From Modestobacter roseus (GTDB lineage Bacteria; Actinomycetota; Actinomycetes; Mycobacteriales; Geodermatophilaceae), in NCBI RefSeq assembly GCF_007994135.1, contig NZ_VLKF01000001.1, forward strand, positions 868,001-932,000: DNA of 64,000 bases. The letters are read 5' to 3'. Under the pieces are notes generated by a model. The model had not been told where the DNA came from, searched no databases, and saw nothing but the letters and a program-made list of their open reading frames with translations. Of the stretch, positions 1-64,000 are shown piece after piece. The position numbers and the translations under genes are program-made. Numbering within the stretch: position 1 is the first letter of the stretch; the number at the start of each line of letters is the position of its first letter.

Positions 1-1104
1 GCCCACCGCCGCCGGGGAGGCGGCCGGGTTGCCCTGCAGGTGGAGCGCCGCGACGCCGGCCACGTGCGGGGTGGCCATCGACGTGCCGCTGATGGTGCTG
101 GTCGCGGTGTCGCCGGTGTACCAGTCGCTGGTGATCCCCACGCCCGGGGCGAACAGGTCCACGCAGCTGCCGTAGTTGCTGAACGACGCCGGGGCGTCGG
201 TGCGGTCCGTCGCGCCGACGGTCAGGGCGCCGGCGACCCGGGCGGGTGAGGAGTTGCAGGCGTTCTGCGGCACGCCCTGGGCGTTGCCGTTGCCCGCGGC
301 CACCGCGTAGGTGACGCCGTCGGCGATCGAGCGGGCCACCGCGTTGTCCAGCGCGGTGCTCGCGCCACCACCGAGGCTCATGTTGGCCACGGCCGGCTGC
401 CCCGGCTGGTGGTGGGCGGTGACCCAGTCGATGCCGGCGATGACCCCCGCGTTGGTTCCGCTCCCTGCGCAGTCCAGCACCCGGACGGCCACCAGACGCA
501 CGCCCTTGGCCACGCCGTGGGTGGTGCCGCCGACGGTGCCGGCCACGTGGGTGCCGTGCCCGTTGCAGTCGTCGGCGCTGCCGCCGTCGACCGCGTCGTA
601 GCCGGAGACCGCCCGGCCGCCGAAGTCGCCGTGGGTGAGCCGGACGCCGGTGTCGATGACGTAGGCGGTGACGCCGGCGCCGGTGGCGGTGTAGCCGTAG
701 GTGCCGGTGAGCGGCAGCGCACGCTGGTCGGTGCGGTCCAGGCCCCAGGTGGCCGCCGACTGGGTCGCGCTCAGCCCCACCGGCGCGTCCTTCTCGACGC
801 CGGCCACGCCGGGGAGGGTGGCCAGCCGGTCGGCGACGGCCGTGGGCAGCTCGACCGCGAACCCGCTGAGCGCGGCGGTGTAGACGTGCTCGACCTCACC
901 GTCGAACCGCTGGGCGGCCCGCTCGGCGATCGCGGCCGCGGGCGAGCCGGGCACCAGGCTGACGATGTAGGTCTCCCGGGGCCCGGACGGCGCGGCGGAC
1001 GCGGTGCCGGCGGTGGCCCCGAGGCCGGTGGCGACGAGCGCGGTCAGCGCTGCGGCGGTGAAGGCCGTGCCGGTCAGGGTCCGGCGGGGGAGGGAGTTGA
1101 GCAC
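1..1104 (-). CDS. S8 family subtilisin-like secreted serine protease, C-terminus cut by window edge
   Basis: Secreted subtilisin-type protease. Translating minus from the GTG at 1104 gives 368 residues before the window ends. A GAGGAG ribosome site precedes the start. Residues 1-36 look like a signal peptide (Arg pair, then an Ala/Leu-rich stretch ending near ASA). Residues about 45-110 resemble an inhibitor I9 propeptide. The triad is visible as Asp151 (VIDTGV), His183 (NGHGTHVAG) and Ser342 ([11 protein letters not shown]), with the oxyanion Asn in AAGNGNAQ. This is the proteinase K/thermitase-like group, in which the propeptide is removed after export. Any C-terminal domains lie outside the window. 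Substrate is unknown. Confidence 0.93.
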
Positions 1105-1136
1105 AGGGGTCTCCTCGGTCGACGCGGCCGCACTCT

Positions 1137-1164
1137 CAGGTACGACTCAGACACGGAGAGTCAA
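1137..1164 (-). promoter_or_regulatory. candidate sigma-70 promoter of the S8 protease gene
   Basis: On the minus strand a TTGACT hexamer (1164-1159) is followed after 16 bp by TACCTG (1142-1137), giving a leader of about 26 nt before the GTG at 1104. A pair of ACTCTC/GAGAGT arms (1132-1137 and 1156-1161) straddles the region and could be an operator. Position and match only; not tested. Confidence 0.45.
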
Positions 1165-1219
1165 AGCGCACCAGCGCCGTCCGGTAAAGACCGGATCCGG
1201 TGGGATCGATCCCGGACCG

Positions 1220-1251
1220 GCGAGTCGCCCGGACTCGCCCATGCGACTCGC
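1220..1251 (-). terminator. candidate hairpin terminator downstream of endonuclease IV
   Basis: GCGAGTCG (1220-1227) and CGACTCGC (1244-1251) are perfect complementary arms with a 16-nt loop, placed 12 nt past the stop codon of the minus-strand nfo gene. There is no U-tract, which is usual for actinobacterial hairpin terminators. Confidence 0.45.
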
Positions 1252-1262
1252 CGACGGCCCGG

Positions 1263-2177
1263 TCAGCCGGGCAGGGGAGTGCCGTCGCGCAGCGCGCACA
1301 GCAGCGCGATGTCGCGGGCGTGCCCGTCGTCCGCGCTCGGGGTCTCCACGACCACCGGGACACCGGCCATCAGCGGGTGGGTGAACAGCTCGCCGAACGG
1401 GGCGACGCCGATGGAGCCCGCGCCGATGGTGGTGTGCCGGTCGCGGGTGGAGCCGCGCGCGTCGAGGGAGTCGTTGGCGTGCACCAGGCCGAGCCGGCCC
1501 GGGCCGACGGTCGCCTCCAGCACGGTGAGCATCGCCGTCATGCCGCCGGGGGAGGCCAGGTCGTGGCCGGCGGCCCAGGCGTGACAGGTGTCCAGGCAGA
1601 CCCCGACCGCGGGGTGGTGCTCCACCGCGGCCAGGTAGGGCCCCAGGTCCTCCACGGTGGCGGCGAGGGACTTCCCGCCGCCGGCGGTCGGCTCGATCAG
1701 CAGCCGCGGCGCCCCCTCGGGCAGCTCGTCCAGCACCGGCAGCAGCCGGTCGTGCAGCTGGGCCAGCGCCGCCTCGTAGCGGTCGGCGCCCACCGAGGAG
1801 CCCGCGTGGACCACGACGCCGGCGCAGCCGAGCTCGTGGCCGCGGGCCAGGTTGTGCCGGATGGTCGCGATCGACTGCTCGACGGTCGCCTCGCTGGGCG
1901 AGCCGACGTTGACCAGGAACGGGGTGTGGATGAACGAGGGCACCCCGCGCTCGGCGCAGCCGACGGTGAAGGCGGCGTCCTGCGCCGGGTCCCCGGCGCT
2001 GGGCTTCCAGCCGCGCGGGTTGCCGACGAACACCTGGACGGCGCGGGCGCCGACGGCGTCGGTGTAGGCGAGCCCGCCCTTGGCCAGGCCGCCCTTGACC
2101 TGGATGTGCGCCCCGACGGGCGGCGGCGCGGTCGGTGCGGGATCGGCGGAGAGCAGGGTGGTGCTGGGGGAGGTCAC
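1263..2177 (-). CDS. nfo: Deoxyribonuclease IV (endonuclease IV, AP endonuclease)
   Basis: Cleaves DNA 5' of abasic sites in base excision repair; the family uses a three-metal zinc site. The 304-residue product has the family's TIM-barrel signatures: HIQVKGG near residue 25, an NPRGW segment, the LDTCHAWAAGHD motif, HANDS and RDRHTTIGAGSIG, with a late metal-binding Glu in VVETPS. Length is typical (about 280-300). It follows the PASTA kinase on the same strand with a 10-bp gap, so the two are probably co-transcribed. Start at 2177 opens into a short Pro/Ala-rich tail before the barrel. Confidence 0.9.
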   Translation of the reverse strand: MTSPSTTLLSADPAPTAPPPVGAHIQVKGGLAKGGLAYTDAVGARAVQVFVGNPRGWKPSAGDPAQDAAFTVGCAERGVPSFIHTPFLVNVGSPSEATVEQSIATIRHNLARGHELGCAGVVVHAGSSVGADRYEAALAQLHDRLLPVLDELPEGAPRLLIEPTAGGGKSLAATVEDLGPYLAAVEHHPAVGVCLDTCHAWAAGHDLASPGGMTAMLTVLEATVGPGRLGLVHANDSLDARGSTRDRHTTIGAGSIGVAPFGELFTHPLMAGVPVVVETPSADDGHARDIALLCALRDGTPLPG

Positions 2178-2187
2178 GAGGAAGGGG

Positions 2188-4194
2188 TCACCCGAAGCTG
2201 ATGAGGATGCGGACGGTGCTGCCCTGGTCGACGACCTCGCCGGCCCGGGGGCTCTGCTGGAACACGCGGTCGCCCGCGATGAACTGCGTCTGCTCGACCT
2301 CCAGGCCCGCCTGCGTGAGCAGCGCGGTCGCCTCGTCCCTGGACTTGCCCTTCACGTCGGGCACGGTCACCTGGGGCACGCCCTCGGAGACGGTGATGGT
2401 GACGGTGCTCCCGTAGGGCTGGGCGGCGTCCCCGGGGCCGGGGCTCACCGCCATCACCTCGCCGGGGTCCACGTCGGCGCTGCGCCCGGTGGCGGTGGCG
2501 ACCTCGAAGCCGCGCTCGGTCAGGTTGGCGGTCGCGGCGTCCGGGCTCAGGCCGACGACGTCGGGCACCTTCACCGGGGCCCGCCCGGCGCTGACCACCG
2601 CGGTCACCGTGTCACCGCGCTTGAGCTCGGTGCCCGCCGCCGGCTCGAAGCCCAGCACGGTGCCCCGGGGCTGCTCGTCGTCGAACTCCTCGCGCGAGGT
2701 CAGGGTCACCGGCACCCCGCCCTCGGTGAGCGCGGCCTGCACGGCCTCCAGTGGCTGCCCGACCAGCGCGGGGTCGACCTCGAACCGCTCCCGGCCCTTG
2801 GAGAGCACCAGGGTCACGTCACTGCCGCGGATGGCCTCGCCGTCGGCGGGGTCGGCCGAGATCACCGTGCCCGCCGGGACGTCCTCGCTGAAGACCTCCT
2901 CGCCGAAGACCGGGTCGAGCCCGGCCTCCTGGAGCAGGCCGACCGCGGTGTCCCGGTCCTGGTTGAGCAGGTCGGGCACGTCGGTGAACCGGCCGCTGCC
3001 CAGCCACCAGCCGACCGCGCCGATGGTGATCGCCAGCAGCAGCACGACGGCCATGGCCAGCCGCGCCCGGCGGCGGCGGATGTGCGGGGGGACGCCCGGC
3101 CGGACCGTGGGCTGCCGGGGCGCCGGGGACCGCGCACCGCCCAGGTGCGCGGTGGCGCCGCTGCCGCCCAGCACGGTGGTGCCCCGGCTGCGGCCGCCGC
3201 CGAGCACCTCGGTGCGCGGCTCGCTGCGGCCGGTGCCCGGCGCGCTCGCCGAACGGGGGCGCGGCGCGGTCGTCCGGTTCACCGGGCGCATCGCCGCGGG
3301 GCCGTCGGTGGTGCGCCCGGTGGGCACCGGCACCCGGGCGAGGCCCAGGTCGGTGCGCAGGTCGATGAGCTCGGCGAGGAAGGCCCCGGCGTCCAGCGGC
3401 CGGGCGGCGGGTTCGCGGCGCGTCGTGCGCGCGACCAGCTCGTCGACCTGCCACGGCACGCCCGGCACCTCCGCCGACGGCGCCGGCACGTCGTGGTGCA
3501 CGTGCTGGTAGGCGACCGCGAGCGCGGTGTCACCCTGGTACGGCGGGTGCCCGGTGAGCAGCTCGTAGAGCATGATCCCCGCGGCGTAGACGTCGCTGCG
3601 GGCGTCGCTGCGCCCGCGCTCGAGCTGCTCGGGGGACAGGTAGGCGACGGTGCCGATGAGCACCCCGCCGGTGTGGCTGGTCTGCCCGGTGCCGGCGACC
3701 GCCCGGGCCAGCCCGAAGTCGGCGACCTTGACCTCGCCGTCGGTGGAGATCAGCACGTTCTCGGGCTTGACGTCGCGGTGCGCGATCCCCGCCCGGTGGG
3801 CCGCGGTGAGGCCGGCCAGCACCGGCTCCAGCACGGCGAACGCCTCCCCGACGGTGAGCCGGCCGCGGGCCTGCAGCAGGTCGCGCAGCGTGCGCCCGCG
3901 GACCAGCTCCATCACCAGGAAGACCAGGCCCTGGTCGGCGCCCTGGTCGCTGACCGAGACGACGTTGACGTGGCTGAGCATCGCCGTGGCCCGGGCCTCC
4001 CGGGTGAACCGGTCGACGAACGCGGGGTCGTGGGCGAGGTGCTCGGCCATCACCTTCACCGCGACGGTGCGGTGCAGCCGCAGGTCGGTGGCGGCGTAGA
4101 CGGTGGACATGCCGCCGCGGGCGAGGCGCTCCTCGAGGCGGTAGCGCCCCTCGAGGAGCAGGCCGACCGCGGGGTCGGTCACGACGGTGTCCAC
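2188..4194 (-). CDS. pknL: PASTA-domain serine/threonine protein kinase (PknL-like)
   Basis: Membrane receptor kinase of the PknB/PknL class that senses peptidoglycan or lipid II and phosphorylates division and wall proteins. In the 668 residues, the cytosolic kinase domain (about 15-280) has Lys47 in VAVKV, HRDVKPEN with catalytic Asp141, DFG at 159-161 and a Thr/Ser-rich activation loop. A linker rich in Arg/Pro follows, one membrane helix near 380-400 (AMAVVLLLAITIGAVGWWL), then four PASTA repeats to the C-terminus. The name PknL rests on context: an Rv2175c-like gene lies 1.3 kb away, as in Mycobacterium where PknL phosphorylates Rv2175c. PknB-like is the alternative. Confidence 0.88.
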   Translation of the reverse strand: MDTVVTDPAVGLLLEGRYRLEERLARGGMSTVYAATDLRLHRTVAVKVMAEHLAHDPAFVDRFTREARATAMLSHVNVVSVSDQGADQGLVFLVMELVRGRTLRDLLQARGRLTVGEAFAVLEPVLAGLTAAHRAGIAHRDVKPENVLISTDGEVKVADFGLARAVAGTGQTSHTGGVLIGTVAYLSPEQLERGRSDARSDVYAAGIMLYELLTGHPPYQGDTALAVAYQHVHHDVPAPSAEVPGVPWQVDELVARTTRREPAARPLDAGAFLAELIDLRTDLGLARVPVPTGRTTDGPAAMRPVNRTTAPRPRSASAPGTGRSEPRTEVLGGGRSRGTTVLGGSGATAHLGGARSPAPRQPTVRPGVPPHIRRRRARLAMAVVLLLAITIGAVGWWLGSGRFTDVPDLLNQDRDTAVGLLQEAGLDPVFGEEVFSEDVPAGTVISADPADGEAIRGSDVTLVLSKGRERFEVDPALVGQPLEAVQAALTEGGVPVTLTSREEFDDEQPRGTVLGFEPAAGTELKRGDTVTAVVSAGRAPVKVPDVVGLSPDAATANLTERGFEVATATGRSADVDPGEVMAVSPGPGDAAQPYGSTVTITVSEGVPQVTVPDVKGKSRDEATALLTQAGLEVEQTQFIAGDRVFQQSPRAGEVVDQGSTVRILISFG

Positions 4195-4348
4195 GGCGGT
4201 GAGTCTAGGAGCGGATCCCGCCGGCTGGACGAAACGACGCGGACTCGTCGGGGCGGTGGGCCGGGTGTGACCCGATGGGCTGGACGGACGGTGGGGCGCC
4301 GGTCCACGTCCTGGCCGACCGGGGCCGCGATCGACCAGCCGCCGTCGC

Positions 4349-5461
4349 TCAGCCCGCGGGCCGTCCCGCCCGGACGACGGTGTCGCGGGGGACGGACCGC
4401 ACGTCGTCGAGGCCGCACACCACCATGGTGTGCGACAGCTCCCCGGTCAGGCCACCCAGCACCCGCGCCACGCCGTCGGCGCCGCCGGCCGCCAGCCCCC
4501 ACGTGGTCGGCCGCGCGACGAACACCGCGCGGGCGCCCAGGGCCAGCGCGACCAGCACGTCCGAACCCGAGCGGATGCCGCCGTCGACGTAGACGTCGAC
4601 CTCGCCGGCCACCGCGTCGACCACCTCCGGCAGCGCGTCGGCGCTGGCCACGACCGGGTCGGCCTGCCGGCCGCCGTGCGTGGAGACCCACACGGCCGCG
4701 GCGCCGGCCTGCACGCAGCGGACCGCGTCGTCACCGCGGAGGACGCCCTTGACCACCACCGGCAGCCCGGAAAGGTCGGCCAGGCGGCGGATGTCGGCCG
4801 ACGTCCAGGCCGGCGACTCGGCCGCCCGCATCGAGACCGGTGCGCCACCGGCGCCGGGGTGGTTGGCCATCGGCAGCCCGGCGGGGAGGTCGAAGCCGTT
4901 GCGCAGGTCACGCAGCCGCCGGCCGAGCACCGGGACGTCGACGGTCAGCACCAGGGCGGTGTAGCCGGCGGCACCGGCCCGCCGGGCCAGGTCGTCGGTG
5001 TACTCGCGGGAGTGCAGCTGGTAGAGCTGGAACCAGCGTGGCCCGGCCGGGGTGACCGCGGCGACGTCGGCCAGGGCGGTGTTCGCGCTGGTGGAGACGG
5101 TCATCAGCGCGCCCACCTCGGCCGCACCCCGGGCGGTGGCGCGTTCGCCGTCCGGGTGCGCCATCGCCTGGAACCCCCAGGGCGCCACCCCGACCGGGGT
5201 CGCCACCGGTTCGCCCAGCAGCGTCGTCGCCAGCCGCGGCGGGGCGTCGCCGCGGAGGACCCGCGGGCGCAGCCGCCAGCCGCGCCAGGCCGCGGTCGCC
5301 TCGCCCAGGGTGATCTCCGCCCCGGCGCCACCGGCGTAGTAGTCGTGGACGGCGGCCGGCAGCTGCTGCCGGGCCGCCTCCTCCAGCGCCGCCAGGTCCA
5401 GGAAGAGGGGTGGGCTGTCGGGGTCGCCCGGGCCCGTCGCCGCGTTCGCAGAGCTCGCCAT
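4349..5461 (-). CDS. FMN-dependent alpha-hydroxy-acid oxidase/dehydrogenase family
   Basis: Flavoprotein that oxidises an L-2-hydroxy acid to the 2-oxo acid (lactate or glycolate oxidase, lactate monooxygenase or LldD type). The 370-residue TIM barrel shows the HDYYAGGAG opening, QLYQLHSREY, VVKGV and, most telling, STHGGRQ with the active-site His and Arg, followed by DGGIRSGSDV and ARPTTWGLAAGG phosphate-binding segments. The substrate cannot be told from sequence. The start chosen is the ATG at 5461 (MASSANA); an upstream start would run into the divergent gene at 5475. The two starts are 13 bp apart inside an inverted repeat, so the genes share a control region. Confidence 0.85.
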   Translation of the reverse strand: MASSANAATGPGDPDSPPLFLDLAALEEAARQQLPAAVHDYYAGGAGAEITLGEATAAWRGWRLRPRVLRGDAPPRLATTLLGEPVATPVGVAPWGFQAMAHPDGERATARGAAEVGALMTVSTSANTALADVAAVTPAGPRWFQLYQLHSREYTDDLARRAGAAGYTALVLTVDVPVLGRRLRDLRNGFDLPAGLPMANHPGAGGAPVSMRAAESPAWTSADIRRLADLSGLPVVVKGVLRGDDAVRCVQAGAAAVWVSTHGGRQADPVVASADALPEVVDAVAGEVDVYVDGGIRSGSDVLVALALGARAVFVARPTTWGLAAGGADGVARVLGGLTGELSHTMVVCGLDDVRSVPRDTVVRAGRPAG

Positions 5462-5478
5462 AGGCTGGGAGCCTATGG
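5458..5478. promoter_or_regulatory. perfect inverted repeat covering two divergent start codons
   Basis: CCATAGGCT (5458-5466), spacer GGG, AGCCTATGG (5470-5478): nine perfect base pairs. The minus-strand ATG (5461-5459) and the plus-strand ATG (5475-5477) lie at mirror positions within the arms. The plus-strand gene encodes a helix-turn-helix protein, so this is a candidate autoregulatory operator; that role is inferred. Confidence 0.55.
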
Positions 5479-5798
5479 ACACGCTCACCCCAGCCGAGGT
5501 CGCCCAGCAGCTCGGTGTCTCGCCCAACCGGGTCCGACAGCTGCTCCGCGAGCACAGGCTCATCGCCGTGCCGGGCAGCGGCAACAGCAAGATCCCGGCC
5601 GACCTGCTGCTGGACGGCGAGGTGCTCCGGCACCTGCCCGGCCTGCTCACCGTCCTGATGGACGGCGGTTACAGCGAGGCCGACGCCTTCGACTGGCTGT
5701 ACCGGGAGGACGACACGCTCCCCGGCACGCCGGTGCAGGCGCTGCGCGACGACCGGCACCGTGAGGTCGTGCGCCGGGCCCAGGCGCTGGCGTTCTGA
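5475..5798 (+). CDS. Rv2175c-family DNA-binding protein
   Basis: Small DNA-binding protein of 107 residues. Residues about 4-30 form a MerR/excisionase-like winged helix-turn-helix (TPAEVAQQLGVSPNRVRQLL), followed by the Rv2175c C-terminal helices (LLTVLMDGGYSEADAFDWLY). Mycobacterial Rv2175c is a PknL substrate whose phosphorylation lowers DNA binding. The start is essentially leaderless: the ATG is 13 bp from the divergent oxidase start, leaving no room for a normal leader. Family assignment is firm; regulatory targets are unknown. Confidence 0.85.
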   Translation: MDTLTPAEVAQQLGVSPNRVRQLLREHRLIAVPGSGNSKIPADLLLDGEVLRHLPGLLTVLMDGGYSEADAFDWLYREDDTLPGTPVQALRDDRHREVVRRAQALAF

Positions 5799-5822
5799 GC
5801 AGGCCCTGGTGGTGACCCGGTC

Positions 5823-6197
5823 ATGGGGCAGCTGACCTACGGGGCCCTCCTGGTGGGCTGCCTGGTGGTCACCGCCCCGCTCGAGCTGTTCCTGCGGGTG
5901 CGGGTCTACGCCCGCTGGCGCCGGCTGCTGCTCGCCCTCGTCCCCGAGCTGGTGGTCTTCCTCGCCTGGGTGCTCTACGCGATCGCGGAGGGGCACTGGG
6001 ACTACAGCGCCACCCGCACCATCGACGTCCGGCTGCCCGGCGGCATCCCGGTCGAGGAGGTCCTCTTCTTCGTGGTCGTGCCGATCTGCGCGGTGCTCGC
6101 GCTCGAGGCGGTGCGGAAGGTGACCGGCTGGGACGCCGGCTACCCGGCAGAAGAGGCCGAGCCCAGCGGCGCCCGGCCGGCCGGAGGGTCCCGGTGA
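5823..6197 (+). CDS. crtYc: Lycopene cyclase domain protein, subunit c
   Basis: First half of the heterodimeric actinobacterial lycopene cyclase, an integral membrane enzyme that closes ionone rings on lycopene. The 124 residues contain three hydrophobic helices and the family motif PVEEVLFF (about 78-85), whose acidic residues are needed for cyclisation. It starts 24 bp after the Rv2175c-like gene and overlaps crtYd by 4 bp (GTGA), so the two halves are translationally coupled. Whether the product ring is beta or epsilon, or the target is a C50 carotenoid, cannot be decided from sequence. Confidence 0.85.
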   Translation: MGQLTYGALLVGCLVVTAPLELFLRVRVYARWRRLLLALVPELVVFLAWVLYAIAEGHWDYSATRTIDVRLPGGIPVEEVLFFVVVPICAVLALEAVRKVTGWDAGYPAEEAEPSGARPAGGSR

Positions 6198-6541
6198 GCT
6201 ACTCGGCGCTCGCGGTCGTCGCGGTCCTCGCGGTGCTCGTCGTCGACCTGGCGGTGCTGCGCACCCGGCTGGTCACCCGGCGCGTCTTCTGGACCGCCTA
6301 CGCCATCGTCATCTTCTTCCAGCTGCTGATGAACGGCGTGCTCACCGGGCTGGACGTGGTCACCTACGACCCCGACGCGATCTGGGGCCCGCGGATCGCC
6401 TACGCCCCGGTCGAGGACCTGCTGTTCGGCTTCGCCCTGGTGCTCCTCACCCTGGCCAGCTGGGCGGCGGTCAACCGCCGGGCGAACACCGCCAGGCGCC
6501 GGGGCCTCGACACCCGCACCCGGCCGTCCAGCACCCGGTAG
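6194..6541 (+). CDS. crtYd: Lycopene cyclase domain protein, subunit d
   Basis: Second half of the heterodimeric lycopene cyclase (115 residues). It has hydrophobic helices near residues 2-22, 32-52 and 75-93, and the motif APVEDLLFGFALVLLTLASW matching the PVE(E/D) signature of the partner. The GTG start overlaps the crtYc stop. Its last 47 codons run antisense to the 3' end of crtB on the other strand. The tail after NRR is Arg-rich and may be shaped by that overlap. Confidence 0.85.
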   Translation: MSYSALAVVAVLAVLVVDLAVLRTRLVTRRVFWTAYAIVIFFQLLMNGVLTGLDVVTYDPDAIWGPRIAYAPVEDLLFGFALVLLTLASWAAVNRRANTARRRGLDTRTRPSSTR

Positions 6542-7362
6542 TCGGCCCGCTCGATCTCGGTCAGGATCCCGCCGTAGAGGTCGGTGGCCGCGCGCACGCA
6601 GTCCCGCGACTCCGGCGCCAGCATCGGCGTGCCGGGGGTGGCGTCGTCGTAGCGACGGCGGGTCACCGCGACCATCTCCCGCATCAGCGCGGTGAAACCG
6701 GGGGTGTGCTGCCGCGCGGCCAGCTGCTCCCGGGTCACCCCGTGCGCGGCCATCATGTCCGCCGGCAGGTAGACCCGGCCGCGGTCGACGTCCTCGGCGA
6801 CGTCGCGGAGGAAGTTGGTCAGCTGGAAGGCCTCGCCCAGGGCGATCGCGTGCGGCGCGGCCTCCTCCCGGGCGACCCCGCGCGCGGTGCCCAGCACCGG
6901 CAGCACCTGCAGCCCGATCACCGACGCCGAGCCCCACATGTAGCGGTCCAGCGCGGCCAGGTCGGCGTAGCCGCTGACGTCGAGGTCGCTGGTCATCGCG
7001 GCGAGGAAGTCGACCAGGTGCTCCATCGGGATGCCGTACCGGCGGTAGGTGTGCACCAGGGCCAGCCGCACCGGGTCGTCGGACCAGCCCGCCTCGACCT
7101 CCTCCAGGGCCGCCGTCGACCAGGCCAGCAGCTCGCCCTCGGGGTCGCGGCCGGGCTGGTCCGCGCCGACGTCGACGATGTCGTCGGCGACCCGGGCGGC
7201 GGCGTACAGCGCGTGGATGGCGGCCCGGCGGTCGGGCGTGAGCAGCCGGGTGGCCAGGAAGTAGGACTTGCCGTGCTCGGCGGCGATCCCCCGGCAGACC
7301 GCGTAGGCGGCGTCCAGCCGTGCCTGCTGCTGCTCCCGGGTGGGCGGCGGGGTGGCGATCAC
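6400..7362 (-). CDS. crtB: Phytoene/squalene synthase family (phytoene synthase)
   Basis: Condenses two geranylgeranyl diphosphates to phytoene, the first committed carotenoid step. The 320 residues carry both Mg-diphosphate motifs, DDIVD after YAAARVA and RDVAEDVDRGRVYLP, plus YMWGSASVIGL and the FQLTNFLRD segment typical of bacterial CrtB. The GTG at 7362 overlaps the crtI stop (GTGA), fixing the start. The C-terminal 142 bp lie antisense to crtYd. It is the last gene of the minus operon crtE-crtI-crtB. Confidence 0.92.
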   Translation of the reverse strand: MIATPPPTREQQQARLDAAYAVCRGIAAEHGKSYFLATRLLTPDRRAAIHALYAAARVADDIVDVGADQPGRDPEGELLAWSTAALEEVEAGWSDDPVRLALVHTYRRYGIPMEHLVDFLAAMTSDLDVSGYADLAALDRYMWGSASVIGLQVLPVLGTARGVAREEAAPHAIALGEAFQLTNFLRDVAEDVDRGRVYLPADMMAAHGVTREQLAARQHTPGFTALMREMVAVTRRRYDDATPGTPMLAPESRDCVRAATDLYGGILTEIERADYRVLDGRVRVSRPRRLAVFARRLTAAQLARVRSTRAKPNSRSSTGA

Positions 7363-8870
7363 CCGCGCACCCCGGTGATCCGCTCGGCGGCCAGGCGGCC
7401 GCTGAGCACGACCATCGGCACGCCGACGCCGGGCTGCACCGACGACCCGGCCAGGACGACGTTCTCCGGGCCCGAGCGGGGCAGCGTGGACGGGCGGAAC
7501 GGCCCGGTCTGGCCGAAGGTGTGCGCCAGCGCGAACGGTGTGCCGGCGGCCATGCCCTGCGCCGCCCAGTCGACCGGGGTGAGCAGCTCCTCCACCTCGA
7601 TCGCGTCCCCGACCCCGGTCCAGCCCCGGGCGTCCAGGGCGGCCAGCAGCTCCTCCCGGTAGCGCGGCGCCAGCGCCGGCCAGTCCAGGTCGGGGTTGCC
7701 GCCGCTGCGCGGGTCGAGGTTCGGGGTGGGGGCGACGACGCTGAGCACCTGGCCGCCCTCGGGCGCCAGCGACCGGTCGGTGACCGACGGCATGCTGATC
7801 AGCAGGCTGGGGTCGCTCATCGGCCGGCCGTCGCGGGTCAGCTCGTCGAACACCTGCCGCCAGGAGGCCCCGAAGCTGATCGTGTGGTGGGCCTGACCGG
7901 GGAACGTCGCCCGCGCCCCCAGGTGCAGGGCCACGCAGGACGGCGAGTACACCGGGCGGCGCGGGCCGCGCAGGCCGGGCACCAGCCGGTGCGGGGCGTC
8001 GGCGGTGACCACGACGGCATCGGCGGGCAGGCGGTCGCCACCGGCCAGCCGGACCGCGGCGACCCGGGAGCCCTCCACCTCCAGCTCGGCGTCGACCCCG
8101 TAGCGGAACTCCACGCCGGCGTCGGCGGCCGCGGCGGCCATCGCGCGCGGGACGGCGCCGATGCCGCCCTCGGGGTGCCAGACCCCGGCGCCGATGTCGA
8201 GCTGGGCGATGACCGCGTAGGCGGCGATCGCCCGGAACGGCGACACCCCGGCGTAGAGGGCCTGGAAGCTGAACAGCCGGCGCAGCCGGTCGTCGCCGAA
8301 GAACCGCTCGACGTGCGAGGACAGCCGCCGGAAGCCGCCCCGGCGGACCAGCTGCACCAGCTCGGGCCCGGCCAGGTCCAGCGGGGAGTCGAGGTTCCGG
8401 TCGATGAAGGTGCGCAGCTGCAGCCGGTACAGCTCGGCCAGGTCGTCGAGGTAGCGGTGCAGCGCCGCGGCCTCCGCCGGCCCGCACAGCCGCTCGACCT
8501 CGGCGGCGAAGGCCGCGCGGTCGGCGTGCACGTCCAGGTGCGACCCGTCGGCGAACTGGGCGCGGTAGGTGGTCTCCAACGGGGTCAGCGTCAGCCGGTC
8601 GGCCATCCGCTCGCCCACCGCGGCGAAGGCGTCCTCGACCAGCTCGGGCGCGGTGAACACCGAGGGGCCGGTGTCCAGCGTGTAGCCGGCCCGGCTGACC
8701 ACCCCCGCCCGCCCGCCGGGGCTCAGGGCCCGGTCGACGACGGTCACCTCGCGGCCGGCGCCGCGCAGCCGCAGCGCGGCCGACAGCCCGGCCAGCCCGG
8801 CGCCGACGACGACCACCCGGTCGGTGCGGCCCGGGACGGTGCGCACCCGGCCGTTGCGCAGGCCGCTCAC
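7359..8870 (-). CDS. crtI: Phytoene desaturase (CrtI family)
   Basis: FAD enzyme that desaturates phytoene stepwise to lycopene. Of 503 residues, about 18-50 are the dinucleotide-binding fold VVVVGAGLAGLSAALRLRGAGREVTVVDR followed by SPGGRAG. The C-terminus ends with the CrtI signature region GSSVQPGVGVPMVVLSGRLAAERI. Length matches the family (about 490-510). GTGA overlaps at both ends couple it to crtE and crtB, which supports the phytoene-desaturase role over other CrtI-like desaturases. Confidence 0.92.
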   Translation of the reverse strand: MSGLRNGRVRTVPGRTDRVVVVGAGLAGLSAALRLRGAGREVTVVDRALSPGGRAGVVSRAGYTLDTGPSVFTAPELVEDAFAAVGERMADRLTLTPLETTYRAQFADGSHLDVHADRAAFAAEVERLCGPAEAAALHRYLDDLAELYRLQLRTFIDRNLDSPLDLAGPELVQLVRRGGFRRLSSHVERFFGDDRLRRLFSFQALYAGVSPFRAIAAYAVIAQLDIGAGVWHPEGGIGAVPRAMAAAAADAGVEFRYGVDAELEVEGSRVAAVRLAGGDRLPADAVVVTADAPHRLVPGLRGPRRPVYSPSCVALHLGARATFPGQAHHTISFGASWRQVFDELTRDGRPMSDPSLLISMPSVTDRSLAPEGGQVLSVVAPTPNLDPRSGGNPDLDWPALAPRYREELLAALDARGWTGVGDAIEVEELLTPVDWAAQGMAAGTPFALAHTFGQTGPFRPSTLPRSGPENVVLAGSSVQPGVGVPMVVLSGRLAAERITGVRG

Positions 8871-10066
8871 GCGGCGCGGGCGGTCGCGGCCACGGCGAGC
8901 GCGTCCAGTGCGGTGCGGGCGTCGGCGACGATCGGCGCCTCGGCGATGGCGGTCCGGGCGAGGGCGGTCCGCTCGGTGATCCGCTCCTCGACCCGGGCCC
9001 GGGCGCCGGTGCGCTCGATCAGCTCGCGCAGCGCGGCGAACTGGTCGGGGCCGGCGGTCGGGTCGCCGAGCGACTCGGCCAGCAGCCGGCGGCCGGCGTC
9101 GTCGGCGCGTTCCTGGGCCAGCGCGATGAGCAGGGTCTGCTTGCCCTCGCGCAGGTCGTCGTCGGCGGACTTGCCGGTGACCGCCGGGTCACCGAACACG
9201 CCGAGCACGTCGTCGCGCAGCTGGAAGGCCTCGCCCAGCGGCAGGCCGATCGCGGTGTAGGCCTCGGTGACCTCCGGCGCGGCGCCGGCGATGGCGGCAC
9301 CGAGCTGCAGGGGGCGCTGCACCGTGTACCCGGCGCTCTTGTACCGGGCGACGGTCAGCGCGCCCTCGGGACCGGGCAGCCCGCCTCCGGCGCGCAGCAG
9401 GTCCAGGTACTGGCCGGCGGTGACCTCGGTGCGCATCACGTCCCACACCGTGCGGGCCCGGGCCAGCGCGGCGGCGGAGATGCCCGACCGGCGCAGCTGC
9501 TCGTCGGACCAGACCAGCGCCAGGTCCCCGACCAGGATCGCGGCGCCGACGCCGAACAGGTCCGCGTCGCCGTCGAGGCCGTCGTCCCCGTGGCGGGCGG
9601 CGAAGCCGATGTGGGTGGCCGGGCGGCTGCGGCGGGTCAGCGCACCGTCCATGACGTCGTCGTGCACCAGCGCGCTGGCGTGCACGAACTCCAGCGCGGC
9701 GACCGCGCGCAGGACCGCGGCGTCGTCCTCGGCCGGACCGGTCGCGCCGGCCGCCCCGCGCCAGCCCCAGTAGGCGAACAGCGGGCGCAGCCGCTTGCCG
9801 CCCTCGGCCAGGGCGCACACCTCGTCGACCACCGGCGTCAGCTGCGGCGCCATGGCCGCGAGGGTGACGCGCTGCTCGGTGAGGAAGGCGGCGAGCGCGT
9901 CGCTGACGGCGCTGCGGACACGGTCCAGGTCGGCCGCCTGCGAGGCGGCGACCGCAGGGCCGGGTGGGCTGTCGCGGTGCTGGGTCCCGGCGATCACCTG
10001 GTCAGTATTGCCCAACCCGATCGGTCGCGGCCCGCGCAAGGTATCAGTTGACTGATGCCGGTTCAT
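8867..10066 (-). CDS. crtE: Polyprenyl (geranylgeranyl) diphosphate synthase
   Basis: Makes the C20 prenyl diphosphate used by CrtB. The core shows the first Asp-rich motif HDDVMD with following Arg residues, the [13 protein letters not shown] segment, the [13 protein letters not shown] second Asp-rich motif and [13 protein letters not shown]. It heads the operon crtE-crtI-crtB. The start is uncertain: the ATG at 10066 has a GGGAGAG site and gives 399 residues, but its first 22 codons have clearly lower third-position GC than the rest. The GTG at 9997 (376 residues) may be the true start. In Mycobacterium idsA2 also sits divergently beside the MTHFR-like gene. Confidence 0.88.
10043..10056. 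promoter_or_regulatory. inverted repeat upstream of or within the start of crtE
   Basis: ATCAGT (10043-10048), TG, ACTGAT (10051-10056) is a perfect 6-bp inverted repeat in a locally AT-richer patch between the crtE core and metF. If crtE starts at 9997 it lies in the promoter region and could be an operator for carotenoid genes; if it starts at 10066 it is inside the coding sequence. Confidence 0.35.
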
Positions 10067-10152
10067 CTGCTCTCCCACCTGGACCGTTGCGGGTCCTCGT
10101 CCGGCAGTGTCGGAGTCCCTTCGCCCGCGACCGCCCGGACGGATGCAGCCAC

Positions 10153-10158
10153 TACCCT
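10153..10158 (+). promoter_or_regulatory. -10 element of a leaderless promoter for the MTHFR gene
   Basis: TACCCT (TANNNT) ends 7 nt before the GTG at 10166, the spacing expected when transcription begins at the start codon. No ribosome site precedes that GTG. Confidence 0.45.
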
Positions 10159-10165
10159 CCATGCC

Positions 10166-11065
10166 GTGACCGGCACCGTGCGCGAGCTCCTCGACCAGGG
10201 GCGGCCCACGTGGTCGTTCGAGTTCTTCCCGCCCAAGGACGCCGCGGGGGAGACCCAGCTGTGGACGGCGCTGCGCGAGCTGGAGCGGCTGCAGCCGTCG
10301 TTCGTGTCGGTGACCTACGGTGCCGGGGGCTCGACCCGCGAGGGCACCGTCGCGGTGGCCGAGCGGATCGCCGCGGAGACCACGCTGCTGCCGCTGGCGC
10401 ACCTCACCGCGGTCGACCACAGCATCGCCGAGCTGCGGCACGTCGTCAGCCGGCTGGCGGCGGCCGGGGTGCGCAACCTGCTGGCGCTGCGCGGCGACCC
10501 GCCCGGCGCCGATCCGCAGGCGGAGTGGGTGGCCCACCCCGACGGCGTGCGGCACGCCGCCGAGCTGGTCGCGCTGATCAAGGACGCCGGCGACTTCTGC
10601 GTCGGCGTGGCGGCCTTCCCCGAGCTGCACCCCCGCTCGCCGGACGCCGAGACCGACACCGACATGTTCGTGGCCAAGTGCCGGGCCGGTGCCGACTACG
10701 CGATCACCCAGATGTTCTTCCGGGTCGAGGACTACCTGCGGCTGCGCGACCGGGTGTCCGCCCGCGGCTGCGAGGTCCCGGTGATCGCCGGGGTGATGCC
10801 GGTGACCAGCGTCCGGCAGATCACCCGGATCGTGGAGCTGTCCGGGCAGGCCTTCCCCGCGGAGCTGGCCGACCGGTTCGCCGCCCTGGACGGCGACACC
10901 CCGGAGGCCCGCCGGGCGGTGCGCGAGCTGGGCGTCGAGGTGGCCACGGACATGTGCCGGCGGCTGCTGGACGAGGGCGTGCCGGGCATCCACGTCATCA
11001 CCATGAACCGCTCGGCGGCGGCCCTCGAGCTCCACGCCGCGCTGGCCGGGGCGCCCGCCGTCTGA
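10166..11065 (+). CDS. metF: Methylenetetrahydrofolate reductase
   Basis: Reduces 5,10-methylene-THF to 5-methyl-THF for methionine synthesis. The 299 residues show [11 protein letters not shown] at the start (the Glu is the catalytic acid), [13 protein letters not shown], the HLTAVDHS segment, LLALRGDPP and [16 protein letters not shown], all hallmarks of the MTHFR TIM barrel. The GTG at 10166 is chosen because the family begins just before this motif and a -10 box sits 7 nt upstream; an ATG at 10055 would add 37 unsupported residues. It is divergent from crtE, as Rv2172c is from idsA2 in Mycobacterium. Confidence 0.9.
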
Positions 11066-11084
11066 CCCGCCCCGGCCGGGTACC

Positions 11085-11702
11085 TCAGCGGGACAGCACC
11101 TCGTCGGCCTCCCGGGCGGCCCGGCGCAGCCCCTCGTGCTCGGCGGCGTAGCCACCGACGACGCCCACCACCGGCAGCTGGGACAGCGCGCGGTGCCGCA
11201 GCTTGCCCTGCGGGCGGGCGTCGAGCGCGTCGTCGATCCGGCCGAGCAGCCGTGCCGCCCGCCAGACCGCCCGGGCCGCGCCGGTGACCCCCGTCCGCCG
11301 CTCGCCGAATGCCTCCTGCGCGTACACCCCGCGGTCGCGCGCCAGCAGCGGGCGCACCCGGGCCGCCGGCAGGTCCCGGTCCAGCAGCACCCGCGCGAGC
11401 AGCGTGATGCGGTCGGCCGGGTCGGTCACCCGGTGCTCCCCGGCGACGCCGAGGACCACCAGGGACTGCACCGCGGAGCCGACGGTGTTCTGCACCGGCA
11501 GGAGCGAGGCCAGCCGGCCGGCGAAGCGCGGGGCCGCGGAGACGCCGGCGGCGACCCGGCTCGCCCGGTCGGCCCACCAGGCGGCGCGGCGCTCGGCCGG
11601 CAGCTCGGGTGGCCGGCCCAGCCGCCGGACGACCGGGGTGAGCAGCCGGTCGACCCGGCGCAGGACGTCGACGACCACGGCGTCGCTGATCGGAGGGGCC
11701 AT
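11085..11702 (-). CDS. Hypothetical protein with hydrophobic segments
   Basis: A 205-residue protein I do not recognise. It is Arg/Ala/Leu-rich, with an amphipathic N-terminal third, a mildly hydrophobic stretch LPVQNTVGSAVQSLVVLGVAG (about 68-88) and a C-terminal LPVVGVVGGYAAEHEG that could be a membrane-associated helix. No catalytic motif is visible. Codon use is typical of the window, which supports real coding. It is convergent with metF (19-bp gap) and divergent from the secreted protein at 11786. Confidence 0.6.
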   Translation of the reverse strand: MAPPISDAVVVDVLRRVDRLLTPVVRRLGRPPELPAERRAAWWADRASRVAAGVSAAPRFAGRLASLLPVQNTVGSAVQSLVVLGVAGEHRVTDPADRITLLARVLLDRDLPAARVRPLLARDRGVYAQEAFGERRTGVTGAARAVWRAARLLGRIDDALDARPQGKLRHRALSQLPVVGVVGGYAAEHEGLRRAAREADEVLSR

Positions 11703-11754
11703 CCCGCGACCGTAGGGGCGGAGCCTCCGGCGCGCATGATCACCGGGCCGGGCA

Positions 11755-11778
11755 GGTTGCGGGCAACCGACGTACCGT
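11755..11778 (+). promoter_or_regulatory. inverted repeat plus leaderless -10 box before the LolA-like gene
   Basis: GGTTGC (11755-11760), GG, GCAACC (11763-11768) is a perfect inverted repeat. TACCGT (11773-11778) follows, ending 7 nt before the GTG at 11786, the spacing of a leaderless start. The repeat sits just upstream of the -10, where a repressor or activator would act. Confidence 0.4.
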
Positions 11779-11785
11779 CGTCGGC

Positions 11786-12895
11786 GTGGCGCGACGGCGG
11801 ACCGGGGCAGCCGCCCGCTGGGCAGCGGTGGTCACCGGCGTCGTCCTGCTGGTGAGCCTCCCCGCGCTGGTCGCCGCGCTGCCGGCCACCGACGCCTCCG
11901 TGTCCGCCCCCGAGCTGCGGGCACAGGCGCTGGCCTCGGCCGGCGTGGCGCACTCCGGCTACGCCCAGGCCGCCGGCGGCCTGTCCCTGCCGGTGGGGCA
12001 GCAGCTCACCCCGGTCGCCGACCTGCTCAGCGACCGGACGTCGATGCGCACCTGGTACCGCAGCCCCCAGGACTGGCGGGTCGACGTGGTCAGCCCCACC
12101 GGGGAGACCGGGGTCTACCGCGACTCGGCGGGGGTGTGGACCTGGGAGTACGAGGACGCGGTCGTGACCCGCGCCGGCACCCCGCCCCTCGCCCTGCCCA
12201 CCGCCCCGGACCTGCTGCCCACCGCGCTGGGGTGGCGGCTGCTGTCCGAGGCCGACGAGGCGGAGCTGTCCCGCGCGCCGGCCGCCCGGGTCGCCGGGCG
12301 CGACGCCCTGGGGCTGCGGCTGGTGCCTGCGGCGGACGCCTCCTCGATCGCCCGGGTCGACGTGTGGGTCGACTCCGCCACCGGCCTGCCGCTGCGGGTC
12401 CGGGTGGTCGGCGAGGGCGGCAGCGACGCCGACCCCGCGCTGGACACCGCCTTCCTGGACGTCGACCTCGCCGACCCGGGGGCCGCCGCGAGCCGCTTCA
12501 CCCCACCGCCGGCGCGGGACCTGCGCACCGGTCCGGACGAGCAGCTGTACGAAGCGGCCCGGACCGGGCTGCGCGACGGCGTCGTCCTGCCGCCCACGCT
12601 GGCCGGGTTGGCGCGCCGGGACGTGCCGGGGACCCCGGCGTCGGTCGGTGCCTACGGCCGGGGGGTGACCGTGCTGGTCGCCGTCCCGCTGCCCGACCGC
12701 GCCGCCGACGGGCTGCGGAGGGCGCTGCGGCGGTCCCCGGACGCGGTGGCGGACCCCGCCGGCGTGCGGCTGTCCGCCGGGCCGCTGGGGCTGATGCTGG
12801 TCGACGGGAGCACGGGCCCGCTGCTGCTCACCGGCACCGTCGACGGCGAGGCCCTCGCGGGAGCCGCGGCCGAACTGACCGGCGGCGGCCGGTGA
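11786..12895 (+). CDS. Secreted LolA/sigma-E-regulator-like protein
   Basis: Exported protein of 369 residues with an N-terminal signal or anchor helix (about 10-34, WAAVVTGVVLLVSLPALVAAL). The middle reads as the LolA/RseB-like beta fold: SDRTSMRTWYRSPQDWRVDVV, GETGVYRDSAGVWTWEYED and ARVDVWVDSATGLPLRVRV. Such actinobacterial proteins often precede ABC exporter genes and may bind lipids or lipoproteins; that role is inferred. The stop overlaps the GTG of the ATPase gene, so this and the next two genes form one operon. Its promoter looks leaderless. Confidence 0.72.
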   Translation: MARRRTGAAARWAAVVTGVVLLVSLPALVAALPATDASVSAPELRAQALASAGVAHSGYAQAAGGLSLPVGQQLTPVADLLSDRTSMRTWYRSPQDWRVDVVSPTGETGVYRDSAGVWTWEYEDAVVTRAGTPPLALPTAPDLLPTALGWRLLSEADEAELSRAPAARVAGRDALGLRLVPAADASSIARVDVWVDSATGLPLRVRVVGEGGSDADPALDTAFLDVDLADPGAAASRFTPPPARDLRTGPDEQLYEAARTGLRDGVVLPPTLAGLARRDVPGTPASVGAYGRGVTVLVAVPLPDRAADGLRRALRRSPDAVADPAGVRLSAGPLGLMLVDGSTGPLLLTGTVDGEALAGAAAELTGGGR

Positions 12896-13827
12896 GCACG
12901 GTGATCGCGACCACCGGGCTGGTCAAGCGGTACGGCCGGCTGCGCGCCGTCGACGGCATCGACCTCGACGTGCGGGCCGGGGACGTCTACGGCTTCCTCG
13001 GCGCGAACGGCTCGGGCAAGACGACGACGGTGCGCATGCTGCTGGGGCTGGTGCTGCCCACCGCCGGCGAGGTGCGGCTGCTGGACCGGCCGATGCCGCG
13101 GCGGGCGCGCGAGGTGCTGCCGCGGGTGGGTGCCCTGGTCGAGGGCCCGGCGCACTACGGCCACCTGTCCGGGCGGGCGAACCTGGCACTGCTCGACGCC
13201 GCCGGCCCCGGCGGGTCGCGGCGCACCCGCCGCACGCGGATCGACACGGTGCTGGAGCAGGTCGGGCTGGCCGGCGTCGGTCGCCGTCCGGTGCGCGACT
13301 ACTCGCTGGGCATGCGCCAGCGGCTCGGCCTGGCCGGGGCGCTGCTGCGCCGTCCGGAGCTGCTCGTGCTCGACGAGCCCACCAACGGCCTGGACCCGCA
13401 GGGCATCTCCGAGATCCGCGAGCTGCTGCTGACGCTGAACCGGGAGGGGACGACGGTGTTCCTCTCCAGCCACCTGCTGGCCGAGGTCGAGATGCTGGCC
13501 ACCCGGGTGGGGGTGCTCGACCGGGGGCGGCTGGTGCTGCAGGACGAGCTGGCCACGCTCACCGCGCCCACCGGGGCCACGGTGGTGGAGACCCCCGACC
13601 CGGAGCGGGTGCGGGCCGCGCTGGACGGGCGGGTGCTGTCCCTCGACGGTTCCCGCGCCGTGGTCCGCGGGGCCGACCCGGCCGAGGTCAACGCCGCGCT
13701 GGTGGCGGCCGGGGTGCCGGTCACCGGGCTGGCGCTGCAGCGGCCGACCCTGGAGGAGGTGGTGCTGGCCGCGGCGAGCACCAGCGCCGACCGGGTCGAC
13801 GCACCCGGGGAACGGAGCCGGCGGTGA
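12892..13827 (+). CDS. ABC transporter ATP-binding protein
   Basis: Nucleotide-binding subunit of an ABC-2 exporter (311 residues). Visible are Walker A GANGSGKTT (about 40-48), the Q-loop region, the signature YSLGMRQRLGLAGALLRRP, Walker B ELLVLDEPTNGLDP and the SSHLL switch His. The C-terminal 80 residues form the usual regulatory extension of drug/lipid-type ATPases. Start is the GTG at 12892, whose GTGA overlaps the previous stop. It pairs with the permease at 13824, also by GTGA overlap. Substrate unknown. Confidence 0.92.
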   Translation: MSTVIATTGLVKRYGRLRAVDGIDLDVRAGDVYGFLGANGSGKTTTVRMLLGLVLPTAGEVRLLDRPMPRRAREVLPRVGALVEGPAHYGHLSGRANLALLDAAGPGGSRRTRRTRIDTVLEQVGLAGVGRRPVRDYSLGMRQRLGLAGALLRRPELLVLDEPTNGLDPQGISEIRELLLTLNREGTTVFLSSHLLAEVEMLATRVGVLDRGRLVLQDELATLTAPTGATVVETPDPERVRAALDGRVLSLDGSRAVVRGADPAEVNAALVAAGVPVTGLALQRPTLEEVVLAAASTSADRVDAPGERSRR

Positions 13828-14633
13828 TCGGCGTCGAGCTGCGCAAGCTGTTCCGCCGGCCGCGGACCTGGGTGACGATCGGGCTGCTCAACGCGCTGCC
13901 GGTGCTGGTGGCCGTGCTGCTCGCGGTCACCGACCTGGCGCCGCGGCCGGGGGAGGGGCCGGCGTTCCTGTCCGCGGTGCTGACCAACGGCACCCTCTAC
14001 CCACTGGCGGCGCTGGCGATCGTGCTGCCGCTGTTCCTGCCGATCGCGGTCGCGCTGATCGCCGGGGAGTCGGTGGCCGGGGAGGCGCAGGCCGGCACGC
14101 TGCGCTACCTGCTGGCCCGCCCGGCCGGGCGCACCCGGCTGCTGGTGGCCAAGCTGGTCGCGCTGATCGCCTTCGTGTTCGTCACCGTGCTGGTGGTCGC
14201 GCTGGTCGGCTACCTGGTGGGGCAGCTGCTGTTCGACGTCCAGCCGATCGGCGGGACGACGCTGTCGGGCACCACCCTCACCCCCCAGCAGCTCGCCGGC
14301 CGGACCGTGCTGGCGATCGGCTACGTGACCGTCTCCATGCTCGGGGTGGCGGCGTTCGCGCTGTTCTTCTCCACGCTCACCGACTCCCCGCCGGCGGCGA
14401 TGCTCGGGGCGCTGGCGGTGTTCATCGCGTCCTCGTTGCTGCTCACCCTGGACGCCGCGTCGTCGTTCGCGCCCTACCTGCCCACGCGGTACTGGCTGGC
14501 GTTCGTCGACTTCTTCCGCGACCCGGTGTTCTGGCGCGACATCGTGCGCGGCATCGCCCTGCAGGGCGTCTACGTCGGGGTGCTGCTGGCCGCGGCGTGG
14601 GCGAACTTCACCACCAAGGACATCACCAGCTGA
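13824..14633 (+). CDS. ABC-2 type transporter permease
   Basis: Membrane subunit of the exporter encoded with the ATPase (269 residues). Six hydrophobic segments are visible, including WVTIGLLNALPVLVAVLLAV, LAALAIVLPLFLPIAVALIAGE, LIAFVFVTVLVVALVGYLV, VSMLGVAAFALFF and a last one near the C-terminus. The motif ESVAGEAQAGTLRYLLARPAGRTRLL is the typical ABC-2 coupling region. The GTG start overlaps the ATPase stop. Confidence 0.87.
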   Translation: MIGVELRKLFRRPRTWVTIGLLNALPVLVAVLLAVTDLAPRPGEGPAFLSAVLTNGTLYPLAALAIVLPLFLPIAVALIAGESVAGEAQAGTLRYLLARPAGRTRLLVAKLVALIAFVFVTVLVVALVGYLVGQLLFDVQPIGGTTLSGTTLTPQQLAGRTVLAIGYVTVSMLGVAAFALFFSTLTDSPPAAMLGALAVFIASSLLLTLDAASSFAPYLPTRYWLAFVDFFRDPVFWRDIVRGIALQGVYVGVLLAAAWANFTTKDITS

Positions 14634-14649
14634 GGGGTGCGCTCCGGGG

Positions 14650-15513
14650 TCAGCCGGCGGCCAGCGTCGTGCAGTCGTCGGAGCCGAGCTCGACCGGGTC
14701 GCCCGGCTGGAGCTGGGCCAGCACCATGGCCTGCACCAGCGGGTCGGTGGGGAGCTGACCGTGCGAGACGTCCGAGTCCGCACAGACCGACTGCACCGGC
14801 AGCTCCAGCGCACCGGCCAGCTCGGCCGACGCCGGCGGGGTGACCGTCTGGTCCACGGTGCTCCAGATCGACACCCAGCTGGGGCCGGCCGGCGTCTCGT
14901 CCCCGGCGTTCAGGCCGGCGAGCAGGTCGCTGTCGGTGGTCAGCTGCTGGCAGCCCACCCCGCACTCCGCCGGGACGAAGCTGCGCGCCAGGTCGGCGAC
15001 GGTGGTGCCGTGGTGCGGCGAGCCGAGCGTGACCACCCGGCGGGCCTGCGCCGCACCGCCGTCGGCGGCCCACAGCCGGGCGATCACCCCGCCGGCGGAG
15101 TACCCGACGACGTCGACGCTCTCCGCGCCGGTGCGGTCGAGTGCGGCGTCGACGGCGTCGCCGAGCGCCTCGGCCGAGCCGCGCAGGTCGCCGGTGCCGC
15201 CGTCGGGCACCTCGACCACGGTCGCGTCGCGCCCTGCGGCGGTGAGCTGCTCGGCCAGCGGCCGCAGCGACTCCGTCGACCCGCCGTACCCGGGCACGAG
15301 CAGCACCGGGCCGGGCTGCTCCGGGTCGGCCGCGGTCCCCGGGGCGGCGTCGTCCCCGGTGAGCAGCGGGACGGCGACGGCGACCGCCGCGGCCACCAGC
15401 ACGAGCGCCAGGAGGACCAGCAGCAGACGACGACGGGCGGGGGCGAGACCGGCGAGCACGGCCCCACTCTCCCTGCTGGCGGCGCCCGGTGCCCGCATCG
15501 TGGTGGACTGCAC
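14650..15513 (-). CDS. Alpha/beta-hydrolase, secreted or membrane-anchored lipase/esterase
   Basis: Predicted triacylglycerol lipase or esterase of 287 residues. An N-terminal helix (ARRRLLLVLLALVLVAAAVAVAVPLL) is a signal anchor. The fold shows the oxyanion motif VLLVPGYGG, nucleophile elbow GYSAGG (Ser), GSPHHGTTVADL typical of bacterial lipases, an Asp in STVDQTV and a late His in SHGQLP. Two Cys pairs suggest disulphides outside the cell. GTG at 15513 or ATG at 15498 could start it. Convergent with the ABC permease, divergent from the CDP-alcohol gene two bases away. Confidence 0.83.
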   Translation of the reverse strand: MQSTTMRAPGAASRESGAVLAGLAPARRRLLLVLLALVLVAAAVAVAVPLLTGDDAAPGTAADPEQPGPVLLVPGYGGSTESLRPLAEQLTAAGRDATVVEVPDGGTGDLRGSAEALGDAVDAALDRTGAESVDVVGYSAGGVIARLWAADGGAAQARRVVTLGSPHHGTTVADLARSFVPAECGVGCQQLTTDSDLLAGLNAGDETPAGPSWVSIWSTVDQTVTPPASAELAGALELPVQSVCADSDVSHGQLPTDPLVQAMVLAQLQPGDPVELGSDDCTTLAAG

Positions 15514-15519
15514 GCGTGC
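15510..15519. promoter_or_regulatory. palindrome spanning two divergent GTG starts
   Basis: GCACGCGTGC is a 10-bp perfect palindrome. The minus-strand GTG (15513-15511) and the plus-strand GTG (15516-15518) both lie inside it with 2 bp between them. This leaves no leader for either gene. Confidence 0.35.
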
Positions 15520-16172
15520 TGAGCCGCGACGAATACCTCATCGCGTGGTCACGCTGGCACGGCGGCACCGACCCGGCAGCCAGCCGGCTGGTGCGCGGCT
15601 GGCTCACCCTGGCCTACACGCTGGCCGTGCCGCTGGCCCGGATGTCGCCGCTGGTGGCCACCGCGCTCGGGCTGGTGGTCGCGGGTGCGGCCGTACCGGC
15701 GGCGGCGGCCGGGGGGCTGTGGCTGATCGCGGCCGGGCTGCTCGTCGGGCTGTCCGGGCTGCTGGACTCCCTGGACGGGGCGCTGGCCATCGCGGGGGGC
15801 CGGGCCTCCCGGCGGGGCTTCGTGCTGGACTCCGTCGTCGACCGGCTCACCGAGGTCGCCTACGCGCTGGCGCTGTGGGCCGCCGGGGCACCGGGCTGGC
15901 TGGCCGTGACCTTCGGGGCGCTGTGCTGGCTGCCGGACTACCTGCGTGCCCGGGCGGGCCAGGCCGGGGTCAGCGAGACCGGGGCGATCTCGGTGTGGGA
16001 GCGGCCCACCCGGGTGGCGATGACCGGGATGACCCTCGGCGGCGCCGGGGTGGTCGCGGCGCTGGTCTCGCCGGCGGTCGTCGTGGGCATCGGCACCGGC
16101 GTGGGCTGCCTGCTCGGCGCCGTCGGCACCGGGCAGCTCGGCGTCCAGCTGCGCCGGGCACTCGAGGACTGA
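15516..16172 (+). CDS. CDP-alcohol phosphatidyltransferase family membrane protein
   Basis: Integral membrane enzyme that transfers a phosphatidyl or phospho-alcohol group from a CDP-alcohol (218 residues). The family motif reads D-SL-DG-AL-AI-x8-G-FVL-D-SVV-D, about residues 77-103. All four metal-binding Asp residues and both Gly are present, but the usual Arg after the Ala is Ile. Several hydrophobic helices follow. Start taken as the GTG at 15516 (VLSRDEYLIAWSRWHGG); an upstream ATG at 15489 would overlap the divergent lipase. The alcohol acceptor is unknown. Confidence 0.8.
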   Translation: MLSRDEYLIAWSRWHGGTDPAASRLVRGWLTLAYTLAVPLARMSPLVATALGLVVAGAAVPAAAAGGLWLIAAGLLVGLSGLLDSLDGALAIAGGRASRRGFVLDSVVDRLTEVAYALALWAAGAPGWLAVTFGALCWLPDYLRARAGQAGVSETGAISVWERPTRVAMTGMTLGGAGVVAALVSPAVVVGIGTGVGCLLGAVGTGQLGVQLRRALED

Positions 16173-16281
16173 CCCGGCCGGGGGAGGGCGCCGGGCGCGG
16201 CAGCCGCAGTGCTCCTACGCTTGCCGGGCACCCCGGACGCCGCGGGTCGTGCCCCGCCGTCCTCCAGGAAGCAGCTGCACC

Positions 16282-17256
16282 ATGCCCGTCGTCGTGACCG
16301 GTTCCATCGCCACCGACCACCTCATGACCTTCCCCGGCCGGTTCGCCGACCAGTTCGTCGAGGGGAAGATGCAGAACGTCTCGCTGTCCTTCCTGGTCGA
16401 CGACCTGGTGCAGCACCGGGGCGGCGCGGGCGCCAACATGGCCTACGGCCTCGCCCTGCTCGGGCAGGCGCCGGTGCTGGTCGGCGCGGTCGGGGGCGAC
16501 TTCGCCGACTACGACGCCTGGCTGACCCGGCACGGGGTCGACACCGGCAGCGTGCACTGGTCCGAGCTGAAGCACACCGCCCGGTTCACCTGCACCACCG
16601 ACGCGGCGAACAACCAGATCGCGTCCTTCTACTCCGGCGCGATGAGCGAGGCCTCGCTGATCGAGCTGGCTCCGGTGGTCGGCCGCATCGGCGGGGTCGA
16701 CCTGGTCGTCATCGGCCCCAACGACCCGACCGCGATGGTGCAGCACACCCAGGAGTGCCGGCAGCTCGGCTTCCCGTTCCTCGCCGACCCCTCCCAGCAG
16801 CTGGCCTGGGCCGACGGCGAGATGATCCGCGAGCTGGTCGACGGCGCGGAGCTGCTGTTCACCAACGAGTACGAGCACGCGCTGCTGCTGCAGAAGACCG
16901 GCTGGGACGACGCCGAGGTGCTCGCGCGGGTCGGCAGCTGGGTCACCACCCGGGCGGCCAACGGCGTGCGGGTGGAGCAGGCGGGACGGGAGCCGATCGA
17001 GGTCATCGCCGTCCCGGAGACCAAGCCGGTCGAGCCCACCGGCGGCGGGGACGCGCTGCGCGCCGGCTTCGTGGCCGCCCGGCAGTGGGGGCTGGGCCTG
17101 GAGCGGTGCCTGCAGGTCGGCTCAGCGGTGGCCACGGCCGCCGTCGAGGTGGTCGGCACCCAGGAGTACTCGCTGCCCCGGGAGGACTTCCTGAGCCGGT
17201 TCGCCGACGCCTTCGGCGCCGACGCCGCCGACGAGGTCGCCCCGCACCTGCCGTGA
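16282..17256 (+). CDS. PfkB-family carbohydrate kinase, probable adenosine kinase
   Basis: Ribokinase-fold kinase of 324 residues, the same length as mycobacterial AdoK. It begins with VVVTGSIATDHLM, has the GGAGANMAYGLALLG substrate loop, TNEYEHALL, and the C-terminal PfkB signature PTGGGDALRAGF, where the Asp is the catalytic base and the Gly run forms the anion hole. Actinobacterial members of this clade are adenosine kinases that salvage adenosine to AMP; that specificity is inferred. ATG 16282 has AGGAAG about 10 nt upstream. A TACGCT box (16216-16221) may be its -10. Confidence 0.83.
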   Translation: MPVVVTGSIATDHLMTFPGRFADQFVEGKMQNVSLSFLVDDLVQHRGGAGANMAYGLALLGQAPVLVGAVGGDFADYDAWLTRHGVDTGSVHWSELKHTARFTCTTDAANNQIASFYSGAMSEASLIELAPVVGRIGGVDLVVIGPNDPTAMVQHTQECRQLGFPFLADPSQQLAWADGEMIRELVDGAELLFTNEYEHALLLQKTGWDDAEVLARVGSWVTTRAANGVRVEQAGREPIEVIAVPETKPVEPTGGGDALRAGFVAARQWGLGLERCLQVGSAVATAAVEVVGTQEYSLPREDFLSRFADAFGADAADEVAPHLP

Positions 17257-17260
17257 CATG

Positions 17261-17277
17261 GTCGTCCTCCGGACGAC
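17261..17277 (+). terminator. hairpin terminator after the PfkB kinase
   Basis: GTCGTCC (17261-17267), TCC, GGACGAC (17271-17277) forms a perfect 7-bp stem four bases after the stop codon. No U-tract. Confidence 0.5.
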
Positions 17278-17648
17278 ACCGCGACCAGCGGCCGTTCCCC
17301 GGCTGCGACGAGCGCGTCCGATGATCCGGCCGGGGAGCCTCCGGCCCCGCGACCGGACCACCACGCCGACACCGCGACCAGCGGCCGTTCCCCGGCTGCG
17401 ACGAGCGCGTCCGATGATCCGGCCGGGGAGCCTCCGGCCCCCGCGACCGGACCACCACGCCGACACCGCGACCAGCGGCCGTTCCCCGGCTGCGACGAGC
17501 GCGTCCGATGATCCGGCCGGGGAGCCTCCGGCCCCCGCGACCGGACCACCACGCCGACACCGCGACCAGCGGCCGTTCCCCGGCTGCGACGAGCGCGTCC
17601 GATGATCCGGCCGGGGAGCCTCCGGCCCCGCACCCGGACCACCACTGC
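17275..17648. repeat. four-copy 93/94-bp tandem repeat
   Basis: Copies begin at 17275, 17368, 17462 and 17556 (periods 93, 94, 94). They are almost identical; the differences are a CCCC/CCCCC run and a few changes in the last copy. Each unit holds a GGCCGG...CCGGCC stem with a 7-nt loop. The array fills the gap between the convergent PfkB kinase and flavin reductase genes and could act as a multi-hairpin terminator. There are no spacers, so it is a minisatellite rather than a CRISPR array. Confidence 0.92.
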
Positions 17649-17650
17649 GA

Positions 17651-18295
17651 CTAGCTGCCGCGGAGGCGCTCGCCGATGGTCGGGTCGGCGAGCCAGTCGC
17701 GGTGCGGGATCCGGCGGATCTCCTTGACCTCGCCGATCGTCGACCACTCGTTCCCACCCAGGCGGGCCAGCGGCCGCAGGTGCTCGATCCGCGGCCGGCC
17801 GTCCTCGACGGCGGCCGCGGCGACGGCGATGTGCACGACCCGGCCGAAGACGACAGTGCTGTCGCCGAAGGAGACCGTGCCCTGCAGCACGCACTCCAGC
17901 GACACCGGCGACTCCGCCACCCGGGGCACGCCCACGACCTCGCTGGCCTCCAGCCGCACGCCGGTGTGCTCGGCCTCGTCCTGGTCCGGCGGGAAGTCGG
18001 TGCCGGTGGCGTTGACCTGCTCGAACATCGCCTCCGGGGTCAGGCTGACGGTGAACTCGCGGGTCTGCTCGGCGTTGGTCAGCGAGTCCTTGCGGCCCAC
18101 TGACGTGAACTGGACGACCGGCGGGTCGACGCAGGCCACGGTGTAGAAGGAGTGCGGCGCCAGGTTGAGCACGCCGTCGGCCGAGCGGGTGCACACCCAC
18201 GCGATGGGCCGGGGGACGACGACGGAGTTCAGCACCCGGTAGAAGGCCGGGGGCGCCATCTCGGCGGGGTCGAAGTGCACGCGCGGGGAGCTCAC
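17651..18295 (-). CDS. Flavin reductase family (FMN-binding split-barrel) protein
   Basis: Split-barrel flavoprotein of 214 residues. The start MAPPAFYRVLNSVVVPRPIAWVCT, the LAPHSFYTVACVDPPVVQFTS phosphate-binding region, KDSLTNAEQTREFTVSL and the C-terminal LARLGGNEWSTIGE are characteristic of the flavin-reductase-like group that includes nitrilotriacetate monooxygenase component B relatives. These supply reduced flavin or bind FMN; the partner is unknown. GTG at 18295 overlaps the stop of the upstream glycosyltransferase (GTGA), so it is the last gene of the carotenoid-modification operon on minus. Confidence 0.85.
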   Translation of the reverse strand: MSSPRVHFDPAEMAPPAFYRVLNSVVVPRPIAWVCTRSADGVLNLAPHSFYTVACVDPPVVQFTSVGRKDSLTNAEQTREFTVSLTPEAMFEQVNATGTDFPPDQDEAEHTGVRLEASEVVGVPRVAESPVSLECVLQGTVSFGDSTVVFGRVVHIAVAAAAVEDGRPRIEHLRPLARLGGNEWSTIGEVKEIRRIPHRDWLADPTIGERLRGS

Positions 18296-19422
18296 CCGGC
18301 CATCCTGCGCGACGTGGTCGGCGGTGTCGCGGTGGCCACCGGCCGGCCGCGCCACCTCAGCGTCCCCCGCCGGTGCTCGACCAGCGACCGGGCGACCAGG
18401 ACGTCGAGCAGGGCGATCGACGCCGGGTGCGCGAAGGCGTCGGGCCACCACCGGCTGCCCGTGCGGGCTGCGACGACGGCCCGCCCGGCCACGCCGGCCG
18501 CGTAGCCGACCGCCCCGGCGCGGGAGCCGGTGAGCGCGGCCAGCGGCGGGACCAGCCACACCGCGGTCAGGACGGCGGCAGCGGCCCCGGCCGCCGCGGG
18601 CCGGCCGCCGACCGCCGACCACAGCGACTTGGCGTACCCGGCGCGCACCTCCGGCCAGCCGCGGTACATCCGGCACGCGGCCAGCGTCGACCCGTCGACG
18701 ACGACGCCGCGCCCGCCGGCGGCCTTCACCGCGCGCAGCAGCGCGACGTCCTCGATCACCTCGCCGCGCACCGCCGCATGCCCGCCGGCCCGCTCGTAGG
18801 CGGCCCGCCGGACCACCAGGAACTGCCCGTTGGCCGCCGCCAGCGACGGACGCGCCGATCGTTCGGCCGCCCGCAGTGGCAGCAGGGTCGACCACAGCCA
18901 CTGCTGGAGGGGCTGCACCAGCCGCTCGGCCGGGCTGCCGGCCAGCTGCCGGGGCCAGGGGGAGACCAGGTCCAGCCAGGCCTCGTCGAGCAGCGCCACC
19001 GCGGCCGCGACGGCGTCGGGCATCAGCCGCACGTCGGCGTCGAGGAAGACCAGCACGTCGGCGTCGCCGGCCGCCGCGACCCCCTGCGCGCAGGCGTTCG
19101 GCTTGCCCAGCCAGCCCGGAGCCGGTGGGGTGGCCCGGAGCTGGGTGACCCGCTCGTCGGCGGGCACCCGCTCGGCGGTGCCGTCGGTCGAGCCGTCGTC
19201 CACCACCACGACCGACAGCTGCGGCACCCCGCGCTGGTCGAGCACCGCGGCCACGCAGTCGGCGACCTGGTCGGCCTCGTCGCGCACCGGCAGCACGACG
19301 GTGACCCGCCGGGTGACCGGCGGCGGGACGGCGGGCGGGCGGCGCAGCAGCCTGGTGTTGACCGCGGCGTGCACCGCGCCGAGCACCGACAGGCCGGCGC
19401 AGGCCCGGACGAACCGGCTCAC
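18292..19422 (-). CDS. Family 2 glycosyltransferase, CruG-like
   Basis: Membrane GT2 enzyme of 376 residues. After an N-terminal hydrophobic segment the GT-A domain shows VTVVLPVRDEADQVADCVAA, VVVVDDGSTDGTAE, FLDADVRL (DxD metal site) and GEVIEDVALLRAVKAAG. The C-terminus has several hydrophobic helices. Adjacent to a CruF-like gene with a GTGA overlap, it resembles CruG, which glycosylates the hydroxyl that CruF adds in cyanobacterial myxol glycosides. The family is clear; the carotenoid role is inferred from context. Confidence 0.8.
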   Translation of the reverse strand: MSRFVRACAGLSVLGAVHAAVNTRLLRRPPAVPPPVTRRVTVVLPVRDEADQVADCVAAVLDQRGVPQLSVVVVDDGSTDGTAERVPADERVTQLRATPPAPGWLGKPNACAQGVAAAGDADVLVFLDADVRLMPDAVAAAVALLDEAWLDLVSPWPRQLAGSPAERLVQPLQQWLWSTLLPLRAAERSARPSLAAANGQFLVVRRAAYERAGGHAAVRGEVIEDVALLRAVKAAGGRGVVVDGSTLAACRMYRGWPEVRAGYAKSLWSAVGGRPAAAGAAAAVLTAVWLVPPLAALTGSRAGAVGYAAGVAGRAVVAARTGSRWWPDAFAHPASIALLDVLVARSLVEHRRGTLRWRGRPVATATPPTTSRRMAG

Positions 19423-20222
19423 CGGCGCGCCTGCACGGCCACCGCGGCGAGCACCGGCAGGGCCAGCACCACCCCCCACACGGCGGAGCCGGGCAGGCCC
19501 AGCCAGCCGGCGTGCGCCAGCGCCCCACCCAGGGTCATCCAGGCCAGCACCAGCAGCGGTGCGGCGTCACCGGTGCGCCGGGGACGCGCGGTGCGGGTGA
19601 CCAGCAGGTCGAGCAGGGTCATCAGCACCAGCCCGGCCAGCAGCCAGCCGCCCAGGTTGGTCAGCGGCACGGTGTCGATGCCGGGCAGCCCGGGCTCGGG
19701 GTGCGCCCAGCGCCAGTAACCGGCCTGCACCAGCTGCGGGTCGAGTACGACGTCCCAGGCGGCGAAGACGTAGGCGGCGACCAGCACCCGGACGACGCGG
19801 GGGCGGGCGAGCCGGCGGGTCAGCCACGCGGCCAGCACCCAGCTGGGCCAGGCCATCATCAGCCAGGCCAGCGGCACCAGGAACGGCACCCCGAGCAGCG
19901 TGGGCCCCAGCAGGTCGCTGTAGGTGTACTCGCCGTAGGGGAAGCCGGTGGCCAGGCCGAGCGCCTCGAAGAGCACCGCCACGGCGCCGACCAGCACCAG
20001 CACGCCCAGCCCGGTGCGCCAGCCACGGCTCACCGTCGCCGCGCTGACCGTGACCCCGGTGCCGAGCAGCACGATCGTCCAGCTGACCGCGTCGCGGGCG
20101 CCGCCGTCGGTGAGCGGGTAGGCGATCGCGGTGGCGACGACGCCGAGCGCCAGCGCCCAGGGCAGCCAGGGCACCGGCGCCCGGTCGGCGACCGGGGGCG
20201 TGCGGGCGACCGTGCTCGTCAC
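19419..20222 (-). CDS. cruF: Carotenoid biosynthesis membrane protein (CruF-like, DUF422)
   Basis: Polytopic membrane protein of 267 residues with about seven hydrophobic helices. Motifs ALGLATGFPYGEYTYSDLLGPTLLGVPFLVPLAW and FAAWDVVLDPQLVQAGYWRW match the CruF family, which hydrates the 1',2' double bond of linear carotenoid ends. GTG at 20222 overlaps the stop of the CrtO-like gene, and its own stop overlaps the GT2 start. C50 bacterioruberin hydratases share the fold, so the exact substrate is uncertain. Confidence 0.82.
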   Translation of the reverse strand: MTSTVARTPPVADRAPVPWLPWALALGVVATAIAYPLTDGGARDAVSWTIVLLGTGVTVSAATVSRGWRTGLGVLVLVGAVAVLFEALGLATGFPYGEYTYSDLLGPTLLGVPFLVPLAWLMMAWPSWVLAAWLTRRLARPRVVRVLVAAYVFAAWDVVLDPQLVQAGYWRWAHPEPGLPGIDTVPLTNLGGWLLAGLVLMTLLDLLVTRTARPRRTGDAAPLLVLAWMTLGGALAHAGWLGLPGSAVWGVVLALPVLAAVAVQARR

Positions 20223-21853
20223 CGCCGCACGCTCCGCAGCCGGTCCGCGGCGAGGGCGCGCAGTCGCGCGGCCGGCCGCCGGTCGGCGAGCACGACCCGG
20301 GCGGCGGTGCGACCGGAGTTGCCGGAGACCCCGCCACCGGGGTGGGTGGAGGCGCCGGCGAGGTACAGCCCGGCCAGCCCTGGCACCCGGTGCCCGGAGA
20401 GGGCGGGGGTGGGGCGGAAGCCGAACATGCTGGCCAGCCCCATCTCCACGTGCATGACGTTGCCGCGCAGCAGGCCCAGCTCCCGCTCGAGTGCCAGCGG
20501 TGTCTGCACGTACAGCCGCTGTACCGAGTCGGCGAAGCCCGGGGCGTACCGGTCGACGGCGGCGATCAGCTGCTGGGCGGCGGTGTCGGCGATGGCGTCC
20601 CAGTCCGACCCGTCGGCGAGCGTGTAGGGGTACCACTGCCCCCAGATCGTCACCACGTGCTGACCGGGCGGGGCCAACGTGGGGTCGCTCGCGGAGAACG
20701 ACATCGCCAGCGGCACCGGCTCCCGGGGCAGCTCGCCGGCCAGCCAGTCGCCGTGCGCGCGGGCGAGCTGGGCCCGGTCGGTGCACAGCAGTTGCAGTCC
20801 CTGTAGCGCCTCGTCACCAGCGCCGGGGTAGCGGGGGAGGGCGTCGGTCTGCGCGCGCAGCACCAGGCCGAACCCGTTCCCCACCGGTGGTTCGGCGTCG
20901 GCCAGCGCCGGAGGTGCGTCGTCCCCCGCGAGGGCCTTGGTGGTCAGCACGTGGCACGCGGCGACCACGGTGCCGGCCCGGATCCGCCGGCCGGACTCGG
21001 TCAGCACGCCGGTCACCCGGCCGTCGTCGACCAGCAGCCGGGCGGCGCCGTCGCCCAGGGTCACGCGTCCGCCGTCGGCGGCCAGCCGCGCGGCGAGCGC
21101 CTCGGTGAGCCCACCGGAGCCGCCGACCGGGTGCCCGGGGGGCACGTCGTGCAGCAGGGCGACCCAGGCGACCATCGCCGCGGTGCCCGGCTCGGACATC
21201 GGGGGCCCGGACTGGGCGCCGAACCAGGCCAGCGCCGCCTTGAGCCGCTCGCTGGTGAACCACCGGTCCAGCAGCGCGTCGCCGGAGCCGAGGAAGTCGG
21301 TGGCGATCTCCCCGCCCGGGGTGCGGGGCTGGCCGGACCGGGGGGCGCCGACCGGCCAGAGGTGGCGGACCAGCCGGCTCATCGCCGGGCGGTCGCCGAA
21401 GGCCTTGACGACGGCGGCGCTGCGCGGCCCCCACACCCCGACGAACCGGCGGTAGGCGTCGGCGTCGTCGTCGCCGCAGGCGGCCGCGATCGAGGCGCAG
21501 GTGGCATCCAGGTCGACGGAGAACACCAGCGGCCGGCCGTCGGGGCCGGGGTCGCCGGGTACCGGGGCGGGAGCGAACCCCCACGGGTCGCAGTCGACGT
21601 AGCGCAGCCCGAAGCGCTCCAGCTCCAGCTCCTCGACCACGCCGCTGTGCCGGATGATCACGTGCGCGCTGGAGCCGCGGTCGACCCGCACGCCCGGCCA
21701 GCGCTCGACGGTGGAGACCGCGCCGCCGAGCACCTCGTCGCGCTCGACCACCTCCACCCGCAGCCCGGCGCGGGCCAGGTGGCAGGCGGCGACCAGGCCG
21801 TTGTGGCCGGCGCCGATGACGACGGCGTCGACGGTGCTGTCGGTGGTGATCAG
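20219..21853 (-). CDS. CrtO/CrtI-like FAD-dependent carotenoid oxidoreductase
   Basis: Flavoprotein of about 544 residues. VDAVVIGAGHNGLVAACHLARAGLRVEVVERDEVLGGAVST near the N-terminus is the FAD fold. The end FRPTPALSGHRVPGLAGLYLAGASTHPGGGVSGNSGRTAARV is the CrtO/CrtI-superfamily signature. HNG instead of LAGL favours the CrtO-type ketolase branch over phytoene desaturase. No ATG, GTG or TTG exists at the 5' end in frame. The only start consistent with the coupled operon is CTG at 21853, which shares CTGA with the GNAT stop and has GGAGG just upstream. Confidence 0.8.
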   Translation of the reverse strand: MITTDSTVDAVVIGAGHNGLVAACHLARAGLRVEVVERDEVLGGAVSTVERWPGVRVDRGSSAHVIIRHSGVVEELELERFGLRYVDCDPWGFAPAPVPGDPGPDGRPLVFSVDLDATCASIAAACGDDDADAYRRFVGVWGPRSAAVVKAFGDRPAMSRLVRHLWPVGAPRSGQPRTPGGEIATDFLGSGDALLDRWFTSERLKAALAWFGAQSGPPMSEPGTAAMVAWVALLHDVPPGHPVGGSGGLTEALAARLAADGGRVTLGDGAARLLVDDGRVTGVLTESGRRIRAGTVVAACHVLTTKALAGDDAPPALADAEPPVGNGFGLVLRAQTDALPRYPGAGDEALQGLQLLCTDRAQLARAHGDWLAGELPREPVPLAMSFSASDPTLAPPGQHVVTIWGQWYPYTLADGSDWDAIADTAAQQLIAAVDRYAPGFADSVQRLYVQTPLALERELGLLRGNVMHVEMGLASMFGFRPTPALSGHRVPGLAGLYLAGASTHPGGGVSGNSGRTAARVVLADRRPAARLRALAADRLRSVRR

Positions 21854-22431
21854 TTCCTCCGGGGAGCGGGGGTGAGCGGGAGGCGGGCGCCGAGGATGGC
21901 GAAGGGCCGCGAGTCGCCGGGGAAGTGGTAGCCGCGGGCCAGGTCGACGAAGCCGTCGGCGTGGTAGAGCCGGAACGCCTTGGTGTCGGTGTCCGGGGTG
22001 CTCAGCAGCGCCGCCGGGTGCGGCAGGTCGGCGACCAGGGCGTGCAGCAGCTGGCGGCCGATGCCCCGGCTCTGGTGGTCGGGCAGCACGTGCAGCTCGC
22101 AGACCTCGAAGGCGCCGGGCAGCCACTGCTTCGCCGTCCGCCGGTCCAGCGCGTTGCGCACCTGGTCGTGCCACCACTGGCCGGGCGCGACCAGGTAGCC
22201 GTAGCCGAACCCGACCAGCCGCTCGGCGCCGCCAGCGTCGGCGGCGAACGCGCCGACGGCGCGGAACCCGGGGCGCTCGGTGTGCTGGACGGCGTAGCCG
22301 TAGCGGCCGGCGACGACGGACTCGCCGTAGCCCATCGCCGCCCCGTAGACGGCCAGCGCCTCGTGCAGGTGCTCGCGCAGCCAGCCGGCCGGGAGCTCGG
22401 TGACCCGGTGGGCGGGGGTGGTGCCGGTCAT
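21850..22431 (-). CDS. GNAT family N-acetyltransferase
   Basis: Acetyl-CoA dependent transferase of 193 residues. The acetyl-CoA site is seen in ELHVLPDHQSRGIGRQLLHALVADL (about 120-145), followed by STPDTDTKAFRLYHADGFVDLARGYHFPG, the usual beta-6/alpha-4 end. Start ATG 22431 overlaps the stop of the YbaK gene (ATGA). Substrate unknown. It leads directly into the carotenoid genes, but nothing in its sequence ties it to carotenoids. Confidence 0.83.
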   Translation of the reverse strand: MTGTTPAHRVTELPAGWLREHLHEALAVYGAAMGYGESVVAGRYGYAVQHTERPGFRAVGAFAADAGGAERLVGFGYGYLVAPGQWWHDQVRNALDRRTAKQWLPGAFEVCELHVLPDHQSRGIGRQLLHALVADLPHPAALLSTPDTDTKAFRLYHADGFVDLARGYHFPGDSRPFAILGARLPLTPAPRRN

Positions 22432-22949
22432 CGGTGGTCCTCCTGGGGGACCGCCGGCCCGGGGCCGACCTCGGCGGCCGTGCCGGCGGTGAGCTGCAGC
22501 AGCTCGTCGTAGGTGGTGGGGAAGACCGCGTGCGGGTGGCCGGCCGCGGCCCAGACGGTGGGGTGCCGGGCGAGCTCGACGTCGACCAGGGTGCCGATCG
22601 GCGCCGGGTGCCCGACCGGGGCGACCCCGCCGATCGCCTGGCCGGTGTGCTCGCGGACGAACGCCGGGGACGCCCGGGTGAGCGAGGGGACGCCGAGCAG
22701 GCCGGCCACCAGCGCCTCGTCGACCCGGTGCGCGCCGCTGGTCAGCACCAGCACCGGGTGCCCGTCGGCGTCGAACACCAGGCTGTTGGCGATCGCGCCG
22801 ACCTCGACGCCGAGCGCGGCGGCGGCGGCCGCTGCTGTGCGGGCGCTCTCCGGCAGCACGCGCACCTCGCCGGGGACGCCGGCGGTGCGGAGCAGCTGGG
22901 CGACCTCGGCGACCCGGGGGTGGTGCGCGGTCCCCTCCGCTGCGGTCAT
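22428..22949 (-). CDS. YbaK/EbsC family aminoacyl-tRNA deacylase
   Basis: Prolyl-tRNA-editing-domain protein of 173 residues, of the group that hydrolyses mischarged aminoacyl-tRNA such as Cys-tRNA(Pro). Seen are ARTAAAAAAALGVEVGAIANSLVF, a GHPVLVLTSGAHRVDEALVA segment, and the GGVAPVGHPAPIGTLVD loop with the conserved Gly/Pro pattern, ending in AVFPTTYDELLQLTAG. ATG at 22949. First gene of the minus operon YbaK-GNAT-CrtO-CruF-GT2-flavin reductase. Confidence 0.85.
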   Translation of the reverse strand: MTAAEGTAHHPRVAEVAQLLRTAGVPGEVRVLPESARTAAAAAAALGVEVGAIANSLVFDADGHPVLVLTSGAHRVDEALVAGLLGVPSLTRASPAFVREHTGQAIGGVAPVGHPAPIGTLVDVELARHPTVWAAAGHPHAVFPTTYDELLQLTAGTAAEVGPGPAVPQEDHR

Positions 22950-23076
22950 GCCGGTGATCCTCCCACCGGTCGCCGACCTCCGCCCCACCGGTGATCGACC
23001 GCCGTGGACGGTGCGACGCCACCGCCCCGCGAGTGCAGTCGCTGTAACGACACGGACGGGACGCGCCCGTGTCGGC

Positions 23077-23105
23077 TTGACGGCCCCGGCCCGGTCCGGT
23101 CTACT
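23077..23105 (+). promoter_or_regulatory. sigma-70 promoter of the DUF6504-HEPN-dnaE2 operon
   Basis: TTGACG (23077-23082), 17-bp spacer, TCTACT (23100-23105): a good consensus promoter. The LexA box begins 10 bp after the -10, over the expected start of transcription. Confidence 0.6.
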
Positions 23106-23114
23106 CGTCGGTGT

Positions 23115-23130
23115 TCGAACACCTGTTCGA
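23115..23130 (+). promoter_or_regulatory. LexA-binding SOS box
   Basis: TCGAAC-ACCT-GTTCGA is a perfect match to the mycobacterial/actinobacterial LexA box TCGAAC-N4-GTTCGA. It overlaps the predicted start of transcription of the operon that ends in dnaE2, placing these genes in the DNA-damage regulon. Confidence 0.85.
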
Positions 23131-23239
23131 ACACCGGTGGCGCCGTCCACCGTCCCGGGCGCCGGGAGCTGCTGCTCCCGTCCTTCCCCGCCGGGCCGGT
23201 GCCGGCTCCGCCGGTGGGGGCGGAAGGGCGGAGTCTGTC

Positions 23240-23563
23240 ATGAGCCGGGTGCTCGTCGGGGCCGGTGGCCGCGTCGGTGAAGAGGTCCAGGTCGAGCGGG
23301 GAGCCGAGGGGCCGGCACAGTTCTGGCGCGGCCAGACCCGCTACGTGGTGGGGGAGCTGCTCGACTCCTGGGTGGAGACCTCCCCCTGGTGGCAGACCGG
23401 CACCGGCCAGGGCGGCGCATCGGCGGACCTGGTGGCCACCCGCCAGGTGTGGCGGGTGGAGGCGGTCCGGGCCGGACGGTCCCGGATGAGCTTCGCCGGG
23501 GTCTTCGACCTGTCCTGGGAACCGGCGGACAACCAGTGGCTGCTCGTCCGGGTGCACGACTGA
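23240..23563 (+). CDS. DUF6504 family protein
   Basis: Small protein of 107 residues with an FWRGQTRYVVGELLDSWVE core and WRVEAVRAGRSRMSFAGVFDLSWEPADNQWLLVRVHD at the end. This family of unknown function often sits beside imuB/dnaE2 mutasome genes in actinobacteria (from memory of such neighbourhoods). ATG 23240 is preferred over an ATG at 23111 because the latter lies inside the LexA box. The stop TGATG is shared with the next gene. Its SOS promoter suggests an accessory role in translesion synthesis; this is inference. Confidence 0.75.
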   Translation: MSRVLVGAGGRVGEEVQVERGAEGPAQFWRGQTRYVVGELLDSWVETSPWWQTGTGQGGASADLVATRQVWRVEAVRAGRSRMSFAGVFDLSWEPADNQWLLVRVHD

Positions 23564-24096
23564 TGGGCGCCGCCCGGGCCCTCCCGGCCGCCACCGACGG
23601 GCAGCTCCCGTTGCTCCCGCCGCTGCCGGCGGCCGCCGCCCAGCTCCTCGGCCAGGCCCACCGCGGGCTGGCCGAGGCGGCCAGCAGCCCCGATGCGGCC
23701 TGGCGGTACGCGACCGCCCACCTGGCCGCCCTGCGCGCCGCGGCGGCCGTGCTGGCCGCCCGCACCCAGCCCGAGGCCGGGCGGCGCCGGCCGCGCAGCG
23801 CCTGGGTGCTGATCGGTCAGGTCGCCCCCGAGCTGGGCGAGTGGGCGGCGTTCTTCGCCGCCGGGGCGGCCAAGCGGGCCGCCGCCGAGGCGGGCCTGTC
23901 GCACGCGGTCACCGAACGGGAGGCCGACGACCTCGTCCGGGACGTGGGCACGTTCCTCGGTGTCGTCGAGACCACGATCAGCCGCCCGGCGGCGCCCCCG
24001 CGCCTGCGCGCGGTCGACCCCGGCTCCCGTCGGCGCGGTCCGGCCCGCCCGGGCTCCGGCTCCGGTGCCCTCTCCACCCCCGACACCGCCTCGTGA
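23563..24096 (+). CDS. SAV_6107-type HEPN-domain protein
   Basis: Mostly helical protein of 177 residues. The segment AWRYATAHLAALRAAAAVLAARTQPEAGRRRPRSAWVLIGQVAPELGEWAAFFAAGAAKRAAAEAG resembles the HEPN domain seen in SAV_6107-like actinobacterial proteins. HEPN domains are often RNases, but no clear RxxxxH motif is visible here. A disordered Pro/Arg tail follows. It is sandwiched by overlaps between DUF6504 and dnaE2 (TGATG and GTGA), so it should be made together with the mutagenic polymerase. Confidence 0.65.
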   Translation: MGAARALPAATDGQLPLLPPLPAAAAQLLGQAHRGLAEAASSPDAAWRYATAHLAALRAAAAVLAARTQPEAGRRRPRSAWVLIGQVAPELGEWAAFFAAGAAKRAAAEAGLSHAVTEREADDLVRDVGTFLGVVETTISRPAAPPRLRAVDPGSRRRGPARPGSGSGALSTPDTAS

Positions 24097-27000
24097 GCGA
24101 CCCCTTCGTCCACCTGCACGTCGCCTCCGGGTACTCGATGCGCCACGGCGCCAACCACCCGGCCGACCTGGTGGCCCGGGCCGCCGAGCACGGCATGGGG
24201 GCGCTCGCGCTGACCGACCGGGACGGCCTCTACGGCGCGGTCAAGTTCGCGCTGGCCTGCCGGTCGGCCGACATCCGGCCCTTGTTCGGGGTCGATCTTG
24301 CCGTCGACCCCGTCGCCGGCGGCGAGCCGGGGGAGACCGGGCGGATCCGCTCGGCCGAGCTGCGCCGGGCGCACCACCCCGCCGGCCGCCGGTCACCGGC
24401 CCGCGGCGGGGCCGCCGTCGACCCCCGGCTGCCGCGGGTCACCTTCCTGGCCCGCGACGGCGCCGGCTGGCGTTCGCTGTGCCGGCTGACCAGCGCCACC
24501 CACCTGAGCGGCACCCGCGGGGAGCCGGTCAGCTCGCTGGCCCTCGCCGGGGAGCACGCCCCCGGGCTGCTGGCGGTGCTCGGCCCCGACTCGTCGGTGG
24601 GCCGGGCGCTGGCCGCCGGCAACGCCGACCTCGCGCACGCCCGGCTGGCCGCCTGGCGGGCGGTCTTCGACGGCGGGGAGGGGGGCGGCCGGCTGGTGCT
24701 CGAGGTCGTCCACCACCGGGGTCGGGGCGACCGGGCCCGCGCCCAGGCGATGCTGCGGCTGGCCGGCGAGGCCGGGGTCCCGGCGGTGCTCACCAACGCG
24801 GTGCGCTACGTCGACGCCCTCGACGCCCCCACCGCCGACGTCCTCGACGCCGCCCGCCGGCTGGTCCCGCTGGGGGAGCGGCACGTCGACCGGCGGACCG
24901 CCGAGGGGTACCTGAAGTCGGGCAAGGAGATGGCCGAGCTCGCCGCGGAGCTGGCCGGGCCCGACCGCGACGCGGCGCTGCGGCTGCTGGAGACCACCGC
25001 CCGGGTCGCCGAGCAGTGCGTCGTCGACGTCCGGGCCGACCTGGGCATCGGCAGCGTCCGCTACCCCGAGCTCGACGTGGTCACCACCGCCGCCGAGCGG
25101 GGGATGGGTCCCTCGCAGGTGCTGCGCGCCCGGTGCGAGGCCGGCTTCGGCCGGCGGGCGATGGCACCCACGGCCGCGGTGCGCGAGCGGCTGGAGGAGG
25201 AGCTCACGGTGATCGACTCCCTCGGCTACCCCTCCTACTTCCTCACCGTCGCCGACGTGGTCACCCTGATCAAGGAGCTCCGGGTGCGGGCGGCGGCCCG
25301 GGGATCGGGCGCCGGCAGCCTGGTCACCTACCTGCTGGGCATCTCCGACGTCGACCCGATCCGCTACGGCCTGCTGATGGAGCGGTTCCTCTCCCCGCTG
25401 CGCCACCAGCTGCCCGACATCGACATCGACGTGGAGTCCGCCCGGCGGATGGAGGTCTACGACGCGGTGATCGAGCGCTTCGGCGCCGACCGGGTCAGCT
25501 GCATCTCGATGATGGACACCTACCGGGTGCGGCACGCCATCCGCGACGTCGGGGCGGCGCTCGGGCTGCCCCCGGCCGAGATCGACGCGGTCGCCAAGGC
25601 GTTTCCGCACATCCGGGCCGACCAGGTGCACGCGGCCCTGCGCGACCTGCCGGAACTGCGGGCCAGCCGGCTGGGGTCGAAGCGGTCCGGCGGCAGCGGC
25701 GACCTCGACCTGCTGTTCGACCTGGTCGCCCGGCTCGACGGGCTGCCCCGGCACATCGCCCTGCACCCCTGCGGGGTGCTGCTCTCCGACGCCACCCTGC
25801 TGGACCGCACCCCGGTGGAGAGCAGCTACCTCGGCTACCCGATGAGCCAGTTCGACAAGGACGATGTCGAGGAGCTCGGGCTGCTCAAGCTCGACCTGCT
25901 CGGCATCCGGATGCAATCGGCGATCGCGCACGCGATGGACGAGGTGGCCCGGGTCGACGGGCAGCAGGTCGACATCGACGCCGTCCCGCGCGACGACCCG
26001 ACCACCTTCGCGCTGATCCGCAGCACCCGGACGCTGGGCATGTTCCAGATCGAGTCACCGGGGCAGCGGGAGCTGGTCGGCAAGTTCGGCCCACAGACCT
26101 TCGAGGACCTCATCGTCGACATCTCGCTGTTCCGGCCCGGTCCGGTGAAGAGCGACATGGTCACCCCGTTCCTGCTGGCCCGGAACGGCTGGCGCGACCC
26201 GGAGTACCTGCACCCCGCGCTGAAGCCGGCGCTGGAGCAGACCGCCGGGGTGGTGGTCTTCCACGAACAGGTGCTGATGATCGTCGCGGCGATGACCGGC
26301 TGCTCGCTGGCCGAGGCCGACGAGGTGCGCCGTGCGCTGGGGGAGAAGGACGCCCACCCGGAGGTGAAGGCGTGGTTCGCCCCGCGCGCGCTGGACGAGG
26401 GCTTCCCGGTGGCGGTGGTCGAGCAGGTGTGGGAGGTGCTGGTCGCCTTCGGCTCGTTCGGCTTCTGCAAGGCGCACGCCGCGGCGTTCGCGCTGCCCAC
26501 CTACCAGTCGGCCTGGCTGAAGACCCACCACACCGCGGCGTTCCTGGCCGGGGTGCTCACCCACGACCCGGGGATGTACCCCAAGCGGCTGATCCTCGAC
26601 GACGCCCGCAACTTCGGGGTGCGCGTGCTGGGCCTGGACGTCAACGCCTCCACCGGCACCTACCGGGTGGAGCGGGTCGACGGGGACGGGTCCGGCGCGG
26701 ACGGGCGGGACGGCGACGCGTGGCGGCGCCCGGAGTGGATGCCCGCCTCGATGCCCGCGCCGGGCCGGTACGGCATCCGGCTGTCGCTGGCCGACGTCAA
26801 GGGCATCGACGACGACGAGGTGGGCCGGGTCGTCGCCGGGCAGCCGTACCGCTCGCTGGCCGACTTCTGGACCCGGGCGGCGGTGTCCCGGCCGGTGGTG
26901 GAGCGGCTGGTCCTCGCCGGGGGGTTCGACTCGGTCTACGGCTTCGGCGTGCGCGACAGCGAGGGGGGCCGGCCGGCCCGACGGCGCCAGCAGCTGACCC

Positions 27001-27848
27001 GCCGCGACCTGCTGCTGCAGATCGGCGAACTCGAACGGTGGAGCCGCAGCGGCCGCAAGGCCAGCAGCACCGGTCAGCTCGGGCTGGACCTGTTCGGTCT
27101 GGAGGAGCCCGATGCCGGGGCGGACCGGGGCGACGGGGACGGCGGGCCGCCGGACTTCGTCCCCTCCGGCCTGCCGGAGTTCACCGACGCCGAACGGGTG
27201 CGTGCCGAGCTGGAGGTGCTCGGGCTGGACGCCAGCCGGCACGTCGTCGACTTCTACCGGCCGTTCCTCAGCGCGCTCGGCGCGGTCCCGGCCGAGGACC
27301 TGCTGGGCTGCCGGAGCGGGTCGGAGGTGCTGGTGGCCGGGGTGAAGGTGGCCACCCAGACCCCGCCGATCCGGTCCGGCCGGCGGGTGGTGTTCGTGAC
27401 CCTCGACGACGGCACCGGGTGTGCTGACTCGACGTTCTTCGAGGACGCCCAGGGCCCCTACGCCGCCACGGTCTTCCACTCGTGGCTGCTGGTGGTCCGC
27501 GGGGTGCTGCGCCGTACCGGCCCGCGCGGGGTCTCGCTGCGTGCCACCGGGGCGTGGGAGCTCCCCGCGCTGCACGAGGCGTGGGAGACCGGCGGGCCGG
27601 CCGCGGTGGCGGAGCTGATGGCGGCCCCGGGGGAGTACACCGACCAGGCGATCGCCGGGGCGGCGGCCTCGCACGGCTCGCGGCCGGTGGTGGTGCGGCC
27701 GGTGCTGGTGCACCCGACCGGGTTCCGGATGTCGCCCTACGCCGACATCAAGCCGGCCGGCGACGACGCCGCGACCGCCGCCCGCCGGGCAGCGGCAGCG
27801 CCGCCGCGCAAGCTGTGGCACTCCAGCCCCGGCAGCTCGGGGCATTGA
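24093..27848 (+). CDS. dnaE2: Error-prone DNA polymerase III alpha subunit DnaE2
   Basis: C-family polymerase for translesion synthesis and induced mutagenesis (1251 residues). The N-terminus is a PHP domain (HLHVASGYSMRHGANHP, ALTDRDGLYGAVKFALACR). The polymerase core has HQLPDIDIDVESARR near 436-450 with the catalytic Asp pair, the RGSGAGSLVTYLLGI fingers motif and FCKAHAAAFALPTYQSAWLKTHH. An OB fold lies near 1075-1115 (VLVAGVKVATQTPP). It is longer than most DnaE2 (about 1080); extra residues include an insert after LAVDPVAGGEPGETGR. GTG 24093 overlaps the previous stop. ImuA' and ImuB partners are not in this window. Confidence 0.92.
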   Translation: MSDPFVHLHVASGYSMRHGANHPADLVARAAEHGMGALALTDRDGLYGAVKFALACRSADIRPLFGVDLAVDPVAGGEPGETGRIRSAELRRAHHPAGRRSPARGGAAVDPRLPRVTFLARDGAGWRSLCRLTSATHLSGTRGEPVSSLALAGEHAPGLLAVLGPDSSVGRALAAGNADLAHARLAAWRAVFDGGEGGGRLVLEVVHHRGRGDRARAQAMLRLAGEAGVPAVLTNAVRYVDALDAPTADVLDAARRLVPLGERHVDRRTAEGYLKSGKEMAELAAELAGPDRDAALRLLETTARVAEQCVVDVRADLGIGSVRYPELDVVTTAAERGMGPSQVLRARCEAGFGRRAMAPTAAVRERLEEELTVIDSLGYPSYFLTVADVVTLIKELRVRAAARGSGAGSLVTYLLGISDVDPIRYGLLMERFLSPLRHQLPDIDIDVESARRMEVYDAVIERFGADRVSCISMMDTYRVRHAIRDVGAALGLPPAEIDAVAKAFPHIRADQVHAALRDLPELRASRLGSKRSGGSGDLDLLFDLVARLDGLPRHIALHPCGVLLSDATLLDRTPVESSYLGYPMSQFDKDDVEELGLLKLDLLGIRMQSAIAHAMDEVARVDGQQVDIDAVPRDDPTTFALIRSTRTLGMFQIESPGQRELVGKFGPQTFEDLIVDISLFRPGPVKSDMVTPFLLARNGWRDPEYLHPALKPALEQTAGVVVFHEQVLMIVAAMTGCSLAEADEVRRALGEKDAHPEVKAWFAPRALDEGFPVAVVEQVWEVLVAFGSFGFCKAHAAAFALPTYQSAWLKTHHTAAFLAGVLTHDPGMYPKRLILDDARNFGVRVLGLDVNASTGTYRVERVDGDGSGADGRDGDAWRRPEWMPASMPAPGRYGIRLSLADVKGIDDDEVGRVVAGQPYRSLADFWTRAAVSRPVVERLVLAGGFDSVYGFGVRDSEGGRPARRRQQLTRRDLLLQIGELERWSRSGRKASSTGQLGLDLFGLEEPDAGADRGDGDGGPPDFVPSGLPEFTDAERVRAELEVLGLDASRHVVDFYRPFLSALGAVPAEDLLGCRSGSEVLVAGVKVATQTPPIRSGRRVVFVTLDDGTGCADSTFFEDAQGPYAATVFHSWLLVVRGVLRRTGPRGVSLRATGAWELPALHEAWETGGPAAVAELMAAPGEYTDQAIAGAAASHGSRPVVVRPVLVHPTGFRMSPYADIKPAGDDAATAARRAAAAPPRKLWHSSPGSSGH

Positions 27849-27850
27849 GG

Positions 27851-27922
27851 AAGGACCCCGTCGTTCGGCCCCGTCCCGAGGCTCGCCCCGAGCGTGCGAG
27901 GGGTGAGGAGGACGGGGTCCTT
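27851..27922. terminator. bidirectional terminator or palindromic repeat after dnaE2
   Basis: AAGGACCCCGTC (27851-27862) and GACGGGGTCCTT (27911-27922) are perfect 12-bp arms enclosing 48 nt that contain a smaller GCTCG/CGAGC hairpin. It lies between the convergent dnaE2 and the small minus-strand gene and ends in TT on either strand, so it could stop both transcripts. Confidence 0.7.
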
Positions 27923-27924
27923 GT

Positions 27925-28131
27925 TCAGGCGGGCGCCCAGGCCAGCAGCAGGCGCCAGCGCTCGCCGTCCTGCCGGTGCACCTGGAAGTCGCGACGGCCC
28001 CCGAACCGGGGCTCGGGGCGGGGGTAGTCCTCCGCCCGGGCCACGGCGAAGACCCGGGCGTCCTCGTCGCAGGCCGCGGTGAACGTGTCGGTCGGGTACC
28101 CGTACCCGTCCATCAGTCGGTAGCTGGGCAT
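27925..28131 (-). CDS. Small conserved-looking hypothetical protein
   Basis: A 68-residue protein, MPSYRLMDGYGYPTDTF..., ending in RRDFQVHRQDGERWRLLLAWAPA, that I do not recognise. It is soluble, acidic in the middle (CDEDARVFAVARAEDYPRPEPR) and may form a small beta sheet. Start ATG 28131 is preferred over upstream GTG starts because the preceding residues are low-complexity. The gene's stop codon lies 2 bp from the palindromic terminator, fitting a discrete transcription unit. Confidence 0.6.
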   Translation of the reverse strand: MPSYRLMDGYGYPTDTFTAACDEDARVFAVARAEDYPRPEPRFGGRRDFQVHRQDGERWRLLLAWAPA

Positions 28132-28286
28132 GGCGGGACGGTAGGGAACGACGCTGCCGGCACCACGGCCGACGCGCGAACGGGAGGTGACGCACGCCTC
28201 AACAGTCACCCTGGCCCCAGGGGGCCCGGGTGGCGGGCCCGGAGCCGGGTGGCGCCCACCGGGCTGTGGCCCCGGCTGCACCGCAC

Positions 28287-28292
28287 TAGGCT
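28287..28292 (+). promoter_or_regulatory. -10 box of a leaderless methyltransferase promoter
   Basis: TAGGCT ends 6 nt before the GTG at 28299, with no ribosome site in between, as expected for a leaderless transcript. Confidence 0.4.
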
Positions 28293-28298
28293 CCGCAC

Positions 28299-29054
28299 GT
28301 GCCGCCCACCTCCTCCGCCGCGCCGACCCAGGCCCCCGCCCGGACGGCGGCCGTCTGGGCGGCGCTGGACCCGGTCGTCACCGGCGGTCACCCCCTGCAG
28401 GTCCTCGACGTCGGCGGGGGCAGCGGCATGTTCGCCGTGCCGCTCGCCCAGCTGGGCCACACGGTCACCGTCGTCGATCCCAGCGCCGACGCGCTGGCCA
28501 CCCTGCACCGGCGCGCCGAGACCGCCGGGGTCGGCGGCCGGGTGCGCAGCCTGCAGGGCGACGCCGACCGGATGCCCCCGGTCGCCGCGGACGGACCGCA
28601 GGCCCCCGGCTTCGACCTGGTGCTCTGCCACTTCGTGCTCGAGGTGGTCGACGACCCGTCCAGCACCCTCGGCCAGATCGCCGCGGTGCTGCGGCCGGGC
28701 GGCACCCTCTCGCTGGCCGCGGCCAACCGGGCCGGTGCCGTGCTGGCCCGCGCCGTCGGCGGTCACCCGGTCGAGGCCCGCGAGCTGCTCGCCGACCGCG
28801 ACCCCGCCCCGGCCCGTGGTGGCCCCGCCCGGCGGCGCTTCGACCCCGACCAGCTGCTCGCCCTCGTCGCCGGCGCCGGCCTGCAGCCGGGGGAGTGGCG
28901 CGGGGTCTCCGTCGTTGCCGACCTGCTGGAGGCCTCCTCCGGCGCCGTCCCCGAGGCCGTCCGCGCCCTGGAGCTCGCGCTGTCCGGGGCCTCGCCCTAC
29001 CGGGACGTCGCGACCGGCCTGCACGTGCTCGCCACCCGACCCGCCACCGCCTGA
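28299..29054 (+). CDS. Class I SAM-dependent methyltransferase
   Basis: Rossmann-fold methyltransferase of 251 residues. Motif I is LQVLDVGGGSGMFAVPLAQLGHTVTVVDPS (about 33-62); motif II/IV FDLVLCHFVLEVVDDPSSTLGQIAAVLRPGG follows. An insertion after ANRAGAVLARAVGG resembles CmoA/SmtA-type methyltransferases (tRNA or small-molecule). The acceptor is not predictable. Sixteen bases separate it from the phosphatase-family gene, so the pair is likely co-transcribed. Confidence 0.85.
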   Translation: MPPTSSAAPTQAPARTAAVWAALDPVVTGGHPLQVLDVGGGSGMFAVPLAQLGHTVTVVDPSADALATLHRRAETAGVGGRVRSLQGDADRMPPVAADGPQAPGFDLVLCHFVLEVVDDPSSTLGQIAAVLRPGGTLSLAAANRAGAVLARAVGGHPVEARELLADRDPAPARGGPARRRFDPDQLLALVAGAGLQPGEWRGVSVVADLLEASSGAVPEAVRALELALSGASPYRDVATGLHVLATRPATA

Positions 29055-29070
29055 TCCGCAGCGGCGCGCC

Positions 29071-30258
29071 ATGACCCTGCCGTCGGACACCCTGCCGGCG
29101 GAGTTCACGGTCCCGGCCTACGGCAGCGCCACCCTCGCCGACGTCCTGCCCAGCGTGGCGACCGCGCTGGGCGTCCCGGTGCAGCGCGGCGACCTGCCCG
29201 GTGACCCGCTCCGGCTGACCGAGGCCCTCGACGGTGCCCGCCGGGTCGTCGTCCTGCTGGTCGACGGGCTCGGCGCGGAGCTGGTCGCCGCCCACCCCGA
29301 CACCGCCCCGGTGCTCAACGCCCTGGGCACCCCCGCGGGGGTGCTGTCCGCGCCCTGCCCCAGCACCACCCCGGTCAGCCTGACCACCCTGGGCACCGGG
29401 CTGCCGCCGGGCAGCCACGGGGTGCTCGGCTTCGTCACCGAGGTGCCCGGCACCGGGCGGACGCTCAACCACGTGCAGTGGAAGGACGACCCCGACCCGC
29501 GGCAGTGGCAGTCCCGGCCCACCGTCTTCGAGCAGGCCACCGCCGCCGGGGTCCGGTGCACGGCGGTCGGCCCGCACTCCTTCGCCGGCTCCGGGCTGAC
29601 CCGGGCGGCCTACCGCGGGGCCGACTACACGCCCGCCTACAGCCCCGGTGACCTGGTGGCCCTGGTGCACGGGGCGCTCGCCGCCGGGGAGCCCAGCCTC
29701 GTCTACGCCTACACCGCCGAACTCGACCTCACCGGGCACGTTCGCGGCATCGACTCGCCCAGCTGGCGGGCCCAGCTCGCCGTCGTCGACGGCGTGGTCG
29801 AGCAGCTGGCCGCCGGCCTCCCCGACGACGCCGTCCTCCTGGTCACCGCCGACCACGGCATGGTCGACGTCCCCGGTGACACCCGGCTGGACGTCACCGA
29901 GGAGCCGGCGCTCACCGACGGCATCCGGCTGCTCACCGGCGAGCCGCGGGCCCGCTACGTGCACACCGAACCCGGCGCCACCGACGACGTGCTGGCCACC
30001 TGGCGGGAGGTGCTCGGCGAGCGCGCCTGGGTGGCCGGCCGCGAAGAGGCCGCCGCCGCCGGCGTGTTCGGCCCGGTCGACCCGGCGGTCGTCGAGCGGA
30101 TCGGCGACGTCGTCGTCCTCGCCCGGGGCACCTGGGCCTTCCCCGCCGGCGCCACCGAGCCACCGCACGCGGCGCTGCTGGCCGCCTACCACGGCTCGCT
30201 CACCTCGGCGGAGCTGGCGATCCCGCTGCTGGCCGCCCGCGGTCGCGCGCTCCGCTGA
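29071..30258 (+). CDS. Alkaline phosphatase family (nucleotide pyrophosphatase/phosphodiesterase-like) protein
   Basis: Alkaline-phosphatase-superfamily hydrolase of 395 residues. Metal and nucleophile sites appear as VVVLLVDGLGAELV (Asp), CPSTTPVSLTTLGTGLPPGSHGVLGF (nucleophile Thr/Ser), YAYTAELDLTGHVRG (Asp and His) and LVTADHGMVDVP (Asp-His), with a last His in LAAYHGSLT. This arrangement is that of nucleotide pyrophosphatase/phosphodiesterases rather than PhoA. No signal peptide is evident, so it is probably cytosolic. Start ATG 29071. Confidence 0.85.
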   Translation: MTLPSDTLPAEFTVPAYGSATLADVLPSVATALGVPVQRGDLPGDPLRLTEALDGARRVVVLLVDGLGAELVAAHPDTAPVLNALGTPAGVLSAPCPSTTPVSLTTLGTGLPPGSHGVLGFVTEVPGTGRTLNHVQWKDDPDPRQWQSRPTVFEQATAAGVRCTAVGPHSFAGSGLTRAAYRGADYTPAYSPGDLVALVHGALAAGEPSLVYAYTAELDLTGHVRGIDSPSWRAQLAVVDGVVEQLAAGLPDDAVLLVTADHGMVDVPGDTRLDVTEEPALTDGIRLLTGEPRARYVHTEPGATDDVLATWREVLGERAWVAGREEAAAAGVFGPVDPAVVERIGDVVVLARGTWAFPAGATEPPHAALLAAYHGSLTSAELAIPLLAARGRALR

Positions 30259-30261
30259 GGA

Positions 30262-31224
30262 TCAGGCCGCCGGAGCGGTGACCTGCAACGACATCGGGTG
30301 CCAGGTGCGCCAGTGCGCCGGCCGCAGCGCGCGGCAGGTGGTCAGCGCGGCCACCTCCGAGCGGCGGCTCTCGATCGTGACCCGCACGTCGCCGTCCGGC
30401 GAGCCCAGGGTCACCGCCCAGCGCTCCACCCCCTCGCCCGGGGAGGGCAGGTGGGTCAGGTGCACCAGCGGCAGGTCGCCGACCCCGAGCAGCCCGAGCT
30501 CGGCCCGGGCGTGCTGCTGGGCGGCCTGGGCCGCCGGCGCCCAGCCCGACCGGCCGCGCAGCCACGGCAGCGCGACCTCGCCCCGGGCGTGGGCGGCCAC
30601 CAGCTCGACGCCGTCGGTGGGCACCTGCCCGTAGACGTGCCCGGTGGGCAGCACCAGCACGTTGGCGGCGAACCGGTCCCCGCCGAGGTGGCTGGTCTCC
30701 CAGACCTCCGCCGCCCCCGCGGCGACCAGGCCCTGGGTGAGCGGCCGGCCCCGCACGGCGCAGCACGCGTCGTGCGCGCCGTGGGTGCAGACCAGGTACG
30801 AGGGGACGTCGGTCGGTTCGCCGACCGAGCCGTCCCAGGGCACCTCGAGCAGCTCGGCATCGGTCTCCCGGGTCGCCCAGCGCACCGTCTCCACCCCCGG
30901 GGTGGTGTCGGCCAGCGCCCACCGCCGGCCGGTGTCGGCCAGCCGCCCGCCGGGCCGCCGCACCAGCTGCACCCGGACGCCGGCCTCCCGCGCGCGGGCC
31001 GCCAGTCGTGGGGCCACCGCCTGGTCGAACCGGGACTCCAGCAGCGCGTCCCGCCCCCACGGCCCGGGCTGCTCGACCAGCAGCCAGCGCCGGGCCGGCG
31101 GCGCGGTGGCCGTCGGTGCATCACCGCGCACCAGCGCCTGCACCGAGCAGCGGCCCTCGTCGAGCCGCCCGGCGGGACGGCGGGCGGGCGACTGGTCACC
31201 CACCGACGGCGTCATGCCCCCCAT
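30262..31224 (-). CDS. Sucrase/ferredoxin-like family protein
   Basis: Thioredoxin-like-fold protein of 320 residues of the Suc_Fer-like family. The diagnostic parts are LVCTHGAHDACCAVRGRPLTQGL (Cys cluster that may hold a 2Fe-2S centre) and WETSHLGGDRFAANVLVLPTGHVYGQV. Function is not established; a redox role is likely. ATG at 31224 or 31215 could start it; either overlaps the upstream cupin gene's 3' end by 20-29 bp, so translation is probably coupled. It is the last gene of the small-protein-cupin-Suc_Fer operon on minus. Confidence 0.83.
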   Translation of the reverse strand: MGGMTPSVGDQSPARRPAGRLDEGRCSVQALVRGDAPTATAPPARRWLLVEQPGPWGRDALLESRFDQAVAPRLAARAREAGVRVQLVRRPGGRLADTGRRWALADTTPGVETVRWATRETDAELLEVPWDGSVGEPTDVPSYLVCTHGAHDACCAVRGRPLTQGLVAAGAAEVWETSHLGGDRFAANVLVLPTGHVYGQVPTDGVELVAAHARGEVALPWLRGRSGWAPAAQAAQQHARAELGLLGVGDLPLVHLTHLPSPGEGVERWAVTLGSPDGDVRVTIESRRSEVAALTTCRALRPAHWRTWHPMSLQVTAPAA

Positions 31225-32551
31225 CGTGCCCGCCGGTGCGCGCGGGCGCGTCGGCCCGGGCGTCGGGGACGAGCGCGATCGACTCGGTCACCAGCCGGCG
31301 GGCCAGGGTGAGCTGGTCGTCGGCGTCCAGCCCGGGCAGGTCGCCGACCTTGAGCTCGCCCGCGGCCAGCAGCGCGGCCAGGGCGGCGTGGGTGCTCGCC
31401 GGCAGGTCGTGGGTGCGCCGGCCGGCGACCAGCGCCACCCGGTCGCCCACCGGCTCGCGGAGCTGCGCGCGCAGCAGCGGTCGTACACGCAGCACGGTCT
31501 CGCCGTCCAGGGCCGCGACGGCGGCCGACTGGGCCAGCGGCGACACCGGCGCCGGGCGCACCTGCGCCCAGGTGCGGGCGCGGAGGGCGTCGGCGACGGC
31601 GGCCGGGTCGACCTCGCCGATCCAGCGCTGCAGGCCGCTGAGCACCGCGGCGACGTCCTCGGTGGTGGCCGCGGGGTCGGCCAGGTCGACGCCGAGCGGC
31701 AGCGAGCCGCGCAGCGCGGGGTCGTCGGCGGCGAGGGTGCGCACCAGGTCCAGCGCCGACTCGACCGCGCCCCAGCGGGTCACCGAGTGCACCCCGACGG
31801 TCAGGTGGGCGCTGATCTCCCCGAGCGCGACCGCGGAGTGCAGGTAGCCGCGGGGGAGGTAGAGGGCGTCGCCGGGGCGCAGCACCGCGTCGATCACCGG
31901 CGGGCGCTCGGCCGCGGCGGCGACCTCGGCGGCCCGGTCGGTCCAGGGCTGGGTGCGCAGCGGGTCGGGCAGCACCGGCTCGTGGATGGTCCAGTGCTTC
32001 TCCCCGGCGACCTGCAGCACGAAGACGTCGTGCACGTCGTAGTGCGGGGAGAAGCCGCGCGAGGACGGCGGGGTGACGTAGGCGTTGACCTGCGTGGGGT
32101 GGCCGAGGTCGGCGGCGAGCTGGCCGGCGAAGTCGATCAGCGGCGGCCACAGCCGGTGCAGCCCCTGCAGGACGACGGTGCTGCCCTCGGCGAACAGCCG
32201 GAGCACCGCGTCGGAGGAGACCTGGTCGGCGACCTCGGCGCCGGCGCCCTGGGGGCTGGTGAACCGCTTGGCGTCGACGACCGCGCCGTCCTTGGCGATG
32301 CGCAGGAACGGGGTGCGCAGGCCGCGGGTGCTCAGCAGCTCGTCGACCGCCTCGAGGCTCAGCAGGTCGGTGAAGGTGCCGCCCAGCTCGGCGGCGGTGG
32401 ACAGCAGCGGGCGACGCGACCAGTGCTCGGCGGCGAAGACGTCGGGGTCGACGGCGATGCAGCGGCGCAGCGCGGGGCGGGCACCCGGGGAGCGGGCACC
32501 GCCCTCCACGGGGGAGGACGGTGCCCGGTACTGCGGTTCAGGGTCGAGCAC
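31196..32551 (-). CDS. Cupin-4/JmjC-like protein (ribosomal oxygenase type)
   Basis: 2-oxoglutarate/Fe(II) oxygenase-like protein of 451 residues. The jelly-roll domain has PPSSRGFSPHYDVHDVFVLQVAGEKHWTIHEP with the HxD metal ligands, and PGDALYLPRGYLHSAVAL with the distal His. This is the Cupin_4 group related to YcfD/ROXA, which hydroxylates an arginine of ribosomal protein L16; the target here is inferred at most. The C-terminal half is helical with a winged-helix-like end. GTG at 32551 lies 2 bp after the stop of the repeat-rich small gene. Confidence 0.85.
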   Translation of the reverse strand: MLDPEPQYRAPSSPVEGGARSPGARPALRRCIAVDPDVFAAEHWSRRPLLSTAAELGGTFTDLLSLEAVDELLSTRGLRTPFLRIAKDGAVVDAKRFTSPQGAGAEVADQVSSDAVLRLFAEGSTVVLQGLHRLWPPLIDFAGQLAADLGHPTQVNAYVTPPSSRGFSPHYDVHDVFVLQVAGEKHWTIHEPVLPDPLRTQPWTDRAAEVAAAAERPPVIDAVLRPGDALYLPRGYLHSAVALGEISAHLTVGVHSVTRWGAVESALDLVRTLAADDPALRGSLPLGVDLADPAATTEDVAAVLSGLQRWIGEVDPAAVADALRARTWAQVRPAPVSPLAQSAAVAALDGETVLRVRPLLRAQLREPVGDRVALVAGRRTHDLPASTHAALAALLAAGELKVGDLPGLDADDQLTLARRLVTESIALVPDARADAPARTGGHDGGHDAVGG

Positions 32552-32553
32552 GG

Positions 32554-32841
32554 TCAGGCCGAGCCGTCCGCGCCGCCGTCGTGCTGCCCCGGGGTGCCGC
32601 CGCCGGCACCGGAGTCGGCCGGGCCCTCGGCCCCGCCGTCGGCGCCACCGTCGGCACCGCCGTCGGCACCGCCGTCCGCGCCACCGTCGTGCTGGCCGGG
32701 CGTGCCGGCACCGGCTCCGCTGTCCGCGGGGCCCTCGGCGCCGCCGTCGGCACCGCCGTCGTGCTGGCCGGGCGTGCCCTCACCGGCACCGGAGTCGGCC
32801 GGGCCCTCGGTGCTGGTCATGTCCTCGTCGTCGAGCGCCAT
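32554..32841 (-). CDS. Acidic Gly/Ala/Asp repeat small protein
   Basis: A 95-residue, low-complexity acidic protein. After MALDDEDMTST it consists of three copies of GPADSGAG(x)GTPGQHDGGADGG, the middle one expanded with extra GGAD units. GGAGGAGCC is an excellent ribosome site before ATG 32841, and the stop is 2 bp from the cupin start, so it is a real first gene of that operon. No function is recognised. The His-Asp pairs in PGQHDGG could bind metal, but this is speculation. Repeat number probably varies between strains. Confidence 0.7.
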   Translation of the reverse strand: MALDDEDMTSTEGPADSGAGEGTPGQHDGGADGGAEGPADSGAGAGTPGQHDGGADGGADGGADGGADGGAEGPADSGAGGGTPGQHDGGADGSA

Positions 32842-32974
32842 GGCTCCTCCGATCGTCGAGTCGCGGCCGCCGGTCGGCGGCCCCGGGCCAGTTCTACCGC
32901 GATGATCGACTCGCCACACCTCGGTGGCCCGACCCCGGTGCCACGACATCCGGTAGGGGACGACGGAGTGCGGC

Positions 32975-32992
32975 ATCATCACCGGTGATGAT
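32975..32992. promoter_or_regulatory. 18-bp perfect palindrome over the acyl-CoA dehydrogenase start
   Basis: ATCATCACC (32975-32983) joined to GGTGATGAT (32984-32992), with no spacer. The plus-strand GTG (32985) and ATG (32988) start codons lie in the right arm. It separates the minus-strand cupin operon from the plus-strand quartet and is a candidate operator for either. Confidence 0.5.
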
Positions 32993-33971
32993 CACCTCAG
33001 GGACCGGCGCCGACGACCCGGTGGCGCGGACCGCGTCGTCCTTCCGGTCGCTGCTGGAGGCAGGGTGGTCCCCGCCGCTGCCCGGCGCCGGGGCGACCCT
33101 GGACCGCTGGCGGCAGTTGGCCGCCCTCGCCGAGCGCGACCTCCCGCTGGCCCGGCTGGCCGAAGGCCACGCGGACGCCGTCGCGGTGCTCGCCGAGCTG
33201 GGGGAGCCCGAGACGCCGCACGGCGCCCGGCTGGGCGTGTGGGCGGCCGAGCCGCCGGACGGCCGGGTCGCCGCCACCCCCACCGACGACGGCGGCTGGC
33301 AGCTGACCGGCCGCAAGCGGTGGTGCTCCGGTGCGGGGGTCCTCACCGCCGCGCTGGTCACCGCGACCGCCGACGACGGACGGCGGCTCTTCCTGCTGGA
33401 CCTGGACCACCCGGGGGTGCGGGTCGACCCGACCGCGTGGGTCGGCGCCGGGATGGCCGGCAGCGACACCGCCGACGTGCACCTGCACGACGTCCCGGTC
33501 CGGCCGGTCGGCGGTCCCGGGGCCTACCTGGCCCGGCCCGGCTTCTGGCACGGCGGGATCGGCGTCGCCGCCGTCTGGGCCGGTGGCGCCCGGGGCGTCG
33601 CGGCCGCACTGGTCGCCGCCGCGGTCCGGCGCGGCCCCGACCCGCTGCGGGACGCCGCCGTCGGCGCGGTCGACGTGCTGCTCGCCGGGGTGGACGCCGC
33701 CCTGCGGGGAGCTGCGGCGGAGGTCGACGCCGACCCGCTGGACCGGGCCGGGACGGCCCAGCTGCGGGCCCAGCGGCTGCGGGCGCTCGCCGCCCGGGCC
33801 GGGGAGGAGGTGCTCGGCACCGTCGGCCGCGCGCTGGGGGCGGCGCCGCTGGCGCACGACGCCGAGCACGCCGCCCGCGTCGCCGACCTCACCGTCTACC
33901 TGCGCCAGCACCACGGGGAACGGGATCTCGCCGCCCTGGGCGCCCTGGTGCGCGAGCGGGCCGCCCGGTGA
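32988..33971 (+). CDS. Acyl-CoA dehydrogenase family protein
   Basis: Flavoprotein of 327 residues resembling acyl-CoA dehydrogenases. GGWQLTGRKRWCSGAGVLTAALVTA is the flavin-binding middle beta domain, followed by VRVDPTAWVGAGMAGSDTADVHLHDVPV. The helical C-terminus is shorter than in standard enzymes (about 380), and the usual catalytic Glu is not obvious, so dehydrogenase activity is uncertain. First gene of a four-gene unit with GTGA overlaps (acyl-CoA DH, PIG-L, methyltransferase, GT2). Confidence 0.78.
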   Translation: MITSGTGADDPVARTASSFRSLLEAGWSPPLPGAGATLDRWRQLAALAERDLPLARLAEGHADAVAVLAELGEPETPHGARLGVWAAEPPDGRVAATPTDDGGWQLTGRKRWCSGAGVLTAALVTATADDGRRLFLLDLDHPGVRVDPTAWVGAGMAGSDTADVHLHDVPVRPVGGPGAYLARPGFWHGGIGVAAVWAGGARGVAAALVAAAVRRGPDPLRDAAVGAVDVLLAGVDAALRGAAAEVDADPLDRAGTAQLRAQRLRALAARAGEEVLGTVGRALGAAPLAHDAEHAARVADLTVYLRQHHGERDLAALGALVRERAAR

Positions 33972-34717
33972 CGGGACCCGAGGACCGGATCGCCGCACCC
34001 GGCACCGACGAGGTGACCTGGGCGGCGTGGCTGCCGGCGCAGGACTGGCCACGGTGGGTGCCCGACCCGGCGTGGACCCGGGTGGCGGTCTGCGCCGCCC
34101 ACCCCGACGACGAGGTGCTCGGCGCCGGCGGGGTGCTGGCCCTGCTCGCCGGTGCGGGGATCGCGCTGCACCTGGTCGCGGCCACCGACGGCGAGGGCAG
34201 CCATCCGGGCAGCGCGGTGCTCTCCGCGGCGGAGCTGGCCACCCGGCGGGTGGCCGAGACCCGGGACGCGCTGGCCGAGCTGGGGGTCGCGGCCACCACC
34301 ACCCGGCTGGCGCTGCCGGACTCCGGGCTGGCCGCGCGGGAGCCGGAGCTCACGGCCGCGCTGGCCGCCGCGGTCGAGGGGGCGGACGCCGTCCTGGCGC
34401 CGTGGACCGGGGATGCACACCCCGACCACGAGGCGGTCGGCCGGGCGGCGGTGGCCGCGGGGCGCGCGCTCGGCGTGCCGGTGTGGCAGTACCCGGTCTG
34501 GACGTGGCACTGGGCCACCCCGGACGACGCCCGGGTGCCCTGGCACGCGGCGCACCGGGTCGACCTGCCAGAGGGGGTGCGGGCGGCGAAGCGGGCCGCG
34601 GTGGCCCGGTTCACCACCCAGGTCCGGCCGCTGGGCCCGGACCCGGCCGACCGGGTGGTGCTGCCACCGGAGGTGCTGGCCCACTTCGACCGCGACTGCG
34701 AGGTGCTCTTCCGGTGA
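33968..34717 (+). CDS. PIG-L family N-acetylglucosaminyl deacetylase
   Basis: Zinc-dependent de-N-acetylase of the PIG-L/MshB family (249 residues). AVCAAHPDDEVLGAGGVLALLAGAG (about 38-62) holds the His-Pro-Asp-Asp zinc motif and catalytic Asp. The third ligand is in WTGDAHPDHEAVGRAA. These enzymes remove acetyl from GlcNAc linked to a lipid or glycan. GTG overlaps at both ends tie it to the acyl-CoA dehydrogenase and the NodS-like methyltransferase. Substrate not known. Confidence 0.87.
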   Translation: MTGPEDRIAAPGTDEVTWAAWLPAQDWPRWVPDPAWTRVAVCAAHPDDEVLGAGGVLALLAGAGIALHLVAATDGEGSHPGSAVLSAAELATRRVAETRDALAELGVAATTTRLALPDSGLAAREPELTAALAAAVEGADAVLAPWTGDAHPDHEAVGRAAVAAGRALGVPVWQYPVWTWHWATPDDARVPWHAAHRVDLPEGVRAAKRAAVARFTTQVRPLGPDPADRVVLPPEVLAHFDRDCEVLFR

Positions 34718-35328
34718 CCCTGCCCCCGTCCTTCTTCGACGCCATGTACGCCGCGGCCGAGGACCCCTGGTCCATGCGCGCCCGGTGGTACGAGCGGCGC
34801 AAGTACGCCCTGACGACGGCGGTGCTGCCGCGCGAGCGCTACGCCGAGGGGTTGGAGGTCGGCTGCTCGGTGGGGGAGCTGACCGCCCGGCTGGCCGACC
34901 GGTGCGACCGGCTCACCGGGTGGGACGCCAGCGCCGCGGCGGTCGAACGGGCAACCCGCCGGGTCGCCGGCGCCGGCTCTGTGCGGATCGAGCAGGCCAC
35001 CGTCCCGGACCACCCGCTCCCGCAGGTCGACCTGCTGGTGCTCTCCGAGGTCCTCTACTACCTCGACCAGCCCGACCTGCAGCGGTTCCTGGCCCAGGTG
35101 CCCGGCGCCGTCCGCCCCGGCGGCACCGTGCTCGCCGTGCACTGGCGCCACCCCGTGGCGGAGTACCCGCAGACCGGCGACGCGGTGCACGAGGCGCTGC
35201 GCGCGGCGCTGCCCTGGCCGCGGGTGGCCGCGCACGAGGAGCCGGACCTGCTGCTGGACTGCTGGGTGGTGGCCGGCGCCGACGACGTCCGCGCGGCCTC
35301 GGTGGCGGCCGCCGAACAGCTGTGGTGA
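34714..35328 (+). CDS. NodS-like SAM-dependent methyltransferase
   Basis: Small class I methyltransferase of 204 residues. It opens FFDAMYAAAEDPWSMRARWYERRKYALTTAVLP, the characteristic start of NodS-type enzymes, then LEVGCSVGELTARLADRCDRLTGWDAS (SAM motif I) and VDLLVLSEVLYYLD (motif IV). NodS N-methylates the deacetylated glucosamine of Nod factors, which fits the adjacent deacetylase. The actual acceptor is unknown. GTGA overlaps at both ends. Confidence 0.83.
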   Translation: MTLPPSFFDAMYAAAEDPWSMRARWYERRKYALTTAVLPRERYAEGLEVGCSVGELTARLADRCDRLTGWDASAAAVERATRRVAGAGSVRIEQATVPDHPLPQVDLLVLSEVLYYLDQPDLQRFLAQVPGAVRPGGTVLAVHWRHPVAEYPQTGDAVHEALRAALPWPRVAAHEEPDLLLDCWVVAGADDVRAASVAAAEQLW

Positions 35329-36053
35329 GCGGGGTCGACCTGCTCGGGGTGGTGGTGCCGGCGCGGGACGAGGAGGAGCTGCTGCCCGGGTGCCTGGCGG
35401 CCCTCGCGGCCGCGGCCGCCCACCCGGAGCTGTCCGGGGTGGCCGTCCGCGTGCTGGTGGTGACCGACGGGTGCACGGACGGCACCGCCGCCGTCGGCCA
35501 CGCCGCCGGGGTCACCGTCGTGCCCGGAGCCGGTCGGGGGGTGGGCGCGGCCCGGGACCTGGGGGCGCGGACCGTGCTGCACGCCGCGCGGCAGGAGGGG
35601 GTGCCGGCCGGACGGGTGTGGCTGGCCTGCACCGACGCCGACAGCCGGGTGCCCGCCGACTGGCTGGTCGTGCACCGGGCGGCCGCCGCGGCAGGGGTGG
35701 ACGCGCTCGCCGGCACGGTGACCGTCGAGGACTGGTCCGGTTTCCCGCCCGGCGCCGAGGCGGAGTTCACCGCCGCCTACACCGCGTGGCGGGGTGCCCC
35801 GGACGCGGTCCACCCGCACGTGCACGGCGCGAACCTCGGCGTCCGCGGGGACGCCTACCTCGCCGCCGGTGGCTTCCCGCCGCTGCTGGTCGGGGAGGAC
35901 CACGGCCTGGTCGACGCGCTCGTCGCCGGGGGAGCGGTGGTGCTGCGCAGCCCGGCGGCCCCGGTGCGCACGTCGTCCCGGCGGGTGGCCCGGGCGCGGC
36001 TGGGCTTCGGCGCGGACCTGGACCGGCTCGCCTGCCGGCTGGGAGCCGACTGA
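35325..36053 (+). CDS. Family 2 glycosyltransferase
   Basis: GT2 enzyme of 242 residues. LLGVVVPARDEEELLPGCLAAL begins the fold; VLVVTDGCTDGTAA and CTDADSRVPADWL give the DxD metal site; VHGANLGVRGDAYLAAGGFPPLLVGEDHGLVDAL is the acceptor/ED region. No membrane helices, so it is soluble or peripheral. Last member of the quartet. Its presence next to a GlcNAc deacetylase and NodS-like methyltransferase suggests it adds the sugar they modify. Confidence 0.83.
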   Translation: MSGVDLLGVVVPARDEEELLPGCLAALAAAAAHPELSGVAVRVLVVTDGCTDGTAAVGHAAGVTVVPGAGRGVGAARDLGARTVLHAARQEGVPAGRVWLACTDADSRVPADWLVVHRAAAAAGVDALAGTVTVEDWSGFPPGAEAEFTAAYTAWRGAPDAVHPHVHGANLGVRGDAYLAAGGFPPLLVGEDHGLVDALVAGGAVVLRSPAAPVRTSSRRVARARLGFGADLDRLACRLGAD

Positions 36054-36058
36054 CCCGC

Positions 36059-36064
36059 TACCCT
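36059..36064 (+). promoter_or_regulatory. -10 element of the dinB promoter
   Basis: TACCCT lies two bases before the LexA box, so LexA bound at 36066-36081 would block initiation. A matching -35 is not obvious. Confidence 0.4.
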
Positions 36065-36065
36065 G

Positions 36066-36081
36066 TCGAACAGGTGTTCGA
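36066..36081 (+). promoter_or_regulatory. LexA-binding SOS box upstream of dinB
   Basis: TCGAAC-AGGT-GTTCGA is a perfect actinobacterial LexA site 88 bp upstream of the dinB start and immediately after the -10 box. Confidence 0.85.
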
Positions 36082-36109
36082 CGGTCGCGGGGAAGACGGC
36101 CGTCGGGCG

Positions 36110-36137
36110 GGTGCCGGGTGCCGGGTGCCGGGTGCGC
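36110..36137 (+). repeat. heptanucleotide tandem repeat in the dinB leader
   Basis: Three perfect GGTGCCG units followed by GGTGCGC, between the SOS box and the dinB start. The run may change leader length by slippage. Confidence 0.75.
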
Positions 36138-36168
36138 GGGGGCGCGGGGTGGTGAGGGGTGTCACGGA

Positions 36169-37440
36169 GTGTCCGATCGGGCTGCCGGCTGCACGGTGCT
36201 GCACGTCGACATGGACGCCTTCTTCGCCAGCGTCGAGGTGCGCCGGCACCCCGAGCTGGCCGGCACGCCGGTGATCGTCGGCGGCGCCGGCAACCGCGGG
36301 GTGGTCACCTCGGCCACCTACGAGGCCCGGGCCTACGGGGTGCACAGCGCCATGCCGACGTCACGTGCCCTGCGGCTCTGCCCGACCGCCACCGTGCTGC
36401 CCGGTGACCTGGCGCTCTACGCCGAGGTCTCCCGCTCGGTCATGGCGCTGTTCCGCAGCGTCACCCCGCTGGTCGAGCCGCTGAGCCTGGACGAGGCGTT
36501 CCTCGACGTCTCCGGCGCCGGTCGCCGGCTGGGCGGGCCGGTGCAGATCGGCGAGTACATCCGGGGCCGGGTCTTCGACGAGCAGGGGATCACCTGCTCG
36601 GTCGGGGTGGCCGGGAGCAAGTTCGTGGCCAAGCTGGCCTCCACCCGGTCCAAGCCCGACGGGCTGCTGGTGGTGCCGCCGGCCGAGGTCATGGACTTCC
36701 TGCACCCGCTGCCGGTCGGGGCGCTGTGGGGTGTGGGCGCGAAGACCGAGGAGGTGCTGCTGCGCCTGGGGCTGAAGACGGTGGGCGACCTGGCGCACGT
36801 GCCGGCCCGCACCCTGCAGCGGGCGGTGGGTCAGGCGGCCGGCAGCCACCTGCACGAGCTGGCCTGGGGGCGCGACCCGCGCCGGGTGGTGCCCGACGAG
36901 CCCGACCGGTCCACCGGGGCCGAGGAGACCTTCGGCACCGACGTCGACGACCCCGCGGTGGTGCACCGGGAACTGCTGCACCTGGCCGAGCGGACCGCGG
37001 GGCGGCTGCGCTCCACCGGCCACCTGGCCCGCACGGTCACCCTCAAGGTCCGCTTCGCCGACTTCACCACGATCACCCGGTCGCGCACCTTGAAGGTCCC
37101 GACCGACGTGGGCCAGGAGCTGTACGACACCGCCCGCACGCTCTTCGACGCCCTCGGGCTGGACCGGGCCCGGATCCGGCTGGTGGGCGTGCGGGCCGAG
37201 GGGCTGGTGGAGGCCGAGGGAACCGCCCGCCAGCTGGAGCTCGGTGCCCGGGAGCACGGCCGCCGGGACGCCGAGCTGGCCGCCGACCGGGCCGCCCGGC
37301 GCTTCGGGGCCGGTGCCGTCCGCCCGGCCACCCTGCTCGGTCGCACCCGGCCGCCCGGTGAGCGCCCGGCCACCTCCCGGACGGCGCCGGGGGAGGGGCC
37401 GCGACCGGGGCCGCGACAGGGACCGGGGACCCCTCGCTGA
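36169..37440 (+). CDS. dinB: DNA polymerase IV (Y-family)
   Basis: Error-prone translesion polymerase of 423 residues. Catalytic residues are visible: Asp14 in VDMDAFFASVE and Asp108-Glu109 in SLDEAFLDVSG. ITCSVGVAGSKFVAKLAS is the family signature; WGVGAKTEEVLLRLGLKTVGDLA is the thumb helix-hairpin-helix; the little-finger domain ends near residue 350. The tail is disordered and Pro/Arg-rich without a clear clamp-binding QLxLF. The GTG at 36169 is preferred; the first conserved residues follow 10 codons later. SOS-regulated through the box upstream. Confidence 0.92.
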   Translation: MSDRAAGCTVLHVDMDAFFASVEVRRHPELAGTPVIVGGAGNRGVVTSATYEARAYGVHSAMPTSRALRLCPTATVLPGDLALYAEVSRSVMALFRSVTPLVEPLSLDEAFLDVSGAGRRLGGPVQIGEYIRGRVFDEQGITCSVGVAGSKFVAKLASTRSKPDGLLVVPPAEVMDFLHPLPVGALWGVGAKTEEVLLRLGLKTVGDLAHVPARTLQRAVGQAAGSHLHELAWGRDPRRVVPDEPDRSTGAEETFGTDVDDPAVVHRELLHLAERTAGRLRSTGHLARTVTLKVRFADFTTITRSRTLKVPTDVGQELYDTARTLFDALGLDRARIRLVGVRAEGLVEAEGTARQLELGAREHGRRDAELAADRAARRFGAGAVRPATLLGRTRPPGERPATSRTAPGEGPRPGPRQGPGTPR

Positions 37441-37593
37441 CCGTCCCGAGCGGCCTCCGGGGGCATGATCACCGCACTCCCGGGTGTGTCGGGAGCCGCT
37501 CGCCTTTCGCACCCCGCAAACGGCTCGTATCCTCGGTGCCACCACCGGCGGACTGTCGTCGTTGGGTTGTGTACTGCGCACCTGGAGGTCGAC

Positions 37594-37962
37594 GTGCCGC
37601 TCTCCGAGCACGAGCAGCGTCTGCTGGAGCAGATCGAGCGCGCCCTCGTCGACGACGATCCGAAGTTCGCCTCGACCGTCCGCACCGGTGACCGCCGGCA
37701 GAAGGCCCGCCGCAAGGTGCAGTTGGGTGCTCTGCTGGTCGTCGTCGGACTGGGCGTGATGGTCAGCGGCGTGGCCCTGAACAACGTCGTCGTCGGCGTG
37801 CTGGGGTCCTTGATCGCGTTCGGTGGAGCCGCACTCGGCGTGCTGAACTACAAGGCCGCCACCGGCGCCGTCGAGGCCGGCCCGGCCCCGACCGGTCCCG
37901 GGGCGCCACGGCCAGCCGCGGCAAGCCCGGGAAGCCCGGCAAGGCCGCGCGCCAGCCGCTGA
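37594..37962 (+). CDS. DUF3040 membrane protein, 3' end apparently frameshifted
   Basis: Small actinobacterial membrane protein. From GTG 37594, with a perfect GGAGG 5 nt upstream, it reads PLSEHEQRLLEQIERALVDDDPKFAS (DUF3040 hallmark), then two membrane helices (LGALLVVVGLGVMVSGVAL and VVVGVLGSLIAFGGAALGVLNY). The open frame ends at 37962 with an atypical Pro/Ser tail (122 residues). In another frame the DNA goes on to encode KNRLEERFRRRYDQ and stops at 38006, the type of basic end this family has. One extra G in the GGGG run at 37900-37903 would join them (137 residues). Function unknown. Confidence 0.75.
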   Translation: MPLSEHEQRLLEQIERALVDDDPKFASTVRTGDRRQKARRKVQLGALLVVVGLGVMVSGVALNNVVVGVLGSLIAFGGAALGVLNYKAATGAVEAGPAPTGPGAPRPAAASPGSPARPRASR

Positions 37963-38076
37963 AGAACCGGCTCGAGGAGCGCTTCCGCCGCCGCTACGAC
38001 CAGTAGCCGCAGCGACCCCGTCCACCAGCGCAGCCGCCGTCCCCCGGGACGGCGGCTGCGCTGACTCCGGCGACGG

Positions 38077-39057
38077 TCAGCCGGCGGCCGAGGGTGCCGT
38101 GGTCGAGGGTGCCGTGGTCGGCAGTGCGGTGTCGAACAGCGCGCTGACCGACTCCCCGTCGTGGATGCGCTGCACCGCCTGGGCCAGCGCCGGGGCGACC
38201 GACAGGACGGTCAGCTTCTCCGAAGCACCCACCGGCACCGTGTTGGTGCAGACGATCTCGAGCACGTCCGGCTGCGCGCCGATCCGATCGAGCGCCCCGG
38301 CGGTGAACAGCCCGTGCGTGCAGGCCACCCGGATCGACCGGGCGCCGGCGTCCCGCAGCCGGTCGATCAGCTCCAGCACGGTGCTGCCCTTGGCGATCTC
38401 GTCGTCCAGCACGATGACGTCGCGGTCGGCCACCTCGCCGATGACCGCGCTGATGCTCACCCGGTCGTCGGCGTACCGCTGCTTGGCGCCCGCAGCGACC
38501 GGCACGCCCAGGCGGCGCGCGAACGCCGCCGCCTCCTTGGCGTTGCCCAGGTCCGGGGAGACCACCGTGGTGCGGGACAGGTCCAGGGACCGGAAGTGGT
38601 CGGCCAGCTCCCGCAGCGCGTGCAGGTGGTCGACCGGCACGCTGAAGAACCCGTGCACCTGCGGGGAGTGCAGCGTCATCGCCAGCACCCGGCTCGCGCC
38701 GGCGGCGACCAGCAGGTCGGCGATCAGCCGGCCGCCGATGGAGATCCGGGGCGCGTCCTTCTTGTCCGACCGGGCGTAGGCGTAGTGCGGCATGACCACG
38801 GTGATCCGGGCCGCCGACGCCCCGCGGGCGGCGTCGATCATCAGCAGCAGCTCGACCAGGTTCTCCTGCACCGGGGTCACCAGCGGCTGCACCAGGAAGA
38901 CGTCGCGCTCCCGGCAGTTGGCCTGCAGCTGCACCTCGAGGCAGTCGTTGGCGAACCGGGTCAGCCGCACCGGCTGCAGCGGCACGCCCAGCTGGGCGCA
39001 CATCTCCTCGGCCAGCTCGGGGTGGGCACTGCCGGCGAAGACGGCGATCTCGCGCAC
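38077..39057 (-). CDS. prs: Ribose-phosphate pyrophosphokinase
   Basis: Makes PRPP from ribose 5-phosphate and ATP (326 residues). It has the N-terminal FANDCLEVQLQANCRERDVFLVQP, ITVVMPHYAYARSDKKDAPRISIGGRLIADLL (ATP and allosteric region), VVSPDLGNAKEAAAFARRLG and the PRPP loop VIVLDDEIAKGSTVLE. That loop differs from the usual DDMIDTGGT, which suggests a second, paralogous synthetase rather than the main Prs. A GGAGTG site precedes the GTG start at 39057. The C-terminus ends in a short Thr/Ala/Pro tail. Convergent with the DUF3040 gene. Confidence 0.87.
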   Translation of the reverse strand: MREIAVFAGSAHPELAEEMCAQLGVPLQPVRLTRFANDCLEVQLQANCRERDVFLVQPLVTPVQENLVELLLMIDAARGASAARITVVMPHYAYARSDKKDAPRISIGGRLIADLLVAAGASRVLAMTLHSPQVHGFFSVPVDHLHALRELADHFRSLDLSRTTVVSPDLGNAKEAAAFARRLGVPVAAGAKQRYADDRVSISAVIGEVADRDVIVLDDEIAKGSTVLELIDRLRDAGARSIRVACTHGLFTAGALDRIGAQPDVLEIVCTNTVPVGASEKLTVLSVAPALAQAVQRIHDGESVSALFDTALPTTAPSTTAPSAAG

Positions 39058-39129
39058 GAGGCACTCCGGGGGTCGGGTGGGCCGGCGTGCTCGCCGACGC
39101 GACGACCGTAACCAGCGAGCGCCGGCCCG

Positions 39130-41535
39130 TCAGGCCGAGCGTGGGCGGCGCGGCACGCGCCCGGCCACCCAGCGGCCGGCGTCGGCCAGGGTGGAGGCCG
39201 GCCACAGCGCCGCCGCCACCTGCTGCCGCCGCCCCACGCTGCGCAGCAGCGCCCGCCGCACGGTGGCCAGCGCCGCGCGCAGCTCCGGGTCGGCCGGCCC
39301 GGCCGCGGGGGGGCCGTAGACGGCCCGTTCCTCGGCCTCGGTGAGCTCCCGCAGCGCCTCGACCACCCGCGGCGCCTCGATCGGGCCGGTCGAGGCGCCG
39401 CCGGGGCCGGTCACCCGCCCGGTGACCTGCCGGGCCAGCTGCCGGGTCGTGGCGCTGCCGCTCACCGGCACCCCGAGGTCGGTGGCGGTGGCCAGCAGCT
39501 CCTCCCACAACGCCGCCGGCCGGCCGTCGGCCAGCCGGGCCAGCCGCCGGCGGTGCCGGGCCACCCCCGGGAGCGCGGCCAGCGCCACCACCAGCAGCAG
39601 GCCGGCCACCCCGGCCAGCCACGGCCCCCGCGCGGTCGCCGTCGCGGGGGTCGCCAGGGGCACGTACTGGTCGTCCCGGTCCAGCTGGGCGGTCGGCCCG
39701 GCCGGCGCCGGCACCGGTGCGCTCGGCGCCGCCGGTGCGGCCGCCTGCGCGGCGGGAGCGTCGGCGCGCGGCGCCCACGGCAGCTCCGCGGCGCGCTCGG
39801 CGGCGATCGGCGTGGGGTCGAAGGGGATCCAGCCCTGCCCGGGGAAGTAGACCTCCACCCAGGCGTGCGCGTCGTCGCTGGTGACCAGCCGGCTGCCGTC
39901 GGGACGGTCGGTGCCCCGGGTGTAGCCCAGCACGACCCGGGAGGGCACCCCGGCGGCGCGCACCAGCACGGCCATCGCCCCGGCGTACTGCTCGCAGTAG
40001 CCGCGCTTGCGCTCCAGGAAGTCGGCGAGGTCGTCGCCGGACGTGCCCGGCTGGGTGGACAGGCTGTAGACGAACCCGTTGGACCGGTCGGTCAGGTGGT
40101 CGAGGACCGCCCGCACCCGTTCGTAGGGCGACTGCTCCGGGCCGGTCAGCTGCTCGACCAGGTCGGTGACGGCCGGCGCGAGCGGGGGCAGCTCGAGGTA
40201 GCGGTCGATGCCGTCGCTGCCGGGCTCGGCCGGCGGAGCCGCCGCCAGGTCCGCCACGCTCGGCTCGGGCCGGTCGGCGGTGACCCGGTAGGCCAGGTCG
40301 GCGGTGGTGGTGCCGCGGCCGAAGACCGTGCGGCCGGCGCGGTCGAACCGCCAGTCGCCGTCGTCGCTGCCGGCCACGTCCACCTCCTGCGGGGAGTAGG
40401 GCAGCGGCAGGAACTGGTCGTCGTGGCCGACGCTGGTGATCTGGGCGGTCACCCGCTCCCGGGCCACCCCGCTCGGCAGGGGCGCGAGCGAGTCGTCGCC
40501 GGCGATGGAGCGCTGACCGTCGGCGTTGCTCCGCTCCCAGCCGTCGGCGGTGAAGCGGTCGAGCACCACCGAGCGCAGGTAGCCCAGGTCGCCGTCGGCG
40601 CGCACGCTGAGCAGGTCGATCGGGGACGGCCGGTTCAGCTGCCCGCGCATCTCGGCCACCGGGTCCAGTGCGGTGCCGGTGCCCTGCCCACCGGTGCCCC
40701 AGCGGGCGGCCAGCGAGCCCTCCCCGAGGGTGGGGACGACGGCCGCCAGCAGCACCCCGAGCACCAGCGCCAGCGCGCCGGTGCGCAGCGCCGGCAGGGT
40801 GCCGGTGCCCAGCGGTGCGCCGCTGCCCGCCCGCGCGCCGGTGGTCAGCCGGGCGCGCTGGTCGGCCCACAGCAGCAGCGCGAAGCCGGTGGCCGGACCG
40901 AGGAACGCGACGAGCGCGACGTCACCGGTGATCGTGCTGACCGGCACGCAGTAGAGGACCAGCAGCCCGAGGCCGCCCAGGGCGGGCTGGCGGGCCGGTA
41001 CGGCGAGCAGGTCGACGGCGACGGCGACCAGCGCCACGAAGACGGCGGTGAGCGCCACCAGCCCGGTCAGCGGCAGCGCCGGCGTCGCCTGCTCGCGGAT
41101 CTCCTCCGTGCCGTCGGCGAGCAGGCCGCCCAGCTCCGCCACGCTGCCCGGGGTCGGCAGCACCCCGGCCCACGCCTCGCCCGGCGCGAACACGACCGTG
41201 AGGGCGGCGAGCACCAGGGCCAGCTGGCCGACGGGCACCAGCGGCCGCACCCGGCGGGCCACGGAGCCCGGCAGCCGCGCCGCCCCGGCGCGCAGCGCCA
41301 CCCCACCGAGCCCCACCGCGGCGACGACGAACAGCACCGGGAGCAGCCACCCCGGGGTGGCGAACACCGGCGCCAGCGCCAGGCTCCCCAGCGCCACGGC
41401 GGCGGTCGCGGCCAGGGCGGTCCCGACGGACTCGGGCGGCGGTGTCGGTTCGGGTGGCGGTGTGGGTTCGGGTGGCGGTGTGGGTCTGGGTGGCGCGGTG
41501 CGTCCGGGCCGCGCGGTGGACGCAGGGTGGCTCAT
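39130..41535 (-). CDS. TgpA-like transglutaminase-domain membrane protein (DUF3488/DUF4129)
   Basis: Large membrane protein of 801 residues. After a Pro/Glu repeat leader (PTPPPE three times) come about six helices (DUF3488), then an extracellular transglutaminase core with the Cys in FLERKRGYCEQYAGAMAVLVRAAGVPSRVVLGYTRG, His in SDDAHAWVEVYFPGQGWIPFDPTP, and a C-terminal helix plus DUF4129 (EELLATATDLGVPVSGSATTRQLARQVT). These proteins are always found with DUF58 and MoxR genes, as here. ATG 41535 overlaps the DUF58 stop. Role in envelope processing is assumed, not shown. Confidence 0.87.
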   Translation of the reverse strand: MSHPASTARPGRTAPPRPTPPPEPTPPPEPTPPPESVGTALAATAAVALGSLALAPVFATPGWLLPVLFVVAAVGLGGVALRAGAARLPGSVARRVRPLVPVGQLALVLAALTVVFAPGEAWAGVLPTPGSVAELGGLLADGTEEIREQATPALPLTGLVALTAVFVALVAVAVDLLAVPARQPALGGLGLLVLYCVPVSTITGDVALVAFLGPATGFALLLWADQRARLTTGARAGSGAPLGTGTLPALRTGALALVLGVLLAAVVPTLGEGSLAARWGTGGQGTGTALDPVAEMRGQLNRPSPIDLLSVRADGDLGYLRSVVLDRFTADGWERSNADGQRSIAGDDSLAPLPSGVARERVTAQITSVGHDDQFLPLPYSPQEVDVAGSDDGDWRFDRAGRTVFGRGTTTADLAYRVTADRPEPSVADLAAAPPAEPGSDGIDRYLELPPLAPAVTDLVEQLTGPEQSPYERVRAVLDHLTDRSNGFVYSLSTQPGTSGDDLADFLERKRGYCEQYAGAMAVLVRAAGVPSRVVLGYTRGTDRPDGSRLVTSDDAHAWVEVYFPGQGWIPFDPTPIAAERAAELPWAPRADAPAAQAAAPAAPSAPVPAPAGPTAQLDRDDQYVPLATPATATARGPWLAGVAGLLLVVALAALPGVARHRRRLARLADGRPAALWEELLATATDLGVPVSGSATTRQLARQVTGRVTGPGGASTGPIEAPRVVEALRELTEAEERAVYGPPAAGPADPELRAALATVRRALLRSVGRRQQVAAALWPASTLADAGRWVAGRVPRRPRSA

Positions 41536-42875
41536 GCCGGCACCCGCGCGGCCGGGTCGCCGAGGGTCTCCCACAGCTGCTCGACACCGGCATCGGCCCG
41601 GGCCAGCGCGATTCGCCAGCCGGCCGCGGCGAGGAGGTCGGCGGCCTGCTGCTGCTGGGCGACCACCTGGGCGCGGGCCGCCGGTGCGAGCGGCCGCCGT
41701 CCGCGCACCGCGCCGGCGTCCAGCCAGCTCTCCGGGTCGACCAGCACGGCCAGGTCGGTGCCCGGCCCGGAGCGCGCCCGGGCCAGGGCCTGCACGTCGT
41801 CCGGGCCCAGGAGCCCCAGCAGGGCGACCACCGGACCGGCGTCCCCGCCCCGCCGCAGCTCCTGCAGCCCCGGCTCGAGGCCGCTGTGCCGGGAGGGGGC
41901 CAGCTCGGCGAGCGAGTCGAGCAGCTCGCCCGCCCCCAGGCCGCGGGCGCCGGTGGCCGGGCGCAGCTCACCGGCCTCGGTGACCACCCGCAGCCCCGCG
42001 CCGCGGCCGATCAGGTGGCTGCCGATGCTCGCCGCCGCCTCGATCAGCCACTCCAGGGTGTCCGTGGGGGGCGCCGTGTCACCGGCCGGCCCGGCCGCCG
42101 TCCCGCCGAGCAGGTGACCGGTCGAGCGGCAGTCCAGCAGCAGCGTCGCCGACGCCCGCCAGGGCCGCTCCTCCAGCCGCACCATCAGCTCACCGGTGCG
42201 TGCGGTGGCCCGCCAGTGCACCATCCGCAGGTCGTCGCCGTGGCGGTACTCGCGGGTGCTGACGTCGTCCTCCCCGTGGACGGCGATCGAGCGGCGGGCG
42301 CCCTCCCCACCGCTGCCGCCGACGCCGGCCAGCGGCCCCGCGCCGGACAGCGGGCGCACCCGGGGGACGACGACCAGGGCGGCGGTGTCGGCGCCGGCGG
42401 CGGTGCGCAGCACCAGGCCGAAGGGGTCGACCAGGCGCAGCCGCAGCGGGCCGAGGGCGAACCGGCCCCGCCGGCCGCCGTGCACCCGGTACCGCAGCGC
42501 GGCGGTGACCCCGGCGGCCAGGCGCTCGACGACGAACTGCGGCCGGGCGCCCAGCTCGGCGGGCACCTGCTCGGCGAGCAGCCACAGGCCGCCGGGGCGC
42601 CGGTCGGTGTTGGTGACCTCCAGCAGCACGGAGGCGTCGTCGCCGCGGGGCACCCGGCCGGGGGTGACCGAGCGGCGGGAGGCCAGCCGGAAACGCTGCC
42701 GGGCCACCCCGACCGCGGAGAGCACCGGGAGGGCGAGGACGAACAGCGCCAGCTGGAGCAGCGTCCGCTCGCCGAGGAGCGCGCCCAGCAGCGCCAGGGT
42801 GACCCCGGCGGCGACCAGGCAGCGGCCGCGCAGGGTCAGGGAGGAGACGGCGTCGCCGATCCGGGTGCGTGCCAC
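41532..42875 (-). CDS. DUF58 domain-containing protein
   Basis: Membrane-associated protein of 447 residues. Two N-terminal helices (LVAAGVTLALLGALLGE and LLQLALFVLALPVLSAVG) precede a beta-rich domain. The DUF58 signature is EDDVSTREYRHGDDLRMVHWRATARTGELMVRLEERP (about 210-246), after which a von Willebrand-A-like fold follows (ATLLLDCRS). Partner of MoxR ATPases, probably a substrate or adaptor. GTG 42875; ATGA overlap with the TgpA-like gene downstream. Confidence 0.87.
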   Translation of the reverse strand: MARTRIGDAVSSLTLRGRCLVAAGVTLALLGALLGERTLLQLALFVLALPVLSAVGVARQRFRLASRRSVTPGRVPRGDDASVLLEVTNTDRRPGGLWLLAEQVPAELGARPQFVVERLAAGVTAALRYRVHGGRRGRFALGPLRLRLVDPFGLVLRTAAGADTAALVVVPRVRPLSGAGPLAGVGGSGGEGARRSIAVHGEDDVSTREYRHGDDLRMVHWRATARTGELMVRLEERPWRASATLLLDCRSTGHLLGGTAAGPAGDTAPPTDTLEWLIEAAASIGSHLIGRGAGLRVVTEAGELRPATGARGLGAGELLDSLAELAPSRHSGLEPGLQELRRGGDAGPVVALLGLLGPDDVQALARARSGPGTDLAVLVDPESWLDAGAVRGRRPLAPAARAQVVAQQQQAADLLAAAGWRIALARADAGVEQLWETLGDPAARVPA

Positions 42876-42900
42876 CGGGTGACCTCGGGGGGTGTCGGGC

Positions 42901-43830
42901 TCAGCGGCCGCGGGCCGGGACGGTGGCGAGCAGGTCGGTGACCACCCGCTGGGTGTCCCGGCGGGCCATCGCGGCGTCCTGGCTGAGCAGCAGCCGGTGG
43001 GCGAGCACCGGCACCGCCATCGCCTGGACGTCGTCGGGGAGCACGTGGTCGCGCCCGGCCAGCGCGGCGGTGGCCCGGGCGGCGCGCAGCAGCTGCAGAC
43101 CGGCCCGGGGGGAGGCGCCCAGCCGCAGGTCGGGGGAGCGGCGGGTGGCCTCCACCAGCGCCACGACGTAGCGGCGCAGCGGTTCGGCGACGTGCAGCCG
43201 GCCGACGGCGGCGACCAGGGCGCGGACGCCCGCGGCGTCGATGACCGGGGTGAGGTCGCCCAGCGGGTCGGTGCTGGACCGCTCGTCGAGCATGGCCAGC
43301 TCCGCGTCCCGGTCCGGGTAGCCCATCGAGACGCGGGCGGTGAACCGGTCGCGCTGGGCCTCGGGGAGGGGGTAGGTGCCCTCCATCTCCAGCGGGTTCT
43401 GGGTGGCCACCACCATGAACGGCCGGGCCAGCTCGTAGGTGACCCCGTCGACGGTGACCTGCCGCTCCTCCATGCACTCCAGCAGGGCCGACTGGGTCTT
43501 GGGCGAGGCACGGTTGATCTCGTCGGCGACCACGACGTTGGCGAAGACGGCCCCGGGCTTGAACTCGAAGGCGCGGCTCTCCTGGTCGTAGACGGCCACG
43601 CCGGTGACGTCGCTGGGCAGCAGGTCCGGGGTGAACTGGATCCGGCGCACGGTGCCGTCGATGGACCGGGCCAGCGCCTTGGCCAGCGTCGTCTTGCCCA
43701 CGCCGGGGACGTCCTCGATGAGCAGGTGGCCCTCGGCCAGCAGCACGGCCAGGGCCAGCCGGACGACGTCGGGCTTGCCCTCCACCACCCGGCTGATCGA
43801 GGCGGCCAGCTGCGCGCCGGCGGCCGCCAC
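42901..43830 (-). CDS. MoxR family AAA+ ATPase
   Basis: Chaperone-like AAA+ ATPase that works with DUF58/vWA partners. Core motifs: Walker A EDVPGVGKTTLAKALA, RIQFTPDLLPSDVTG, Walker B NVVVADEINRASPKTQSALLECMEE, sensor ATQNPLEMEGTYPLPEAQRDRF. From GTG 43830 the product has 309 residues. A more natural start is the GTG at 43919 (VTEGTREL...), but it is out of frame; one extra C in the six-C run at 43872-43877 would join it and give 339 residues. Heads the minus operon MoxR-DUF58-TgpA and lies divergent from mraZ. Confidence 0.87.
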   Translation of the reverse strand: MAAAGAQLAASISRVVEGKPDVVRLALAVLLAEGHLLIEDVPGVGKTTLAKALARSIDGTVRRIQFTPDLLPSDVTGVAVYDQESRAFEFKPGAVFANVVVADEINRASPKTQSALLECMEERQVTVDGVTYELARPFMVVATQNPLEMEGTYPLPEAQRDRFTARVSMGYPDRDAELAMLDERSSTDPLGDLTPVIDAAGVRALVAAVGRLHVAEPLRRYVVALVEATRRSPDLRLGASPRAGLQLLRAARATAALAGRDHVLPDDVQAMAVPVLAHRLLLSQDAAMARRDTQRVVTDLLATVPARGR

Positions 43831-44059
43831 GTCCAGGTCGAGGTCGGCGTCGCCGGGAGCGGGTCCCCGGGCCCCCCGGTGGTCGTCGTGGGATCCAGCT
43901 CCCGGGTGCCCTCGGTCACCCGGCCCACGGTACGTGCGAAGCGCCGCCGAGGGGTGCCCAGCTCGCGGGCGGGCGTCGGCGGCCAGCGAGGCGGGGAGCC
44001 CGGGTGGTCGGGGGAGCCCGGTGGGGGTCGGTGGAGCGGAGGGGCCGACACGGCACGAA

Positions 44060-44091
44060 GTGGTGTCCAGTGGGGGCCAGTGGGTTAATGT
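44060..44091 (+). promoter_or_regulatory. MraZ-binding repeats and mraZ promoter
   Basis: GTGGT (44060-44064), GTGGG (44070-44074) and GTGGG (44080-44084) are spaced exactly 10 bp apart, like the three GTGGG-type direct repeats bound by MraZ in other bacteria. They are followed by TAATGT (44086-44091), a good -10 box. Bound MraZ would cover the promoter, giving autorepression of the dcw operon. Confidence 0.7.
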
Positions 44092-44167
44092 GTCGCCGGA
44101 TGGGGAGGCCGGGACCACGGATGGGATCCGGCAGAGCCACAGGAGGACAGATGCGGGGGGTGATCCG

Positions 44168-44602
44168 GTGTTCGTCGGCAGCTACCCCCTGCGCCTCGAC
44201 GAGAAGGGCCGGCTCGCCCTCCCCGTGCGCTACCGCGAGCTGGTGGCCGGCGGCATGGTGATCAAGAAGGGCCAGGAGCGCTGCGTCTACGGCCTCACCA
44301 TGGCCCGGGTCGCCGAGCAGAGCGCCGCCCTCAAGGCCATGGCCCCCTCCGACACGAACGCGGCCCGCATGCACGCGCGCATGAGCTTCGGCTCGATGGT
44401 CGAGGTGGAGGCGGACAAGACCGGCCGCATCACCCTCCCGGCCAGCCTCCGCGAGTACGCCGGCCTGGACCGCGACGTCGTCGTCGTCGGCGTCGACACC
44501 CGGTTCGAGATCTGGGACAGCACGACCTGGGACGCCTACGTGGCCGAGCAGGAGGCCGTCTTCGCCGCCATGGAGAGCGAGGGGATGCCGACCCTCTCCT
44601 GA
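44168..44602 (+). CDS. mraZ: Transcriptional regulator MraZ
   Basis: AbrB-like double-SpoVT fold regulator of the dcw cluster (144 residues). Two repeats are visible: [25 protein letters not shown] near the start, and [23 protein letters not shown] near 80-100; each holds the DxxGR DNA-binding motif. The GTG at 44168 matches the family's start (MFxG...LDEKGR) with a G-rich ribosome site upstream. First gene of the cluster. Confidence 0.94.
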
Positions 44603-44680
44603 GCCCGTCAGCACCCCACCGGCCCCCACCCCCGACCGCACCACCCGCCCGCACCACAGACCTGCACCACCCACCGGGCC

Positions 44681-44774
44681 GAGCCGACTTCCCCGCGGCT
44701 CGACCCACCGGGTCACGAGCCGGCTTCCCCCCGGCTCGGGCCACCGGACAGCGAGCCGACTTCCCCCCGGCTCG
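44681..44774 (+). repeat. 36-bp imperfect tandem repeat with three stem-loops
   Basis: Units start at 44681, 44717 and 44753. Each has GAGCCG(A/G)CTTCCCC followed by CGGCTCG, forming a GAGCCG/CGGCTC stem with a C-rich loop. Three hairpins in a row in the leader of rsmH could act as attenuators or processing sites. Confidence 0.8.
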
Positions 44775-44790
44775 ACGTCCTGCACCACCC

Positions 44791-44848
44791 GTGCACAGCA
44801 CGACCGCACCGCACCACCCGTGCACAGCACGACCGCACCGCACCACCC
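44791..44848 (+). repeat. 29-bp direct repeat, two copies
   Basis: Starts GTGCACAGCACGACC at 44791 and again at 44820; the two copies are essentially identical across 29 bp. Each unit contains the GTGCAC palindrome. Confidence 0.85.
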
Positions 44849-45060
44849 GCGCAGGCACCACCCGCCCGAGCCGCCCCGGCAGGGCTCCACCTGGTACCGC
44901 TTCCCCGGCGCCAGGCGAGCCCTGCGGGGCGGCGGGCCCGGGTGGACGCCCACCGCGTGCCCACCAGGGCCCCACTCCGCTCCACCGCCCCCACTGCGCC
45001 CCACCCCACCCAGCCACCACCAGACCCACCGTGACCCCGAGCGCCGGAGAGGAGCCGTCG

Positions 45061-46074
45061 ATGAGCACCGCCCCCGGCGACTCCACCGGCGACTCCACCG
45101 GCGACCCCGCCGCGGTCGGCCCGGCCGTGCACGTGCCGGTGCTCCTGGACCGGGTCACCGAGCTGCTCGGCCCGGCCCTGCAGGGCCCCGGCGCGGTGCT
45201 GGTCGACTGCACCCTCGGGCTGGCCGGCCACTCCCTGGCCCTGCTGCGCGCCCACCCCGAGCTGCGCCTGATCGGCCTGGACCGCGACCCCGACGCCCGC
45301 GCCGAGGCCGCCGCCCGGATCGCGGCCGCCGGCTGCGCCGAGCGCGCCACGCTCGTCCCCGCCGTCTTCGACGAGCTGCCCGACGTGCTCGCCGACCGCG
45401 GGGTCGCCGAGGTGCAGGGCGTGCTGTTCGACCTCGGCGTCTCCTCGCTCCAGCTGGACCGCCCCACCCGCGGCTTCAGCTACTCCACCGACGCCCCGCT
45501 GGACATGCGGATGGACCCCACCGGGCCCCGCACCGCGGCCGACGTGGTCAACACCTACAGCCGGGGCGAGCTCACCCGGGTGCTGCGGGTCTACGGCGAG
45601 GAGCGGTTCGCCGGCCGGATCTCGTCCGCCATCGAGCGCGAGCGGGCGCGCGAGCCGTTCACCGGCACCGCCCGGCTGGCCGAGCTGGTCCGCGACGCCA
45701 TCCCGGCCGCGACCCGGCGGACCGGTGGCCACCCGGCCAAGCGGACCTTCCAGGCGCTGCGCATCGAGGTCAACGACGAGCTCGGCGTCCTCACCCGTGC
45801 CCTCCCCGCCGCCATCGACGCCCTCGCCGTCGGCGGCCGGGTCGCCGTCATCAGCTTCCACTCCCTCGAGGACCGCATCGTGAAGCAGACCCTCGCCGCC
45901 GAGGCGGTCGACCGCACCCCGCCCGGCATGCCGGTGCCCATGCCCGAGCACGCCCCGGTGCTCCGGCTGGTCACCCGGGGCGGCGAGGCCCCCGGGGCCG
46001 AGGAGGTCGCGGCGAACCCGCGGGCCGCCTCCGCCCGGGTGCGCGCCGCCGAGCGGGTCCGGAGGGCCGGGTGA
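45061..46074 (+). CDS. rsmH: 16S rRNA (cytosine-1402-N4)-methyltransferase
   Basis: Methylates C1402 of 16S rRNA (337 residues). The family motifs are [28 protein letters not shown] (SAM site), [58 protein letters not shown] and [23 protein letters not shown] precedes ATG 45061. The N-terminus has a short [10 protein letters not shown] repeat. Stop overlaps the ftsL GTG. Confidence 0.95.
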
Positions 46075-46688
46075 GCGCCCCCGCCCGGACGACGTCCGGC
46101 CGCGCCGGCGCGCCCCGCGCCCGCACCGCGACCACCGGGCCGGTGCAGGTGCCGCGCACCGCGCCCTCCCGGCGCAGCGGTCCGGTGCCGCGGCCGCAGC
46201 TTCGGCTGGTGCCCGGGGACGCCGGGGCCTCCCGGCCCGTCCCGCGACCGGCACGCCGCACGGTCCGCCGGCGCGCGCCCTTCGTGCTCCTCGTCGTCGG
46301 CCTGCTGGTGGCCACCACGCTGGGCCTGCTGCTGCTGAACACCGCCATCGCCGTCGACTCCCTGGAGGCCACCCGCCAGCGGACGGCGAACGCCGAGCAG
46401 GCCCAGGAGGTCGCTCGACTGGAGCAGCGGGTGGTCGCTGCCGACAGTGCAGCCGAGCTGGCCCGCGCGGCCACCGAGGAGGGCCTGGTCCCGCCCGGTT
46501 CCGCCGGCCACCTCGTGCTCTCCCCCGACGGCACCTCCGTGCTCGTCGGGACCGCCGTCCCCGCACCCGCCCCCGAACCCGCCTCGCCGGGGGACACGAC
46601 CACCACCGAGGACACCGTCTCCCCGCAGGACGCGAGCCCACCCCCGAACGACACCGCCCCGCAGAACGCCCAGACCCCCGGGAACTGA
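46071..46688 (+). CDS. ftsL: FtsL-like septum protein
   Basis: Bitopic division protein (205 residues) between rsmH and ftsI, the standard ftsL place. A basic cytosolic region (1-68) precedes one membrane helix ([23 protein letters not shown], about 70-92), a short coiled coil ([42 protein letters not shown]) and a long Pro/Thr-rich tail outside the cell. Sequence identity in this family is low, so the name depends on architecture and location. FtsL bridges FtsQ and FtsWI. Confidence 0.82.
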
Positions 46689-46691
46689 TCC

Positions 46692-48545
46692 GTGCCACCA
46701 GCAGGACCCCCGCCCCCGTTCCGCCCCGGCACGGCCCGGCGGACCCCGTCGCGACCCAGCGGCCCGGCCGGCCGGGCCGGCGGGCTGCGACCCCGGCGGG
46801 AGGGCGGCCGCCGGCAGCCGCTGGGGATGGCCCAGCGCGAGCAGCGCAACCGGTGGGGCCTGGCCTTCCTGGTGACCCTGCTGGTGGTCGTGGTGGCCAA
46901 GCTCGTCGTGCTGCAGGGCGTCGACGGCGCGCCCTACGCCCAGGCGGCGGAGAACGACCGGATGAAGGTCTTCCCGATCGCCGCCGTCCGCGGGCAGATC
47001 ACCGACCGGGACGGCCAGCTGCTGGCGTACTCCGTGGACGCCGAGCGGGTGACCGCCGACCCCTCGCTGGTCGAGGACCCGGCCCGCACCGCCCTGGCGC
47101 TGACCACGCTGCTGGACGTCCCGGCCGCGGAGCTCACCGCGAAGCTGTCGGAGGACAGCCGCTACGTGGTCCTCGCCGAGCAGGTCTCCACCGAGGTGAC
47201 CGACCGGATCCGCGCACTGGACGAGCGGCAGGGCCTCTTCTTCGAGGACGACCCGGTGCGGCTCTACCCGGCCGGCGCGGTCGGCGGCCAGGTGGTCGGC
47301 TTCATCGGGCGGGACGGCGACGGGCTGGCCGGCATCGAGCAGCGCTACGAGGACGTGCTGTCGGGCACCGACGGCGAGGAGCGGGTCGAGGTCGACGGCC
47401 GGGGCAACCCGATCCCCTCGGGCATCGACGACACCGTGCCCGCCGTCGACGGCAGCACCGTCCAGCTCACCCTCGACGAGGACCTGCAGTTCGTCGTCCA
47501 GCAGCGGCTGGACGCCGCCTGCGCCGACGGCTTCACCACCACCGCCTCGGCCGTGGTGCTGGAGGTGGCCACCGGCGAGGTCGCGGCGATGGCCGGCTGC
47601 CCCGGGTACGACCCCGGCTCCTACAACACCACCGACCCCGACCTGCTGGGCAACCCGGTGGTCTCGGAGGTGTACGAGCCCGGCTCGGTGATGAAGGCGG
47701 TCACCCTGGCCGCCGCCATCGAGGAGGGCAAGGCCACCAAGGACTCGGTGCTGAACGTCGACGGCCACATCCAGGCCGGGGACGTCGTCGTCACCGACGC
47801 GCACGACCACGAACCGATCGACTTCACCGTGACCGGCATCCTGGCCAAGTCCAGCAACGTCGGCTCGATCATGCTGGCCCGGGAGATCGGCGACAGCACC
47901 TTCGAGCGCTACCTGCGGGCCTTCGGCCTCGGGTCGACCACCGGCATCGAGCTGCCCGGCGAGAGCGCCGGCATCCTCCAGGACTCCGCGGACTGGACGG
48001 CCAGCCGGGCGGCGAACGTGCCGATCGGGCAGGGCATCTCGGTGACCACGCTGCAGATGGCGTCGGTCTACCAGACGCTGGCCAACGGCGGGGTGCGCGT
48101 CCCGCCGCGGCTGGTCGACTCGGTGACCGCCCCGGACGGCACGGTCACCCAGGCGCCCCGGCCCGAGTCCACCCGGGTGGTCAGCGAGGGCACCGCCGAC
48201 CAGCTCAGCCACATGCTCGAGGCGGTTGTCGGCCCCGGGGGCACCGCGCCCAAGGGCGTCGTCGACGGGTTCCGGGTCGCGGGGAAGACCGGCACCGCCC
48301 AGCGGGCCAACCCCGAGTGCGGCTGCTACACCGGGGGTGGCTACTTCACCACCTTCGTCGGCTACGCCCCGGCCGACGACCCGCAGTACGTCGTGGCCGT
48401 GGACCTGGAGCGCCCGACCAGCGACGCCGAGGGCGGCCAGGTCGCCGCGCCGGTCTTCGCCGACGTGATGCGGTACGCCCTCACCGCCGGCGGCGTGGTG
48501 CCCTCGGGCACGGCGCGCCCGGACTTCACCCTCACGGTCCCCTGA
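46692..48545 (+). CDS. ftsI: Peptidoglycan transpeptidase FtsI (class B PBP)
   Basis: Septal class B penicillin-binding protein (617 residues; pbpB in Mycobacterium). Basic N-terminus, membrane helix near 55-75 ([19 protein letters not shown]), a dimerisation domain, then the transpeptidase with SxxK at Ser332 (EPGSVMK), SxN at 387-389 (SSN) and KTG at 532-534. GTG 46692 lies 3 bp after ftsL. Forms the FtsW-FtsI synthase. Confidence 0.95.
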
Positions 48546-48638
48546 CCGGCCGACGTCCGGCGGGCCAGCCACTGACCAGCGGGGACGGCGCGCGACACGG
48601 ACCGGGGTGGGCGGCCGGGTCGCGGCGGCCCGCGCCGG

Positions 48639-48644
48639 TAGATT
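48639..48644 (+). promoter_or_regulatory. possible internal -10 box before murE
   Basis: TAGATT ends 8 nt before the GTG at 48653, suggesting an internal leaderless promoter in the 107-bp ftsI-murE gap. No -35 is evident. Confidence 0.35.
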
Positions 48645-48652
48645 GGCCTGTC

Positions 48653-50213
48653 GTGACCCCGACCGTCCCCGGCTCGGTGCCCCGGCCCGCGGGACCCGCC
48701 CGCTCCGCCTCGCCGAGCTCGCCGACCTCGTCGGGCAGCCGGTCCAGGGCGACCCCGGCACCGCCGTCACCGGGGTGACCCACGCCTCCGGCGAGGTCCG
48801 CCCCGGCGACCTGTACGCGGCGCTGCCCGGGGCACGCACCCACGGCGCCCGGTTCGCCGCCGACGCCGCGGCCCGGGGCGCGGTCGCCGTCCTCACCGAC
48901 CCCGCCGGGCCGACGCCGCCCGGGCGACCGGGCTGGCGGTCTGCCTGGCCGACCACCCCCGGGCGGTGCTGGGCCCGGTCGCCGGCCGGGTCTACGGGCG
49001 GCCCAGCGAGCAGCTCACCGTGCTGGGCATCACCGGCACCAACGGCAAGACGACGACGGCGTACCTGGTCGAGGCGGGGCTGTCCGCGGCCGGCTGGACC
49101 AGCGGGCTGATCGGCACGGTGCAGACCCGCACCCGCGGCACCGGCCCGGACGGCGAGCCCCGGACCACCACGCTGCCCAGCGCCCGGACCACGCCCGAGG
49201 CGCCCGACCTGCACGCGCTGCTGGCGACGATGGTCGAGTCCGGCGTGCGCGCGGTGGTCATGGAGGTCTCCAGCCACGCGCTCTCGCTGGACCGGGTCGG
49301 CGGGGTGGGCTTCGCCGCCGCCGGCTTCACCAACCTGTCCCGCGACCACCTGGACCACCACGGCGACATGGAGAGCTACTTCGCCGCCAAGGCGCTGCTG
49401 TTCGACGGGCGCGCGGCGGTGGAGGTGGTCGACGTGGACGACGAGCACGGGCGGCGGCTGGTCCGGCCGGGCACCGTCACCGTCGCCACCCGGGGCGCCG
49501 ACACCCGCGCCACGGCCGACTGGTCGGCCACCGACGTCACCGCGCTGCCCACCGGGGGGTCGGAGTTCACCGTGCACGGGCCCGGCGGCCGCTCGTGGCC
49601 CGCCCGGCTGCGCCTGCCGGGGGAGTTCAACGTGGCCAACGCCGTCCTCGCCGTCGCGCTGCTGGACGCCGTCGGCGTCCCGGTGGAGGCCGCGGTCGCG
49701 GGCCTCGCCGAGACCGTGGTGCCCGGCCGGATGGAACCGGTGGACGCCGGTCAGCAGTTCGTCGCCGTCGTCGACTACGCGCACACCCCGGACGCGGTGA
49801 CCACCGCCCTGGACGCGCTGCGGGCGGCGACCCCGGGCCGGTTGCTGACCGTGCTGGGCTGCGGCGGTGACCGGGACCCCGGCAAGCGACCGGCGATGGG
49901 CGCCGCCGCGGCCGCGGGCAGCGACGTGCTGGTGATCACCGACGACAACCCGCGCTCGGAGGACCCGGCCGCGATCCGCGCCGCCGTCCGCGCCGGCGCC
50001 GACGACGTCCCGGCCGGTCGGCGGGCCGAGGTGCTGGAGGTCGGCGACCGCCGCGCGGCGCTGGCCGCCGCGGTCGAGCTGGCCCGCCCGGGTGACACGC
50101 TGCTGGTGGCCGGCAAGGGCCACGAGACCGGTCAGGAGGTGGCAGGGCAGGTGCACACGTTCGACGACCGCGCCGTGCTGCGCGAGGTGCTGAGCGCGCG
50201 GGCGGGCGCATGA
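48653..50213 (+). CDS. murE: UDP-MurNAc-tripeptide synthetase MurE, frameshifted in this sequence
   Basis: Adds the third stem residue to UDP-MurNAc-L-Ala-D-Glu. The reading is broken: the N-terminal domain ([13 protein letters not shown]...[26 protein letters not shown]...VAVLTDPAG) is in one frame to about 48909, and the rest ([26 protein letters not shown], then [50 protein letters not shown]) is in another. DNPRSEDP is the meso-DAP specificity motif. One extra G at 48907-48909 restores this join. The GTG at 48653 also needs one extra base further upstream, in a C run. With both, the enzyme is 520 residues, normal for MurE. The gene is essential, so sequence error is likelier than loss. 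Confidence 0.85.
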
Positions 50214-51640
50214 TCGCGCTCACCCTGGCCGAGGTCGCCGCCGCCGTCGGCGGCCGGCTGTCCGGCGACGGCTCGGCCACCGTCACCGGCGCCGTGGTCG
50301 CCGACTCGCGCCGGCTCGCCGCCGGGGACCTCTTCGTCGCGCTGCCGGGCGAGCGGGTGGACGGCGCCGACTACCTCCCGGCCGCGGCCGCCGCCGGCGC
50401 CGCGGGGGCGCTGGCCACCCGCGCCGACGCCGCGCTGCCCACCGTCGTGGTCGCCGACCCGGTCCAGGCGCTGGGCCGGCTGGCCGCGGAGGTGCACCGC
50501 CGGCTGGTCGCCGGCGGCCTGGTCACGGTGGGGATCACCGGCTCCTCGGGCAAGACCTCCACCAAGGACCTGCTCGGCCAGGTGCTCGCCGCCAGCGGCC
50601 CGACGGTCAGCCCGGAGGGTTCGTTCAACAACGACATCGGGCTGCCGCTGACCGTGCTCACCGCGGACGCCGCCACCCGCTTCCTGGTCCTGGAGATGGG
50701 CGCGCGGGGGCCCGGGCACATCGCCCGGCTCTGCGCCGTCGCCCGCCCGCGCATCGGGGTGGTGCTCAACGTCGGCTCCGCGCACCTGGGCGAGTTCGGC
50801 AGCGCGGAGGTGATCGCCGAGAGCAAGGGCGAGCTGGTCGAGGCGCTGCCGGCCGAGGGCACCGCGGTGCTCAACGCCGACGACGCCCGGGTGGCCGGCA
50901 TGGCGCCGCGCACCGCCGCGACCGTGCTGCGGACCGGACTGGCCGGGGACGCCGACGTGCGGGCCGCCGACGTGGAGCTCGACGAGCAGGCCCGCGCCCG
51001 CTTCACCCTGCTCGCCGCGGGGGAGCAGCACTCCGTGGCGCTGCAGGTCGTCGGTGTGCACCAGGTCGCCAACGCGCTCTCCGCCGCCGGGGCCGCGCTG
51101 GCCGCCGGGATGACCCCGGCGGCGGTCGCCGCCGCGCTGTCGGCCGCGGGCACGCGCAGCCGCTGGCGGATGGAGGTCACCCGCCGCGCCGACGGGGTCA
51201 CCGTCGTGAACGACGCCTACAACGCCAACCCGGAGTCGATGCGCGCCGCGCTGGCCGCTCTCACCCGGCTGCCCGCGCGTCGTCGTGTCGCGGTGCTCGG
51301 CGCGATGGGGGAGCTGGGGCCCGGATCGGACGCCGAGCACACCCGGCTCGGCCGGGACGTGGTGCGCGGCGGCGTGGACCTGCTCGTCTCCGTGGGGGAC
51401 GACGCCATCGGGCTGCACACCGGCGCCCTCGCCGAACGGACGGCGGACGGGACGGCGGCAGCCGACACACAGGAGGAAGTGGTGCACGTGCCCGACCGGG
51501 AGACGGCCCGGCGGTTGCTGGCCGAGGTGCTCGCCCCGGGTGACGTGGTGCTGGTCAAGGCCTCCCGCGCCTACGGCCTGGAGCAGCTCGCCGCCGACGT
51601 CCTCACCGACGTCCCCGCCGAGCCAGGGGCGGGCGCGTGA
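50210..51640 (+). CDS. murF: UDP-MurNAc-tripeptide:D-Ala-D-Ala ligase MurF
   Basis: Joins D-Ala-D-Ala to the UDP-MurNAc-tripeptide (476 residues). Mur ligase signatures: SRRLAAGDLFVALPGERVDG, ATP loop VGITGSSGKTSTKDLL, SFNNDIGLPLTVL, LEMGARGPGHIARL, NVGSAHLGEFGS, NDAYNANPESMRAAL and LGAMGELG. ATG 50210 overlaps the murE stop (ATGA); its own stop overlaps the mraY GTG. Confidence 0.95.
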   Translation: MIALTLAEVAAAVGGRLSGDGSATVTGAVVADSRRLAAGDLFVALPGERVDGADYLPAAAAAGAAGALATRADAALPTVVVADPVQALGRLAAEVHRRLVAGGLVTVGITGSSGKTSTKDLLGQVLAASGPTVSPEGSFNNDIGLPLTVLTADAATRFLVLEMGARGPGHIARLCAVARPRIGVVLNVGSAHLGEFGSAEVIAESKGELVEALPAEGTAVLNADDARVAGMAPRTAATVLRTGLAGDADVRAADVELDEQARARFTLLAAGEQHSVALQVVGVHQVANALSAAGAALAAGMTPAAVAAALSAAGTRSRWRMEVTRRADGVTVVNDAYNANPESMRAALAALTRLPARRRVAVLGAMGELGPGSDAEHTRLGRDVVRGGVDLLVSVGDDAIGLHTGALAERTADGTAAADTQEEVVHVPDRETARRLLAEVLAPGDVVLVKASRAYGLEQLAADVLTDVPAEPGAGA

Positions 51641-52716
51641 AGTCCGTCCTGGTCGCGGCCGCCTTCGGGCTGATCATCTCGATCCTGCTGACCCCGCTGG
51701 CGATCAAGGCGTTCCGCCGGCACGGGTTCGGTCAGGAGATCCGGGACGACGGCCCGGAGAGCCACCTGGCGAAGAAGGGCACCCCGACCATGGGGGGCAC
51801 CGTGATGGTGCTGGCCACCGTCGGCGGCTACCTGATCGCCCACCTGTTCCTCGTCCAGCAGCCCGGGCGCGGGGTGACCGCCACGGGGCTGCTGCTGCTG
51901 TTCCTGCTCATCGGGCTGGGCACGGTCGGCTTCCTCGACGACTACCTGAAGATCCGCTACCGGCGCAGCCTGGGGCTGAACAAGACCGCCAAGCTGGTCG
52001 GCCAGCTGGTCATCGGGGTCGCCTTCGCCGTCCTCGCGCTGATGGCCGACGGCGACGACGGGACGGCGGTGGCGACGACCGCGGTCTCCTTCGTCCGCGA
52101 CATCGCGCCGCTGACCCTGCCGGTGTTCCTGTTCGTCGCCTTCGCCTACCTGTTCATCGCCGGCTTCTCCAACGCGGTGAACCTCACCGACGGGCTGGAC
52201 GGCCTGGCGGCCGGCTGCTCGGCGATGGTGTTCGCCAGCTACGTGATCATCTCGTTCTGGCAGTTCGGCCACGACTGCGCGGCAGAGCTGGTCGACGGCT
52301 GCTACACGGTGCGCGACCCGCTGGACGTCACCCTCGTCGCCGCCGCGGCGATGGGCGCCTGCCTGGGCTTCCTGTGGTGGAACACCTCGCCGGCCCGGAT
52401 CTTCATGGGCGACACCGGCTCGCTGGCGCTGGGTGGCCTGATGGCCGGGCTGGCGATCGTCACCCGCACCGAGCTGCTGCTGGTGGTGCTGGGCGGGCTG
52501 TTCGTCGCGGTCACGCTGTCGGTGGTCATCCAGGTCGGCTTCTTCCGGGCCACCCGCCGCCGGGTCTTCCGGATGGCGCCGCTGCACCACCACTTCGAGC
52601 TGGCCGGGTGGGCGGAGAACACGGTCATCGTGCGGTTCTGGCTGGTCACCGGGATGGCGGTGGCGTTCGGGCTGGGGCTGTTCTACGCCGACTGGCTCTC
52701 CTTCGCCGGACTGTGA
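51637..52716 (+). CDS. mraY: Phospho-MurNAc-pentapeptide transferase MraY
   Basis: Integral membrane enzyme that makes lipid I (359 residues, about ten helices). Motifs: GPESHLAKKGTPTMGGTVMV, FLDDYLKIRYRRSLGLNKTAKLVGQ (Asp pair and metal site), NLTDGLDGLAAG, FLWWNTSPARIFMGDTGSLALGG and APLHHHFELAGW. Length matches the family. GTG overlap with murF. Confidence 0.96.
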   Translation: MKSVLVAAAFGLIISILLTPLAIKAFRRHGFGQEIRDDGPESHLAKKGTPTMGGTVMVLATVGGYLIAHLFLVQQPGRGVTATGLLLLFLLIGLGTVGFLDDYLKIRYRRSLGLNKTAKLVGQLVIGVAFAVLALMADGDDGTAVATTAVSFVRDIAPLTLPVFLFVAFAYLFIAGFSNAVNLTDGLDGLAAGCSAMVFASYVIISFWQFGHDCAAELVDGCYTVRDPLDVTLVAAAAMGACLGFLWWNTSPARIFMGDTGSLALGGLMAGLAIVTRTELLLVVLGGLFVAVTLSVVIQVGFFRATRRRVFRMAPLHHHFELAGWAENTVIVRFWLVTGMAVAFGLGLFYADWLSFAGL

Positions 52717-54167
52717 AGGCTGGGCCGGTGACCTCCCCCTCCGCCCCCGTCCCCGACCGCGTCCTGGTCGCCGGGCTCGGCGTCTCCGGTGCCGCGGCCG
52801 CCCGGGTGCTGCTGGCCCGCGGCGCCCAGGTCGCGCTGACCGACGCCGCCGAACCCGCGGTGGTGGCCGAGCTGGTCGGTGCCGGGGCGCGCTGGCTGGG
52901 GCCGCTCGCCGAGCCGCCGGAGGACGTCGACCTGGTGGTCACCTCGCCGGGGTGGCGCCCGGACAACCCGCTGCTGCGGGCCGCCGCGGCGCGCGGGCTG
53001 GAGGTGGTGGGGGAGCCGGAGCTCGCCTGGCGGCTGCGGCTGCCGGGCCCCGACGGCGAGCCCGCGCCCTGGTACGCGGTCACCGGCACGAACGGGAAGA
53101 CCACCACCGTCACCATGCTCGAGGCGGTGCTGCAGGCCGGCGGTCGTCGGGCGATCGCCGCCGGCAACGTCGGCCGCCCGCTGGTCGAGGTGGTCACCGC
53201 CACCGACGCCGACGGCACCCCCTCCTACGACGCGCTGGCGGTGGAGCTGTCCAGCTTCCAGCTGCACTGGTCGTCCTCGATCGCGCCGGCCGGGGCCTGC
53301 GTGCTCAACGTCGCCGACGACCACGTCGACTGGCACGGCTCGCCGGAGGCCTACCGCGACGCCAAGGCCCGGCTGCTGCTGCACGCCCCGGTCGCGGTCG
53401 CCGATGCCGGTGACCCGGTCGCCGCGGCGCTGGTCGCCCGGCACCGCCGCCCGGTCACCGTCACCCTCGACGAGCCCGCCCGCGGTCAGCTCGGCGTCCG
53501 CTCCGGCGCGCTGGTCGACCGGGCCTTCGCCACCGCCCCGGCCGGCGAGGTGCTCGCCGAGCTGGAGACCCTGCAGGTCCGCGGGCCGCACAACACGGTG
53601 AATGCACTCGCCGCGGCCGCGCTGGCCCGGGTGGCCGGCATCGCGCCGGCCGACGTCGGCCGTGGCCTGGCCGGCTTCCGCGGCGGCGCGCACCGCAACG
53701 TGCTCGTGGGCACGGTGGACGGCGTGGACTTCGTGGACGACAGCAAGGCGACCAACCCGCACGCCGCCGCCGCGTCGCTGGCCGCCTACCCGCGGGTGGT
53801 CTGGATCGCCGGCGGCCTGCTGAAGGGCGCCGACGTCGACCCGCTGGTCGCCGCGGTCGCCCCGCGGCTGGCCGGGGTGGTCCTGCTGGGCCGCGACCGC
53901 GAGCTGCTGGCCCGGTCTCTCGCGCGACACGCCCCCGCGGTCCCGCGAACCGTGGTCCCCAGCGGCGACGATGGGGCCATGGTGAGTGGTGGGGGTCCTG
54001 TGACGTACGGGGACCAGGTGATGCGCGAGGTGGTGGCGGCCGCGGTGCGGCTGGCCGGCCCCGGCGACACCGTGCTGCTCGCGCCCGCCGCCGCATCGAT
54101 GGACGTGTTCACCGACTACGCGCACCGGGGCCGCGCCTTCGCCGACGCGGTCCGCGCCCTGGGTTGA
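52713..54167 (+). CDS. murD: UDP-MurNAc-L-alanine:D-glutamate ligase MurD
   Basis: Adds D-Glu to UDP-MurNAc-L-Ala (484 residues). RVLVAGLGVSGAAAARVLLARGAQV begins the UDP-binding domain; [19 protein letters not shown] is the ATP loop; GNVGRPLVEV, ELSSFQLHW, NVADDHVDWHGS, KATNPHAAAASLAAY and LAPAAASMDVFTDYAHRGRAFADAV are family motifs. Start is the GTG at 52713 (GTGA overlap with mraY); GTG 52728 is also possible. Confidence 0.95.
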   Translation: MKAGPVTSPSAPVPDRVLVAGLGVSGAAAARVLLARGAQVALTDAAEPAVVAELVGAGARWLGPLAEPPEDVDLVVTSPGWRPDNPLLRAAAARGLEVVGEPELAWRLRLPGPDGEPAPWYAVTGTNGKTTTVTMLEAVLQAGGRRAIAAGNVGRPLVEVVTATDADGTPSYDALAVELSSFQLHWSSSIAPAGACVLNVADDHVDWHGSPEAYRDAKARLLLHAPVAVADAGDPVAAALVARHRRPVTVTLDEPARGQLGVRSGALVDRAFATAPAGEVLAELETLQVRGPHNTVNALAAAALARVAGIAPADVGRGLAGFRGGAHRNVLVGTVDGVDFVDDSKATNPHAAAASLAAYPRVVWIAGGLLKGADVDPLVAAVAPRLAGVVLLGRDRELLARSLARHAPAVPRTVVPSGDDGAMVSGGGPVTYGDQVMREVVAAAVRLAGPGDTVLLAPAAASMDVFTDYAHRGRAFADAVRALG

Positions 54168-54190
54168 GGTAGTGCGCCCGTGAGCTGCCG

Positions 54191-55948
54191 ATGACCGCGA
54201 CCGCCCGCGAGCGCCGTCCCCGCACCGAGCCCACCGGCCGGCGGGACGGCGACCGCCCGCACGCCGACCGCCCGCACGCCGACCGCCCGGTGGGCGGGCT
54301 CCGCTGGCGGCTGCGCGGGCCGGCCTGGCTCGAGGGCCCGATGACCAGCTCGCACCTCGTGCTCGGCTCGGCCGGCATGCTGCTGGCCATCGGCCTGGTC
54401 ATGGTGTTCTCCGCCTCCGCGATCGAGGCGGCCACCTCCGGCCAGCCGGCGTGGCTGCCCGGGGTGCGGCAGCTGGTCTTCGCGCTGATCGGCCTCGCCG
54501 GGATGCTGGTGGCCATGCGGCTGCCGGTCGGTCGCATGCGGCAGTGGGCCGGGCGCGGCATGCTCGTGGTGTTCGCCCTCCTCCTGCTCGTGCTCGTGCC
54601 GGGCATCGGGCTCAAGCTGAACGGCTCGCGGGCCTGGTTCGACCTGGGCTTCACCAACTTCCAGCCCTCGGAGCTGGCCAAGCTGGTCTTCGCGCTCTGG
54701 GGCGCGCACGTCATCGCCCTGCGCGAGCGCTACCTGACCACCCGTTCGCTCGTGGTCCCGGTCATCCCGGTGTTCCTGCTGATGTGCCTGCTGCTGCTCG
54801 CCGAGCCGGACATGGGCGCCGTGGTCAGCCTCGGGCTGGTCGTCGCCGGGCTGATGTGGGCCGGCGGGCTGTCCCGCCGCTACATCGCCGGCGCGGTCGG
54901 GGTCGTCGCCGCGCTGGTCGCGGTGATGGTCGCGGTGGCGCCGTACCGGATGGCCCGGGTCACCTCGTTCCTCGACCCGTTCGCCGACCCGCTCGGCGAC
55001 GGCATGCAGGCCATCCGGGGCTTCTACGCGCTGGCCACCGGCGGCGTGTGGGGCGTCGGGCTGGGCAACAGCGCGATGAAGTGGAACCTGCTGCCGCACG
55101 CGGAGTCGGACTACATCTTCGCCATCATCGGCGAGGAGCTGGGCTTCCTCGGCTGCCTGGTGGTGATCGGCCTCTACGGCATGCTCGCCTACGCCGGCTT
55201 CCGGATCGCCCGCCGCTCCACCGACCGGTTCGTCCAGCTGGCCAGCGTCGCGATCACCACCTGGCTGATCGGGCAGGCCACCATGAACATGGGCTACGTG
55301 GTCGGGCTGCTGCCGGTCACCGGCGTGACCCTCCCGTTGATCTCGGCCGGCGGCACCTCGCTCGTGCTCACCCTCTTCGTCATCGGCCTGCTGGCCCGCT
55401 TCGCCCGGTCGGAACCGGCCGCGATCGTCCACCAGCGGGCCACCCGGCGCGGGCGCCTCGCCCGGCTGCTGCTGCCGGTCCCGGCCGCCCCGGTCGACCC
55501 GCTGCCGGCCCGTCGTCGCCGGCCGGCGCGGTCGGCGCAGGGGCGCGGGCCGGCACCGGAGGCGGACCGGCCGCGCCCGGGCCGCACGGTCACCCGGGTC
55601 CCCGGGCTGCGCACCCAGGAGCAGGAGGCGGTGCGCGGCACTGCCCGGGAGCGCGGCACCGCCCGGGAGCGCGGCACCGCCCGGGAGCGCGGCACCGCCC
55701 GGGAGCCACGCCGGGCCGCCCCGCTGCCGTGGGACGCCCCGGGCGCGCGCCCCGAGGGGGTCCAGCGGCAGACTGGGCGCGGCCGGCAGCCTGCCGGTGA
55801 CCGCCCGACCGACCGCGGCCGCACCCCGGCCGTGCCCGCTCCCGCCGACCTCCGCGACCACCGTGCCGCCGCGGCTGCTCCCGGCGCGCGGGGCCGGTCG
55901 GTCCCGCGGTCCCGCCCGAGAACGGAACGGCCGACCCGCCCGCAGTGA
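54191..55948 (+). CDS. ftsW: Lipid II polymerase FtsW (SEDS family)
   Basis: Septal glycan polymerase partner of FtsI (585 residues). About ten membrane helices between residues 55 and 410, with SEDS motifs [69 protein letters not shown]. The N-terminus repeats DRPHA, and the basic cytosolic tail (about 420-585) holds five near-identical GTARER units in an 18-bp DNA repeat. The tail is much longer than in E. coli FtsW, as is common in actinobacteria. Confidence 0.94.
55638..55709 (+). repeat. 18-bp in-frame repeat in the ftsW tail
   Basis: About four tandem copies of an 18-bp unit (GCGGCACCGCCCGGGAGC or near) encode the GTARER hexapeptide series. The repeats keep the frame, so copy-number changes would only lengthen or shorten the tail. 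Confidence 0.75.
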
Positions 55949-55961
55949 CAGGACGCCCGCA

Positions 55962-57134
55962 GTGACCCAGCCCCACCCCGCCCCCGGTGCCGCCGGGGTG
56001 CCCTCCGGTGCGCGCCCCGGCCCCCACGTGGTGCTCGCCGGCGGCGGCACCGGCGGCCACATCGAACCGATGCTGGCCCTCGCCGACGCGCTCACCCGGC
56101 GCACCGGCTCGACCGGCGGCGACGCACCCGACCTCGCGCCGCGGGTCACCTGCCTGGGCACCGCCCGCGGCATGGAGACCCGGTTGGTGCCCGCCCGCGG
56201 CTACGACCTGCGGCTCATCCCCCCGGTGCCGCTGCCCCGCAAGCCCACCGTCGACCTGCTCCGGGTGCCCGGTCGGGTGCGCCGTGCCGTGGGGGAGACC
56301 CGCGCACTGCTCACCGAGCTGGGCGCCGACGTCGTCGTCGGGTTCGGCGGGTACGTCGCGCTGCCGGCCTACCTGGCCGCCCGGCGGGCCGGGATCCCGG
56401 TCGTGGTGCACGAGCAGAACGCGCTGCCGGGGCTGGCGAACCGGATCGGGGCGCGGCTGGCCGCGCGGGTCGCGGTCACCGTCCCCGGCACCCCGCTGCG
56501 CGGTGCGGTGCACGTCGGGATGCCGCTGCGCACCTCGATCAGCGGGCTGGACCGGGCCGCGCGGCGCGCCGAGGCGCGGGCTGCCTTCGGGCTGGACGCC
56601 GACCGCCCCACCCTGCTCGTCTTCGGCGGCTCGCAGGGCGCGGCTTCGCTCAACCGGGCCGCGGTGTCCGCCGCCGACGCGCTCACCGCCGCGGGGGTGC
56701 AGGTGCTGCACGCCCGGGGGCCGAAGAACACCGATGTCGCGGTGCCCGCCCGCCCGGCCGGTGCCGCGCCCTACGTCGTCGTCGACTACCTGGACCGGAT
56801 GGACCTCGCCTACTCGGCGGCCGACCTGGCGCTGTGCCGGTCGGGTGCGGTGACGGTCGCCGAGCTGTCCGCCGTCGGGCTGCCCGCGGCGTTCGTGCCG
56901 CTGCCGATCGGCAACGGCGAGCAGCGGCTGAACGCGCTGCCGGTGGTCGAGGCCGGTGGCGGTCTGCTCGTGGCCGACGCCGACCTGACGCCGGGGTGGA
57001 TCGCCGCGGAGCTGGTCCCGCTGCTCACCGATCCGGCGCGGCTGGCGGCCCTGGCCGGGCGGGCCGCCGCGGCCGGCGCCCGCGACGCGGACGAGAGACT
57101 GGCGGACCTGGTGCTCGGAGTGGTGCGGCCATGA
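55962..57134 (+). CDS. murG: UDP-GlcNAc:lipid I GlcNAc transferase MurG
   Basis: Converts lipid I to lipid II at the inner face of the membrane (390 residues, GT28). [23 protein letters not shown] is the lipid-binding Gly loop; [37 protein letters not shown] follows; [16 protein letters not shown] and [34 protein letters not shown] form the UDP-GlcNAc site. Start GTG 55962; the sequence GCCCGCAGTGAC around it is duplicated at the ftsW stop 17 bp upstream. Confidence 0.95.
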
Positions 57135-57220
57135 GCGCCGCGACGACGACGACGGGCGAGCGAGCATCGCAGGGAGCGCCAGCGACCGAGGAGCGGAACG
57201 AGTTCGGAGTGGAGCCATGA
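57131..57220 (+). CDS. 29-codon mini-ORF bridging murG and murC
   Basis: Reads [20 protein letters not shown]... to VEP then stop, 29 residues. Its ATG overlaps the murG stop (ATGA at 57131-57134) and its stop overlaps the murC ATG (ATGA at 57217-57220), exactly the coupling used between real genes here. About a quarter of its third codon positions are A, far below the neighbours' GC, so the protein itself may not matter; it may serve to carry ribosomes from murG to murC. No known family. Confidence 0.4.
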
Positions 57221-58695
57221 GTGCTGCGGACGTCGCTGCCTGGCGGGAGCCGATCCCGGCGCTGGCCGACCTGGGCGCCGTGCACTTCGTCGGCATCGGC
57301 GGTGCCGGGATGAGCGGGATCGCCCGGATCATGCTGGCTCGGGGGCTGGAGGTCTCCGGCAGCGACCGCCGCGACTCCCCGGCGCTGCGCGCGCTCGCGG
57401 CACTGGGGGCCCGGGTCGAGGTCGGCCACCACGCGGCCCACCTGGGGGACGCGGCGACCGTCGTCGTCTCCACCGCCATCCGGCCCGACAACCCCGAGCT
57501 GGTCGCCGCCCGCGAACGCGGCCTGCGGGTGGTGCCCCGTGCCGTGGCGCTGGCCGCGGTGATGACCGGCCGGCGCAGCGTCGCGGTCGCCGGCACGCAC
57601 GGCAAGACGTCGACGACGTCCATGCTGACCGTGGCGGTGCAGGCCTGCGGCGTCGACGCCTCCTTCGCCATCGGCGGCACGCTCAACGAGTCCGGGTCCA
57701 ACGCGCACGCGGGGGAGGGGGACGTCTTCGTCGCCGAGGCCGACGAGAGCGACCGCTCGTTCCTGCTGCTGGCCCCCCGGGCGGCGATCGTGACCAACGT
57801 GGAGGCCGACCACCTGGACAACTACGGCGACCTGGCCGCCGTCGAGACGGCCTTCGACACCTTCGTCCGCACCGTGCCCGCCGACGGGTTCCTGGTGCTG
57901 TGCGCCGACGACCCGGGCGCCGCCCGGCTCGCGAGGGTGGCGGGTGGGTCGGCAGGCGGCGCCTCGGCCCGGGTGCGCACCTACGGCCAGGGCGAGGACG
58001 CCGACCTCCGGCTCACCGACCTGCGGGTGGGGCCCGACGGCACCCGGTACACCGCCGTCCTGGACGGCCGGGTGCTCGGCGAGGTGCACCTGCAGCTGCC
58101 CGGTGAGCACATGGCCCTCAACAGCGCGGCCGCGCTGCTGGCCGGGCTCGAGCTGGGGCTGCCCGCCGCCGGGCTGATCGGCGGGCTGGGCCGGTTCGGC
58201 GGCGTGCACCGCCGGTTCGAGCTCAAGGGCACCGTCGCCGGCGTGCGGGTCTACGACGACTACGCCCACCACCCCACCGAGGTGGCCGCCCAGCTGCGCG
58301 CGGCCCGCGCGGTGACCGGCTCCGGCCGGCTGCTGGTGCTGTTCCAGCCGCACCTGTACAGCCGTACCGCGGAGTTCGCCGTCGGCTTCGGGACGGCCTT
58401 GGGGCTGGCCGACGAGGTGGTCGTGATGGACATCTACGGCGCCCGCGAGGACCCGGTGCCCGGGGTGACCGGCGCCCTGGTGGCGCAGGCGGTGCCGCTG
58501 CCGGCCGGCCGGGTGGCGTTCGAGCCGTCGTGGTCGGCGGCGGCGCCGGCGATGGCCGAACGCGCCCGCCCCGGCGACCTGGTGGTCACCATGGGCGCCG
58601 GCGACGTCTCCATGGTCGGGCCGGAGATCCTGGCCGCGATCGCCGGGCCGGAGCCGGGGACCGAGGAGACCGCCGCGCCGGTGGCCCCCCGGTGA
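57217..58695 (+). CDS. murC: UDP-MurNAc:L-alanine ligase MurC
   Basis: First Mur ligase, adds L-Ala to UDP-MurNAc (492 residues). HFVGIGGAGMSGIARIMLARGLEVSGSD is the UDP-binding Gly loop; VAGTHGKTSTTSMLTVAVQ the ATP loop; EADESDRSFLLL, NVEADHLDNYGDLAAVE, VYDDYAHHPTEVAAQLRAAR and FQPHLYSRTAEF are typical. ATG 57217 overlaps the mini-ORF stop; the stop overlaps the ftsQ GTG at 58692. Confidence 0.95.
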   Translation: MSAADVAAWREPIPALADLGAVHFVGIGGAGMSGIARIMLARGLEVSGSDRRDSPALRALAALGARVEVGHHAAHLGDAATVVVSTAIRPDNPELVAARERGLRVVPRAVALAAVMTGRRSVAVAGTHGKTSTTSMLTVAVQACGVDASFAIGGTLNESGSNAHAGEGDVFVAEADESDRSFLLLAPRAAIVTNVEADHLDNYGDLAAVETAFDTFVRTVPADGFLVLCADDPGAARLARVAGGSAGGASARVRTYGQGEDADLRLTDLRVGPDGTRYTAVLDGRVLGEVHLQLPGEHMALNSAAALLAGLELGLPAAGLIGGLGRFGGVHRRFELKGTVAGVRVYDDYAHHPTEVAAQLRAARAVTGSGRLLVLFQPHLYSRTAEFAVGFGTALGLADEVVVMDIYGAREDPVPGVTGALVAQAVPLPAGRVAFEPSWSAAAPAMAERARPGDLVVTMGAGDVSMVGPEILAAIAGPEPGTEETAAPVAPR

Positions 58696-58798
58696 ACCGG
58701 GCGGGGTCGACCACGCGGGACCGGGTCCGGTCGGGCCGGCGCGGGGCGGCCCCGGGGCGGACGTCGTCAGCGGGGCGGGGGCGTCCCCGGTCACGCCG

Positions 58799-59521
58799 TT
58801 GCGCCCCCGGCGCCGGTCGCGCCGGCCGGCCCGGCCGCGCCGCCGGCTGGCGGCCGGCCTGGCCGCGGCCGTCGGGCTGGTCGGCGTGCTCGCCTGGCTG
58901 CTGCTCGGCTCGCCCGTGCTGGCCGTGCAGGAGGTCCGGGTCGACGGCGTGGTCACCCTCTCGCCGGAGCAGGTGATCGACAGCGCCGGGATCGTCGAGG
59001 GCATCCCCCTGGTCCGCGCGGACACCGAGGGGGCCGCCGAGCGGGTCCGCCGGCTGCCCCCGGTCGCCTCCGTCGAGGTCACCCGGGGCTGGCCGGACAC
59101 CGTCGTGGTCACCGTGGTCGAGCGCCGGCCGGTGGCCGTCGTCTCCGACGCCGGCCGCCGCCAGCTGATCGACGCCACGGGCGTCGTGTTCGACACCATC
59201 ACCGGGCCGGCCCCCGACGGCGTCGTCCCGCTCGACGTCCGCGACCCCGGGCCCGACGACGACGCCACGACCGCCGCGCTCGGTGCGCTCACCGCGCTGC
59301 CGGGCGACGTGCGGGCGCAGGTCACCGCGGTGTCGGCGACCGGCCCCGACGACGTGACCCTCACCCTGACCGACGGCCGGTCCGTGCTGTGGGGGAGCGC
59401 CGACCGGACCGACCGCAAGGCCGAGGTCCTCGACGCGCTGCTGGACCAGATCGACACCGGCACCCTCGACCCCGCCGACACCCTGGACGTGAGCACGCCC
59501 GACGCCGTCGTCCTGCGCTGA
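58799..59521 (+). CDS. ftsQ: Division protein FtsQ, 5' end apparently frameshifted
   Basis: Bitopic divisome protein. From the first start in frame, TTG 58799, the product has 240 residues: a basic start, membrane helix LAAGLAAAVGLVGVLAWLLLG, a POTRA domain (VQEVRVDGVVTLSPEQVIDSAGIVEGIPLVRADTEGAAERVRRLPPVASVEVTRGWPDTVVVTVVERRPVAV) and the FtsQ beta domain. The real start is probably the GTG at 58692, which overlaps the murC stop (GTGA); it is in another frame, and one extra G in the five-G run at 58777-58781 would join them (276 residues). FtsQ links FtsL to the early ring. Confidence 0.88.
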   Translation: MRPRRRSRRPARPRRRLAAGLAAAVGLVGVLAWLLLGSPVLAVQEVRVDGVVTLSPEQVIDSAGIVEGIPLVRADTEGAAERVRRLPPVASVEVTRGWPDTVVVTVVERRPVAVVSDAGRRQLIDATGVVFDTITGPAPDGVVPLDVRDPGPDDDATTAALGALTALPGDVRAQVTAVSATGPDDVTLTLTDGRSVLWGSADRTDRKAEVLDALLDQIDTGTLDPADTLDVSTPDAVVLR

Positions 59522-59905
59522 ACCGCGCACACCCGGCCGCGGCTTCGCCCGGGGGCGCGGCTGGACGGATCGGGGGCGGGACGTCCAACCCGGCGTGGCG
59601 CGCCGTCCGGGACGACACGCCCGGGCGGAGAAATGTCCAGCGAGTTCCCGGACTCGGCGCGCCGGTCGGTCCTCGAGGCGTCTGCACCACGGCGTGAGAC
59701 TCGGCCAGCGCGGGTCGTCACAGCGCGTGAGGCAGATGTGACCGACGGGTCGACCGAGATTCGTGAGGTGGTGCCCGTGGGACACGCCGAGTCCGGAGGG
59801 GTGCTTGCTGGGCCCCGAGGGGGCACCTAACTTCGTCCCCAACGCCACAGTTGACATAACTATAAGGCTCTACATGAGGATGAGGGTTCAGTTGGGGAGC
59901 GCCGC
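59522..59905 (+). other. 384-bp ftsQ-ftsZ intergenic region
   Basis: No gene supported. The distal 60 bp are AT-rich in an otherwise GC-rich region and hold TTGACATAACTATAAGG (59851-59867), a promoter-like block close to the ftsZ start. GGGGAG at about 59893-59898 is the ftsZ ribosome site. The first 300 bp show no clear hairpin or ORF with typical codon use. Confidence 0.65.
59851..59876 (+). promoter_or_regulatory. ftsZ promoter-like element
   Basis: A perfect -35 TTGACA (59851-59856) in a local AT island. The best -10 is unclear: TACATG at 59871 would give a 14-bp spacer, and TATAAG at 59861 is too near. From memory, similar TTGACATAAC blocks precede ftsZ in other actinobacteria. Confidence 0.45.
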
Positions 59906-61189
59906 ATGACACCTCCGCACAACTACCTCGCGGTCATCAAGGTCGTCGGCATCGGCGGCGGCGGGGTGAACGCGGTCAACAGGATGATCGAGGTCGGCCT
60001 CAAGGGGGTCGAGTTCATCGCCATCAACACCGATGCGCAGGCGCTGCTGATGAGCGACGCGGACGTCAAGCTCGACGTCGGCCGCGAGCTCACCCGCGGG
60101 CTCGGCGCGGGCGCACAGCCCGACGTCGGCCGGCAGGCCGCCGAGGACCACCGCGAGGAGATCGAAGAGGTGCTCAAGGGCGCCGACATGGTCTTCGTGA
60201 CGGCGGGGGAGGGTGGCGGCACGGGCACCGGCGGTGCCCCCGTCGTCGCCTCCATCGCCCGCAAGCTCGGTGCCCTGACCATCGGTGTGGTCACCCGCCC
60301 GTTCTCCTTCGAGGGGAAGCGGCGGGCGGTCCAGGCCGAGTCGGGGATCGAGGAGCTGCGCAACGAGTGCGACACGCTCATCGTCATCCCGAACGACCGG
60401 CTGCTGCAGCTGGGCGATCGGAACGTCAGCGTGATGGACGCCTTCCGCACCGCCGACCAGGTGCTGCTGTCCGGTGTCCAGGGGATCACCGACCTGATCA
60501 CCACGCCCGGCCTGATCAACCTGGACTTCGCCGACGTCAAGTCGGTCATGTCCGGGGCGGGCTCGGCGCTGATGGGCATCGGCAGCGCGCGGGGCGACAA
60601 CCGGGCGCTGCTGGCTGCCGAGCAGGCGATCGCCTCGCCGCTGCTGGAGGCCTCGATGGAGGGCGCCCACGGCGTCCTGCTGTCGATCTCCGGTGGCTCG
60701 GACCTCGGCCTGTTCGAGATCAACGAGGCGGCGTCGCTGGTCAGTGACGCCGCGCACCCCGATGCCAACATCATCTTCGGGGCGGTCATCGACGACGCCC
60801 TGGGTGACGAGGTGCGGGTCACCGTGATCGCGGCGGGCTTCGACGGTGGCAAGCCGGGCAACCGCAAGGACGCCACGGCGGTCTCCACCGCGCCGCCGCC
60901 CGCGCAGGCGGCGCCGCGGCCGGCGGTCCCGGCGCAGACCGGCCAGCCGGCAGCTCCGCCGGCCCAGGCGATCCCGCCGCAGGTGAGCACGCCGCCGGCC
61001 ACCCCGGCGCCTGCCCCCTCGGCCGCCGCACCGCGGCCCGGGCAGCCGGGCGCCGCACCGGCCGGTGGCGGGATCACGGTCCCGCCGCTGCCGCCGATCC
61101 AGGGCTCGACGGGCAGCAAGAACCGCCCGCTGGCCACGGACGACTTCGAGGAGGAGCTCGACATCCCCGAGTTCCTCCGCAGCCAGTAG
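59906..61189 (+). CDS. ftsZ: Cell division protein FtsZ
   Basis: Tubulin-like GTPase that forms the Z ring (427 residues). [21 protein letters not shown] starts the GTP domain; the tubulin signature [10 protein letters not shown] lies near 103-112; [30 protein letters not shown] contains the T7 loop with catalytic Asp residues. A Pro/Ala linker (about 325-400) leads to the conserved tail peptide DIPEFLRSQ, which binds SepF here since FtsA is absent. Start ATG 59906, ribosome site GGGGAG. Confidence 0.97.
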
Positions 61190-61300
61190 AAGGACCTGCG
61201 TGCCCCCCACCACTCGCGAGCTCGTGGCGGGCCCCTGCACACGGGCCGTTCCAGCCCGCTGCGGTGGCTCGCCCCGGGTCCCTGCAGTGAGGCCGTTCCA

Positions 61301-62050
61301 TTGAGTCGCCATCCGGCCGCCCTGCCGGCGGTGCGCCCACGACGGGTGGTCACCGACCGGCGGGGCGGCCGTTCCGCGTCCCCGTGGGACTCCTTCAACC
61401 TCGGGGTCCACGTCGGTGACGACCCGGCCGACGTCGCGGCCAACCGGCAGCGGTTGGCCGGCGGCATCGGGGTGCCCGAGCGGCAGCTGGTCTGGATGAC
61501 CCAGGTGCACGGCACCGGGGTCGCGATCGTCGAGGACGCCGCGGAGAACCCGGTGGCCGACGTCGACGCGCTGGTCACCGCCACGCCCGGCCTGGTGCTG
61601 TGCGTGCTGGTCGCCGACTGCGTGCCGGTGCTGCTGGCCGACCCGGTCGCCGGAGTGGTCGCCGCGGTGCACGCCGGGCGCGAGGGCGTGCGACGGGGCG
61701 TCATCCCGGCCACGCTGGCGGCGATGACCCGGCTGGGCGCCCACCCGGCCGACGTCGAGGCGCTGCTGGGCCCGGCCGTCTGCGGCGCCGACTACGAGGT
61801 GCCGGCGGCGATGCAGGCCGAGGTGGCCCGGGTCGCCCCGGCCAGCGCGGTGCGCACCCGCGCCGGCACCCCCGGGCTCGACCTGCGTGCCGGCATCGCC
61901 GGCGTGCTGCGGGACGCCGGCGTCGGCCAGGTCGTGCACGACCCGCGGTGCACGGTGGAGGACCGCACGCTGTTCTCCCACCGCCGGGACGGCGTCACCG
62001 GACGGCAGGCCGGCCTGGTCTGGCTGGACCCGACGCCGGGTCCGGGGTGA
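61301..62050 (+). CDS. pgeF: Peptidoglycan editing factor PgeF (YfiH/laccase-domain)
   Basis: Family once called polyphenol oxidase; E. coli PgeF removes mis-incorporated L-Ser from UDP-MurNAc-L-Ser. The 249 residues have SFNLGVHVGDDPADVAANRQRL, WMTQVHGTGV (His), VADCVPVLLADPVAGVVAAVHAGREGV (Cys and His of the zinc site) and LGPAVCGADYEV. TTG at 61301 is the only start near the family's beginning. Located right after ftsZ as in most actinobacteria; stop overlaps yggS. Confidence 0.88.
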   Translation: MSRHPAALPAVRPRRVVTDRRGGRSASPWDSFNLGVHVGDDPADVAANRQRLAGGIGVPERQLVWMTQVHGTGVAIVEDAAENPVADVDALVTATPGLVLCVLVADCVPVLLADPVAGVVAAVHAGREGVRRGVIPATLAAMTRLGAHPADVEALLGPAVCGADYEVPAAMQAEVARVAPASAVRTRAGTPGLDLRAGIAGVLRDAGVGQVVHDPRCTVEDRTLFSHRRDGVTGRQAGLVWLDPTPGPG

Positions 62051-62820
62051 CCACCGCCGACCGGCTGGCCGCCAACCTGGCCGCCGTCCGGCGGCGGATC
62101 GACGCCGCCGCCCGGGCCGCCGGGCGCGACCCGGCCGAGGTGCGGCTGCTCGCGGTGAGCAAGACCTGGCCCGCGGACGACGTCCGGGCGCTCGCCGCCC
62201 TGGGGCAGCGCGACTTCGCCGAGAACCGGGTGCAGGAGCTGCTGGGCAAGGCCGGGGGGCTCTCCGACGACCCCGCGGTGCCCGAGCTGCGCTGGCACCT
62301 GGTCGGGCAGCTGCAGCGGAACAAGGCGGCGGCGGTCGCCCGGCTGGGGGCGACCGTGCACTCGGTCGACCGCGCCCCGCTGGTCCAGGCGCTCGCCCGC
62401 GCGGCCGAACGGGCGGAGCGCACCCTCGACGTGCTCGTGCAGGTCGACCTCGGCGGGCCGGCGGGGGAGCTCGGCTCCCGCGGCGGCGCCGCCGTCCCCG
62501 AGGTGCCCGGGCTGGCCGACGCCGTGGCAGCCGAGCCGGCGCTGCGGCTGCGCGGCCTGATGGCGGTGGCGCCCCGGGGTGCCGACCCGGCGCCGGGCTT
62601 CGCCCGGCTGGCCGAACTCGCCCTCCGGGTCCGCGGTGACCACCCCGACGCCTTGGAGCTATCGGCAGGCATGAGCTCGGACCTGGAGGCTGCTGTGACA
62701 GCTGGGGCCACCGTGGTGCGTGTCGGTACCGCGTTGTTCGGCGCGCGCCCCCTAGCCTCCGATCGAGGTGTTGGCCCGGGACCCGTGCACGCTCCCGAGT
62801 CACACCAGCCCCACCCGTGA
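62047..62820 (+). CDS. yggS: YggS/PLPBP family pyridoxal-phosphate homeostasis protein
   Basis: PLP-binding alanine-racemase-fold protein without known enzymatic activity (257 residues). LLAVSKTWPADDVRAL has the PLP Lys; GQRDFAENRVQELLGKA, WHLVGQLQRNKA, HSVDRAPL and LSAGMSSDLEAAVTAGATVVRVGTALFG (PLP phosphate site) are family marks. GTG 62047 overlaps the pgeF stop. Maintains PLP balance; conserved between ftsZ and sepF in Gram-positives. Confidence 0.92.
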   Translation: MTTADRLAANLAAVRRRIDAAARAAGRDPAEVRLLAVSKTWPADDVRALAALGQRDFAENRVQELLGKAGGLSDDPAVPELRWHLVGQLQRNKAAAVARLGATVHSVDRAPLVQALARAAERAERTLDVLVQVDLGGPAGELGSRGGAAVPEVPGLADAVAAEPALRLRGLMAVAPRGADPAPGFARLAELALRVRGDHPDALELSAGMSSDLEAAVTAGATVVRVGTALFGARPLASDRGVGPGPVHAPESHQPHP

Positions 62821-62877
62821 CACGCAGGACCTGACGACACCACCGCACCAGCGCGCGAGACCAGAGGGAGACGCCGG

Positions 62878-63699
62878 ATGGCCGGAGCCATGAGGAGGAT
62901 GGGGGTCTACCTCGGCCTCGTCGAGGACGACGACACCCGCGGCGGGTACGACCGCTACGCCGCGCGGCAGGCCGACTACGACCACGACGGGCGGCGGTAC
63001 GACCGTTACGCCGCTCGTGAAGAGCCCGGCTACGACGCCGAGCCGCGGTTCGCCGCCGACGAGTACCCCGCCGGGGACTACGGCTACGAGCCGGAGTACG
63101 CCGACGACTACACCGCCGACGAGCCCTTCGAGCCGGCTGCCGAGGTGGCGCCCGAGCCCGCGGTCTCCTTGGGCCGCCGTCCGGGCGCCCGGCGGCTGGA
63201 CCTGGCCGGGCCGAGCGGTGCCACCAGCGTGTCGCGCCTGGGTGGCGGGCTCGCCGCGGGCGCCGGGCTCACCTCGACCGGGCCCTCGCTCGGCTCGGTC
63301 GGGTCGGGGCGCTCCGGTGGCATCTCGGCCGGCGGTGGTGGCGGCGCCGTGGGCGCTGCCGGGCTGGCCATGCGCGAGCCGGTGCTGGCCCCCGCGCCGG
63401 AACCGGCCCCCAAGCCCGACTCCTACCGGATCACCACCGTCCACCCCGCCTCCTACAACGAGGCGCGGACCATCGGTGAGCGGTTCCGGGACGGGATGCC
63501 GGTGATCATGAACCTCACCGACATGGAGCACGCCGACGCGAAGCGACTGGTGGACTTCGCCATCGGCCTGACGTTCGGCCTGCACGGTAGTATCGAGCGG
63601 GTCACGGCCAAGGTGTTCCTGCTCAGTCCGCAGGACGTCGACGTGACCGCGGAGGACAAGGCCCGGATCCGTGAGGGCGGGTTCTTCAACCAGTCCTGA
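62878..63699 (+). CDS. sepF: Cell division protein SepF
   Basis: Membrane anchor of FtsZ that replaces FtsA in actinobacteria (273 residues). The N-terminus [11 protein letters not shown] is the amphipathic membrane helix. A long acidic, Tyr-rich linker with GYDRYAAR-type repeats follows. The SepF core is at about 180-265: [69 protein letters not shown]. The linker is longer than usual (Streptomyces and Mycobacterium proteins are about 210-240). Confidence 0.94.
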
Positions 63700-63751
63700 C
63701 CAGTCCACCGCGTGACCTCCGGCCACGCGATGCCCCGAACGAGCGAGGACC

Positions 63752-64000
63752 GTGCCACTTCTCCTGCAGATCGTCTCGTCGATCCTGCTCGTCTTCCTGA
63801 TCCTGCTGTTCGCCCGGTTCGTCGTGGACTGGGTGATGGTGCTGGCCCGCAGCTGGCGCCCGCAGGGGGCCGTCGCCGCCGGGCTGGAGGTCGTGTACGC
63901 CGCGACCGACCCGCCGTTGAAGGCGGTGCGCAAGGTGATCCCGCCGTTGAACCTGGGGTCCATCCGTCTGGACCTCGGGTTTATGGTGCTGCTGATCGCG
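63752..64000 (+). CDS. YggT family membrane protein, cut by window edge
   Basis: Start of a small integral membrane protein; 83 codons are present. GTG 63752 has GAGGA upstream. The reading begins VPLLLQIVSSILLVFLILLFARFVVDWVMV (first helix), then the cytosolic AATDPPLKAVRKVIPPLNLGSIRLDLGFMV typical of YggT proteins next to SepF. The rest and any DivIVA gene lie beyond the window. Confidence 0.88.
   Translation, partial: MPLLLQIVSSILLVFLILLFARFVVDWVMVLARSWRPQGAVAAGLEVVYAATDPPLKAVRKVIPPLNLGSIRLDLGFMVLLIA

Follow-up and report, generated by a model that had tools for sequence, protein, structure and literature searches.

A conserved quartet of deacetylase, NodS-family methyltransferase, glycosyltransferase and flavoprotein genes in Modestobacter roseus and other bacteria

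Two described systems stand close to the locus analyzed here. In the biosynthesis of mycothiol and bacillithiol (MshA/MshB and BshA/BshB) a glycosyltransferase links GlcNAc to a small polar acceptor, and the resulting glycoside is deacetylated by a PIG-L enzyme. The nodB, nodC and nodS genes of rhizobia bring together a deacetylase, a NodS-family methyltransferase and a GT2 glycosyltransferase, a combination that recurs in a gene quartet of Modestobacter roseus. The quartet lies in a window of 64,000 nucleotides (the whole stretch of DNA that was analyzed) and was originally predicted to follow a Nod-factor-like logic, with a modified glycolipid or small glycoside as the guessed product. The same prediction knew of no assigned product for the set, and a search of the literature (open-access papers only) likewise found no described pathway.

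The quartet spans positions 32988-36053 of the forward strand; the region marked in the original prediction starts at 32975, 13 bases upstream of the first ATG. The four genes encode a short-form flavoprotein with the fold of acyl-CoA dehydrogenases (ACAD; 32988..33971, ATG start, 327 aa; Acyl-CoA_dh_M, 2.4e-10), a PIG-L family deacetylase (33968..34717, GTG start, 249 aa; PIG-L, 1.4e-25), a NodS-family SAM methyltransferase (34714..35328, GTG start, 204 aa; NodS, 2.9e-15; DPW at 17 and SEVLYYL at 111), and a soluble GT2 glycosyltransferase of the GT-A fold (35325..36053, GTG start, 242 aa; Glycos_transf_2, 4e-10). Each gene is joined to the next by a GTGA stop/start overlap on the same strand, read from the sequence at 33968..33971 (ACAD to PIG-L), 34714..34717 (PIG-L to methyltransferase), and 35325..35328 (methyltransferase to GT2). 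The overlapped arrangement that had been claimed is confirmed by the reading frames, the junctions and the family matches.

The quartet is a conserved unit. Among 80 loci on genome contigs that were baited with the ACAD gene, all four genes are present within 5 kb in 66, and the 14 loci that lack at least one of them within this distance include seven from Mycobacterium and five from Pseudomonas. In a set of 20 loci from the same order (the window's own locus included), ACAD adjoins PIG-L in every locus and all four genes are present in 19; PIG-L and the methyltransferase share one open frame in nine of the 20, showing that the fusion named in the original prediction is real. In a further set of 39 chosen loci and the window, all of them found via ACAD or PIG-L so that the bait itself counts by construction, each quartet family occurs under 26 out of 26 genus labels and the next true neighbor family under 5 out of 26, with no fifth gene of at least 110 aa conserved alongside the quartet. 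Within the window's family, ACAD was found in 25 of 112 genomes and PIG-L in 26 of 108, with 25 genomes common to both and the PIG-L gene of the extra genome located beside a contig end. The quartet occurs in the Actinomycetota, Pseudomonadota, Deinococcota, and one cyanobacterium, and its distribution is patchy and includes carriage on plasmids. Overall, the four families co-occur across genomes and travel together, and the prediction does not founder on a lack of conserved co-occurrence.

Genomes of the window's genus either carry the quartet whole or lack it entirely at one site, which is bounded by two genes outside the module, a JmjC_2/cupin gene on the left (31196..32551, reverse strand; Pfam PF08007, 6.2e-27) and the DinB/Pol IV gene dinB on the right (36196..37440, forward strand, start codon not fixed; Pfam PF00817, 1.3e-49). 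The JmjC gene lies close to dinB in all seven fetched genomes that lack the quartet (gap of 523-1481 b), and the gap between the flanks is 3423-4540 b in all four genomes that carry it.

The PIG-L protein of the window carries the metal-site motifs of its family, HPDD (residue 45) and HPDH (residue 151); HPDDE and the D, H, P, D and H of the second motif are invariant in 18 out of 18 rows of a PIG-L alignment. Its best NCBIfam match is BshB1 (49.7 bits, cut-off 182.5), and MshB scores 19.2 bits (cut-off 224.35); being far below both cut-offs, the protein was rejected as a BshB or MshB deacetylase and, as a PIG-L rather than a CE4 enzyme, also as NodB. In 16 out of 16 divergent loci the PIG-L slot is taken by a CE4 deacetylase upstream of ACAD, and no PIG-L gene was found in the examined stretches of these loci. 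The CE4 profile was built from four of the 16 genomes, and all 12 remaining loci are independent of it. Both of the two CE4 proteins scanned against NCBIfam have NodB as their best match (8.9e-39 and 1.7e-30), with scores of 133 and 106 bits that are under the NodB cut-off of 240 bits. The exchange of PIG-L for CE4 may be a single event; one family supplies 15 of the 16 loci, and PIG-L is kept in other divergent copies in Deinococcus, alphaproteobacteria, and Nostoc. The NodB-type loci carry an additional ferredoxin-NAD reductase-like flavoprotein, and on a Rubrobacter plasmid the annotated order is polysaccharide deacetylase, ACAD, methyltransferase, FAD oxidoreductase, and glycosyltransferase. 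Because an unrelated deacetylase of the NodB family fills the slot in every one of these divergent loci, the exchange suggests that the job of the slot is sugar N-deacetylation.

The methyltransferase belongs to the Pfam NodS family (PF05401; 57.1 bits, cut-off 24) and its nearest characterized structure is that of NodS (3ofj, 1.5e-24). NodS is also its top NCBIfam match, at 62.3 bits versus an equivalog cut-off of 300, a score at which the protein was rejected as a true NodS, and an unrooted tree places the NodS sequences outside the group of methyltransferases from the quartets. The solved structure 4isc, presumably from Pseudomonas syringae and titled only "Methyltransferase", is a member of the quartet methyltransferase family (7.4e-68 across the whole chain). 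No membrane segment is predicted in the methyltransferase. The GT2 protein carries a DxD motif (DAD at 104) and the catalytic acidic pair (ED at 191) in a GT-A fold that gives no readable sugar donor. It has no hydrophobic 19-residue window above 1.6, and the NCBIfam scan at E-values up to 0.01 gave sub-cut-off matches to glycosyltransferase models and none to NodC. A GlcNAc chain of the kind made by NodC is not borne out, and chitin appears an unlikely product because the GT2 has neither a transmembrane segment nor a NodC match. From the Nod-factor logic, deacetylation followed by methylation stands, on the CE4/NodB exchange and the kinship to NodS, whereas chain synthesis and acylation fall away, as NodC finds no counterpart and the NodA acyltransferase is absent from the four proteins, with no conserved fifth gene of the size surveyed to take its place.

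The reading favored here, with moderate confidence, is that the quartet is a self-contained mobile operon whose product, a small N-methylated amino-glycoside that is probably cytosolic, serves under stress. The GT2 would transfer an N-acetylhexosamine (most likely GlcNAc) to a small acceptor; deacetylation of the transferred sugar by the PIG-L enzyme would follow, the NodS-like enzyme would methylate the freed amine using SAM, and the ACAD-fold flavoenzyme would oxidize the acceptor or the amino-sugar part at some point in this order. An N-acetyl sugar is the probable substrate because two unrelated deacetylase families fill one slot, and N- rather than O-methylation is probable because the methyltransferase is kin to NodS. 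The sugar donor, the acceptor, the reaction of the flavoenzyme, and the protective role are all parts of the scheme that we infer.

A use under stress is suggested by gene neighborhoods. In Pseudomonas, 18 of 25 loci follow treY-treZ and 6 follow LigD; the quartet lies beside katE, otsA, and otsB in Acinetobacter, beside Ku and LigD in Bradyrhizobium, and beside catalase in Sphingobium and Sulfitobacter. Among the Actinomycetota at least one stress marker accompanies 16 out of 53 loci versus 2 out of 59 random stretches, leaving 37 loci with none, in a comparison for which the markers were chosen after some loci had been seen and loci inside one genus are not independent. None of the 17 markers occurs within the window. 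In a published Acinetobacter baumannii transcriptome study (PMC5660220), otsBA and catalase fall alongside an operon whose four genes bear the quartet's names; this operon, equated with the quartet by these names and its neighbor rather than by sequence, goes down 31- to 62-fold. As a separate observation, the neighboring DUF2171 gene is up, not down, in colistin-resistant A. baumannii (PMC6330354), which counts against the favored reading.

By fold, the ACAD-like protein resembles flavin monooxygenases and acyl-CoA dehydrogenases equally closely. Its sequence-profile matches are led by DszC and by the ACAD-type entries 5gj7 and 5z8t (the latter titled flavin-containing monooxygenase), and among the top rows by profile and by fold are DszC, TdsC, MsuC, and three amino-sugar nitrososynthases (DnmZ, KijD3, and 3mxl). 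These matches leave a slim chance that the protein is a flavin monooxygenase of the DszC/nitrososynthase kind, oxidizing the amino-sugar nitrogen to yield an N-oxygenated amino glycoside, for which the additional flavoprotein of the NodB-type loci could supply electrons. However, the fold does not decide the type of flavoenzyme because ordinary dehydrogenases lie within about 1 Z unit of the best fold rows, and the PIG-L-type loci have no conserved reductase. The modified glycolipid of the original prediction, in which the ACAD enzyme would shape an acyl chain that is then placed on the methylated amino sugar, is improbable. The ACAD fold, shared with monooxygenases, is no evidence for a lipid product; in an alignment judged by eye, the two columns presumed to be the catalytic Glu sites show no conserved Glu, the MCAD-type column holding L, V or I in all 65 rows and the IVD-type column G in 58 rows and D in the other 7. 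Furthermore, no acyltransferase, ACP, ligase or thioesterase family of at least 110 aa is conserved with the quartet, and neither GT2 nor methyltransferase has a membrane segment. An acylation step is not supported. A bioactive secondary metabolite (antibiotic or signal) instead of a stress product would fit the patchy distribution, the plasmid carriage, and an MFS gene that adjoins some Acinetobacter copies, but we give it little credence, as no exporter, resistance gene or regulator of at least 110 aa is conserved and so nearly constant a gene content across four phyla was judged unusual for such clusters. Very improbable is a PIG-L enzyme acting, like the detoxification amidase Mca, on a non-sugar conjugate in an operon that degrades or recycles a compound: PIG-L is a broad family whose enzymes also act on non-sugar amides, and oxidative-stress neighbors would fit detoxification, but a slot that a CE4/NodB-type polysaccharide deacetylase can take over, together with the near-constant GT2 and methyltransferase, points to sugar modification and synthesis.

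If the favored reading of an N-methylated amino-glycoside is true, bacteria from soil, from plants, and of radiation-resistant kinds share a widespread metabolite that has escaped notice, although its genes frequently have trehalose, catalase, and end-joining genes as neighbors. It would be a concrete target for metabolomics in easily handled species, would give a function to the orphan structure 4isc, and would provide a biochemical handle on what seems to be the same stress operon in the A. baumannii transcriptome.

Compared with mycothiol and bacillithiol, the likeness lies in the PIG-L enzyme and its BshB1 match, whereas no cysteine ligase is conserved with the quartet and methylation and a flavoenzyme appear instead. 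A trifunctional protein on plasmids of Sulfitobacter and Rhizobium leguminosarum is annotated with glycosyltransferase, SAM methyltransferase, and polysaccharide deacetylase activities in one chain; unlike the quartet, it sits among polysaccharide genes with no ACAD in the examined stretches, and its methyltransferase groups with NodS and not with the quartet (93/95 support, unrooted tree). The Nod genes differ in having NodA and NodC, in lacking the extra ACAD-fold flavoenzyme, and in a CE4 rather than a PIG-L deacetylase, although the 16 CE4-type loci draw theirs from the family that contains NodB. More speculatively, and with a low probability, the quartet might represent a further general low-molecular-weight sugar pathway beside trehalose and the sugar thiols, making an N-methylated, oxidized amino-glycoside protectant in bacteria of four phyla, desiccation- and radiation-hardy ones among them, with two unrelated deacetylases recruited and the rhizobial NodB and NodS stemming from this enzyme pool as well. 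Under the favored reading, the quartet would be a relative of the NodB-NodS step outside symbiosis, with a possible bearing on the origin of the nodulation genes.

The quartet is a real, conserved and mobile four-gene pathway. It consists, on the forward strand of the window, of an ACAD-like gene (32988-33971, Pfam Acyl-CoA_dh_M), a PIG-L gene (33968-34717, Pfam PIG-L, motifs HPDD and HPDH), a NodS-like methyltransferase gene (34714-35328, Pfam NodS, motifs DPW, GCSVG and SEVLYYL) and a GT2 gene (35325-36053, Pfam Glycos_transf_2, motifs DAD and ED). The overlaps described in the original prediction are borne out, with all three junctions reading GTGA. All NCBIfam matches found for the quartet proteins were well under the curated cut-offs, which places the proteins outside any named equivalog. 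The interval separating the quartet from the JmjC gene contains a reverse-strand frame of 142 aa (32554-32982), which is composed mostly of Gly-, Ala-, Asp- and Pro-rich repeats such as GTPGQHDGGADGG and has no match in Pfam.

Among 61 genomes of the same order, the window's own included, 28 contained a PIG-L match at 1e-15, and the best 20 loci (the window's own being one) were retained. ACAD adjoins PIG-L in all 20 and the quartet is complete within 1.5-kb flanks in 19; the exception, L018, contains ACAD and PIG-L, with the other two genes absent within these flanks. A single open frame spans PIG-L and the methyltransferase in 9 of the 20 loci, in agreement with the fused proteins from elsewhere cited in the original prediction. 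An ACAD-alignment search of genome contigs returned at least 468 confirmed relatives, and all four genes (60 bits or more) lie within 5 kb in 66 of the best 80 loci, which are the nearest relatives of one query and sample the family unevenly. The arrangement is that of the window in 33 of the complete loci, GT2 comes first in 20, a second PIG-L is terminal in 11 and two are arranged otherwise. The 14 incomplete loci belong to Mycobacterium (7), Pseudomonas (5), Streptomyces (1, at a contig end) and Actinospica (1, with GT2 slightly further away). Six of the Mycobacterium loci (L041, L042, L060, L062, L063 and L066) keep ACAD and lack GT2 on contigs that continue, some of them also without a nearby methyltransferase or PIG-L. 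Clustering of neighbouring frames of 110 aa or more in 39 loci and the window placed each quartet family in 26 of 26 genus labels and the next non-shadow-frame family in 5 of 26, so that the conserved module, at this gene size, is these four genes; all clustered loci were found via ACAD or PIG-L, and the counts of the bait therefore hold by construction while those of the other members do not. The co-occurrence across genomes that the original prediction had proposed as its check is thus present.

At 1e-30, 25 of the 112 genomes searched in the window's family contain ACAD and 26 of 108 contain PIG-L, and all 25 ACAD genomes fall within the 26 PIG-L genomes. ACAD was not found in the remaining genome (G426), even by a looser search; its PIG-L (3796-4488, reverse strand) is located at the edge of a contig 4609 bases long, and the ACAD would therefore fall past that edge. 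The quartet site in the window's genus lies between a JmjC_2 gene (31196-32551, reverse strand, in the window) and dinB (36196-37440, forward strand). The JmjC gene was found in eight quartet-less genomes, and in all seven of these that were compared the distance to dinB is 523-1481 bases; it is 3423-4540 bases in four of four quartet-bearing relatives (three of the genus and one of another genus) and 3644 bases in the window. Judged by gap length, the whole quartet is gained or lost at this single site. It is also plasmid-borne: a plasmid collection contained PIG-L relatives in 24 records, 19 of them from Acinetobacter; a few of the Acinetobacter or other records are of chromosome size. Some copies appear to be damaged. 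The GT2 match of a Pandoraea plasmid copy (L022, 9316-9955) is split over two overlapping frames and the gene is probably broken, and two family genomes, G447 (ACAD and PIG-L each matching as two pieces) and G454 (PIG-L as two pieces), look as if frame-broken.

Named records place the quartet in Actinomycetota, gamma-, beta- and alphaproteobacteria and Deinococcus, and a profile search identified an unannotated cyanobacterial quartet on a Nostoc plasmid. GT2 is on the opposite strand in several distant copies and was not found in the locus stretches examined for some others. A lichen Paraburkholderia plasmid carries the methyltransferase and GT2 with no ACAD or PIG-L nearby. The Deinococcus radiodurans locus (L172) has a helicase gene between PIG-L and the methyltransferase and an ACAD gene whose annotated 2340 bases make it roughly double the normal size. 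In 11 Pseudomonas loci (L064, L065, L069, L072, L073, L078, L083, L086, L094, L100 and L103) GT2 is directly followed, at about 11.0-12.0 kb, by an additional and more distantly related PIG-L gene, confirmed by Pfam in L072; in L071, L075 and L079, which have no GT2, this gene follows the methyltransferase. It may serve a second deacetylation or be a mere paralogue.

A stress role for the quartet is plausible. The quartet follows treY-treZ in 18 of 25 Pseudomonas loci (17 also with malQ), the two amylase-family genes presumably being treY and treZ from their order, and follows LigD in six; one locus is near none of these genes. Neighbours elsewhere include katE, DUF2171, an iron-containing redox protein, otsA and otsB (Acinetobacter plasmids), Ku and LigD (Bradyrhizobium), a catalase (Sphingobium and Sulfitobacter W074) and a general stress protein (Komagataeibacter). 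Going by gene names, the Deinococcus, Roseomonas and Rubrobacter stretches lack such neighbours, the one exception being a Rubrobacter PRC-domain protein, and the window contains none of 17 stress markers. At least one of these markers (1e-10) was present in 16 of 53 actinomycete quartet loci versus 2 of 59 random stretches (60 stretches of 16.9 kb were drawn from 14 genomes belonging to the order and class of the window, and one that contained the quartet was excluded). By genus label the enrichment (7/21 versus 2/59, Fisher p 0.0009; katE and LigD alone, 5/21 versus 1/59, p 0.004) is suggestive only, as the comparison is biased towards the quartet: marker choice followed inspection of part of the loci, a genus represented by numerous loci can score a marker more easily than a lone random stretch, and the random stretches came from genomes other than those of the quartet loci.

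No description of the four-gene set was found in the open-access literature searched. In two colistin-dependent mutants of Acinetobacter baumannii, ACICU_02432-02435, treated as one operon and named glycosyltransferase, SAM-dependent methyltransferase, LmbE protein and acyl-CoA dehydrogenase-related protein, fall 31- to 62-fold alongside trehalose-6-phosphate synthase, the corresponding phosphatase and a catalase (PMC5660220); in section 8 of that paper nothing is inferred from the drop. The adjoining ACICU_02436, a DUF2171 protein, is up in colistin-resistant isolates (PMC6330354). ACICU_02432-02435 appear to be the same quartet, judged by gene names, gene order and the adjacent DUF2171 gene, a neighbour that recurs beside the quartet on the Acinetobacter plasmids. 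Gene neighbourhood has also been used to predict LmbE, a glycosyltransferase and a methyltransferase as partners of BlsA (PMC9948694).

A phylum-wide sample contained ACAD (1e-20) in 31 of 296 genomes. In 16 of the loci retained from this sample (L121-L136, 15 from one family) a divergent ACAD is followed by the methyltransferase, with no PIG-L within the locus stretches examined. A CE4 polysaccharide deacetylase lies directly upstream of ACAD in 16/16 of these loci; the profile used was made from longer stretches around four of the loci's own genomes' copies, so that 12/12 count as independent of it. The four larger stretches share the order CE4 (called by Pfam in all four), ACAD, methyltransferase, pyridine-nucleotide flavoprotein and GT2, and an independently annotated Rubrobacter plasmid has the same order; in L152-L155 and L171 the flavoprotein between the methyltransferase and GT2 resembles ferredoxin-NAD reductase. 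Nearly all genomes of the CE4 type belong to one family and the swap may therefore be a single event; the divergent ACADs of Deinococcus, alphaproteobacteria and Nostoc retain PIG-L. PIG-L and CE4 are unrelated folds, and deacetylation of amino sugars is what their sugar-active members have in common. The swap is the strongest evidence in hand, if indirect, that the slot performs amino-sugar deacetylation.

Amino-sugar chemistry is likely for the quartet, and the modified glycolipid suggested by the original prediction is unsupported, as is any lipid product. The Nod-like logic proposed there holds in part. NodB is the top NCBIfam match of two CE4 proteins (8.9e-39 and 1.7e-30, under its cut-off) and NodS that of the methyltransferase of one CE4-type locus (5.1e-26). 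The quartet operates in the manner of the deacetylation and N-methylation steps of Nod factor synthesis but does not belong to that system. On plasmids of Sulfitobacter and Rhizobium leguminosarum, polysaccharide genes surround genes for one-chain proteins (L174, 5393-8473; L185, 3408-6410) whose annotation reads trifunctional glycosyltransferase/SAM methyltransferase/polysaccharide deacetylase.
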